A stretch of 35,067 nucleotides of DNA from Ruminococcus sp. GTDB lineage: Bacteria; Bacillota; Clostridia; Oscillospirales; Acutalibacteraceae. Below, in pieces: positions 1 through 35,067 of this stretch. The notes beneath the pieces were generated by a model. That model saw only the letters and a list, made by a program, of their open reading frames with translations, was not told the origin of the DNA and made no database searches. The stretch covers positions 1 through 35,067 of the forward strand of contig JAFQQF010000062.1 of the NCBI GenBank assembly GCA_017411385.1, read 5' to 3'. How positions within the stretch are numbered: position 1 is the first letter of the stretch; the number at the start of each line of letters is the position of its first letter. The translations under genes and the position numbers were made by a program.

Positions 1-17
1 TTTTTCCTTAAAAAAAC

Positions 18-49
18 AACGACTCTGAGAGGGTTTTCTCAGAGTCGTT
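18..49 (-). terminator. Rho-independent terminator of the cobalamin-transport operon
   Basis: A perfect 13-bp inverted repeat (18-30 with 37-49, 6-nt loop) lies just after the stop codon of the S-component gene. Read on the minus strand it is followed by a T-rich run, the form of an intrinsic terminator. Confidence 0.9.
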
Positions 50-52
50 TTT

Positions 53-601
53 CTATATTTTCGAAGCTTTTATATTCAGTTTTTCAAGCAAATTTGACAG
101 AGGATAAATCAATAATCCTGCAACAAAATTACCAACTGCATGCGCTATATCAAACGGCAATCCCGCAATTATCCAAGCTATCGTCTGTTCAAATGAAAGC
201 GAGAACATAACCGCCTGTGCAGGTGCGTAAAGTGCACCAAAGCACAGCCCGTGCAATCCACATAAAAGCGGATACACTATTATCTTAGCTGTTTTGCCCA
301 TATTCTGAGGTAGCAGCATAGTCACCGCCCAAAGCACCGTCCATATGTAGGTATAAGGCACCCACCACATATTAAAACCTGCATACACACCATTCAACAG
401 CACATAGATGTAAATCGGGACCAGTGCCTTTTTGCGGTACACAATCGTTAGCAGTATCGTAAACATACCGAGCAAATGGAAATTCGGCAAGAATTCCATT
501 ACTATCTTTGAGATAAACATCATTGACGCAAACATCGCAAATAAAGTCATCTCAAAAAGCGACAGTTTCAGCTTTTTTCTGCGTTTGTTTTTATCACACA
601 T
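53..601 (-). CDS. ECF transporter S component, probably for cobalamin or a corrinoid
   Basis: A 182-residue, very hydrophobic protein with a basic N-terminus (KNKRRKKLK) and about five to six membrane segments, the size and character of substrate-binding S components of energy-coupling factor importers. Such proteins work with a shared T component and two ATPases, none of which is in this window. The start ATG overlaps the stop of the upstream DUF4430 gene by one base (TAATG), so the two are translationally coupled. A cobalamin riboswitch heads the operon, which suggests the substrate is vitamin B12 or a precursor. The family call rests on hydropathy, length and context; the substrate is inferred from the riboswitch. 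An unrelated small membrane permease is possible but less likely. Confidence 0.75.
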   Translation of the reverse strand: MCDKNKRRKKLKLSLFEMTLFAMFASMMFISKIVMEFLPNFHLLGMFTILLTIVYRKKALVPIYIYVLLNGVYAGFNMWWVPYTYIWTVLWAVTMLLPQNMGKTAKIIVYPLLCGLHGLCFGALYAPAQAVMFSLSFEQTIAWIIAGLPFDIAHAVGNFVAGLLIYPLSNLLEKLNIKASKI

Positions 602-1068
602 TACTTAGTATAAACAAGCTCAAAGCTATCACCACTTAAAATTGAAGTGTCTTTAGCACTTGATGTAAGATATTCTCCATCTTTGTAAAAAGCCCAGTAA
701 GACTTATCAACATCATAGTCCGCTAAAATGCCGTTAACAGTCTTGATATAAAGGCCATATGCGCCTTCTTCGCCCTGAATAAGCTCTACTCCTAAAAGCG
801 CATCTTCGAGGTTTTCTGCGTCTGTATTAATAGTAATTGTAATAGCTTTTTCGCCTGCTTTTACATCAACCTCAATAGATTTTTCTCCCTCACCAAGTGA
901 TATATTTTCTGTGTATGTAGCGTTCTCCCAAAGCGGATCAACAACCTGTGTAGCAACCTCCGTCTGGTCCAAAGCTGCCTCGCTTTCAGTATCGCACGCA
1001 CAAAGCGAGCACACTACCGCTACGCACATCAAAAGAGAGAGTAGCAAAGATAAAATTTTCCTGTTCAT
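601..1068 (-). CDS. DUF4430 domain lipoprotein, putative corrinoid-binding partner
   Basis: A 155-residue exported protein. The N-terminus is a lipoprotein signal (MNRKILSLLLSLLM...) with a lipobox ending in LCAC, so the mature protein should be anchored to the outer face of the membrane. The rest matches the DUF4430 pattern, a fold related to the C-terminal domain of transcobalamin/intrinsic factor: a SVEVDV-like strand, then NGILADYDVDKSYWAFYKDG near the middle and a C-terminal GDSFELVYTK. I chose the ATG at 1068 because a GAAGGAAAG ribosome binding site precedes it; the upstream in-frame ATG at 1086 falls inside that site. It is first in a two-gene operon with an S component and is controlled by the B12 riboswitch. 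Capturing corrinoid for the importer is the likely role, by inference. Confidence 0.8.
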   Translation of the reverse strand: MNRKILSLLLSLLMCVAVVCSLCACDTESEAALDQTEVATQVVDPLWENATYTENISLGEGEKSIEVDVKAGEKAITITINTDAENLEDALLGVELIQGEEGAYGLYIKTVNGILADYDVDKSYWAFYKDGEYLTSSAKDTSILSGDSFELVYTK

Positions 1069-1114
1069 TTTCTTTCCTTCTTTCATTGATTTTTATCCTC
1101 AATGAATAAAACAA

Positions 1115-1138
1115 ACGCGCCCTCCAAAGAGGACGCGT
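1115..1138 (-). terminator. Riboswitch-controlled terminator
   Basis: A 10-bp stem with one G-U pair (1129-1138 with 1115-1124, loop UUUG) is followed on the minus strand by TTTGTTTTATT. It lies between the B12 aptamer and the first gene. Its 5' arm (GUCCUC, 1134-1129) can instead pair with GAGGAC at 1166-1161, giving a mutually exclusive antiterminator. This is the expected layout for a ligand-controlled attenuator. Confidence 0.85.
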
Positions 1139-1192
1139 ATATTATCATTATAACACCCTAGTCCTCCGTTGCCCGAAAACCGTTTGCAAAAA

Positions 1193-1323
1193 CAGATATG
1201 CCGAGCATTCCGACTGATTGGTTACCCAAAACACGGTAATGGCTGTTGCGGTGGATTCTCACCACGCTTCCCTCGACCTCTCATACACAGTCTCGCTGTG
1301 TACTCAAGCTAAAAAGATACCTG
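1193..1323 (-). ncRNA. Cobalamin riboswitch aptamer
   Basis: On the minus strand the RNA carries the B12-box core GGGAAGCGUGGUGAGAAUCC followed by ACCGCAAC, and further on AGUCGGAAUGCUCGGC, the usual 3' element. The ends pair as P1 (CAGGUAU with AUAUCUG, one G-U). The hairpin arm UACACAG...CUGUGUA is also visible. In this class, ligand binding normally turns transport genes off; here a terminator follows the aptamer, pointing to transcriptional control of the DUF4430 and S-component genes. Confidence 0.92.
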
Positions 1324-1346
1324 CTTATTCATTTTTGAACACGATA

Positions 1347-1375
1347 ATTATACAATTCGAAATAAGGTATGTCAA
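1347..1375 (-). promoter_or_regulatory. Sigma-A promoter of the riboswitch operon
   Basis: On the minus strand a perfect TTGACA (1375-1370) is followed by a 17-bp spacer and a perfect TATAAT (1352-1347). Transcription would start about 15-20 bases upstream of the aptamer. Confidence 0.9.
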
Positions 1376-1384
1376 GAAAGAGAA

Positions 1385-1408
1385 AAAGCGTCCGTTACCG
1401 AACGCTTT
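1385..1408 (-). terminator. Terminator downstream of the EF-hand gene
   Basis: A 10-bp stem with one G-U pair and a 4-nt loop is followed on the minus strand by TTTTTCTC. It separates transcription of the small EF-hand gene from the riboswitch promoter immediately downstream. Confidence 0.75.
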
Positions 1409-1593
1409 AACCCCGAGAAAAACCTTTAAAAAAGCTTTTCTCAACACAAGCAAAGTAATTGTAATACATAAATAATCATTATTTATGTATAACCCTAGAA
1501 CAAAGGAGGAGGAATTTTCCCTCCTAGCGAGGAAAAACATAAAACCTCGCAAAACAAAAAGAGAAAGGAAAAACAAATATCAACACAATGGTG
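1409..1593. other. Gene-free spacer with three small inverted repeats
   Basis: No credible gene is seen here. The stretch holds a near-perfect palindrome at about 1468-1491 (an ATAAATAA/TTATTTAT type), a GGAGG/CCTCC hairpin at about 1505-1525 and a GCGAGG/CCTCGC hairpin at 1527-1550. The last two could be weak minus-strand terminators for the EF-hand gene. Confidence 0.4.
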
Positions 1594-1815
1594 TCAGTCA
1601 AAATCAAAACTATCAATATCGAGGTCGTTATCAAGCAAAAACTCCTCGCGCTCGTCGTCGCTCATAAGCTCAAACTCTGTTTCGTCCAGTCCCGAAAAAC
1701 TCAGGTTATTCGTTAAGCTATCACGTTTTTCTTCCTTTTCTATTTCATCTAATATCATACACGACAGTCCCATTTCAAAAGCATCAATATTACCGTCAAA
1801 GTTAAAATCAAACAT
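1594..1815 (-). CDS. Small acidic protein with one canonical EF-hand loop
   Basis: A 73-residue, strongly acidic protein without a signal peptide. Residues 3-14 read DFNFDGNIDAFE, a textbook 12-residue calcium loop with ligands at D3, N5, D7, N9, D11 and E14, followed by a short helix rich in Leu, Met and Glu. The remainder (DSLTNNLSFSGLDETE, then MSDDEREEFL) is acidic and probably partly helical. A GGAGGT ribosome binding site lies 6 bases before the ATG, so the gene is likely real despite its size. A single EF-hand resembles half of a dockerin, but the flanking dockerin helix motif (DAxxIQ) is absent. The function is unknown; a cytoplasmic calcium-binding or regulatory role is only a guess. 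Confidence 0.7.
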   Translation of the reverse strand: MFDFNFDGNIDAFEMGLSCMILDEIEKEEKRDSLTNNLSFSGLDETEFELMSDDEREEFLLDNDLDIDSFDFD

Positions 1816-1923
1816 AATGTACCTCCATTTTTTCGTAGATTTCTTTGCTGTGATTATATATTACCATCACGAGTGTACGATAAAACGGACTTATCTCCAA
1901 TTTTGACTGAACACATATAAAAA

Positions 1924-1963
1924 TATACAAAACATAAGGCGGTGTACCACACGGTACACCGCC
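1924..1963. repeat. 40-bp direct repeat, copy 1 (contains terminator hairpin)
   Basis: This 40-bp stretch is identical, in the same orientation, to 2727-2766. It contains the hairpin GGCGGTGTACC/GGTACACCGCC (1938-1963, loop ACAC). Here the non-hairpin part supplies the T-rich tail of a minus-strand terminator for the XRE gene. In copy 2 the same bases encode the last residues of the SLOG gene. Confidence 0.85.
1938..1963 (-). terminator. Terminator of the XRE regulator gene
   Basis: An 11-bp perfect stem with loop GTGT on the minus strand is followed by TTATGTTTTGTATATTTTT. It starts 7 bases after the stop codon of the XRE gene. Confidence 0.75.
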
Positions 1964-1970
1964 TGTCAAG

Positions 1971-2213
1971 TCACTTGATTTCCTGTTCTAGATTATCGAA
2001 TTCATTTGTTGAGAAAAACTCACCGAGAGTTATTTCTAGCCCATCACAGAATTTCTTTATCGTGATAATAGATATATCCCGTCTACTCTCATCTAGCATA
2101 CTATATGCAGTTGACGGAGTTACACCCGATATGTTAGCTAGTTCATTGATTTTGATATTTCTTTCATTACACAGCTCTTTGAATCGTTTTACTACAATAT
2201 CCTTGACGCTCAT
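1971..2213 (-). CDS. XRE/Cro-CI family DNA-binding regulator
   Basis: An 80-residue protein that is essentially one helix-turn-helix domain of the HTH_3/XRE type. Residues from about 20 read INELANISGVTPSTAYSMLD, with the turn glycine and the TPSTAYSM recognition helix, followed by DISIITIKKFCDGLEITLGEFF, the usual helix 4-5 signature of the family. There is no sensor or dimerisation domain, so it is a minimal repressor-like protein. Two ATGs are adjacent; I favour the second (2213) because GAGGTG is then 5 bases away. It is divergent from the SLOG-like gene and shares a 100-bp intergenic region with repeated GCGTATA words that may be its operator. Control of both genes is inferred, not shown. 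Confidence 0.85.
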   Translation of the reverse strand: MSVKDIVVKRFKELCNERNIKINELANISGVTPSTAYSMLDESRRDISIITIKKFCDGLEITLGEFFSTNEFDNLEQEIK

Positions 2214-2244
2214 CATCTCACCTCAAAAACATTGTATGTATCAT

Positions 2245-2274
2245 TTCGCGTTCGCGTATACGCACTTGCGTATA
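2245..2274. promoter_or_regulatory. Candidate operator of the divergent XRE/SLOG pair
   Basis: The intergenic region holds a tandem TTCGCG TTCGCG, a perfect 10-bp palindrome GCGTATACGC (2254-2263) and a second GCGTATA 14 bp downstream (2268-2274). The second copy overlaps the -35 of the plus-strand promoter. Repressor binding here is inference. Confidence 0.5.
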
Positions 2275-2294
2275 TTTGAAATATATGCTATCTT
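2266..2294 (+). promoter_or_regulatory. Promoter of the SLOG-like gene
   Basis: TTGCGT (2266-2271), a 17-bp spacer and TATCTT (2289-2294), placed 24 bases before the start codon. The -35 overlaps the candidate operator. Confidence 0.5.
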
Positions 2295-2317
2295 TTTAAC
2301 ATAAAAGGAGGCTTATT

Positions 2318-2740
2318 ATGACCTGTACTTTCTTTGGACATCGTGACTGTCCTTATGATGTAGGCGAAGACCTTAGAAACGCCATAATTGATTTGATCGA
2401 GAATAAGGGTGTTGACCGCTTTCTAGTTGGCAATAACGGTAATTTCGACAGCCTTGTGCTGAGCACCTTACGCAAGAGCAAAAGCGAATTTCCTCACATC
2501 GACTACTGCGTGGTACTCGCTTATCTTTTAAGCAACAGCAGATTTGATTACCCAACCCTTTATCCCGAGGGCATCGAGTCAATTCCCAGAAAATACGCAA
2601 TTTCCTACAGAAATGATTATATGCTTAAGCAAAGCGATTTTGTTGTTGCTTATATTACTCACAACTCAGGAGGTGCCTATAGGTTCTTTTCACTTGCAAA
2701 AAATCAAGGTAAAACCTGCATAAATCTATACAAAACATAA
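2318..2740 (+). CDS. SLOG-family (DUF1273/YspA-like) protein
   Basis: A 140-residue cytoplasmic protein. The N-terminus MTCTFFGHRDCPYDV is characteristic of the SLOG (SMF/DprA-LOG related) Rossmann-like group: beta strand, then a GHR motif. A later segment, FLVGNNGNFDSLVLSTLR, matches the phosphate-binding loop region, and ISYRNDYMLKQSDFVVAYI with SGGAYRFFSLAKNQGK matches the conserved C-terminal half, where the GG-A contacts a nucleotide in relatives. Family members are thought to bind nucleotide-derived ligands and some belong to stress or conflict systems; this subfamily has no assigned function. An AAAGGAGG site lies 8 bases before the ATG. The partner is a divergent XRE regulator, and the pair is bracketed by identical repeats. 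The stop codon lies inside the second repeat copy. Confidence 0.8.
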   Translation: MTCTFFGHRDCPYDVGEDLRNAIIDLIENKGVDRFLVGNNGNFDSLVLSTLRKSKSEFPHIDYCVVLAYLLSNSRFDYPTLYPEGIESIPRKYAISYRNDYMLKQSDFVVAYITHNSGGAYRFFSLAKNQGKTCINLYKT

Positions 2741-2766
2741 GGCGGTGTACCACACGGTACACCGCC
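2727..2766. repeat. 40-bp direct repeat, copy 2
   Basis: Identical over 40 bp to 1924-1963, same orientation, 803 bp apart. The first 14 bases are the 3' end of the SLOG coding region including its TAA, and the rest is the terminator hairpin. Confidence 0.85.
2741..2766 (+). terminator. Bidirectional terminator between SLOG gene and nifJ
   Basis: GGCGGTGTACC pairs with GGTACACCGCC around loop ACAC. On the plus strand CTTTTATT follows directly after the SLOG stop. On the minus strand the hairpin also serves the convergent nifJ transcript. Confidence 0.85.
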
Positions 2767-2798
2767 CTTTTATTAAAGCGTATTTACTTTAATGTCTA

Positions 2799-5700
2799 TT
2801 ATTCTTTGCCTGCACGCTTAGCAAGTGCTTCGTATCTCTTCATTGCTGTTTCTTCAGCCTTCTCGAAGAGTTCGTTTGCTCTCTCTGGGAATGAACGTGT
2901 GAGTGAGCTATAACGAGCCTCGTTAAGGATAAAGTCACGGTAAGAAGCAGATGGAGCCTTAGAATCAAGGATAAATGGATTCTTGCCCTCGAGAGCGAGA
3001 TCTGGGTTGTAACGGAAGTTGTTCCAGTAACCGCAAGCGATAGCTCTTTCCATTTCCTTCTGGCAGTTAATCATACCGCCCTTGATTGAGTGCATCTCAC
3101 ATGGAGCGTAAGCGATGATGATTGATGGACCCTTGTACGCTTCAGCTTCTCTGATAGCCTTTAAGGTCTGGTTCATATCAGCACCCATAGCAATCTGAGC
3201 TACGTAGATGTAGCCGTAAGACATAGCGATGTCAGCGAGTGACTTCTTCTGGATAGCCTTACCAGCTGCAGCGAACTGTGCAACCTGACCGATGTTAGAA
3301 GCCTTTGAAGCCTGACCGCCTGTGTTAGAGTAAACCTCAGTATCAAATACCATGATGTTTACATCTTCGCCTGTAGCAAGAACGTGGTCAACACCGCCGA
3401 AGCCGATGTCATATGCCCAACCGTCACCACCGAAGATCCAAACTGACTTCTTGGATAAGAACTCTTTTGAATCGTAGATAGCCTTACAGTGGTCACATTC
3501 GTCCTTAACTGTCTCAAGCTGAGCAACGAGTGCCTTTGTAGCCTTAGCGTTTGCTTCGCCGTCGTCAACAGTGTTTAAGTACTCTGTAGCAGCAGCCTTG
3601 AGCTCATCAGATGCCTTATCTGACTCGAGAATGCCCTTAACCTGCTCGATGAGTCTGTCTCTAACTGCCTTCTGACCGAGATACATACCAAGACCGTGCT
3701 CAGCGTTGTCCTCGAACAGTGAGTTAGCCCATGCAGGACCATGACCGTCTTTGTTTGTTGTATATGGTGATGTAGCAGCAGGACCACCCCAGATTGATGA
3801 ACAACCTGTAGCGTTAGAAACGTACATTCTGTCACCGAAGAGCTGAGTGATGAGTCTTGCGTATGATGTTTCAGCACAACCAGCACATGAGCCCGAGAAC
3901 TCAAGAAGTGGCTGTTTGTACTGTGAAGAAATAACATTGATGTTAGCAGTTGTTTCTTCCTTCTCGGTTACATTAGCTACACAGTAATCGAATACTGCCT
4001 GCTCTGCATCCTGAGACTCTCTTGGAACCATTGTGAGTGAGTTTGTAGGACAAACGCCGATACAAACGCCACAACCCATACAGTCGAATGGAGAAACAGC
4101 GAGTGTGTACTTATAGTCAGTCTTAACGATTGGCTTCTCGCAAGTTCTGAGGTTTTCAGGAGCATTAGCGAGTTCCTCTTCGTTGAGAGCAAATGGACGG
4201 ATAGTTGCGTGTGGGCAAACAAACGCACACTTGTTACACTTAGCACAAGTAGCCTCGTTCCACTGTGGAACCATAACAGCTACTCCACGCTTCTCGTAAG
4301 CAGAAGCGCCCTGCTCAAATGTACCGTCAGCGTGATCCATAAATGCTGATACTGGGAGTGAGTCGCCCTCCATTCTACCAACAGGAAGCATGATACCATC
4401 TACCATCTTAACGAGCTTCTCTGCACCAACAGAAGCAGCAGCTTCCTTATCGTCAGTAGCGTTAGCCCAAGCAGCTGGAACATCAATCTTTGTGAATGCT
4501 GATACACCTGCATCGATAGCCTTGTGGTTCATGTCAACGATGTCCTGACCCTTCTTGAGGTAAGACTTAGTTGCAGCATCCTTCATATACTGAACAGCTT
4601 CTTCGATTGGCATAACCTTAGCAAGAGCGAAGAAAGCAGCCTGAAGGATAGTGTTTGTACGCTTGCCCATACCGATTTCTACAGCAAGGTCGATAGCGTT
4701 AACTGTGTAAAGCTGAATGTTGTTTTCAGCGATATATTTCTTTGTAGCAGCGTCGAGATGAGCATCAAGCTCTTCTGCAGACCACTGGCAGTTAATGAGG
4801 TAAACACCGCCTGGTTTTACGTCCTGAACCATCTTGTAACCCTTTAATACATATGATGGGTTATGACAAGCAACGAAGTCAGCCTTGTTTACATAGTATG
4901 GGCTCTTGATTGGGCTGTCACCGAATCTCAAGTGAGAAATTGTGATACCGCCTGTCTTCTTTGAGTCATACTGGAAGTAAGCCTGAACGTATTTATCAGT
5001 GTGGTCACCGATGATCTTGATAGAGTTCTTGTTAGCACCAACAGTACCGTCACCGCCAAGACCCCAGAACTTACACTCGATTGTGCCTTCTGCAGCTGTG
5101 TTTGGTGATGGAACCTCAGGTAATGAGAGCTCTGTAACATCGTCCACGATACCGAGTGTGAACTGTGGCTTTGGAGCGTCTTTAGCGAGCTCTTCGTATA
5201 CAGCGAATACTGATGATGGTGGTGTGTCTTTTGAACCAAGACCGTATCTACCACCAACAACTGTAGCCTGTCTGCCACACTTTGCAAGAGCAGCGACAAC
5301 GTCGAGATAAAGTGGCTCGCCGAGAGCACCAGGCTCTTTTGTTCTGTCGAGAACTGCAATCTTCTTAGCAGTAGCAGGAATAGCTTCAACAAGCTTCTCA
5401 GCACTGAATGGTCTGTAAAGTCTAACCTTAACAAGACCAACCTTCTCGCCGTTTGCGTTCATATAGTCAATAACTTCTTCTGCAACGTCACAGATAGAAC
5501 CCATAGCAACGATAACGCGCTCTGCGTCCTCTGCACCGTAGTAGTTGAAGAGTTTGTAGTCTGTACCGAGCTTAGCGTTTACCTTGTCCATGTACTCCTC
5601 AACGATAGCAGGTACTGCATCGTAGTACTTGTTACAAGCTTCTCTGTGCTGGAAGAAGATATCGCCGTTTTCGTGTGAACCACGCATTACAGGACGCTCA

Positions 5701-6329
5701 GGGTTAAGCGCTCTCTTTCTGAAGCCATTAACTGCGTCCATATCGCACATTTCTTTGAGATCATCGTAATCCCAGATTTCAATCTTCTGGATTTCGTGTG
5801 ATGTTCTGAAACCGTCAAAGAAGTTGATGAATGGAACTCTACTCTTGATTGTTGCAAGATGAGCAACAGCGCCTAAATCCATAACTTCCTGTGGGTTAGT
5901 TTCAGCGAGCATAGCAAAACCTGTCTGACGGCAAGCATAAACGTCAGAATGGTCGCCGAAGATGTTTAATGCGTGTGAAGCTACGCAACGAGCTGATACG
6001 TGGAAAACTGATGGAAGCAGTTCGCCTGCTATTTTGTACATGTTAGGAATCATGAGGAGAAGACCCTGTGAAGCTGTGTAGGTAGTTGTGAGCGCACCTG
6101 CGTTGAGTGAGCCGTGAACTGTACCTGCAGCACCTGCTTCTGACTGCATTTCCTCTACCTTAACTGTTGTGCCAAAAATGTTTTTGACACCCTGTGCTGA
6201 CCACTGGTCAACATAGTCTGCCATTGGACTAGAAGGTGTGATAGGATAAATACCAGCAACCTCAGTAAACGCATATGAGACATAAGCCGCAGCGTTATTA
6301 CCGTCCATGGTTTTCATTTTTCTTGCCAC
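2799..6329 (-). CDS. nifJ: Pyruvate:ferredoxin (flavodoxin) oxidoreductase
   Basis: A 1176-residue single-chain PFOR, the normal length for the fused homodimeric enzyme. It converts pyruvate plus CoA to acetyl-CoA and CO2, reducing ferredoxin, in the cytoplasm, and is the central step of clostridial fermentation. Domains in order: the N-terminal pyruvate-binding domain with YPITPSSPMAD at 28-38; the transketolase C-terminal-like domain; the gamma domain with WGLGGDGTVGANKNS; two ferredoxin-type clusters (CAKCNKCAFVCPH near 690, CMGCGVCIGVCP near 750); and the TPP domain with CAGCAE, GDGWAYDIGFGG near 966 and SNTGGQ. Every key cysteine motif is present. The start is GTG at 6329, 8 bases after GGGAGG. 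It is monocistronic with its own promoter; codon use is strongly biased as in a highly expressed gene. Confidence 0.98.
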   Translation of the reverse strand: MARKMKTMDGNNAAAYVSYAFTEVAGIYPITPSSPMADYVDQWSAQGVKNIFGTTVKVEEMQSEAGAAGTVHGSLNAGALTTTYTASQGLLLMIPNMYKIAGELLPSVFHVSARCVASHALNIFGDHSDVYACRQTGFAMLAETNPQEVMDLGAVAHLATIKSRVPFINFFDGFRTSHEIQKIEIWDYDDLKEMCDMDAVNGFRKRALNPERPVMRGSHENGDIFFQHREACNKYYDAVPAIVEEYMDKVNAKLGTDYKLFNYYGAEDAERVIVAMGSICDVAEEVIDYMNANGEKVGLVKVRLYRPFSAEKLVEAIPATAKKIAVLDRTKEPGALGEPLYLDVVAALAKCGRQATVVGGRYGLGSKDTPPSSVFAVYEELAKDAPKPQFTLGIVDDVTELSLPEVPSPNTAAEGTIECKFWGLGGDGTVGANKNSIKIIGDHTDKYVQAYFQYDSKKTGGITISHLRFGDSPIKSPYYVNKADFVACHNPSYVLKGYKMVQDVKPGGVYLINCQWSAEELDAHLDAATKKYIAENNIQLYTVNAIDLAVEIGMGKRTNTILQAAFFALAKVMPIEEAVQYMKDAATKSYLKKGQDIVDMNHKAIDAGVSAFTKIDVPAAWANATDDKEAAASVGAEKLVKMVDGIMLPVGRMEGDSLPVSAFMDHADGTFEQGASAYEKRGVAVMVPQWNEATCAKCNKCAFVCPHATIRPFALNEEELANAPENLRTCEKPIVKTDYKYTLAVSPFDCMGCGVCIGVCPTNSLTMVPRESQDAEQAVFDYCVANVTEKEETTANINVISSQYKQPLLEFSGSCAGCAETSYARLITQLFGDRMYVSNATGCSSIWGGPAATSPYTTNKDGHGPAWANSLFEDNAEHGLGMYLGQKAVRDRLIEQVKGILESDKASDELKAAATEYLNTVDDGEANAKATKALVAQLETVKDECDHCKAIYDSKEFLSKKSVWIFGGDGWAYDIGFGGVDHVLATGEDVNIMVFDTEVYSNTGGQASKASNIGQVAQFAAAGKAIQKKSLADIAMSYGYIYVAQIAMGADMNQTLKAIREAEAYKGPSIIIAYAPCEMHSIKGGMINCQKEMERAIACGYWNNFRYNPDLALEGKNPFILDSKAPSASYRDFILNEARYSSLTRSFPERANELFEKAEETAMKRYEALAKRAGKE

Positions 6330-6437
6330 TATAAATTCCTCCCTTTTAGTGGTGCCACTGTAAGATGAGCTCTTTCTTACACCGGCATAAAAATATTAGC
6401 TTGTCGAGAAACTTTACTTCTTGACTTACCGTCGTAT

Positions 6438-6466
6438 ATCATAACACTTTTTGTCCTTTATGTAAA
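6438..6466 (-). promoter_or_regulatory. Sigma-A promoter of nifJ
   Basis: On the minus strand TTTACA (6466-6461), a 17-bp spacer and TATGAT (6443-6438), leaving a leader of about 100 nt before the GTG. The leader contains small hairpins (GTAAG/CTTAC, AGTGG/CCACT) but no riboswitch that I recognise. Confidence 0.8.
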
Positions 6467-6620
6467 GTGTAAAAGAAGTGAAAATCGTCAAAATTTTAAC
6501 ATAATTTTTACTAAATTGTGGCACAAAATCCACCACACACAATATGTAGTTTCATCCTTCTTTTAGGTATACAAAACAACCTTAAAAACCGTTATTTAAA
6601 CAATATAACAAAACTGTTGT

Positions 6621-6649
6621 TTGACAATAGGCTCATATTTTTGTACACT
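6621..6649 (+). promoter_or_regulatory. Sigma-A promoter of the CBS-domain gene
   Basis: TTGACA (6621-6626), a 17-bp spacer and TACACT (6644-6649), about 40 bases before the chosen start. The 359-bp region from 6330 to 6688 holds this and the divergent nifJ promoter and no gene. Confidence 0.8.
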
Positions 6650-6688
6650 TATGGTGTATACAAATACACCTTTGAAAGGATGACGGAT

Positions 6689-7534
6689 ATGCCTGACGAT
6701 TCAGGTAGTAGTAAAAAAACACTTATTCAAAAGCTCTTCGGCAAAAAAACCGACACCCAGATGGTGCAGGAAACCGAAGAAGAAATACTTTCTTTAGTTG
6801 AAGAAGGTCAGGAAAAAGGACTTATCGGCGACGATACTAAAAACATCATCGAAAACATCTTTGACTTTGACGATACGGTAGCGTACGAAATTATGACCCA
6901 CCGCAGGGATATGGTAGCAATAGAAGACACCGATTCTTTAGAAGAAGCGGTCAACATAGCGGTAGAATCAGGCTATTCACGAATCCCTGTTTATCACGAC
7001 GACATCGACTCTATCATCGGCGTGCTCTATGTCAAAGACCTTCTCAAATATGTATGCTTAGATGTTCCGAAAAACTTCAAGATTTCCGACATCGTCAGAA
7101 AGGTTCTTTTTGTACCACGCACCAAGGACTGTCGTTCGCTTTTTGCCCAGATGAACAAAGAGAAAACCCAGATTGCAATCGTCGTTGACGAATACGGCGG
7201 AACAGAAGGACTATTAACTTTAGAGGATTTAATCGAGGACATACTGGGCAACATTCAGGACGAGTACGATAACGAAAAAGAAGAAATCGAGCAGATTTCT
7301 GACAGGAAATTCACTGTTGACGGCTCTACCTCTATTGAGGATATCGAAGAACTTATCGGCGAGGATATTTACGACGATGATTCCGATACAATTGCAGGCT
7401 TTATGCTGACTCAGCTGGGCAGAGTACCCGACGAAGACGAGCACCCGACAGTGTCCCACAAAGGCTTTAATTTCACAGTGCTCGAAACCGAAGACAGACG
7501 AATGAAGAAGATTCTCATCGAAAAACTTGACTAA
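6689..7534 (+). CDS. CBS-pair and CorC/HlyC-like transporter-associated domain protein
   Basis: A 281-residue soluble protein of the HlyC/CorC/TlyC group. After a charged N-terminal segment (KKTLIQKLFGKK, EETEEEILSLV) comes IENIFDFDDTVAYEIMTHR, the characteristic linker; then two CBS domains (roughly residues 55-180) with ESGYSRIPVYHDDIDSIIG and IAIVVDEYGGTEGLLTLEDL; then the CorC_HlyC domain ending LIEKLD, with GFMLTQLGRVP. The membrane DUF21 domain of full-length CorC proteins is absent, as in E. coli CorC/YbeX. CBS pairs bind adenine nucleotides; relatives are linked to Mg/Co efflux or ribosome maturation. I start at ATG 6689, 8 bases after AAAGGA. A longer frame back to 6518 would run through the promoter, so I rejected it. 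The ATG at 6680 is an alternative. Confidence 0.88.
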   Translation: MPDDSGSSKKTLIQKLFGKKTDTQMVQETEEEILSLVEEGQEKGLIGDDTKNIIENIFDFDDTVAYEIMTHRRDMVAIEDTDSLEEAVNIAVESGYSRIPVYHDDIDSIIGVLYVKDLLKYVCLDVPKNFKISDIVRKVLFVPRTKDCRSLFAQMNKEKTQIAIVVDEYGGTEGLLTLEDLIEDILGNIQDEYDNEKEEIEQISDRKFTVDGSTSIEDIEELIGEDIYDDDSDTIAGFMLTQLGRVPDEDEHPTVSHKGFNFTVLETEDRRMKKILIEKLD

Positions 7535-7539
7535 CACCA

Positions 7540-7567
7540 TTGATTTTTTAAAAATCAGTGTTACAAT
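7540..7567 (+). promoter_or_regulatory. Possible promoter of the small lipoprotein gene
   Basis: TTGATT (7540-7545), a 16-bp spacer and TACAAT (7562-7567). It overlaps an A/T-rich inverted repeat (GATTTTT/AAAAATC) just after the CBS gene, which may instead act as a weak terminator or processing site. Confidence 0.45.
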
Positions 7568-7601
7568 AATATCATTCCACAAAGAGTCACAGGAGGACAT
7601 T

Positions 7602-8078
7602 ATGAAAAGAATTATTTGTGCTGCTCTGGCAGTTTTAATGGTAGCTGTTTTATTCACAGGCTGTAAGGTTAAGACAACCGTTGACCCTGAATATGTTGAT
7701 AGTTTTATCAACGACTACGCTTCACCTGATCAGGTTGATGAAAGCGGTGCAGTTACATACCAGTTTGAGAGCAAGAAGATTTACGACCAGTTTACTGAGG
7801 ATTACTACGAGAAAGTCAAGGAAGACTCCCGCGTTGAAATCAAGAGTGGTCACCAGTATTCCTACTACAACCCTGACATCACTGAGATCGTTGTCGGTGT
7901 AACTCCTGAGTCATATGAAGAGCTCGGCATAGAGGCTATGAAAGAAGAAGCTCAGTTAGTCGGCAAAGAAGCTATCAAATACCAGATGAACCTCAAAAAT
8001 CCAATCGAGAAGATCGATGTTACATATCGTAACGCTAACACTTCCGAACATTACTTCACCATCACGGTAGAAGCATAA
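7602..8078 (+). CDS. Small lipoprotein of unknown function
   Basis: A 158-residue exported protein. The N-terminus MKRIICAALAVLMVAVLFTG ends in a good lipobox, LFTGC, with Cys near residue 22, so the mature protein is probably membrane anchored outside the cell. The body is hydrophilic and acidic with many tyrosines (YQFESKKIYDQFTEDYYEKV), alternating predicted helix and strand, and ends in a strand EHYFTITVEA. I do not recognise the family. The start is well defined by AGGAGG 6 bases upstream. It follows the CBS-domain gene by 67 bp and may have its own promoter; a strong terminator ends the unit. Confidence 0.75.
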   Translation: MKRIICAALAVLMVAVLFTGCKVKTTVDPEYVDSFINDYASPDQVDESGAVTYQFESKKIYDQFTEDYYEKVKEDSRVEIKSGHQYSYYNPDITEIVVGVTPESYEELGIEAMKEEAQLVGKEAIKYQMNLKNPIEKIDVTYRNANTSEHYFTITVEA

Positions 8079-8089
8079 ACTAAAGTAAA

Positions 8090-8111
8090 GGGACGCGAGT
8101 TTTCGCGTCCC
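8090..8111 (+). terminator. Rho-independent terminator
   Basis: Nine-bp stem GGGACGCGA/TCGCGTCCC with a 4-nt loop, followed by TTTTTATT, right after the lipoprotein gene. Confidence 0.9.
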
Positions 8112-8117
8112 TTTTTA

Positions 8118-8210
8118 TTATGTCTGCCACGGACCCATACAATCCGCCAGCCTTTTTAGATACTCCTCCAAATTAGAAACCGTATCTTTCCCTAAAATGT
8201 TTTCAAATAG
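8118..8210 (-). pseudogene. Possible 3' fragment of a lost gene
   Basis: On the minus strand an open frame of about 30 codons with no start codon ends in TAA at 8118. It reads as a plausible amphipathic C-terminus (NLEEYLKRLADCMGPWQT). A stop lies directly upstream at 8211-8213, so at most a tail remains. A chance frame of this length is common, hence the low confidence. Confidence 0.25.
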
Positions 8211-8219
8211 CTATTTATA

Positions 8220-8248
8220 TTGCAAAATATACATTATGTGTGTATAAT
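8220..8248 (+). promoter_or_regulatory. Sigma-A promoter of the propeller-dockerin gene
   Basis: TTGCAA (8220-8225), a 17-bp spacer and a perfect TATAAT (8243-8248), 45 bases before the start codon. Confidence 0.8.
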
Positions 8249-8292
8249 AACCCCATAATACTTTTTGATTTATCTTACAGGAGGATGATTTT

Positions 8293-10389
8293 ATGAAAAA
8301 AGCTTTGTCGCTCTTATTGGTGATTATCCTTGCACTGAGTATTCCTATGACTGCATACGCGCAGGTCAGTGGAATAACTTACGATTGTGCTAATGGATAT
8401 ACTTCTATCAAGCTGTCACATCCTGACACATATTCGGGTGAAGTTGACGGTCTTATTGAATACAATGGTAAGAACGATCGCGGACAAAACTACGCTTGGT
8501 CATCAGTAGGCTATGGTGACTACATCTACGTTGGCACTTGCTTCGGTGCGATTTATCAGACATTACGTATCATCGCTATGGAAAATGGTATGGAATTTTC
8601 ACAGATGAAAGAGCTGATTAATGCACTCTATAACGGCGATCTTTATATCGGCGACGAAGGAGAAGAAGTAACAGCGAACCGTAGCTTTGTTATCAAAATC
8701 AACACAAAAACTTACGAAACTTCAATTGTTGAAGGTCCTGTGAAAAGCGGTGGATATCGTGCGGCAACCAAGTTCAATGATAAACTTTATTTTGCTGCTA
8801 CCGGAGCCACTCCGTATATTCTGGAAATTGACCCTAACAACAATGATGCAAAACAGATAGTTTGCTACAGCGAAACACCACAGAGTGCTTCTATTTCAAC
8901 AGGTATCAGAGGCCTTACCGTATATAGAGATATGCTTGTTGCTACTATGATTGGTAACAATGGTGCGTATATGGTAGCTTCAAGCGACCCGTCAAGCGGC
9001 CCTGAATCATTTGTTACGATTGGTACACAGGAAGACCTCCTTGATTACCCTGCTTACCACTATATGGATAGTATCTTCGGCGGTAGTATATGGGATATCA
9101 TCGAATACAATGACAAGCTTTACATTACTGTTGTTACCGGCAAGAACGGCAACAAGCAGGCTTTTGCAATGTTCAGCGGTCAACCGGACGAAAACGGTGA
9201 GTGGAGTTATGATCTTATCGTCGGCAACGAAAACGATGGTGCAAAATATCCGTTTGGTTTAGGCTCAGACCGCTCGGGTGCAGCCAACCTTATGGTTTAT
9301 GATGGCTATCTTTATATTGGTGGATACAACGACCCAATGGTTGCTTTACCGGAAGTTCTTGATATGAATTTCGCTAATTTGTACAAGGACCTCAGCTCTC
9401 CTGTTTGTCTTTGGAGACTTGATGAGAATGACAATATCGAAATGGTAGCAGGCGAAAAGAACGAAGTATTTCCAAACGGTCCTATCGGCAATATGGGCGC
9501 TGGCTTCGGAAGTAATATGAACCAGTACGTATGGCGTATGGAAAATTATAACGGCAAGCTCTTCCTTGGTACATTTGACATCGGCAGTCTGGCTTATCCG
9601 CTGATGCAATTCACTAACGGAGATGTACTGAACATGAGTAACGAAGATCTGGAACAGCAGATAGAATATATCCAAAAGGTGCTGGGAATGTTTGGTGCTC
9701 CCGGAACACAATTCCCTATATTCCCGAGGTCAAGCGATATTGCACAAACAAGTGCTAATACTGAGCTGTCACAATTGAGTAAGTGTGCTGATGAACTCGC
9801 ACAACTTTCCGACAGTATGGATGATGACTCTCTCGAATCAAGGCAAGATATTTACACTGTACTTGCAGAACTTTCAAAAGAGTATCAAAAAATTAAACAC
9901 CTCTTACCTGGACAAGTGACACAAATACTTGATGAGCTCCTTGCTCCTGAAACCATCGAGAATTTCGGGTATTTTGTCAAGTGTTGTGAATATTTGAGCA
10001 AAGGTGAAAGAGGTTTTGATTTGTTCGTTTCTGAGGACGGCATTAACTTTGATGTACTCACACGCGATGGTTTCGGCGATCCTTATAACCATGGCTGTCG
10101 TGTATTTGCAATCACAAATTCCGGTCTTTGTATCGGCACTGCGAACCCATTCTATGGTGCTCAGGTATGGCTCATAGACGAAAACGAATCAACTATGCTC
10201 GGCGATGTTAATGAGAATGGTAAAGTTGATATTATGGATGCAACCCTTATTCAAAGACATCTGGCTAAGTTCTCACAAATTGATGATGACTTGCTGACAA
10301 TTGCAGACGTTGATAAGAATAACGAAATCACAGTTTTAGATGCAACAATAATCCAGCGTTACCTCGCAAGCATCATCACTGAATTTTAA
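8293..10389 (+). CDS. Secreted predicted beta-propeller protein with C-terminal type I dockerin
   Basis: A 698-residue exported protein. A Sec signal (MKKALSLLLVIILALSIPMTAYA) is followed by a large domain in which a short hydrophobic strand motif recurs about seven times: GDYIYVGTC, NDKLYFAATG, RDMLVATMIG, NDKLYITVVTG, DGYLYIGGY, NGKLFLGTF and NSGLCIGTA. This spacing suggests a seven-bladed beta-propeller closed after a helical insertion at about residues 455-570 (EDLEQQIEYIQKVL, LSQLSKCADELAQLSDS). Residues from about 636 are a dockerin: DVNENGKVDIMDATLIQRHL and DVDKNNEITVLDATIIQRYL, each with a calcium loop and F-helix. No glycosidase signature is visible, so binding is more likely than catalysis. 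The ribosome binding site CAGGAGGATG precedes the ATG. It is monocistronic, with its own promoter and terminator. Confidence 0.85.
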   Translation: MKKALSLLLVIILALSIPMTAYAQVSGITYDCANGYTSIKLSHPDTYSGEVDGLIEYNGKNDRGQNYAWSSVGYGDYIYVGTCFGAIYQTLRIIAMENGMEFSQMKELINALYNGDLYIGDEGEEVTANRSFVIKINTKTYETSIVEGPVKSGGYRAATKFNDKLYFAATGATPYILEIDPNNNDAKQIVCYSETPQSASISTGIRGLTVYRDMLVATMIGNNGAYMVASSDPSSGPESFVTIGTQEDLLDYPAYHYMDSIFGGSIWDIIEYNDKLYITVVTGKNGNKQAFAMFSGQPDENGEWSYDLIVGNENDGAKYPFGLGSDRSGAANLMVYDGYLYIGGYNDPMVALPEVLDMNFANLYKDLSSPVCLWRLDENDNIEMVAGEKNEVFPNGPIGNMGAGFGSNMNQYVWRMENYNGKLFLGTFDIGSLAYPLMQFTNGDVLNMSNEDLEQQIEYIQKVLGMFGAPGTQFPIFPRSSDIAQTSANTELSQLSKCADELAQLSDSMDDDSLESRQDIYTVLAELSKEYQKIKHLLPGQVTQILDELLAPETIENFGYFVKCCEYLSKGERGFDLFVSEDGINFDVLTRDGFGDPYNHGCRVFAITNSGLCIGTANPFYGAQVWLIDENESTMLGDVNENGKVDIMDATLIQRHLAKFSQIDDDLLTIADVDKNNEITVLDATIIQRYLASIITEF

Positions 10390-10456
10390 TTAACATAAAC
10401 TTTAGACTATCATTATAAAACTTTTCCATGATGAGTAGTCTTACTACAAATAAACA

Positions 10457-10480
10457 AGGGAGGGCAAAAATGCCCTCCCT
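10457..10480. terminator. Bidirectional terminator between convergent dockerin genes
   Basis: A perfect 10-bp stem AGGGAGGGCA/TGCCCTCCCT with an AAAA loop. AAATTTTTAC follows on the plus strand and a T-containing run follows on the minus strand. Confidence 0.85.
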
Positions 10481-10718
10481 AAATTTTTACTTATCATCAG
10501 TAAAATAGCGGTTTTGTATGAGCTTTTCTCAACCCAAAATCCGTATTTTCCCCTATCTGTCCATATCTGATGTAGAAAAAATGTTGAAAATTTCATTTTC
10601 TACAGATTCAAAAAAGTAATGAGGCGAAAATTCACTCATAACTTATTTATTTATTATATATTTTATCCCTCTTTAAATATTTAGGACATTATACTTTATT
10701 TGCTGATTAATATTATTT
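10481..10718. other. A/T-rich intergenic tail
   Basis: No gene is seen. A 9-bp inverted repeat TGTAGAAAA/TTTTCTACA (10571-10579 with 10596-10604) could terminate the minus-strand CHAP gene about 115 bases after its stop. The rest is A/T-rich and unremarkable. Confidence 0.4.
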
Positions 10719-13358
10719 TTACGCATAATATATGTACTTAACCCATTCTTGAACATTACTGATATTACTTCCGCTAGGTGTTGTTTCAGATTCTAACTCT
10801 GTAGTTTTGCTATATTTGTATAGTTTTGAATATCGAGTATATGTTTGCTGATAAACAGGTATTTTATACCACCAATACGTGTCTTTGCAACAACTTGGAT
10901 AAGAGTATTGATATGCATCGGCACTAGAGTTATAAGATTTATTTGTATTACTTTGGAACGCATGGAAAGTGCCAAACTCACTACCTTTAACATTATCAAT
11001 CTTTCTATCAATCGGAGAAGATAAGGTTGCTCCTCTACACCAATGCCAATAAATATATGCTCTCTCTTGCGACGCTGAGTATACATATTTGTGTGTTTCA
11101 GTTTCATAATTACTCTTAGCACCTGTTGTTGAATGGAGACTATATAAATGATGTGAGGATAGAAAACCACTTGGATAGTTCGCATAAGAATGAGCCCCAT
11201 TTGTAAAGTCTTCCTTCCATTCGTAACCAGTCTGAGTCCAACCAGCCATAGAAGCACTTGAAGAAGTTGTTGTTTCAGTCACTGTGTAAGTATATTTTCT
11301 GTCTGTTATTTCAGCATCCTTTGGAACACTTGATGCTAATACCCAATCAGATTCTACTTTTGGAGCTATAGTGTAATCGTACAAAGTTCCACTACAATAA
11401 CAGCCTTTACCAATATCTGAAGCAAAATCATATTGAGCAATATATCTCTGAATTGTTGTTGCATCTATTATCGAGACTCGTTTATCAGAGTCAACATCAG
11501 CTTGTATCATTTCAAACTTATCGAATTTATTAATCGCTGCTATATGCATCTGTATTTTTGTAGCATCCAATACGCTTACCCTGTTATCGTGATCAAGGTC
11601 ACCATACATACGCCATTCTTCAACTTCAGTTACATCAACTTTCAATTTCATTGTTTCGCTTACACCGATCGGCAGATCATTACTGTCATAAGCTCTGACT
11701 TCAATTGTAAAAATTGATTTTCCCTGAACAATTGGTTTCCATACATAATTATGATAATCTTCAATAGTAGTTGTATACTCTACCTGAGCGCCATCTTCAG
11801 CATCAAAAAACTCATAATACGCAACATCATCAAGTTCTTCAAAGATGAAGTTAATACCATCATCTTCTTTCTGAATTATCACATCAAGTTCTTCAACTTC
11901 GTTTTCGTATTCACAGATGAAACCCAAAGAGTATGAACCATACATATTCATTACATCGTTCCACTTAAAGCTATCCTGAATGACTGTTGCATGATCCTCA
12001 AGTCCTAAGTAATTATTAGGCTCATCATCTCCCCAGTTGGAGTAAGAAATACTCTCACCAGTTACGCTCTTCCATTGTCCTTCAGTTTCGTGATCTGATA
12101 AACCCAACCAATAATTCGTTCTGCCACCTTTTGCAACGAGGCTATTAACAACATCTGCCTCTTCTTTTGAAGTTATTGTTACGAGATGTCCGCCAAGTTC
12201 CTCACACTTAGCTTTTGCCTCTGTCCAAGGCATAGCTATGTTGAATAGTTCATATCTCTTACCATCTACTATACTTTCTGCCGATGACTTGAATTCACCA
12301 GTAGTAACAGTGAAAGATACACCTGCACCAGATGTCCACCATCTATCAGTTTCTCGTAAAGAATTTTTTATAGATACCGGATATGCTATATAGTCACCCG
12401 CTGGAAGTTTAACCTGATAAGCCAAAGAAGTAACTCCAGTAGGATAACTAACTCTTTCACCAGTCGCTACATCGTAGATTTTCAACTCATACTCATCTGT
12501 ATTCTTTGCAGCATCCCAATAAAATTGTACATACTCAGCATCTGAGCCTGCCCTGACATTAAGGACAGGTGTAGCTGGATAACACTGGTCACATCCATCT
12601 TTTAATGATGTTTTTGAAGTGTTCACTTGTGTAGCTCCGCAAGAGCACTTTAGATACTCATAGTGTGGATGCTCTGTTGCATAATGAGAGTGTGTAGTAT
12701 AACTATGTGTGTGGTTACATGTAGTACAACTTGCAACATATGTAGGCTCGTTTCGATTTTCTTTTACTTCACCACAGGAGCATTTGTAGCACTTATAATG
12801 AGGGTGTGATGCCCAATAGTAAACATATGTATTATAATTGTGAACGTGAGGAGTATTGCCAAACTTTGGTCTTATGACACAAGCTATAGAAGTGCCAGCC
12901 CAAGACACTTTTTGTATTGCTGGTGGTCCAGGATGCTGTGTGACCATTTTCGCATTAAGTACGTTTGCATTATCTTCAACAATAATCGCAACATGACCTG
13001 CACTACCACCAGATGCAGTCCAACTCCATACAACAATATCACCTGGTTCTACATCCATACTAGAGGAATATGGAATTTTTTGCCAACCTTTTCCTTCTGG
13101 TAATGGTTTAGTTGCATATTCACTACCATTTCCTGAAATTGGTGTAACACCTAAAAAGCTATAATAAGCTCTAACCAGTGCAACACACCAACCATCTCCC
13201 TGTGTTTTTCCAACAACAGAATAAAGCCAATTAATCGCCTCAGCTTGTGTTGGAGCTCCTACTTCTGCTATATCTTTTTCAACAGCAAAAGTTGGCACAG
13301 CGAAAAACACGCTTGTCACCATAATAAAAGCTAGCAAAAGAGATATTGATTTTTTCAC
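10719..13358 (-). CDS. Secreted CHAP peptidase/amidase with Cys-rich repeats, C-type lectin and internal dockerin
   Basis: An 879-residue modular exported protein. A signal peptide occupies 1-25. A CHAP domain (about 35-165) has GDGWCVALVRAYY (Cys58) and GHVAIIVED (His122), the expected nucleophile and base for cleaving peptidoglycan amide bonds. Two 43-residue Cys/His repeats (about 171-260, each with CSCG then CxxC) look like zinc ribbons. An Ig/FN3-like module (262-352) precedes a C-type lectin domain (363-485) with Cys385/Cys482, WLGL, the calcium/sugar motif EPN at 446-448 and WND at 466-468. After a second beta module comes a dockerin (585-645), unusually not terminal, then 225 aromatic-rich residues (655-879) beginning SDWVLASSVPKDAEITDRKY. 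The start is GTG, 7 bases after AAGGAGG. The gene has a 225-nt leader with a terminator. A wall-directed, sugar-binding, complex-attached enzyme is inferred. Confidence 0.88.
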   Translation of the reverse strand: MKKSISLLLAFIMVTSVFFAVPTFAVEKDIAEVGAPTQAEAINWLYSVVGKTQGDGWCVALVRAYYSFLGVTPISGNGSEYATKPLPEGKGWQKIPYSSSMDVEPGDIVVWSWTASGGSAGHVAIIVEDNANVLNAKMVTQHPGPPAIQKVSWAGTSIACVIRPKFGNTPHVHNYNTYVYYWASHPHYKCYKCSCGEVKENRNEPTYVASCTTCNHTHSYTTHSHYATEHPHYEYLKCSCGATQVNTSKTSLKDGCDQCYPATPVLNVRAGSDAEYVQFYWDAAKNTDEYELKIYDVATGERVSYPTGVTSLAYQVKLPAGDYIAYPVSIKNSLRETDRWWTSGAGVSFTVTTGEFKSSAESIVDGKRYELFNIAMPWTEAKAKCEELGGHLVTITSKEEADVVNSLVAKGGRTNYWLGLSDHETEGQWKSVTGESISYSNWGDDEPNNYLGLEDHATVIQDSFKWNDVMNMYGSYSLGFICEYENEVEELDVIIQKEDDGINFIFEELDDVAYYEFFDAEDGAQVEYTTTIEDYHNYVWKPIVQGKSIFTIEVRAYDSNDLPIGVSETMKLKVDVTEVEEWRMYGDLDHDNRVSVLDATKIQMHIAAINKFDKFEMIQADVDSDKRVSIIDATTIQRYIAQYDFASDIGKGCYCSGTLYDYTIAPKVESDWVLASSVPKDAEITDRKYTYTVTETTTSSSASMAGWTQTGYEWKEDFTNGAHSYANYPSGFLSSHHLYSLHSTTGAKSNYETETHKYVYSASQERAYIYWHWCRGATLSSPIDRKIDNVKGSEFGTFHAFQSNTNKSYNSSADAYQYSYPSCCKDTYWWYKIPVYQQTYTRYSKLYKYSKTTELESETTPSGSNISNVQEWVKYIYYA

Positions 13359-13384
13359 AAAAATTCCTCCTTAAAAATAAAAAA

Positions 13385-13406
13385 TGCGCCTACCGAAGTA
13401 GACGCA
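13385..13406 (-). terminator. Leader terminator (attenuator) before the CHAP-lectin gene
   Basis: On the minus strand UGCGUCUAC pairs with GUAGGCGCA around a UUCG tetraloop closed by C-G, followed by UUUUUUAUUUUU. It lies between the promoter and the start codon and ends 16 bases before AAGGAGG. Bases CUUCGGUAG (13398-13390) can alternatively pair over 9 bp with CUAUCGGAG (13428-13420), disrupting it. Confidence 0.8.
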
Positions 13407-13419
13407 CAAAAAACGCAAA

Positions 13420-13584
13420 CTCCGATAGTCGCCAAACCAATTCAATATAAAGGGCAATAAGCACATCCATATTGTAGAATTTGCATTTTTATCAAATTCA
13501 GTATATGGACATGCATAAGAAAATATAACAATCCCTATAAAAAAACAGAAATTGCCCCTTATACTTATATTCAACTGGTTTGGC
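13420..13584 (-). ncRNA. Structured 5' leader RNA of unknown class
   Basis: From the predicted start at 13584 the RNA can fold into one long nested structure. The helices are 13584-13576 with 13439-13431 (9 bp), 13571-13565 with 13450-13444 (7 bp), 13557-13551 with 13458-13452 (7 bp), 13514-13503 with 13472-13461 (12 bp, two G-U) and 13499-13494 with 13482-13477 (6 bp). A 36-nt bulge lies on the 5' side. An antiterminator strand follows at 13428-13420. I cannot match it to T-box, c-di-GMP, cobalamin or other riboswitches that I know. A MITE or a 6S-like RNA are alternatives. Confidence 0.55.
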
Positions 13585-13590
13585 ACTTTC

Positions 13591-13619
13591 ATCATAACAT
13601 AGGAGTAACGTAAAATCAA
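13591..13619 (-). promoter_or_regulatory. Sigma-A promoter of the CHAP-lectin-dockerin leader
   Basis: On the minus strand TTGATT (13619-13614), a 17-bp spacer and TATGAT (13596-13591). The predicted start near 13584 coincides with the first base of the outermost leader helix. Confidence 0.75.
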
Positions 13620-13628
13620 CACAAAAAA

Positions 13629-13671
13629 TTAGACCCATCATCAAGGAAAATCTCCAAAATGATGGGTCTAA
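13629..13671 (-). terminator. Hairpin terminator, third in a series
   Basis: A perfect 13-bp inverted repeat (13629-13641 with 13659-13671) with a 17-nt loop, followed on the minus strand by TTTTTTGT. It would stop read-through from the GGGtGRT operon just upstream of the CHAP-gene promoter. Confidence 0.7.
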
Positions 13672-13691
13672 CTATATGAATAGAAATAAGG

Positions 13692-13717
13692 AAGGGAGGG
13701 TATAAAAAACCTCCCTT
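13692..13717 (-). terminator. Secondary hairpin in the GGGtGRT downstream region
   Basis: AAGGGAGG (13692-13699) pairs with CCTCCCTT (13710-13717). There is no long T-run on the minus strand, so it is a weak terminator or a relic. Confidence 0.4.
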
Positions 13718-13745
13718 ACAATTATGATATTTATGTTGTAATAAC

Positions 13746-13764
13746 GGACGACCAATAGTCGCCC
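13746..13764. repeat. Short intergenic inverted repeat
   Basis: GGACGAC and GTCGCCC flank CAATA. It resembles the GGGGCGATTC...GAATTGCCC block at 15750-15770, so it may be a remnant of the same dispersed family. The relation is inferred from similarity by eye. Confidence 0.4.
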
Positions 13765-13772
13765 TACAAAAA

Positions 13773-13797
13773 ACACCCCGAGCAAAACTCGGGGTGT
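13773..13797 (-). terminator. Primary terminator of the NifU-like/GGGtGRT operon
   Basis: A 10-bp stem ACACCCCGAG/CTCGGGGTGT with a 5-nt loop, followed on the minus strand by six T residues and placed 21 bases after the stop codon. Confidence 0.88.
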
Positions 13798-13818
13798 AAT
13801 ATTTACCAAAGGGTAAAA

Positions 13819-14820
13819 TTATTTCATTGCGTTGTAAACTGCAACAGCACAAGCAACTGTAGCACCAACCATTGGGTTGTTGCCCATACCGATCAAGCCC
13901 ATCATTTCGACATGGGCTGGAACTGATGAAGAACCAGCAAACTGAGCGTCACCGTGCATTCTGCCCATTGTGTCTGTAAGACCGTATGAAGCAGGACCAG
14001 CAGCCATGTTGTCTGGATGGAGTGTACGGCCTGTACCGCCACCACTAGCTACTGAGAAGTACTTAACGCCGTTTTCAAGCGCCCACTTCTTGTATGTACC
14101 TGCAACTGGGTGCTGGAAACGAGTTGGGTTAGTTGAGTTACCTGTGATAGATACACCAACGTTTTCAAACTGCATGATAGCAACGCCTTCTCTAACATCG
14201 TCAGCGCCGTAGCAACGAACAGCAGCTCTCTCGCCCTCTGAGAATGCTTTCTCAGAAACGATTTTGAGCTCGCCTGTGAAGTAATCAAACTCTGTCTCAA
14301 CAAATGTGAAACCGTTGATTCTTGAGATAATGTAAGCAGCGTCTTTACCAAGACCGTTAAGGATAACTCTTAAAGGCTCTTTTCTAGCCTTGTTAGCGTT
14401 TCTTGCGATACCGATAGCACCTTCAGCAGCAGCGAATGACTCGTGACCAGCTAAGAACGCAAAGCACTTTGTCTCTTCTCTAAGGAGCATTGCGCCGAGG
14501 TTACCGTGACCGCGACCAACAGCTCTCTGCTCAGCAACTGAACCAGGGATACAGAAAGCCTCTAAGCCTTCACCGATAGCTTCAGCAGCATCAGCAGCAG
14601 TTGTAACACCCTTCTTGATTGCAACAGCGCAACCGAGAGTGTAAGCCCAACCAGCGTTTTCAAACGCGATTGGCTGAACTTCTTTAACGATGTCATATGG
14701 GTTGAAACCCTTATCTGTACAAATCTGTAAAGCCTCTTCGAGATTAGCGATACCATACTGAGCAAGGCACTTCTCGATTTTAGGCATTCTTCTTTCCATG
14801 CTTTCAAATTTAACTGCCAT
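13819..14820 (-). CDS. GGGtGRT protein, function unknown, paired with NifU-like scaffold
   Basis: A 333-residue cytoplasmic protein recognised by the eponymous motif ASGGGTGRTLHPD near residue 258. Other conserved-looking blocks are RGHGNLGAMLLREETKCFAFLAGHESFAA, the Asn/Gly-rich NSTNPTRFQHPVAGTYKKWA and the C-terminal MGLIGMGNNPMVGATVACAVAVYNA. It has no signal peptide. Full length is about 330 residues, so it appears intact. The gene lies 18 bp after a NifU-like scaffold gene with a good AAGGAGG site, an arrangement that recurs in anaerobes. The conserved pairing suggests work on an iron-sulfur cluster or sulfur-related substrate, but no reaction is established to my knowledge. Confidence 0.88.
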   Translation of the reverse strand: MAVKFESMERRMPKIEKCLAQYGIANLEEALQICTDKGFNPYDIVKEVQPIAFENAGWAYTLGCAVAIKKGVTTAADAAEAIGEGLEAFCIPGSVAEQRAVGRGHGNLGAMLLREETKCFAFLAGHESFAAAEGAIGIARNANKARKEPLRVILNGLGKDAAYIISRINGFTFVETEFDYFTGELKIVSEKAFSEGERAAVRCYGADDVREGVAIMQFENVGVSITGNSTNPTRFQHPVAGTYKKWALENGVKYFSVASGGGTGRTLHPDNMAAGPASYGLTDTMGRMHGDAQFAGSSSVPAHVEMMGLIGMGNNPMVGATVACAVAVYNAMK

Positions 14821-14838
14821 GTCGATTTCCTCCTTGCC

Positions 14839-15531
14839 TTATTCTTCTCTTGGGTCAATGTACTTAGCAGCGTTGTCAAAACGGCCGTACTGACCAATGT
14901 TGTTCTTATATGCCTCGTCAGGTGACATACCGTGACGGATATCCTCCATCATCTTGCCTACCTTAACGAACTGATAACCGATAACTTCGTCGTTCTCATC
15001 AAGAGCTGTCTTTAAGACATAACCCTCAGCCATTTCCATGTAACGAACGCCCTTAGCTTTTGTTGAGTACATTGTACCAACCTGAGATCTAAGACCCTTG
15101 CCGAGGTCCTCAAGACCTGCGCCGATTGGAAGACCGTCTTCAGAGAAAGCGGTCTGTGTACGACCATAAGCGAGCTGTTCGAAGATGTTTCTCATAGCTG
15201 TGTTGATAGCGTCACAAACAAGGTCTGTGTTGAGGCACTCAAGGAGAGTTTTGCCAGGTAAGATTTCAGCAGCCATAGCAGCTGAATGAGTCATACCTGA
15301 ACAGCCGATAGTTTCTACTAAAGCTTCCTCAACAATACCGTCTTTAACATTGAGTGTTAACTTACAAGTACCCTGCTGTGGAGCACACCAGCCGATACCG
15401 TGTGAAAGACCACAAATATCTTTGATTTCATAAGATTTTACCCATCTGCCCTCTTCAGGGATAGGTGCAGGACCGTGCTTAGGGCCCTTTGCTACAGTAC
15501 ACATTTTTTCAACTTCGTGTGAATAAATCAT
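14839..15531 (-). CDS. NifU/IscU-like iron-sulfur cluster assembly scaffold protein
   Basis: A 230-residue protein related to NifU/IscU N-terminal scaffolds, recognised from IGCSGMTHSAAMAAEILPGKTLLE and the following helix with VCDAINTAMRNIFEQLAYGR. The IscU-type layout is altered: the cysteines are at GWCAPQQGTC, ETIGCSG and DLVCDAI, and a 70-residue C-terminal extension (RSQVGTMYSTKAKGVRYMEMAEGY onward, ending IDPREE) is not part of standard IscU. I chose ATG 15531, since AAAGGAG lies 8 bases upstream; the longer frame to 15573 has none. It is first in an operon with the GGGtGRT gene. It probably holds or transfers a cluster for that partner, by inference. Confidence 0.82.
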   Translation of the reverse strand: MIYSHEVEKMCTVAKGPKHGPAPIPEEGRWVKSYEIKDICGLSHGIGWCAPQQGTCKLTLNVKDGIVEEALVETIGCSGMTHSAAMAAEILPGKTLLECLNTDLVCDAINTAMRNIFEQLAYGRTQTAFSEDGLPIGAGLEDLGKGLRSQVGTMYSTKAKGVRYMEMAEGYVLKTALDENDEVIGYQFVKVGKMMEDIRHGMSPDEAYKNNIGQYGRFDNAAKYIDPREE

Positions 15532-15581
15532 TGTACTAACTCCTTTCAGAATTTCTTGATGAGACAAACTCATACGCCTAC

Positions 15582-15610
15582 ATTATAAAACACATCTTCA
15601 ATTTATTCAA
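15582..15610 (-). promoter_or_regulatory. Sigma-A promoter of the NifU-like/GGGtGRT operon
   Basis: On the minus strand TTGAAT (15610-15605), a 17-bp spacer and TATAAT (15587-15582), about 50 bases before the start codon. Confidence 0.8.
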
Positions 15611-15718
15611 GATGTTTTGTGCCGTGATTTGGAAAAATCGTGAAAAAATTATCGAAAATTCAAATCAATAATAAAGACGAACATAAAAAAAGAATGTCGC
15701 ACAGCTTCTTATTTGCGG

Positions 15719-15985
15719 TAAATTGTAATTTAGTGAACCACCAATCGTAGGGGCGATTCACGAATTGCCCGCCGTGCGTAGCACCAACAGGACTACAAAT
15801 CAGGCTTCCCCTGTTTTTATCAGGGGAGGCTCCGCCGTAGGCGGTGGTGAGGTAAAAACGCTTGATAACAGCAATGCAATTGATTGAGCACCAACGTTTT
15901 CAACCTCATCCGTCACCTAACGGTGCCACCTTCCCCATTCTCGGGGAAGGCTTTACGTTTCGTTAATTAACTAAACTATAATTTA
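15719..15985. repeat. MITE-like composite intergenic repeat
   Basis: The 267-bp block is non-coding. Its ends are 16-bp imperfect inverted repeats (15719-15734 and 15970-15985, 14/16 matching). Inside are a GGGCGATTC/GAATTGCCC hairpin (15751-15770) and two related arms in inverted orientation, each made of a CCCC/GGGG hairpin followed by a CCGCC- or CACCG-type hairpin and GAGG (15802-15852 and 15904-15953). No transposase is present. It looks like a dispersed non-autonomous element of a kind common in gut clostridia; copy number elsewhere is unknown. Confidence 0.65.
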
Positions 15986-15991
15986 GAATAA

Positions 15992-16030
15992 ATGGGATGT
16001 CTTACTACTTCACCGAGCAAGACATCCCAT
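15992..16030 (-). terminator. Hairpin terminator after the membrane protein gene
   Basis: A perfect 12-bp inverted repeat ATGGGATGTCTT/AAGACATCCCAT with a 15-nt loop. The minus-strand tail TTTATTC is only moderately T-rich. Confidence 0.6.
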
Positions 16031-16068
16031 AGCCATATATTTTCCACTTATCATTCGAATTTCTTCTC

Positions 16069-16545
16069 TTAACTGCATTTATTTAGGTGTCGCAAATTCA
16101 TGCCGAGTGCAAAAATCAAAAACATCTGCAAAACCAGCAATATGAGTACATACGGAACAAAAAGCAAAATAAAACTAACAAGTATATTTGCACAGATAAG
16201 CACTATAAAACCGATAGCCACCGGCTTTCCCCACGATTTATACAAGCCCAGTGCTAAAAATATGAGTAAAATACTAATAATAAACACCGATACTTGAATC
16301 ACAAAATTCCTCTGTTGCATCTGCACAGACGGGTCAAGGTCCATCAAAAACACATCGGTTATCATAAATCTGTAATTATAGCAAATCGAGAAAACAAAAT
16401 CACCTACAGCACCATAAGTTAAATTCGGAGCTACGTTCTCTAATATTACTCCACTATAACATACGGCTGTGTTAATAAGCATCCACATCATTATAATAAA
16501 ACTGATATGTTGCCAGATAGAAGCCTTCATCTTCTTATTCTTCAT
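16069..16545 (-). CDS. Four-helix membrane protein of unknown function
   Basis: A 158-residue protein with about four membrane segments (SIWQHISFIIMMWMLINTAV, VSVFIISILLIFLALGLY, VAIGFIVLICANILVSFILL, LILLVLQMFLIFALGM) and a basic N-terminus, MKNKKMKAS. Segments 1 and 2 are separated by about 55 external residues containing DVFLMDLDPSVQ. I do not recognise the family. ATG 16545 follows GAGGTGC; the longer frame to 16602 would run through the promoter. It has its own strong promoter and lies next to the LytTR-DUF3021 operon on the same strand. Confidence 0.75.
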   Translation of the reverse strand: MKNKKMKASIWQHISFIIMMWMLINTAVCYSGVILENVAPNLTYGAVGDFVFSICYNYRFMITDVFLMDLDPSVQMQQRNFVIQVSVFIISILLIFLALGLYKSWGKPVAIGFIVLICANILVSFILLFVPYVLILLVLQMFLIFALGMNLRHLNKCS

Positions 16546-16572
16546 AAAAAGCACCTCGCTTTGTCCGCTTAA

Positions 16573-16601
16573 ATTATAGCAAACTGAAAACGAGGTGTCC
16601 A
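16573..16601 (-). promoter_or_regulatory. Sigma-A promoter of the membrane protein gene
   Basis: On the minus strand TGGACA (16601-16596), a 17-bp spacer and TATAAT (16578-16573), 27 bases before the start. Confidence 0.85.
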
Positions 16602-16617
16602 TAATATGTGGAAATTT

Positions 16618-17013
16618 TTACTTTTTGCTCAATGCATCGTTAGCTTTTTTAGCGTTCTTTCTCATTGAGATTACGCTAATCGAATAAATAGCTGCGTATA
16701 CTATTACGAATACCGGAGCTACTGAAGGTAAAATCTCGAATACACTGTCAGCGTAGCCGATAACCCAACAAGCACCTACTGTGATAAAAAGACAGCCGAT
16801 ACAGTGTAAAACTGTAGCAAGAATAAGATTCATTTTCTCGTTTGAAAATGTCACAACTGACAGCACACCGAAAAGTGCTGAAGCTACTGTCCATACTAAA
16901 AACTCTTTAATAACTTCGTTCCAGCCACCGATACAAACCATACAAATAATTGTAATAGGGATACCGATACCAATACCTGTGAGAATCGCAATAAGTAAAT
17001 CTTTTAATTTCAT
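16618..17013 (-). CDS. DUF3021 family membrane protein
   Basis: A 131-residue protein with four predicted membrane helices (LLIAILTGIGIGIPITIICM, LVWTVASALFGVLSVVTF, LILATVLHCIGCLFITVGAC, LPSVAPVFVIVYAAIYSISV), ending in a lysine-rich tail. Length, topology and the glycine-rich first helix fit DUF3021, which is typically encoded directly after a small LytTR regulator, as here with 13 bp between them. Members are thought to modulate or sense for the LytTR protein at the membrane, but the mechanism is not established. AAGGAGG precedes the ATG, and the upstream stop codon sits inside the leader of this site, suggesting coupled translation. Confidence 0.82.
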   Translation of the reverse strand: MKLKDLLIAILTGIGIGIPITIICMVCIGGWNEVIKEFLVWTVASALFGVLSVVTFSNEKMNLILATVLHCIGCLFITVGACWVIGYADSVFEILPSVAPVFVIVYAAIYSISVISMRKNAKKANDALSKK

Positions 17014-17026
17014 AATAATTTCCTCC

Positions 17027-17470
17027 TTAAATTTTGCTTTTAAACTCTTTGAAAAATTTTCTTGAAATAGTCAATATCTCTTTGCTGTTTTTAAGTCTTA
17101 GGGTATAGTTACCCGAAAACTCCGCCTGCACCGATTTTACGAATTCAATATTTACGAGTGTTCCTTTGTTTATCTGTACAAACGATGAAGCACTTAACAT
17201 ATCTTTTAGCTCATACAGCTTCTTTTTAGCGTCGTATCTATCAGTAAGAGTCACAACCTCCACCTTTGAACCCGACACTTCTATGTAGACTACTTCACCT
17301 ATATCGACCAAAAATTGTTCGTCCTCTTTGTATAGCAAGAGTTTTTTTGTACTACTGACATTTTTACTTTTAACGAACTCAAGAAGTGCTTCAACCTCGG
17401 GATTTGAGATATCACCTCTTATTATTACTTCAGTTTCAGCGACACTTGCTGACTCGAATGTTACTTTCAT
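17027..17470 (-). CDS. LytTR-domain DNA-binding regulator
   Basis: A 147-residue regulator. Residues about 1-45 form a short N-terminal segment (MKVTFESASVAETEVIIRGD) with no receiver domain. The rest is a LytTR domain: IGEVVYIEVSGSKVEVVTLTDRYDAKKKLYELKDML, then FVQINKGTLVNIEFVKSVQ and the final strands YTLRLKNSKEILTISRKFFKEFK. The FxxINKxxLVNxxxV block is diagnostic. AGAGGTGAAC lies before ATG 17470; the longer frame to 17542 covers the promoter. It forms an operon with DUF3021, a common Firmicute arrangement that often autoregulates and controls a nearby membrane or bacteriocin-related gene. The target here is unknown; neighbouring membrane-protein genes are candidates. Confidence 0.88.
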   Translation of the reverse strand: MKVTFESASVAETEVIIRGDISNPEVEALLEFVKSKNVSSTKKLLLYKEDEQFLVDIGEVVYIEVSGSKVEVVTLTDRYDAKKKLYELKDMLSASSFVQINKGTLVNIEFVKSVQAEFSGNYTLRLKNSKEILTISRKFFKEFKSKI

Positions 17471-17500
17471 TTTGTTCACCTCTGTTTCTTTTGTGGCTTT

Positions 17501-17529
17501 ATTATACATAACAAATTTAGTTTTGTCAC
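17501..17529 (-). promoter_or_regulatory. Sigma-A promoter of the LytTR-DUF3021 operon
   Basis: On the minus strand GTGACA (17529-17524), a 17-bp spacer and TATAAT (17506-17501), 31 bases before the start. Confidence 0.8.
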
Positions 17530-17557
17530 AGTTTTTTGCCAAGTGGTCTAAAACAAC

Positions 17558-17580
17558 GTGTAAACTGCAATTTTTTACAC
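17558..17580 (-). terminator. Weak hairpin after the 60-residue protein gene
   Basis: GTGTAAA pairs with TTTACAC over 7 bp, followed on the minus strand by GTTGTTTTAG. It begins 14 bases after the stop codon. Confidence 0.4.
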
Positions 17581-17593
17581 CTGAATTTCAACA

Positions 17594-17776
17594 TTAACTG
17601 TTCTTATCCATTAACAGCGCTACACCTGAGCCTGCGACACCGATACCGAGCATCGTAACAGCAGTTTGGGTATCGAGTTTGTTCATAATCGATAGAGCTA
17701 CAACCGCAACGCCCATAGCAAGTGTAACAGCCTTAAAAATAAGTCTGATTAACTCCTTAACATTGTTTTTCTTCAT
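17594..17776 (-). CDS. Small membrane protein of unknown function
   Basis: A 60-residue protein: a basic N-terminus (MKKNNVKELIR) and two predicted membrane segments joined by a short NKLDTQ turn (about residues 11-30 and 37-54, the second Gly-rich: MLGIGVAGSGVALLM). GGAGG lies 8 bases before ATG 17776; an ATG two codons upstream is too close to it. The frame is open further upstream, but that part reads as an unlikely N-terminus. The family is unknown. It sits upstream of the LytTR operon in the same direction but has separate signals. Confidence 0.6.
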   Translation of the reverse strand: MKKNNVKELIRLIFKAVTLAMGVAVVALSIMNKLDTQTAVTMLGIGVAGSGVALLMDKNS

Positions 17777-18180
17777 TTTCATATCCTCCGAATTTTTCTG
17801 TTCGTTTGAACTGTCCACAGTATATGATAAAAACTCTTTTTTGTATCGCATTTATCGCCCAGTGGTAAAAAATGCGTGCCAAGATGCAAAAATCGGTCCA
17901 TAAAATGGATAACACACAAATAAGATATAACAAAAAAGCGCCATCAGCTATAAAAGATAATTTTTCGCCATACGGTTACACTTATTTATCCTGTGCTTTT
18001 CGCTCTTTGGATACAATCACAAAAAGCCTTAATAAAATCTGTGTATTATGTTTATAGAATTGTTTTTTACTTTAATGTATACTGTATTTGTAATAGTTTA
18101 GCTATCAGTTTAGTTATCCGTCTACTGATTACAAAACTGCCATAATTCTAAACTTTTAACAACATTATGAGGTGAACAAT
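17777..18180. other. Gene-free region before the CotH genes
   Basis: I see no gene here. A weak plus-strand promoter for the CotH genes may be TTTACT (18066-18071), a 17-bp spacer and TGTAAT (18089-18094). A TATACT-like -10 for the minus-strand small protein lies near 17815-17825. Short open frames exist but have no ribosome binding site. Confidence 0.35.
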
Positions 18181-21100
18181 ATGAAAAAATTTGTGTCCCT
18201 GTTGCTCACTGTGTTGATGGTTATTTCCGTCTTCACTCTTTTACCATCATCAGCTGAAGAAGTAGCTACCTTCAAAGAAGGTGATACTCTTTATATGAAG
18301 ATTGTATCCCCTGCTGAATGGATAAGCAGCAACGCAATTATGTACGCAAACTTTACTGAATACTCCCGTGCGGACAACGGTGGTGTTTCTGTCATCATCG
18401 CTGATGCTGACAAATCACAGTACGACCCCCGCACAGGTGTTGAGTACATCGCTGACAAGGGTGTATACCAATACACTGTCACTTCAGAAGACGAGGGCAA
18501 AACCGCTATGCGTTTCTGGCGCGGTAACGATGTAAAACTGTGGAACTGCTCCATTGTGCTTACCGCTGAAGACTACGCTTCAGGCTACAATATGGTCACT
18601 ATAGACGGCGGTGCAACATGGGACGATATGGGCGAAAAGCTTTCATACTACGACCTTGATGTAAAGCCTGAGCTCACCCTTTCTGCAGAAAAAGGTGAAA
18701 TCGGCGATACATTTACTGCTACTGTTGAGCTCAGTGAAATCGAAAATGTTACATATACATACAAAATCACAGCTAACGGTGAAGTAGTAAGTGATACAAA
18801 GACTTACTCTTTCACAGCTACCAAAAACGGCGCTGTTTCTATTTCTGTATCTGTAACAGCTACTGACGCAAACGGCAAGGTGCTCGGTATGGGTAGTGAC
18901 ACCGCTACTGTTACAATCGGCACCCCTGCTGTCACAGCAGCAACCGCAAACGGTGTAACAGGCCTATTTGCGCACGCATATTCCGCTGACTCAACAGAGA
19001 GCGAAGCGTGGGTAAGATGGTATGATAAAGACGGCACACGCTACTTCCTCATGCCAACCTGCACAGACGAAAATCAGGTTCAGATTTACAACGCTTATTC
19101 TACAGATATGAATATCAACGGTGTTACTATCGCTCCTGCTACAATCGGCACAGTAAACTATACTGAAGGTAAAGAGTACACCGTAACAGGTAACAATAAA
19201 ACCTACACAGCTGTATTTATGCGTTCAAGCGCAGAGGCTGCTGTGTTTGTTAACAACCCATCAGACTTTAATGGCGAGGACCTCTGGGGTTACCTCACAG
19301 CAAACAAAGAAAACTACACTTCGGCAACTGCGGCTACCTTAGACGATGAGGGCAACCTCGACTCAACAGGTATCAAGAAAATCAAAGGCAGAGGTAACAC
19401 CTCGTGGAATGCCTCCAAAAAGGGCTTTAACATCACCTTTGACAGCGCTATTTCCCTCGATGGTATGCAAAAGTGCAAGAAGTTTTCTATCATCTCTAAC
19501 TTCCAGGACCCTGCACTCGCCCGAAATAGAATTCTCTATGATTTGGGTGACGCAGTTGGCGTACCTTACGCTTCTGACTCCCGCTTTACAGAAATTTATT
19601 TCAACGGCGTGTACCTTGGCAACTATATGATGTGCGAAAAAGTCGATGTCGGCAAGAACACTCTCATTCCTGACGTTGATGAGGAAGATTACTTCAACTA
19701 CCTCGACGGCTCACAGGAAGGTTTCTCATTTGTATGCGAAATCGACAACGCTCCGTCTGAAGATGATTTCTCTATCACAATGGACAACAGAAACCGTGTA
19801 ACAATCAAAGCCCCTGAGCTTGCTACAAACGACCCTGATTATAACACCGTCAAGAGCTACATCAAAGATAAATACGACACAATGTGGAACAAGATTACAT
19901 CAAACGCAAGTGATGTAAACGACTACATTGACATTGAATCCCTCGCTCAGGTTTATCTCATCAACGAATTCGGCAAAAACTGGGACTCAGGCGCAGGCAG
20001 CTTCTACTTTGTATATAAACCCGATGAAACAGGTCACTACAAATTCTTTGCTTCTCCTGTATGGGACTATGACAACTCTTTAGGCAATGCTGACGGCGTA
20101 TCCTCTGACCTAAGTGAACTGGGTATCAAGGATTACACAAAGCCAACAGGCTGGTTCTCAAGCCTCAAGGGTGGATACAGCGGACCTAACTTCCTGTCAG
20201 GTTCTATCCAGAGCTGTGACGCATTAAACGAAACTATCCCGAGAGTTTGGTTTGAGCAGTTTATCCCTGCACTTGAAAAACAGCTTAACGGCACAGGTCT
20301 TGATAACACTGAGCTCTACTCTTATGATGTTTATCTTTCATTCCTCAGAAAGAGCGCAGATATGAACTACATCCGTTGGAATATGTCAACAGACGCTGGT
20401 TGGATTGCTGACCACTCATCTCTCACTCAGAGTCACGCTACATATACATACAATGAATACGGTCAGGTAACAGATGTTGATTATTCACAGGATTCACGCG
20501 CTACATCATATACAAAGTATGATTTCAACGCTGAATATCAGTATATGCTCGATTGGGCAAATTCCCGCGCAGCATGGTTGTCAAATGAATATTTTGATGA
20601 TTACACACCATCAGAGATTATCCCTACCGAGCCACCTACTGAACCACCGACCGAAGCACCTACTGACCCTGTTCTTCCTGATGCCGAGCCAGAGCTTGAT
20701 TTATCAAATGCAATCGCTGCTTGGCAATTCGACCCAAGCGGTAAAACAGCTGAAGAAAAGCTTAAAGAATATGGTTCAGGCGACGAAGGCTATGCTGCAA
20801 CATACGGCGAAGGCAAACTGAGCGGTACAGTTGACGGTACCAATATGCGTTCCCTTGAATGGTCAGTTGCAGAATACGGCACAAATGGCGTGAATATGGT
20901 TCCTCTTATGGCTGCGGGCTCAAAGAATCTTTGGGGCACTCCATATGTTCAGTTTGAGATTTCCACCTCAGGTTATGAGAACATCAGCTTTACAGCATAT
21001 ATGGCAGGTTCAAAGAAATGTCCTGCTAGTTGGAAAATGCAGTACAGTTTTGACGGCGAAACCTTTGTAGATATCGAAGACGCTGTTGCTACTATTGAAA

Positions 21101-21501
21101 TGGATAAGCGCAAGCTGATGACACCTTACCTTGAAAATGTTGCGCTCCCTGAAGCTATAAACAACCAGGATGCTGTTATCATCAGACTCGTTCCTGTATC
21201 TAATGTAACCGTTAGCGGCAGTACAACTGATGTTGATCCGAGCGGCGGTGAGCTTGCTCTCAACAATATTCTCATCAGCGGCACGAAAACCGATGCTCCA
21301 CAGCTTCTTATGGGCGATGTCGACCTCGACGGAGTAGTTTCCGTAATGGACGCTACCATTATTCAGCAGCATGTAGCAAAACTTGTTACTCTGACCGGCA
21401 CAGCACTTACACAGGGCGATGTTAACTACGACGGTGAAATAACGGTTCCGGATGCAACAACAATTCAGCGTTTCCTCGCAAAAATTGTAGATATTCTGTA
21501 A
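18181..21501 (+). CDS. Secreted CotH-family protein with dockerin (large paralog)
   Basis: A 1106-residue exported protein. After a signal peptide (about 1-28) come a beta-rich module (30-165, with MRFWRGNDVKLWNCSIVL), an Ig-like module (170-250) and the CotH core (about 255-810). CotH signatures are IKGRGNTSW then KKGFNI, KFSIISNFQDPALARNRILYDL, YFNGVYLGNYMMCEKVDVG and PVWDYDNSLG, the last resembling the metal-binding segment of this atypical kinase fold. A linker PTEPPTEPPTEAPTDP (near 816) leads to a beta-sandwich module (845-1035) and a dockerin (1043-1103: DVDLDGVVSVMDATIIQQHV, DVNYDGEITVPDATTIQRFL). Spore CotH is a protein kinase; whether this one phosphorylates anything is unknown. ATG 18181 follows GAGGTGA; a GTG three codons upstream overlaps that site. 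It is followed by a paralog 61 bp downstream. Confidence 0.88.
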   Translation: MKKFVSLLLTVLMVISVFTLLPSSAEEVATFKEGDTLYMKIVSPAEWISSNAIMYANFTEYSRADNGGVSVIIADADKSQYDPRTGVEYIADKGVYQYTVTSEDEGKTAMRFWRGNDVKLWNCSIVLTAEDYASGYNMVTIDGGATWDDMGEKLSYYDLDVKPELTLSAEKGEIGDTFTATVELSEIENVTYTYKITANGEVVSDTKTYSFTATKNGAVSISVSVTATDANGKVLGMGSDTATVTIGTPAVTAATANGVTGLFAHAYSADSTESEAWVRWYDKDGTRYFLMPTCTDENQVQIYNAYSTDMNINGVTIAPATIGTVNYTEGKEYTVTGNNKTYTAVFMRSSAEAAVFVNNPSDFNGEDLWGYLTANKENYTSATAATLDDEGNLDSTGIKKIKGRGNTSWNASKKGFNITFDSAISLDGMQKCKKFSIISNFQDPALARNRILYDLGDAVGVPYASDSRFTEIYFNGVYLGNYMMCEKVDVGKNTLIPDVDEEDYFNYLDGSQEGFSFVCEIDNAPSEDDFSITMDNRNRVTIKAPELATNDPDYNTVKSYIKDKYDTMWNKITSNASDVNDYIDIESLAQVYLINEFGKNWDSGAGSFYFVYKPDETGHYKFFASPVWDYDNSLGNADGVSSDLSELGIKDYTKPTGWFSSLKGGYSGPNFLSGSIQSCDALNETIPRVWFEQFIPALEKQLNGTGLDNTELYSYDVYLSFLRKSADMNYIRWNMSTDAGWIADHSSLTQSHATYTYNEYGQVTDVDYSQDSRATSYTKYDFNAEYQYMLDWANSRAAWLSNEYFDDYTPSEIIPTEPPTEPPTEAPTDPVLPDAEPELDLSNAIAAWQFDPSGKTAEEKLKEYGSGDEGYAATYGEGKLSGTVDGTNMRSLEWSVAEYGTNGVNMVPLMAAGSKNLWGTPYVQFEISTSGYENISFTAYMAGSKKCPASWKMQYSFDGETFVDIEDAVATIEMDKRKLMTPYLENVALPEAINNQDAVIIRLVPVSNVTVSGSTTDVDPSGGELALNNILISGTKTDAPQLLMGDVDLDGVVSVMDATIIQQHVAKLVTLTGTALTQGDVNYDGEITVPDATTIQRFLAKIVDIL

Positions 21502-21515
21502 AAACATAAATGTAT

Positions 21516-21545
21516 GCTTGGCTCTGCCTTCTGGCAAAGCTAAGC
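21516..21545 (+). promoter_or_regulatory. Intercistronic hairpin between the two CotH genes
   Basis: A 13-position stem (21516-21528 with 21533-21545) carries one G-U and one C-A mismatch. It is not followed by T residues, so it is not a classical terminator. It ends just before the ribosome binding site of the second gene, and may stabilise the upstream mRNA or tune relative expression. Confidence 0.45.
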
Positions 21546-21562
21546 CTGAAAGGAAAGAGATT

Positions 21563-23530
21563 ATGAAAAAAGCACTTAGTCTATTACTGACAATTGTGAT
21601 GGTTATGTCGCTGTGTACAGTAGCTGTTCTATCTCCTGCGGCAGCACAGGTCACAGTTACATCAGCCACTACAGAGGGCTTATACGCTCACGCAAGTGAT
21701 GCCCAAAATGAAAGTGAAGCATGGGTTAAGTGGTACGAAGCAAACGATAAAATGTACTTCTTCATGCCGACTGCAACCAACGCAGATGTTATCGAAATCT
21801 ATAACGCTTATACTACTGACGCTGTAATAAACGGCACAACTGTTAAAGTAGGTGAAGCAGAAAGCATCAGCTATGCTGAAAACACTGAGTACACAGCTAC
21901 CATCGGTAGCAAAAGCTACACTGTAGTTATTATGCGCTCAAGCGCAGAAGGTGCTGTTTTTGTTAACAACACTGATTCCTTTGACGGTATGGATTTGTGG
22001 GGTTATCTCACAGACGATAAGTCAAACAACGCTTCAGCTACAGGTGCTGTTTTAGATGATGAGGGCAACCTCGACAACACAGGTGTAAAGAAAATCAAGG
22101 GCAGGGGTAACACATCGTGGGATGCTGACAAAAAAGGCTTCAATATTACCTACGATTCTGCTATCACGCTCGATGGTATGGCAAAGTGCAAGAAGTTTTC
22201 AATCATCTCAAACTTCCAGGATGCCTCTCTTACACGAAACAGACTTCTCTATGACTTAGCTGACGAAATCGGCGTGCCTTACGCTTCAGATTCCCGTTTT
22301 GTGGAATTTTATGTAAACGGTGAGTACATCGGTAACTATCAGATGTGCGAAAAGGTCGATGTCGGCAAAAATACCCTTATGCCTGATATCGATGACGAAG
22401 ACTACCTGAATTATGTCAACGGCACAACCACAGACTTCCAGTTTGTATGCGAAATCGACGCAGGTCCTGACGAAGATGACTTTACAGTAAGAGCATCAAA
22501 CGGCAATAGCCTCACAATGAAAGCTCCTGAGCTTGAAAAAGGTGACGAAGGATATACAAAGGTTCAGCGTTTTATCAAAGCAAAGTACGATGTAATGTAC
22601 AACAAGCTGACAGGCAACGCAGAAGATGTCGACGACTACATCGACATTGAATCTTTAGCCCAGGTTTACCTCATCAACGAGCTCGGCAAAAACTGGGACT
22701 CAGGTGCGGGCAGCTTCTTCTTTGTATACAAGGCTGATGAAAACGGCAAATACAAGTTCTACGCTTCTCCTGTATGGGATTATGATAATTCTTTAGGTAA
22801 TGCTCAGGGTGTTGAAGGCGACCTTAGAAACTTAGGTATCAAAGACTACGAAGAGCCGACAGGCTGGTTTGCAAAATACAAAAACGGCTATCGCGGACCA
22901 AATTTCCTAAAGGAATCTATCGCAAAATGCGATGCATTAAACGAGATTATCCCTACCGTCTGGTTTGAACAGTTTGTTCCGGCAATTGAGAACAAATTAA
23001 ACGGTGAAGGCTTAAACGATACAGAGCTTTACTCGGCAGATGTGTATAAAAACCATCTTACAAAGAGTGCAGCTATGAACTTTATCCGTTGGGATATTAT
23101 TCAGGAGCCTCAGTGGATCGCTGACCACACATCACTCAAACAGTGCTTTGCTACTTACACATACAATCAGTACGGTCAGGTAACCGGCGTTGACTACAAA
23201 CAGAATTCGACCGCTACCTCTTATGATCAGTATGTATTCGATGCTGAGTATCAGTACATGATTGACTGGACCAATTCCCGCGTAGCGTGGATGAGTAGTC
23301 AGTACTTTGACGATTACACACCAAGTAAAGTGCTTATTAAAGGCGACGCTGATTTAGACGGCGAGGTTTCCGTTTTGGACGCATCTTTAATTCAGATGTA
23401 TTTAGTAGGTAAAAAGGACCTTGTTGGAGATGCTCTCATTTGTGCAGAAACTGACGGCGACAATGATATATCAGTATTAGATGCATCAAAAATCCAGATG
23501 TTCTTAGTAGGCAAATTCACCGAGCTTTAA
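21563..23530 (+). CDS. Secreted CotH-family protein with dockerin (short paralog)
   Basis: A 655-residue exported protein, a paralog of its upstream neighbour that has lost or never had the two N-terminal modules and the C-terminal beta-sandwich. The signal peptide is MKKALSLLLTIVMVMSLCTV. The CotH module (about 35-590) shares with the neighbour long near-identical stretches such as IKGRGNTSWDADKKGFNITY, KFSIISNFQDASLTRNRLLY, LAQVYLINELGKNWDSGAGS and PVWDYDNSLGNAQG. The dockerin (593-655) is of a different flavour, DADLDGEVSVLDASLIQMYLVGKKD, closer to that of the protein at 33.7 kb. AAAGGAAAG precedes ATG 21563. It is probably co-transcribed with the upstream gene, and a strong terminator follows. 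The differing dockerin with a conserved core suggests module exchange after gene duplication. Confidence 0.88.
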   Translation: MKKALSLLLTIVMVMSLCTVAVLSPAAAQVTVTSATTEGLYAHASDAQNESEAWVKWYEANDKMYFFMPTATNADVIEIYNAYTTDAVINGTTVKVGEAESISYAENTEYTATIGSKSYTVVIMRSSAEGAVFVNNTDSFDGMDLWGYLTDDKSNNASATGAVLDDEGNLDNTGVKKIKGRGNTSWDADKKGFNITYDSAITLDGMAKCKKFSIISNFQDASLTRNRLLYDLADEIGVPYASDSRFVEFYVNGEYIGNYQMCEKVDVGKNTLMPDIDDEDYLNYVNGTTTDFQFVCEIDAGPDEDDFTVRASNGNSLTMKAPELEKGDEGYTKVQRFIKAKYDVMYNKLTGNAEDVDDYIDIESLAQVYLINELGKNWDSGAGSFFFVYKADENGKYKFYASPVWDYDNSLGNAQGVEGDLRNLGIKDYEEPTGWFAKYKNGYRGPNFLKESIAKCDALNEIIPTVWFEQFVPAIENKLNGEGLNDTELYSADVYKNHLTKSAAMNFIRWDIIQEPQWIADHTSLKQCFATYTYNQYGQVTGVDYKQNSTATSYDQYVFDAEYQYMIDWTNSRVAWMSSQYFDDYTPSKVLIKGDADLDGEVSVLDASLIQMYLVGKKDLVGDALICAETDGDNDISVLDASKIQMFLVGKFTEL

Positions 23531-23547
23531 TAAAGATAAATATTACA

Positions 23548-23582
23548 AAAACCGACCGAAACCACACGTTTTGGTCGGTTTT
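23548..23582 (+). terminator. Terminator after the CotH pair
   Basis: A stem of about 15 bp (AAAACCGACCGAAAC with GTTTTGGTCGGTTTT, one G-U) and a 5-nt loop end in a T-run, 17 bases after the stop codon. Confidence 0.88.
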
Positions 23583-23585
23583 CTA

Positions 23586-23614
23586 TTGACCACAAAAAGC
23601 AAAAGCGGTATATT
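23586..23614 (+). promoter_or_regulatory. Sigma-A promoter of the amidohydrolase operon
   Basis: TTGACC (23586-23591), a 17-bp spacer and TATATT (23609-23614), 30 bases before the start. Confidence 0.8.
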
Positions 23615-23643
23615 ATTAAAGGACAACTTCTTTGGGGGATATT

Positions 23644-24453
23644 ATGATTATTGATACGCACACCCATATTGGAACATCTTTAGGGTTTAATATGAAAAAA
23701 GAGCATATTCTCTACATGATGACGGAATATGCTATTGACTGTTGTATTGTTTCCAACATAGGTTGTGTCACTCACGACCACAAACAACGACGCATTCCCA
23801 AATTCCTGTGCAAAAGTCATATCAAAACCAACAAAAAAGTGATAGATTTCGCGCGCGAAAATAAGGGCAAAATATATGTCGCTTTGTGGGTCAATCCGCA
23901 CGAAGATGTAAGCACCATTGAGCCTTTGCTCAAAGAAAGCCTTGATGTTGTAAAAGCAATCAAGTTCCATCCATATCACTCAAAACTCAGATTCGACAGT
24001 AAACAGATTGATTCTTATATCAAACTTGCGCAGAAATACTCTCTGCCGGTAGTTACTCACACCGGTAACAGCGAATGCGACGATGTTAAACTCGTTCATA
24101 AGGTCGCAAAAAAATATCCTGATGTTAACTTTGTGATGGTGCATATGGGACTTGGTACCGATAACAAAGAGGCAACAGAGCTTATCTCAAGGCTGCCTAA
24201 CCTCTACGGAGACACCACATGGGTCAGTGTTGAGAGCACTCTGAGATTTTTAGAACTCTGCTCTGACGATAAAATCGTTTTCGGCTCGGATGCTCCGATT
24301 GACGGCAAGGACACCTACCTTGACAACGGCAGAGGCGAGCGTAGCCTGTATCAGGCGTATTTCAACGAATTCAAGGATATGGTTTCCCCTGAAACCTACC
24401 GTAAAATAATGCACAAAAATGCCCAGAAACTTTTTAACATAAAGGACAATTGA
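23644..24453 (+). CDS. Amidohydrolase-family metal-dependent hydrolase
   Basis: A 269-residue cytoplasmic TIM-barrel hydrolase of the COG2159/TatD-like amidohydrolase type. Visible metal and active-site motifs are DTHTHIG at the N-terminus (HxH at residues 6 and 8), KFHPYHS in the middle, VVTHTGN, VMVHMGLG and FGSDAPIDG near the C-terminus, which gives the catalytic Asp. The substrate is unknown; relatives include decarboxylases and lactonases. The ATG at 23644 follows GGGGGA; a TTG four codons upstream overlaps that site. The stop codon overlaps the start of the lipoprotein gene by one base (TGATG), so the two are coupled, though no shared pathway is obvious. Confidence 0.85.
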   Translation: MIIDTHTHIGTSLGFNMKKEHILYMMTEYAIDCCIVSNIGCVTHDHKQRRIPKFLCKSHIKTNKKVIDFARENKGKIYVALWVNPHEDVSTIEPLLKESLDVVKAIKFHPYHSKLRFDSKQIDSYIKLAQKYSLPVVTHTGNSECDDVKLVHKVAKKYPDVNFVMVHMGLGTDNKEATELISRLPNLYGDTTWVSVESTLRFLELCSDDKIVFGSDAPIDGKDTYLDNGRGERSLYQAYFNEFKDMVSPETYRKIMHKNAQKLFNIKDN

Positions 24454-25460
24454 TGAAACAACTATTATCACTACTGCTGACTCTTTCGCTATTGCTTTTT
24501 TTGTGTAGCTGCAAAGAAGGTACACCCGACACTTCTACTGATATCAGCACCACCGAAACTCCCTACAGAGCGATTACGGAAATCAACCACTATGTGGTTG
24601 AGCCTGATGACAAACTGCACATGAGCGAATCAGACAAGCTTCACTACAAAGCACTTATGGACGGTATGCTCAGCAGAAAAAGCGAGGTAAGCTTAAGTAA
24701 AGACAAAACTAAAAATGAATATTATTTAGATTTACTTAAACAAAGTCCGTATTACTTCTTTTTGAGTGATTGCACCTTAAAAGATGACACCGCTCATTTA
24801 AGCTATGCATATTCAAAAGATGAACAGAAAAAAATGCTCTCTTTTATAGACTCAACCTTTCTTGAGCTTATCAACACCCACGCAAATCAGGAAGATAACA
24901 CTCTGGATAAAATCCTGAATGTGCACGGTGCAGTTGCTAGATACATGACCTATGACAACGAGCGCACTACGGACAAACAGCTTGACTCTCCTCTTTTTGA
25001 ATATCCCGCTGATGAAATCTACAAAGCTCTGAGAGATAAAAAAAGCGTGTGCTACGGCTTTGCGTACACTCTGCGATTTGCCCTGTTACAGCTTGACATA
25101 GACTGCTTTTGTGTTTATGGTCCGTGCAGTGCGAGAGAAGAAGGGCATATGTGGAACATTTTCAGGTATAACGATAAGTTTTACACCTGCGACAGCGCGT
25201 GGGACCGCGCAGACGAAGGCTATGCTCAGCTTTTTCATTTCGGTAAAACTGACAAGGAAAGAGAAAGCGACTATCTCACCCGCACAGGCTTTTCTTCCAC
25301 TTTTTTTGAAGAATACGGAGAAATAAAATGTGTTGATGAAACCTTCAGGATATTCCGCGGTGTTGACCGCTACACCTACGCAAGCATTCATTCCTACTAT
25401 ATCGTAGATTACGACGGGAATGAATATATATTCAACACAGAAACAATGGAAATGAAATAA
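24453..25460 (+). CDS. Transglutaminase-like lipoprotein
   Basis: A 335-residue exported lipoprotein. The N-terminus MKQLLSLLLTLSLLLFLCSC has a slightly atypical lipobox (Cys20), followed by a Ser/Thr-rich spacer. Residues about 150-260 form a transglutaminase-like papain fold with the triad in order: KSVCYGFAY (Cys200), GHMWNIF (His232) and CDSAWD (Asp247). The IHGAVARYMTYDN-like stretch before the Cys is also typical. Such bacterial proteins act as proteases or, rarely, cross-linkers at the surface; the substrate is not known. The ATG overlaps the preceding stop, with AAAGGA upstream, giving a two-gene operon ending in a bidirectional terminator. Confidence 0.82.
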   Translation: MKQLLSLLLTLSLLLFLCSCKEGTPDTSTDISTTETPYRAITEINHYVVEPDDKLHMSESDKLHYKALMDGMLSRKSEVSLSKDKTKNEYYLDLLKQSPYYFFLSDCTLKDDTAHLSYAYSKDEQKKMLSFIDSTFLELINTHANQEDNTLDKILNVHGAVARYMTYDNERTTDKQLDSPLFEYPADEIYKALRDKKSVCYGFAYTLRFALLQLDIDCFCVYGPCSAREEGHMWNIFRYNDKFYTCDSAWDRADEGYAQLFHFGKTDKERESDYLTRTGFSSTFFEEYGEIKCVDETFRIFRGVDRYTYASIHSYYIVDYDGNEYIFNTETMEMK

Positions 25461-25464
25461 AAAG

Positions 25465-25495
25465 GGCAGTTCACTTTAATCTTAAGTGAACTGCC
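25465..25495. terminator. Bidirectional terminator
   Basis: A 12-bp stem GGCAGTTCACTT/AAGTGAACTGCC with a 7-nt loop lies between convergent genes. The minus-strand tail CTTTTTATTT is the stronger one. Confidence 0.85.
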
Positions 25496-25500
25496 TTAGA

Positions 25501-26169
25501 TTATTTATCTTTTCTTTTATAACGGAACAGAGTGTTTTCTGCCCATTCGCGGTCGACTTTAATAAAGCCTGAGAGCTTTTTGTCGTTCTGACCCACCTCG
25601 TTTACTATCTGTACCGAGCGGGCATACACCTCAAGTCTTGCAGACTGAACATACGGCTCGTGGTTTTCACCTATGAAGAAAGTGAAACCCATGGTGTTTG
25701 TTTCGCGGTTATACATGGAAAGATAACCTTCCTCAACCCTTGATAAATCGTGCTTTTTAGCCACGGCTTCGCTGATAGCGAGCTTTGTCAGCTCGACCGC
25801 CATATCATCAAGTCCTGATTCGAAGATAAAAACCTTCTCTTTGAACGAATTGAAGTCAGGTGTGATGCGCTTTATGATACCTTTTAAATTCCGATAGTCC
25901 TCCTCGAGTTTCCTGTCCTCAAGCTGGAAACGGTCTATCTGTGGAATGAGGTAAATCATAAATCTGCGCTTCATATCGTTGTACAGAAGCGGGTAGGTAA
26001 ATCTGCCTTCATAGCCACAATTGTCGCACTTCCACCTGAGCAGTTTTTCACAAAGCAAATCTTCCCTGAACTGCGGGTCGTTTGTTGCATTGATGCTTGT
26101 ATAAACATGCGCATTGGTTATTTCGTTACATTCAGGGCACGCAAATTCTTTTGAAATCACATTGGACAC
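25501..26169 (-). CDS. CpXC-domain protein, predicted zinc-binding
   Basis: A 222-residue cytoplasmic protein. The N-terminus carries the CpXC pattern: CPEC at 11-14 and CDNC at 48-51, the four ligands of a probable zinc ribbon with YPLLYND just after. The central part is mixed helix (EDRKLEEDYRNLKGIIKRI, DDMAVELTKLAISEAVAKKH) and the C-terminus is beta-rich. The domain is common in Clostridia but without assigned function. The start is GTG 26169, 5 bases after GGAGGGG. It is monocistronic with its own promoter, divergent from the LEA-like gene. Confidence 0.8.
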   Translation of the reverse strand: MSNVISKEFACPECNEITNAHVYTSINATNDPQFREDLLCEKLLRWKCDNCGYEGRFTYPLLYNDMKRRFMIYLIPQIDRFQLEDRKLEEDYRNLKGIIKRITPDFNSFKEKVFIFESGLDDMAVELTKLAISEAVAKKHDLSRVEEGYLSMYNRETNTMGFTFFIGENHEPYVQSARLEVYARSVQIVNEVGQNDKKLSGFIKVDREWAENTLFRYKRKDK

Positions 26170-26195
26170 ATTAACCCCTCCGTTCTTACTTCCTT

Positions 26196-26223
26196 ATTAT
26201 ATCACTAGCAGATATAATTGCAA
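26196..26223 (-). promoter_or_regulatory. Promoter of the CpXC gene
   Basis: On the minus strand TTGCAA (26223-26218), a 16-bp spacer and TATAAT (26201-26196). Confidence 0.75.
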
Positions 26224-26235
26224 GAAAAATAGTTG

Positions 26236-26264
26236 TTGATTTTGGCATCATTTTCTGCGATAAT
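26236..26264 (+). promoter_or_regulatory. Promoter of the LEA-like gene
   Basis: TTGATT (26236-26241), a 17-bp spacer and GATAAT (26259-26264), 36 bases before the start. It is back-to-back with the CpXC promoter. Confidence 0.6.
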
Positions 26265-26299
26265 GTATTCACACGATAGTATTTTCAGGAGGTATTCTC

Positions 26300-27007
26300 A
26301 TGGATATTAAAAACGAATTCAAATCCGGTATGAAACTTGCTGCCGACGCGGCTACAGATGTTGCTCAGGCTCTTGTTGAAAAAAGCCGTCTACGCGCTAA
26401 AGCAAATCGAATCAAGCAGGTTATCAAAAGCGATACAGAACTGAGAAATCAGGCTTACATTGAGCTTGGTAGATATTTTTATGATAATCTCAGAAACGAG
26501 GCAAATGGGGAGTGTGAATCGCTTTGTGTTGTTGTGGACAAAACCACCGCTCGCATCAACAAAGCCGGCAGAAAATATGTTGAGCTTATGAGCAGCTCAA
26601 GTGAGGTTAAGTTTTCCAGTGAAAATACCGAGAAAATCAAGCAGCTCGTATCCGACAAGGCTGATAAAATCAAGGACACAACAACCGATAAGATGAATGA
26701 AATCAAGGACAAAGCCAAGGACACCTCTCATAAGGCTAAAGAAAAAGCCGTTGATTTCAGCGAAAAGGCTAAGATTAAAGCTCAGGATATTTCAGTGAAA
26801 GCTAAGGAAACCGTTGCTGATATCTCTGACAAGGCTAAAGATAAGGTAGACGACCTCAAGGCTTTCATCGCTCCTGACGAGGATATAGAGGAGCTTTTGG
26901 AAGACGAGGATATCGTAGAAACTGAAAAAACCGTGCAAAAAGCGACCGCAGCTGTTGAAACTTTAGACGAGGACGACGAGGAATCTCCTGACGAGTTTGA
27001 GTTTTAA
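26300..27007 (+). CDS. Helical LEA/apolipoprotein-like repeat protein
   Basis: A 235-residue cytoplasmic protein that should be almost entirely helical. Residues about 1-100 form an amphipathic helical domain (SGMKLAADAATDVAQALVEKS, RNQAYIELGRYFYDNLRNEA). Residues about 110-190 are a lysine/aspartate-rich repeat in which KAK or KAKDK recurs about every 11 residues (DKAKDTSHKAKEK, FSEKAKIKAQDIS, VKAKETVADISDKAKDKVDD), the pattern of LEA group 3 and apolipoprotein-like proteins. The last 45 residues are highly acidic (EELLEDEDIVE, DEDDEESPDEFEF). In other bacteria such repeats are linked to desiccation or stress tolerance or to membrane-surface binding; the role here is unknown. CAGGAGG precedes the ATG. 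Confidence 0.78.
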   Translation: MDIKNEFKSGMKLAADAATDVAQALVEKSRLRAKANRIKQVIKSDTELRNQAYIELGRYFYDNLRNEANGECESLCVVVDKTTARINKAGRKYVELMSSSSEVKFSSENTEKIKQLVSDKADKIKDTTTDKMNEIKDKAKDTSHKAKEKAVDFSEKAKIKAQDISVKAKETVADISDKAKDKVDDLKAFIAPDEDIEELLEDEDIVETEKTVQKATAAVETLDEDDEESPDEFEF

Positions 27008-27034
27008 TCATAAACTCTCATAACACTAAGAACA

Positions 27035-27060
27035 AAAGGCGTACTTTACAGTACGCCTTT
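27035..27060. terminator. Bidirectional terminator
   Basis: An 11-bp perfect stem AAAGGCGTACT/AGTACGCCTTT with a 4-nt loop between the convergent LEA-like and YfhO genes, with T-rich tails in both directions. Confidence 0.85.
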
Positions 27061-27065
27061 AATTT

Positions 27066-29780
27066 TTATTCTTCTGTTGTTTTTGCAGTCTTTGCTTTTT
27101 CTTTTTTTGCTCTGATTTTAGTGCCGAGCAAGATAATCCCCACAAAAACAGCGATGCCGACAAGCGTCACAGTAAGTCCGAGCGGGAAGCCTACAGGACA
27201 GTACTTGAGTCTGATATCATGCTGACCTGAGCTGAGCTTGAATGCAACGAGTGCATCACAAACAGGAGTGATCTCAACCTCTTCACCGTCGACATATGCT
27301 TTCCAGCCCTTATCAAATGAAATAGATGTGTAGAAAAGCCCGTCTTCTTTTACATCAATTGTGCCCTCGATAAGAGTGTCAGTTGATTTTGTGCAGTTTA
27401 GTGCACTTTGTGACAGCTTTTCAACGCCCTGTAAAAACAGCTCTTCGTTTAACATATTACAGTAAACATAAGCATTACCCGTAGTTACGGTAGAAAGGTC
27501 GGAATAAACAGAAAGCTTGTCACCCTCTGTGACATTACCCATCTGCATAATATATGGACGTTTAATATAATTAGTTGTTACTGTGTCATCGTTGATTCTG
27601 AGGTCACAGCTGTCGCTGTCGCTACACTGGAAGTAAATATAGGCTGTGCCGTCATACGGAGCAGTGTAGTTATATTTCAGATGCGGTGATGTATTTTCAT
27701 CTATGAGATTGTAAGTATAGGAGCCATAGCTGTTCTTCTTAACAGAGAATTTCTCATAATCTGTGTGTCCCTGAGAAACTACCTCTAGAGACTCATAAAG
27801 GTTACCCTTAAGCCCAGTCGCAAGTCTGAAAATCTCATTTTGGTTATCAAACGGATTTGCACTTGCGTATTCAACATCATAGTCTAATAGCTCCTCGCTG
27901 ACCATAAATCCCTGAGGAATATAGCAGTTATTCTTCAGCACCTTGACATTACCTGACTGATACTCAACAGTGTTGTGAGTCTGATCCAGATAATATCCTT
28001 TCGGAGAAATGAGGTATTTCAGGTTTAACATCACATTTGTAAACGGAGTGTTCTCCTGATAAGTGTATCGGTTGCTTGAAACCCAGCCACACAGACCGAA
28101 TTTTTCCATATATGCGGTAACATCAGCATTGGCAACAGAACTGAACATTGAAATACCGTTGATGCCGATAAGTGCATTGTCATTTAAGGTGTGGTACTTT
28201 GTGACCTCAGTGCGGAAGAGGTCCTCATTTGCGATTTCTGCACGATCAATATAGTCAACCGCCTTCATGGTATCCTCAGTACCCAGCGGGTAAGAAGTTG
28301 TCGTTGTTGTTCCGACGGTCTTTACACCGATATGAACTGTGCACGCAGCCTCTGCTACACAAATGATGAACAACGCCAGCGCAACTGCCTCTTTTGGAAC
28401 GGTTCTTGTGATGAAGAGAAGTAACCACGCAAATACTAAAACTGCGATAAATACAGTTGCAATAACAACTTTGTTTTCGTGGTACTCACCTGCAAGAATG
28501 ATAACTCCTGCAAAAAGGATGATGGTAATAATTACATTCAGAGCCTTTATGTGCTCGAGATTCATAAATAATCTGTACGCCATCGCTATGAGTACAAATG
28601 AGAAAAGGAACGAAAATCTGTGCGGTAACATATTCGGGAAATGGAAACCGTGCCAGATATAGTCAAGCTGACGGATAATAAAGCTGAGCATAAAGAAAAG
28701 TAAAAGTGCTCCGCCCGCAATTCTCTCGCGGATTTTAATCTTACTGCAGGTGAGGAACATTATGCCGAGCACTAAAGCGATTACTCCACAGTAAATGTTT
28801 GGCAAACCCTCTTTTGCGGTAGGCTCGATAAAAGCTACCGAGTTAGCAATAACCTTTGAAAGCGCCTGCATTGTGCCCTTGAAGTCAGCAGTATCGCCGA
28901 TATTGATAGCATAGGTCGTCGGAAATGTGTTGTTTGATGAGTGAGTGTTCTGCAATGCAATCGCTGTCGGAACAGTCAGAATCGCTGTTATTGAGAGCGC
29001 CAGAGCCGAAAAACCTGCCATTTTAAAGAAGTTTACAAACAGGGTTTTTATGTTCTTGTACTCCACAATACAGTACACAATGCTGATAAGCAGTACAAAT
29101 ATGCAGGTAAACAGACCGATGTAGTAGTTAGCAAGCACTGAAAGCGCTAAAGAAATTACATAGAGCTTAAACTTTCCGTCTCTGAGCAGAGCGACTGTGC
29201 CTGCCGCAACAAGCGGTAAAAGTGCTACGGTATCAAGCCAGATGACATTCCAGTAATAGCCCATAATAAACGAGCAAAGTGCGTACATAATAGAAAATAC
29301 CGCGACTGAAATATCCCTCTTCTTGAATGTAATGCGCAAAAACTGAGCAAAGAACAAGCCTGCAAAACCGATTTTAGCACAGGTAATTACCGCAAGAAAC
29401 TCTCTTAAGTACTCAGCCGGCACAAGAACGGAAAGGAAATTCAGCGGACTCGCCAGATAGTACGCCATAAGTGCAATATAGTTAGTGCCACCGCCAGATT
29501 TCCAGGTCCACAGCAGTGAGCCACCCTCCTGGAGCTTGTCCTGAAAATCTACCAGAAACGGGTAGTACTGATGCCACAGGTCAGTAACCAGAATCTGTTC
29601 AGTGCCATACGGCGAAACATTTGCAATCGCAAAGAAAATGTACATCAAGATAAACGGTACAAAAAACGCTACAAAAAACCAGAGATTTTTCATAAAGAAG
29701 TTTTTGCTGTCTGACGGGTCGATAATATTAAGCCATGTAGCTCCCTTTTTCTCGACCTTTTTTATTTTTTTAGCGGACAT
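27066..29780 (-). CDS. YfhO-family membrane glycosyltransferase
   Basis: A 904-residue integral membrane protein of the YfhO family. The N-terminal half has 12 or more membrane helices with the family signature near the start: FFVPFILMYIFFAIANVSPY then TDLWHQYYPFLVDFQ and WKSGGGTNYIALMAYYLASP, where the acidic loop residue is catalytic in GT-C enzymes. The C-terminal third is extracytoplasmic, rich in YxYCNM-like strands, ending in one helix and a lysine-rich tail. In Bacillus subtilis YfhO transfers sugar to lipoteichoic acid from a carrier lipid made by CsbB. A CsbB-like gene and gtrA are divergent neighbours here, consistent with the same system, though the acceptor is unknown. ATG 29780 follows GGAGGAGAG; the longer frame lacks support. 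Confidence 0.88.
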   Translation of the reverse strand: MSAKKIKKVEKKGATWLNIIDPSDSKNFFMKNLWFFVAFFVPFILMYIFFAIANVSPYGTEQILVTDLWHQYYPFLVDFQDKLQEGGSLLWTWKSGGGTNYIALMAYYLASPLNFLSVLVPAEYLREFLAVITCAKIGFAGLFFAQFLRITFKKRDISVAVFSIMYALCSFIMGYYWNVIWLDTVALLPLVAAGTVALLRDGKFKLYVISLALSVLANYYIGLFTCIFVLLISIVYCIVEYKNIKTLFVNFFKMAGFSALALSITAILTVPTAIALQNTHSSNNTFPTTYAINIGDTADFKGTMQALSKVIANSVAFIEPTAKEGLPNIYCGVIALVLGIMFLTCSKIKIRERIAGGALLLFFMLSFIIRQLDYIWHGFHFPNMLPHRFSFLFSFVLIAMAYRLFMNLEHIKALNVIITIILFAGVIILAGEYHENKVVIATVFIAVLVFAWLLLFITRTVPKEAVALALFIICVAEAACTVHIGVKTVGTTTTTSYPLGTEDTMKAVDYIDRAEIANEDLFRTEVTKYHTLNDNALIGINGISMFSSVANADVTAYMEKFGLCGWVSSNRYTYQENTPFTNVMLNLKYLISPKGYYLDQTHNTVEYQSGNVKVLKNNCYIPQGFMVSEELLDYDVEYASANPFDNQNEIFRLATGLKGNLYESLEVVSQGHTDYEKFSVKKNSYGSYTYNLIDENTSPHLKYNYTAPYDGTAYIYFQCSDSDSCDLRINDDTVTTNYIKRPYIMQMGNVTEGDKLSVYSDLSTVTTGNAYVYCNMLNEELFLQGVEKLSQSALNCTKSTDTLIEGTIDVKEDGLFYTSISFDKGWKAYVDGEEVEITPVCDALVAFKLSSGQHDIRLKYCPVGFPLGLTVTLVGIAVFVGIILLGTKIRAKKEKAKTAKTTEE

Positions 29781-29811
29781 ATACTCTCCTCCACATAATA
29801 ATTCATTATTG

Positions 29812-29839
29812 ATTTTACCATAAATTTTCATAAGGTAAA
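29812..29839 (-). promoter_or_regulatory. Promoter of the YfhO gene
   Basis: On the minus strand TTTACC (29839-29834), a 16-bp spacer and TAAAAT (29817-29812), about 30 bases before the start. Confidence 0.6.
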
Positions 29840-29889
29840 CACTATTTTTAAAAATTTACAAAATATTATTAAAAAACAATCGTAAATAA

Positions 29890-29918
29890 TAGACTTTTTT
29901 ATCTTATCTTGATATAAT
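29890..29918 (+). promoter_or_regulatory. Promoter of the GT2-gtrA operon
   Basis: TAGACT (29890-29895), a 17-bp spacer and TATAAT (29913-29918), 28 bases before the start. Confidence 0.65.
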
Positions 29919-29945
29919 TAGGGGTAATTGATAGAGGTGATACTT

Positions 29946-30896
29946 ATGAAAACCATAGATATTGTCGTACCTTGCTACAACGAGGAGGAAGTGCTCCCGT
30001 ATTTTGTCAAGGAAACAAATGAAGTTATCGCGACCATTCCCGACTACCGCTTCAGATACATTTTTGTCGATGATGGCTCAAAGGATAAGACTCTTTCCGT
30101 TTTGAAAACCCTTGCTTCCCGTTTTTCAAATGTGAAGTATATCTCGTTTTCGCGAAATTTCGGCAAAGAGTCTGCTATGTATGCAGGTCTCAAAAACTGC
30201 ACCGCCGACTATGTCATCGTTATGGATGCCGACCTTCAGCATCCTCCGAAGATGTTCCCGCAGATGATAGAGGGCATCGAAGAAGGCAACGACTGCTGTG
30301 CTCTCTACAGAGCTAAACAGACAGGCGAAAGTAAAATAAGACAGCTTGTGTCAAAGGTCTTCTTCTCGTTCCAGAACAATATAAGTGATGTCAAAATGCC
30401 TGAGGGCGCGGTTGACTACCGTATTATGAGCAGAAAAATGGTCAACGCTATCTTAGAGCTGTCCGAAGTTCAGCGTTTTTCAAAGGGTATTTTCTGCTGG
30501 GTTGGCTTTAAAACCAAGTGGATTGAGTACCAGAATGTTGAGAGAACAGTAGGCACCACCAAGTGGAGTCTTTGGGGACTATTCAAATATGCTCTAGATG
30601 GCATCACAGCCTTTTCCGTTACACCGCTGAGAGTTATCGCAGGTATGGGATTCGTGATTTCTCTGCTTGCGTTCATCTACATCATCATAACACTTGTTCA
30701 GACACTGATTTTCGGTATCGATGTCGAGGGTTATGTTACAACCCTATGTTCTGTGCTGTTCTTAGGCGGTATCATCGAGCTTTCTGTCGGTATTTTAGGC
30801 GAATACATCGGCAGAATCTACAATGAAACCAAACACCGTCCTATTTACATCGCAGCTGAAACCAATCTCGACGAGGAAGAGGATGAATTCGACTAA
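29946..30896 (+). CDS. Polyprenyl-phosphate glycosyltransferase, GT2 family (CsbB/GtrB/DPM-like)
   Basis: A 316-residue membrane-bound GT2. The catalytic domain (1-230) begins IDIVVPCYNEEEVLPYF and has FVDDGSKDKT, FSRNFGKESAMYAG, DADLQHPPKM (metal and nucleotide-sugar site), DYRIMSRK and SEVQRFSKGIFCWVGFK, then GTTKWS. Two C-terminal membrane helices (MGFVISLLAFIYIIITLV, LCSVLFLGGIIELSVGILG) anchor it in the inner membrane, ending NETKHRPIY, a typical close of this subfamily. It should load a sugar from UDP onto undecaprenyl phosphate on the cytoplasmic face. GtrA 42 bp downstream would flip it and YfhO, divergent upstream, would use it. The start follows GAGGTG; the sugar is unknown. Confidence 0.92.
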   Translation: MKTIDIVVPCYNEEEVLPYFVKETNEVIATIPDYRFRYIFVDDGSKDKTLSVLKTLASRFSNVKYISFSRNFGKESAMYAGLKNCTADYVIVMDADLQHPPKMFPQMIEGIEEGNDCCALYRAKQTGESKIRQLVSKVFFSFQNNISDVKMPEGAVDYRIMSRKMVNAILELSEVQRFSKGIFCWVGFKTKWIEYQNVERTVGTTKWSLWGLFKYALDGITAFSVTPLRVIAGMGFVISLLAFIYIIITLVQTLIFGIDVEGYVTTLCSVLFLGGIIELSVGILGEYIGRIYNETKHRPIYIAAETNLDEEEDEFD

Positions 30897-30938
30897 ATTA
30901 CAATCAAACTTGCAAAAGGCTTTTTACGGGAGATAGTT

Positions 30939-31475
30939 ATGTTAAGAAAACTATGGGACAAGTTCCATGAATTCATAATGTATATGGTATTTGGTGTTGG
31001 TACCACAATTGTATCGTGGATGTCCTTTGCGATATTTACAAAGATTGTTCCCACATTTACCTTTGCCGGCATTACGGTAGACTGCACCACAACCGCTAAC
31101 GTGCTGTCGTGGATATGCGCTGTCATTTTTGCCTATGTCACGAACAAGCTGTGGGTTTTCAATAGTAAATCTTGGAGAGCTCGTATTGTTTTCCCTGAAT
31201 TCGGAAAATTTGTTTCCTCGCGATTTATAACCGGTGTCATCGAGTGGGTGGGACTTCCGCTGCTTATCGCTGTCGGTCTTGACCAAACTATCTTTGGAAT
31301 CGAAGGCATGCTCGCAAAAATCACCGTCAGCGTGGTTGTTATTATTTTAAACTATGTATTTTCAAAGCTCTTCATCTTCAAGCGTAAGAAAACCATCAGG
31401 GAACTCACGGAAGATGAAAGAAAGCCAACTGACCAGATAATCGATGAGATTCTGGACGACATCAGAAATAAATAA
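30939..31475 (+). CDS. GtrA-family membrane protein, putative flippase
   Basis: A 178-residue protein with four membrane helices, the GtrA/GtcA layout: FIMYMVFGVGTTIVSWMSFAIF, then ANVLSWICAVIFAYVTNKLWVF (conserved T-NK-WVF), ISSRFITGVIEWVGLPLLIAV-like helix three, and SVVVIILNYVFSKLFIFKRK (conserved NYVFSKLFIF). It is longer than many homologues (about 130-150 residues) because of an acidic tail TEDERKPTDQIIDEILDD. These proteins are thought to flip polyprenyl-linked sugars made by a neighbouring GT2. It shares the GT2 promoter and is followed by a terminator. Confidence 0.9.
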   Translation: MLRKLWDKFHEFIMYMVFGVGTTIVSWMSFAIFTKIVPTFTFAGITVDCTTTANVLSWICAVIFAYVTNKLWVFNSKSWRARIVFPEFGKFVSSRFITGVIEWVGLPLLIAVGLDQTIFGIEGMLAKITVSVVVIILNYVFSKLFIFKRKKTIRELTEDERKPTDQIIDEILDDIRNK

Positions 31476-31488
31476 GATTAAATAAGTT

Positions 31489-31515
31489 AAGCCCGTATCG
31501 TTCTGATACGGGCTT
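31489..31515. terminator. Bidirectional terminator between gtrA-like gene and lepA
   Basis: An 11-bp perfect stem AAGCCCGTATC/GATACGGGCTT with a 5-nt loop. The T-tails are short in both directions. Confidence 0.7.
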
Positions 31516-31582
31516 TCGTATTACAAAAATTCAGGCTCTATCGGCTTTTGCCTCTATGTCACATTCACTCGCTATGCTTTTA

Positions 31583-33394
31583 TCAGTCAGTGTCCAGCTT
31601 GAGCACTGCCATAAATGCTTCCTGCGGAACCTCAACTGTACCGAGTGAACGCATACGCTTTTTACCTTCCTTCTGCTTTTCGAGCAGCTTCTTCTTTCGG
31701 GTGATGTCACCGCCGTAGCACTTGGCAAGGACATCTTTGCGCATCGCTTTTACGGTTTCACGAGCGATAATTTTACCGCCGATGCACGCTTGAATCGGCA
31801 CCTCGAAAAGCTGGCGCGGAATATTTTCCTTGAGCTTTTCAGCCATTTTTCGCGCTCTCTGATACGCTTTTTCAGCGTGGATAATAAACGAAAGTGCGTC
31901 AACTGTTTCGCCGTTTAACATAATATCGAGCTTGACAAGCTTTGACTCTCTGTACTCTTTCATCTCGTAGTCAAAGGACGCATAGCCTCTGGTGCGTGAT
32001 TTGAGCGTATCAAAGAAATCGTAGATAATCTCGGCAAGTGGCAGCTCGTAGTGAATATCAACTCGCTCGGAATCGATGTAATCCATTCCGATAAAAGTTC
32101 CTCGTCTGTCCTGACACAGCTCCATAATGTTGCCGACATATTCACTCGGAGCGTAAATATGAGCGTCCGTAACAGGCTCCTGAGCACTTGTGATAAGCGC
32201 AGGATCAGGATAGTTTGTCGGGTTACTAATCATCTCGGTCTCGCCCGAAGTTCGTGTAATTTTATAGTTAACCGATGGAGCGGTTGTGATAAGGTCCAGA
32301 TTATATTCTCTCTCAAGTCTTTCCTGAATAATTTCCATATGGAGAAGTCCTAAGAATCCACATCTGAATCCAAAACCCAACGCTACTGAAGTTTCGGGTT
32401 CAAAAGAAAGTGATGCGTCGTTTAATTTCAGCTTATCAAGCGCATCTCTTAAGTCGCCGTAGCGCGCACCGTCAGCAGGATAAACACCACAGAATACCAT
32501 CGACTGAACTTCGCGATATCCAGGAAGTGGCATATCAGCGGGATTTTCAGTCAGAGTGACGGTGTCGCCCACCTGAGCATCCTGCAGACTTTTGATAGAC
32601 GCTGTGATGTATCCTACCTCACCTGCATAAAGTCCCTCTTTTTCTTCAAGAGAAGTCGCACGCATATGTCCGCATTCAACCACCGAGAAAACAGAGCCTG
32701 TAGCCATGAGCTTGAACTCGTCGCCCTTGTGAATCTGACCCTCTTTCACCCTTACATATATAATAACACCTTTGTAGGAATCGTAATACGAGTCAAAAAT
32801 CATCGCTTTGAGTGGAGCATTGACATCGCCGACAGGCGCAGGTACATCTGTGACAATTTTTTCGAGAACATCGTGGATGTTAAGTCCCGCTTTAGCAGAT
32901 ACCCTCGGTGCATCCTGAGCAGGAATACCGATAATATCCTCAATTTCGTTTACGACCCTATCAGGATCAGCGGAAGGAAGGTCGATTTTGTTGACAACAG
33001 GCACGATTTCAAGTCCTGAATCAACCGCTAAATAGGTATTAGCCAGAGTCTGTGCTTCGATACCCTGAGAAGCATCTACTACCAGCACCGCTCCTTCACA
33101 CGCTGCGAGAGAACGCGAAACCTCGTAGTTGAAGTCAACATGACCCGGGGTGTCGATGAGATTAAACTGATATGTTTCTCCGTCGTCAGCCTTGTATTCA
33201 AGCGTAACAGCGTGAGCTTTGATAGTAATACCGCGCTCGCGCTCCAAATCCATATCATCAAGCAGCTGGTCCTCCATATCACGCACAGCGACACTCTGTG
33301 TATGCTCTAAAATTCGGTCTGCCAGAGTGCTCTTTCCGTGGTCGATATGAGCGATAATGCTGAAATTTCTGATTTTATCCTGTGAAAATGCCAA
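31583..33394 (-). CDS. lepA: Elongation factor 4 (LepA)
   Basis: A 603-residue translational GTPase that acts on the ribosome. The G-domain motifs are in order: [10 protein letters not shown] (P-loop), RERGITIKA (switch I), DTPGHVDF (G3), [11 protein letters not shown] (G4) and [10 protein letters not shown] (G5). The body follows EF4 order, with the LepA C-terminal domain recognisable in [75 protein letters not shown] and the final [11 protein letters not shown]. The length is typical. I favour TTG 33394, giving [12 protein letters not shown], with AGGTGA 5 bases upstream. The GTG at 33403 gives a three-residue longer protein but lies within that site. It is monocistronic. Confidence 0.97.
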
Positions 33395-33429
33395 GTGTAT
33401 CACCTGTCCGTTGTACTTATTGATTATCT

Positions 33430-33458
33430 ATAGTACCACAAAACTACATAATTGACAA
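33430..33458 (-). promoter_or_regulatory. Sigma-A promoter of lepA
   Basis: On the minus strand TTGTCA (33458-33453), a 17-bp spacer and TACTAT (33435-33430), 36 bases before the start. Confidence 0.8.
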
Positions 33459-33598
33459 GTAATTAACCTGTTTTACTGACACTTTCACCAAATTTCATAA
33501 AAGCCTTTTCTTGAAATCAACCTGATTTCTTTTGTTTTCCTATAAAAATCCGTAATATTCCATAAAATAATTAAGGTGTTTTTGTGTAATTCATATAC

Positions 33599-33627
33599 TT
33601 GTATATTGAAAATCGGTGTGATATAAT
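33599..33627 (+). promoter_or_regulatory. Sigma-A promoter of the fifth dockerin gene
   Basis: TTGTAT (33599-33604), a 17-bp spacer and TATAAT (33622-33627), 33 bases before the start. Confidence 0.8.
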
Positions 33628-33659
33628 ATATGTACCAAATTTTTAGGAGGATTTTCGAA

Positions 33660-34658
33660 ATGAAAAAAACTATTAGCATTTTACTCGCTGTAATTTTAGT
33701 CGTTTCTTGCGCTGCTGTTGCTGCATCTGCTTACTCTGTAATCGATCCAGATGTATACACAACTGACGAAGCTATCGCAGAGCACGAGTTACTTTACGGC
33801 GAAACAGTTGAAACAAAGACATACTATTTCCTCATGCCTAACGGTTCAAACGGTGAACTCGGCGATGACGAAACATCTGACTTCTATGGCAAGTACGCTA
33901 ACGATTGGTACAAAGAAGTTACAACAACTCCTGGTATCTATTGGTGGGGTTCTAGCATAGCTGACCCAACAGCTTGGGCTGGTTATCTCCCATCAGGCGT
34001 TGACGAGAACGACCCTGATGTCTTCTATGCTAACGTTCCTGCAGCTGTTACAACTATCATCTGGAACAACGGTATCGACGGTGGTCTTGATACAACACTT
34101 GATATCTACTACAAGGCTGCTCAGACAGTTAACATCGGTGCTGAGTACTATGAAGCTGGTGAGTCTGACAACTATCCAGACGGTACAGAAACATTTGACG
34201 GCATGATCTATGTTATTGACCCTGACCTCATCTCTATCAGTGATTTCTCACTCAAAGAGCAGTGCGGTGGCGAGTGGTACTACTACTATGGCAACGGTTG
34301 CTACGGCTTCACACCTGATGGCACAGAGGCTGACTGTCTCCGTGACGATCACTTTGATGCAGAAGGCAACCATGTTGGTGGCAAGACTTCTGAAGATCCT
34401 ACAGACGCTCCAACAGACGCTCCAACAGATGTTCCAACAGAAGATCCAAATCCTGGCGAATACATCCTCGGCGATGCTGACGGTGACGGCGAAGTTTCTG
34501 TAATGGACGCTTCTTTAATCCAGATGTTCTTAGTTGGTAAGAAAGACATCGTTGGCGACGAAGCTCTCGCAGCTGACGCTGATAAAGACGGTGAAATCTC
34601 CGTAATGGACGCTTCTTTAATCCAGATGTACTTAGTTGGCAAGAAAGAGCTCGGCTAA
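33660..34658 (+). CDS. Secreted aromatic-rich protein with C-terminal dockerin
   Basis: A 332-residue exported protein. The signal is MKKTISILLAVILVVSCAAVAASA. The body (about 30-240) is rich in Trp, Tyr and Gly: TYYFLMPNGSNGELGDD, WYKEVTTTPGIYWWGSSIAD, VTTIIWNNGIDGG and GGEWYYYYGNGCYGF. Such aromatic platforms suggest a carbohydrate-binding or adhesin role, but I cannot name a CBM family. A linker PTDAPTDAPTDVPTEDP leads to a dockerin (about 270-332) with two near-identical halves, DADGDGEVSVMDASLIQMFL and DADKDGEISVMDASLIQMYL, each a full calcium loop. The start is defined by AGGAGG 9 bases upstream. It is monocistronic with a perfect -10 and a terminator; codon use looks like that of a highly expressed gene. 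Confidence 0.87.
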   Translation: MKKTISILLAVILVVSCAAVAASAYSVIDPDVYTTDEAIAEHELLYGETVETKTYYFLMPNGSNGELGDDETSDFYGKYANDWYKEVTTTPGIYWWGSSIADPTAWAGYLPSGVDENDPDVFYANVPAAVTTIIWNNGIDGGLDTTLDIYYKAAQTVNIGAEYYEAGESDNYPDGTETFDGMIYVIDPDLISISDFSLKEQCGGEWYYYYGNGCYGFTPDGTEADCLRDDHFDAEGNHVGGKTSEDPTDAPTDAPTDVPTEDPNPGEYILGDADGDGEVSVMDASLIQMFLVGKKDIVGDEALAADADKDGEISVMDASLIQMYLVGKKELG

Positions 34659-34687
34659 TAATCAGATTTAACTAAATCTTATAACTT

Positions 34688-34712
34688 AAAGACCGTCTTT
34701 ATGGCGGTCTTT
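34688..34712 (+). terminator. Terminator after the fifth dockerin gene
   Basis: AAAGACCGTC pairs with GGCGGTCTTT (one G-U) with a 5-nt loop, followed by ATCTTTTATC. Confidence 0.8.
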
Positions 34713-34735
34713 ATCTTTTATCTATGAGGTTATAT

Positions 34736-35067
34736 ATGACTAAAGGACAACAAGCAAAAATCTTATTTAAAGAGGGCTACAACTGTGCACAGGCCGTGTT
34801 CGGCGCATTTTCACAGGAGCTGGGACTAGATTTTGATATAGCAATGAAACTTTCTTCAGGCTTTGGCGGAGGTATGGGAAGGCTAAGGGAAGTTTGTGGA
34901 GCGGTCAGCGGTATGTTTATGGTGTTTGATATGAAACACGGCTACACCTCCCCCACCGACAAAGAGGGGAAAATGGAGCTGTACAGCCATATTCAGGAGC
35001 TTTCCAAACGCTTTGAAAAAGAAAACGGCTCTATTATTTGCCGTGAATTGCTCGGACTCTCTGAGAT
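34736..35067 (+). CDS. C-GCAxxG-C-C family protein, partial (cut by window end)
   Basis: The first 110 codons of a gene that runs off the window; no stop is seen. The protein begins MTKGQQAKILFKEGYNCAQA and contains FGGGMGRLREVCGAVSGMFM, with the Cys-Gly-Ala-x-x-Gly signature of this family, then SIICRELLGL with a further cysteine. The family (about 140 residues) has four conserved cysteines and is presumed to bind a metal or redox centre, but its function is not established. GAGGT lies 7 bases before the ATG. No clear promoter lies in the 23 bases after the upstream terminator, so transcription may start within it or read through. Confidence 0.85.
   Translation, partial: MTKGQQAKILFKEGYNCAQAVFGAFSQELGLDFDIAMKLSSGFGGGMGRLREVCGAVSGMFMVFDMKHGYTSPTDKEGKMELYSHIQELSKRFEKENGSIICRELLGLSE

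Follow-up and report, generated by a model that had tools for sequence, protein, structure and literature searches.

What kind of RNA stands ahead of the gene for a large CHAP-lectin-dockerin protein in this Ruminococcus sp. genome? The stretch of DNA analyzed, here called the window, is 35,067 nucleotides long and carries this gene on its minus strand. The original prediction placed an unclassified structured leader RNA in front of the gene, a description that holds and is reinforced by hundreds of relatives, by covariation in both the P1 helix and the antiterminator, and by the lack of any corresponding Rfam family. The prediction covered positions 13384 through 13619 of the window. Its parts, followed by the ribosome binding site and the gene, are as follows.

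13614..13619, minus strand: -35 element TTGATT, read from the sequence
13591..13596, minus strand: -10 element TATGAT, separated from the -35 element by a 17-nucleotide spacer
13573..13584, minus strand: helix P1, 5′ strand GCCAAACCAGTT, at the predicted transcription start (fold and covariation)
13503..13514, minus strand: upper arm, 5′ strand (fold; sequence variable among relatives)
13477..13499, minus strand: apical hairpin GAATTTG-loop-CAAATTC, which holds beta (fold; present in close relatives)
13476..13490, minus strand: beta strand AAAAATGCAAATTCT, A-rich, inner, the pseudoknot partner (15-bp complementarity to alpha')
13461..13472, minus strand: upper arm, 3′ strand (fold)
13431..13442, minus strand: helix P1, 3′ strand AATTGGTTTGGC (covariation)
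13424..13430, minus strand: linker GACTATC between P1 and alpha' (consensus RAC[A/T]ATC)
13420..13428, minus strand: antiterminator, 5′ strand CTATCGGAG, complementary to CTTCGGTAG (covariation)
13409..13423, minus strand: alpha' GGAGTTTGCGTTTTT, which can pair with beta or, via its 5′ part, with the terminator
13390..13398, minus strand: antiterminator, 3′ strand CTTCGGTAG, which is also the terminator loop and its flanks
13385..13406, minus strand: intrinsic terminator hairpin TGCGTCTAC-TTCG-GTAGGCGCA, with a UUCG loop and then a U run
13366..13372, minus strand: Shine-Dalgarno site AAGGAGG, downstream of the T run of the terminator
10719..13358, minus strand: proposed regulated gene, GTG start at 13358, 879 amino acids, with CHAP, C-type lectin and dockerin I domains and an N-terminus that looks by eye to be of the secreted type

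The promoter originally proposed, TTGATT-17-TATGAT with a start at 13584, matches the minus strand at its assigned positions, and the sequence GCCAAAC begins at 13584, which is 7 bases past the last base of the -10 element in the minus-strand reading. The nested fold said to begin at this nucleotide does close there, but comprises 53 pairs up to the 3′ end of P1 rather than 41. The 205-nucleotide leader (13584-13380) has a folding energy of -77.4 kcal/mol, compared to -41.7 (sd 3.9) for 200 shuffled sequences (z -9.2), none of which folds as well. Likewise, the C(UUCG)G terminator (13406-13385) is followed by a long U-run and lies ahead of the ribosome binding site as had been described, and the complementarity of the 9-bp antiterminator (13428-13420 with 13398-13390) was confirmed and is accompanied by covariation among relatives. 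Thus, P1, the antiterminator and the terminator had been placed correctly, but the earlier list of helices did not include a pseudoknot. This 15-bp pairing, found beyond the nested fold, joins beta (13476-13490) to alpha' (13409-13423) and gives the antiterminator strand a second partner; the last bases of the linker also take part in the antiterminator. Because alpha' forms part of both structures, pseudoknot and antiterminator should be mutually exclusive.

From these sequence comparisons, it seems quite probable that the element is a cis-acting transcription attenuator in which a pseudoknot serves as an anti-antiterminator, and that it belongs to a class absent from Rfam 15. In the mechanism we propose, RNA polymerase would start at 13584, and the 5′ end of the RNA would pair with a later strand to form P1, such that beta is presented in the apical hairpin. 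Invasion of beta by alpha' would form the pseudoknot and leave the terminator unblocked, and transcription would stop before the gene (off). If beta is instead held closed, alpha' would pair with the terminator strand to form the antiterminator, and polymerase would read through into the gene (on). The two pairings would exclude each other in time. Because transcription yields beta first, alpha' next and the terminator strand last, the pseudoknot would get the first chance, and the default state would probably be off. A signal that keeps beta closed would turn the gene on, and one common signal, be it a ligand, a protein or polymerase speed, may tip the balance for many genes, often those of exported proteins. 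In the fold strings of many elements, the A-rich half of beta is paired with a U-rich 5′ strand whereas its GCUC half is free, and this free half would act as a toehold. The RNA presumably adopts a fold-back geometry, with a bulge or a side hairpin in the 5′ arm.

Nearest-neighbor sums cover 83 of 106 elements. On its own, the terminator is 1.7 kcal/mol less stable than the best fold of the tail. Freeing beta costs 6.7 kcal/mol and the pseudoknot gains 16.7 kcal/mol, which, with no loop penalty subtracted, puts the pseudoknot state 6.5 kcal/mol below the best nested fold. As modeled, the switch is balanced within the error of such sums. The intrinsic terminator before the gene and the mutually exclusive, covarying antiterminator are features of a transcription attenuator, and covarying secondary structure in the leaders of many genes (83 proteins, 63 Pfam families) is a feature of riboswitches. 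No ligand pocket is evident in the element, which counts against an attenuator. Sequence conservation outside the helices is small except in the linker, where C occurs at position 3 in 95 of 96 elements and A at position 5 in 93 of 96.

The pairings on which this mechanism depends were evaluated among the relatives, and the compensatory changes whose absence the original prediction said would speak against it are present in the related leaders. For P1, 97.2% of cells are paired and 8 of 12 pairs show double changes (24 sequences), as evident from variants such as GCCAAAC/GUUUGGC, GCUACAC/GUGUAGC and GCGACA/UGUCGC. In alignment A1 (24 sequences), 92.4% of pseudoknot cells are paired, compared to 32.6-65.7% in slid registers, and 7 of 15 pairs are double-changed. 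The corresponding values for the antiterminator are 91.5% versus 33.9-46.5%, with 4 of 10 pairs double-changed. These slid-register controls carry the most weight, and shuffle tests overstate significance for related sequences: among 500 shuffles of A1, the count of double-changed pairs was reached by 9 for the pseudoknot and 4 for the antiterminator, the count of further pair types by 35 and 32, respectively, and the remaining three measures by none for either helix. Of the listed pseudoknot pairs, the one between columns 46 and 84 is broken in 8 of its 11 cells. The A/T core of the pseudoknot hardly varies and hence provides no evidence for pairing, and part of the complementarity of beta is expected anyway because many inner hairpins have a U-rich 5′ strand that alpha' resembles. 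Pseudoknot counts were taken from A1 and from anchored counts, since the model alignment A2 places beta wrongly in some rows.

The anchored counts, for which the register was fixed by the A run and the T run, cover 136 elements (22 of 158 were dropped). The four varying pseudoknot positions pair in 88.8% of cases, compared to 82.6% (sd 0.8) after shuffling. At the first of these positions the pair is UG in 72 elements, CG in 33 and UA in 22, with 9 unpaired; at the second it is GC in 63, AU in 41 and GU in 19, with 13 unpaired. Duplex energies were calculated for a set of 106 elements, which was also used for the promoter analysis (two of 108 were dropped, one lacking a T run and one a duplicate). 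The duplex of alpha' with the body of its own element averages -17.2 kcal/mol, versus -14.3 for the bodies of other elements and -9.5 for shuffled bodies. The own duplex has a z score below -2 in 96% of elements, and its average was matched by none of 2000 permutations; for an average element, however, alpha' finds a better partner than its own body in 21.5% of the bodies of other elements. The antiterminator duplex likewise favors the own partner (-14.8 versus -12.6; 0 of 2000 permutations as good). The divergent element L308, found in another genome, retains P1 (-19.2), the pseudoknot (-17.9) and the antiterminator (-14.3) with other letters.

How widespread is this RNA? A DNA search of the source genome yielded one full match plus short, chance-like ones, and the same type of search detected matches in 40 of 150 genomes of the genus (E≤0.001). 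The relatives share a common anatomy: a sigma-70-type promoter, a GCCAAAC-type 5′ strand, variable arms, beta, the P1 3′ strand, alpha', the terminator and a Shine-Dalgarno site. Beta reads AAAAAYRC..GCUC or AAAAAUGCAAAUUCC, the linker and alpha' read RAC[A/T]AUCGGAG..UGYGUUUUU, and the terminator usually carries CUUCGG. At least five T residues follow the terminator region in 135 of 136 elements. A covariance model built from 24 shortened sequences (R1) matches 116 of 161 genomes of the genus and 148 of 398 genomes of the family, the latter representing 61 of 135 genera (both E≤0.01). At E≤0.001, it matches 96 of 295 genomes of the order, 75 of 291 of the class and, in a draw from the phylum, 1 of 299, which is the source genome itself. 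Some members of the same order and class were among the genomes of the phylum draw and had no matches; this draw doubles as a specificity control. The genome counts are likely to be low due to the strict filters and the few candidates scored. A pattern scan of species genomes found at least 120 stretches, and R1 matched 75 of 80 and 37 of 40 of these. Named sources are mostly gut MAGs from goat, sheep, deer, buffalo, yak, rabbit and others; a named strain, Pumilibacter intestinalis CLA-AA-M10 (L162), carries the element and may offer a cultured carrier.

Some loci deviate from the common anatomy. L022 has only the terminator half, located behind another hairpin, L033 has a short hairpin in place of the long one together with an alpha'-like tail, and L038 has the front half without the tail. 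These three partial relatives were not entered in the element set, nor were L010, L103 and several duplicate loci, and L040, L057 and L065 were left out for want of a recognized tail. A side hairpin of the form GGG..TATACCC-TTTT occurs in the 5′ arm of 16 of the 57 elements that have beta in its own loop, compared to 2 of 79 others and 0 of 136 shuffled sequences. By eye, this hairpin with its T run resembles a miniature terminator or pause site (L143, L136, L093).

Elements also occur in viral DNA, including the phage record MT835503.1 (L290 398-533; R1 match) and 5 of 51 pattern-positive viral contigs, three of which show one identical element. A phage origin was considered and rejected, and these occurrences are taken as carriage. 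With weak Pfam support, the genes downstream are zinc-ribbon-like at the viral-contig loci L190, L212 and L222 and lipoprotein-like at L214 and L223.

The element is a unit that begins with its promoter and leads into a gene. Promoters could be assessed in 94 of the 106 elements (ten had a poorly placed P1, and two lay too near a contig end). A TAnnnT box at -14 to -10 relative to P1 is present in all 94, compared to 8.6% of controls; it starts at -12 in 82 elements, at -13 in 11 and at -11 in one. A -35 sequence matching at least four of six positions at a spacing of 16-19 is found in 69 of the 94, and the consensus is TTGA - 17 - TGnTATAAT. Because the distance to the -10 box stays within a three-base window, and P1 was placed without regard to the promoter, P1 is predicted to start at or next to the first transcribed base.

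At the other end, an ORF starts within 40 nucleotides of the match end at 84 of 126 loci, compared to 9.7% of controls, and a Shine-Dalgarno-like site precedes 83 of these 84. Within 100 nucleotides, the values are 103 of 126 versus 20.2%. Of 122 downstream ORFs, 93 were retained for examination of N-termini. By a simple rule, 56 of the 93 have signal-like N-termini and 18 have a lipobox, compared to 12.6% and 3.1% of 604 control ORFs, an enrichment that is overstated because the control ORFs were called mechanically on both strands and include non-genes. The genes behind the element often appear to encode exported proteins. A Pfam scan of 83 of the 93 proteins matched 63 families in all, and the 25 of these that were listed include LRR_5 (BspA-type repeats; 16), LRR_8 (10), zinc ribbon (5), dockerin (4), Big_2 (4) and AMP-binding (3). 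Near the leader of one AMP-binding enzyme gene, about 0.2 kb away, lies a Gut-1 RNA (RF01706; L014 1861-1937) as a separate feature.

Copy number differs greatly among genomes. Six chosen genomes hold 16, 17, 28, 1, 23 and 12 copies (R1, E≤0.05), and the source genome holds one even at E≤1. Complete promoter-RNA-terminator units can be arrayed, with five in 1 kb at L021 (1-1080, G131:C19) and three at L037. The tandem arrays at L021, L269 and L272 comprise four to five complete units whose pseudoknot and antiterminator codes diverge. Because the array loci were chosen for holding neighboring hits, they give no array frequency. SLOG-family genes lie behind L021, L269 and L308 (YpsA for the first two), and a gene for a helix-turn-helix protein lies behind the L272 array. 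Among array copies, alpha', beta and the terminator all change together: one copy in the L269 array has alpha' GAAGCU, beta AGCUUC and terminator AGCUUCGG, and the next-but-one copy has AAAGCC, GGCUUU and GGCUUU. The pseudoknot helix spans about 13-16 bp, and the antiterminator is weak in some copies (-8.3, and -7.2 in the L269 array). Within arrays, alpha' and beta of the same copy pair at -15.4 (n=52), compared to -12.9 between neighbors (n=94), as judged from the first 52 of 59 matches and with P1 misassigned in a few (L282, L288, L274, L269).

These arrays bear on an alternative in which each unit is an independent gene for a trans-acting small RNA: promoter, blunt 5′ helix and terminator would yield a stable RNA of ~200 nucleotides that acts, for example, by pairing its free beta with alpha' of other copies, its nearness to genes being secondary. 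In favor of this view, 94 of 94 units have their own promoter and 135 of 136 have a T run after the terminator region; moreover, the arrays repeat the whole unit and so contain upstream copies with no gene directly behind them, and alpha'-beta pairs across elements are also strong (-14.3 on average). However, ORF starts lie within 40 nucleotides far more often than in the control, the antiterminator covaries although it is useful for read-through only, and pairs within an array copy are better than pairs between neighbors. Because own array pairs fit better, we prefer action in cis, and we judge a trans-acting small RNA to be unlikely, with some probability left to it by the repetition of whole units in arrays. 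A regulatory protein is a different matter, since protein control would be a sub-case of the attenuator rather than a replacement for it. A regulator could bind P1 and its junction, or the RAC[A/T]A linker, and thereby stabilize either state. Hardly any variation is seen in the linker, in contrast to the arms, and one leader is common to many unrelated genes, as in the regulon of a single RNA-binding regulator. Even so, we consider this version rather doubtful.

The original prediction also allowed for a MITE, and more generally the inverted ends of a dispersed DNA repeat might merely mimic an RNA helix. The inverted repeat is indeed long and near-perfect, some genomes have many copies, and presence at one site varies between related genomes. 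Nevertheless, the source genome has no second copy at E≤1, and 84 of 126 related elements have an ORF start within 40 nucleotides, which disfavors this view. Dispersed near-identical copies unrelated to genes were not seen, a comparison made among array copies, of which the most alike pair within one genome is 88.6% identical over at least 120 nucleotides (52 copies, overlapping L282 calls excluded). In addition, promoter, pseudoknot, antiterminator, terminator and ribosome site keep a conserved order, with covariation. We therefore regard a mobile repeat as very improbable. Ribosome-mediated attenuation through a leader peptide would also place a terminator/antiterminator pair ahead of a gene, and the window has an 83-amino-acid ORF that by coincidence runs across the element. 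However, a closed ORF with a Shine-Dalgarno site is found in 7 of 96 leaders compared to 13 of 96 shuffled ones (the shuffled scan being slightly looser), and an early ribosome site would have no space ahead of P1, which begins at the predicted first base. This mechanism is accordingly exceedingly improbable.

How does the element, read as a pseudoknot-controlled attenuator, compare with known RNAs? The Rfam scan that the original prediction had suggested revealed no family at the element or recurring in the related loci searched. In the window, no Rfam 15 model matches the element at its gathering score, and the sub-threshold matches over it (mir-4875, SR6 antitoxin, MIR447) are far below gathering scores and come from unrelated models. 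The window and 20 related loci together gave only three tRNAs and one separate Gut-1 RNA; 15 further loci gave, at E≤0.5, two tRNAs and six weak, scattered matches, with no recurrent family. 6S RNA is a long interrupted hairpin of about 200 nucleotides with its own promoter, a description that also fits the element. However, the element is multicopy in relatives and leads into genes, and the suggestion that it might be 6S RNA was rejected: RF00013 does not match it, and the genome has a 6S RNA at another location (72.8 bits, above the cut-off).

The preQ1-I, fluoride (crcB) and ZTP (pfl) riboswitches can terminate transcription and have a pseudoknot in the sensing domain. Like these RNAs, the element is a 5′ leader that stands before several genes and sets a pseudoknot against an antiterminator for one strand beside an intrinsic terminator. 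Unlike them, it lacks an Rfam match and an evident conserved aptamer core, its pseudoknot is long (about 13-16 bp) and varies in sequence with its partner, its promoter lies within the conserved unit, and its targets come from many families, frequently with the look of exported proteins. ToxIN-type (type III) loci consist of a tandem pseudoknot RNA, an intrinsic terminator and a gene with its own Shine-Dalgarno site. The element has a similar set of parts, including tandem copies, but each copy has its own promoter and terminator and the downstream genes are diverse; no toxin is present among the 25 listed of the 63 Pfam families, although 2 of the 83 proteins contain a MazE/AbrB-type domain.

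Earlier comparative work has revealed other structured RNAs in gut bacteria that remain unexplained, among them Gut-1 (RF01706) and Clostridiales-1 (RF01699) (PMC2864571). The element resembles them in these respects, but both are in Rfam and neither matches it. Our search of the published literature, including the conserved 14-mer, found no description of the element. The portions of PMC2864571, PMC8040213 and PMC8632094 consulted do not describe it, and none of the terms looked for occurs in PMC11109978. The 3161 candidates from human microbiomes in the supplementary tables of PMC8040213 may include the element unnamed.

A leader present in about a quarter of the class genomes drawn (75 of 291), with up to 28 copies per genome and no match in Rfam 15, would rank among the larger uncatalogued regulatory RNA classes. 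It would offer a handle on the control of surface and secreted-protein genes in hardly studied gut and rumen bacteria, and the proposed competition between pseudoknot and antiterminator is specified base by base and is thus directly testable. It looks unusual for complete units to stand in tandem while their pairing codes diverge, and such repeats might serve to tune dose or threshold. Tentatively, as a plausible extension that we would not yet call probable, the element may represent a major class of orphan regulatory RNAs in gut Clostridia that have been little studied. A fold-back junction, its loop strand locked by a pseudoknot of ~15 bp, would read one common signal and thereby control whole batteries of genes, many of which encode exported proteins (BspA-type repeats, dockerin proteins, lipoproteins). 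Promoter, RNA, terminator and ribosome site would form a portable unit that has been duplicated into arrays and re-used before unrelated genes, with copies drifting to private pseudoknot codes that insulate them from their neighbors.

At one chromosomal site, behind the GGGtGRT gene, the leader stands ahead of different genes: the CHAP gene in the source genome and in G099, one of BspA type in G011 (L309/L013) and one of the SLOG family in G055 (L308). It was undetected at the other 26 of 29 neighbor loci searched, which were taken as the best among matches in 135 genomes, the own locus uncounted. Among 12 loci encoding homologs of the N-terminal 353 amino acids of the CHAP protein, the source genome again uncounted, four have an R1 match within the stretch. 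Therefore, from the different genes found at one site and from these homolog loci, leader and gene seem to have been re-combined over time.

Three further observations concern the surroundings of the element. The GGGtGRT gene (window 13819-14820) has a second copy in the same genome that is 92% identical (G000:C43:197600-198598). Just upstream of the promoter, at 13629-13671, AGACCCATCA..TGATGGGTCT forms a strong predicted hairpin that has a T run; a similar hairpin occupies the same site in G011, and related pieces are found in G115 and G055. Finally, a GC-richer palindromic stretch between genes at about 15770-15960 of the window (CCCCGAGAATGGGGAAGGTGGCACCG...) has, by eye, the look of a dispersed repeat.
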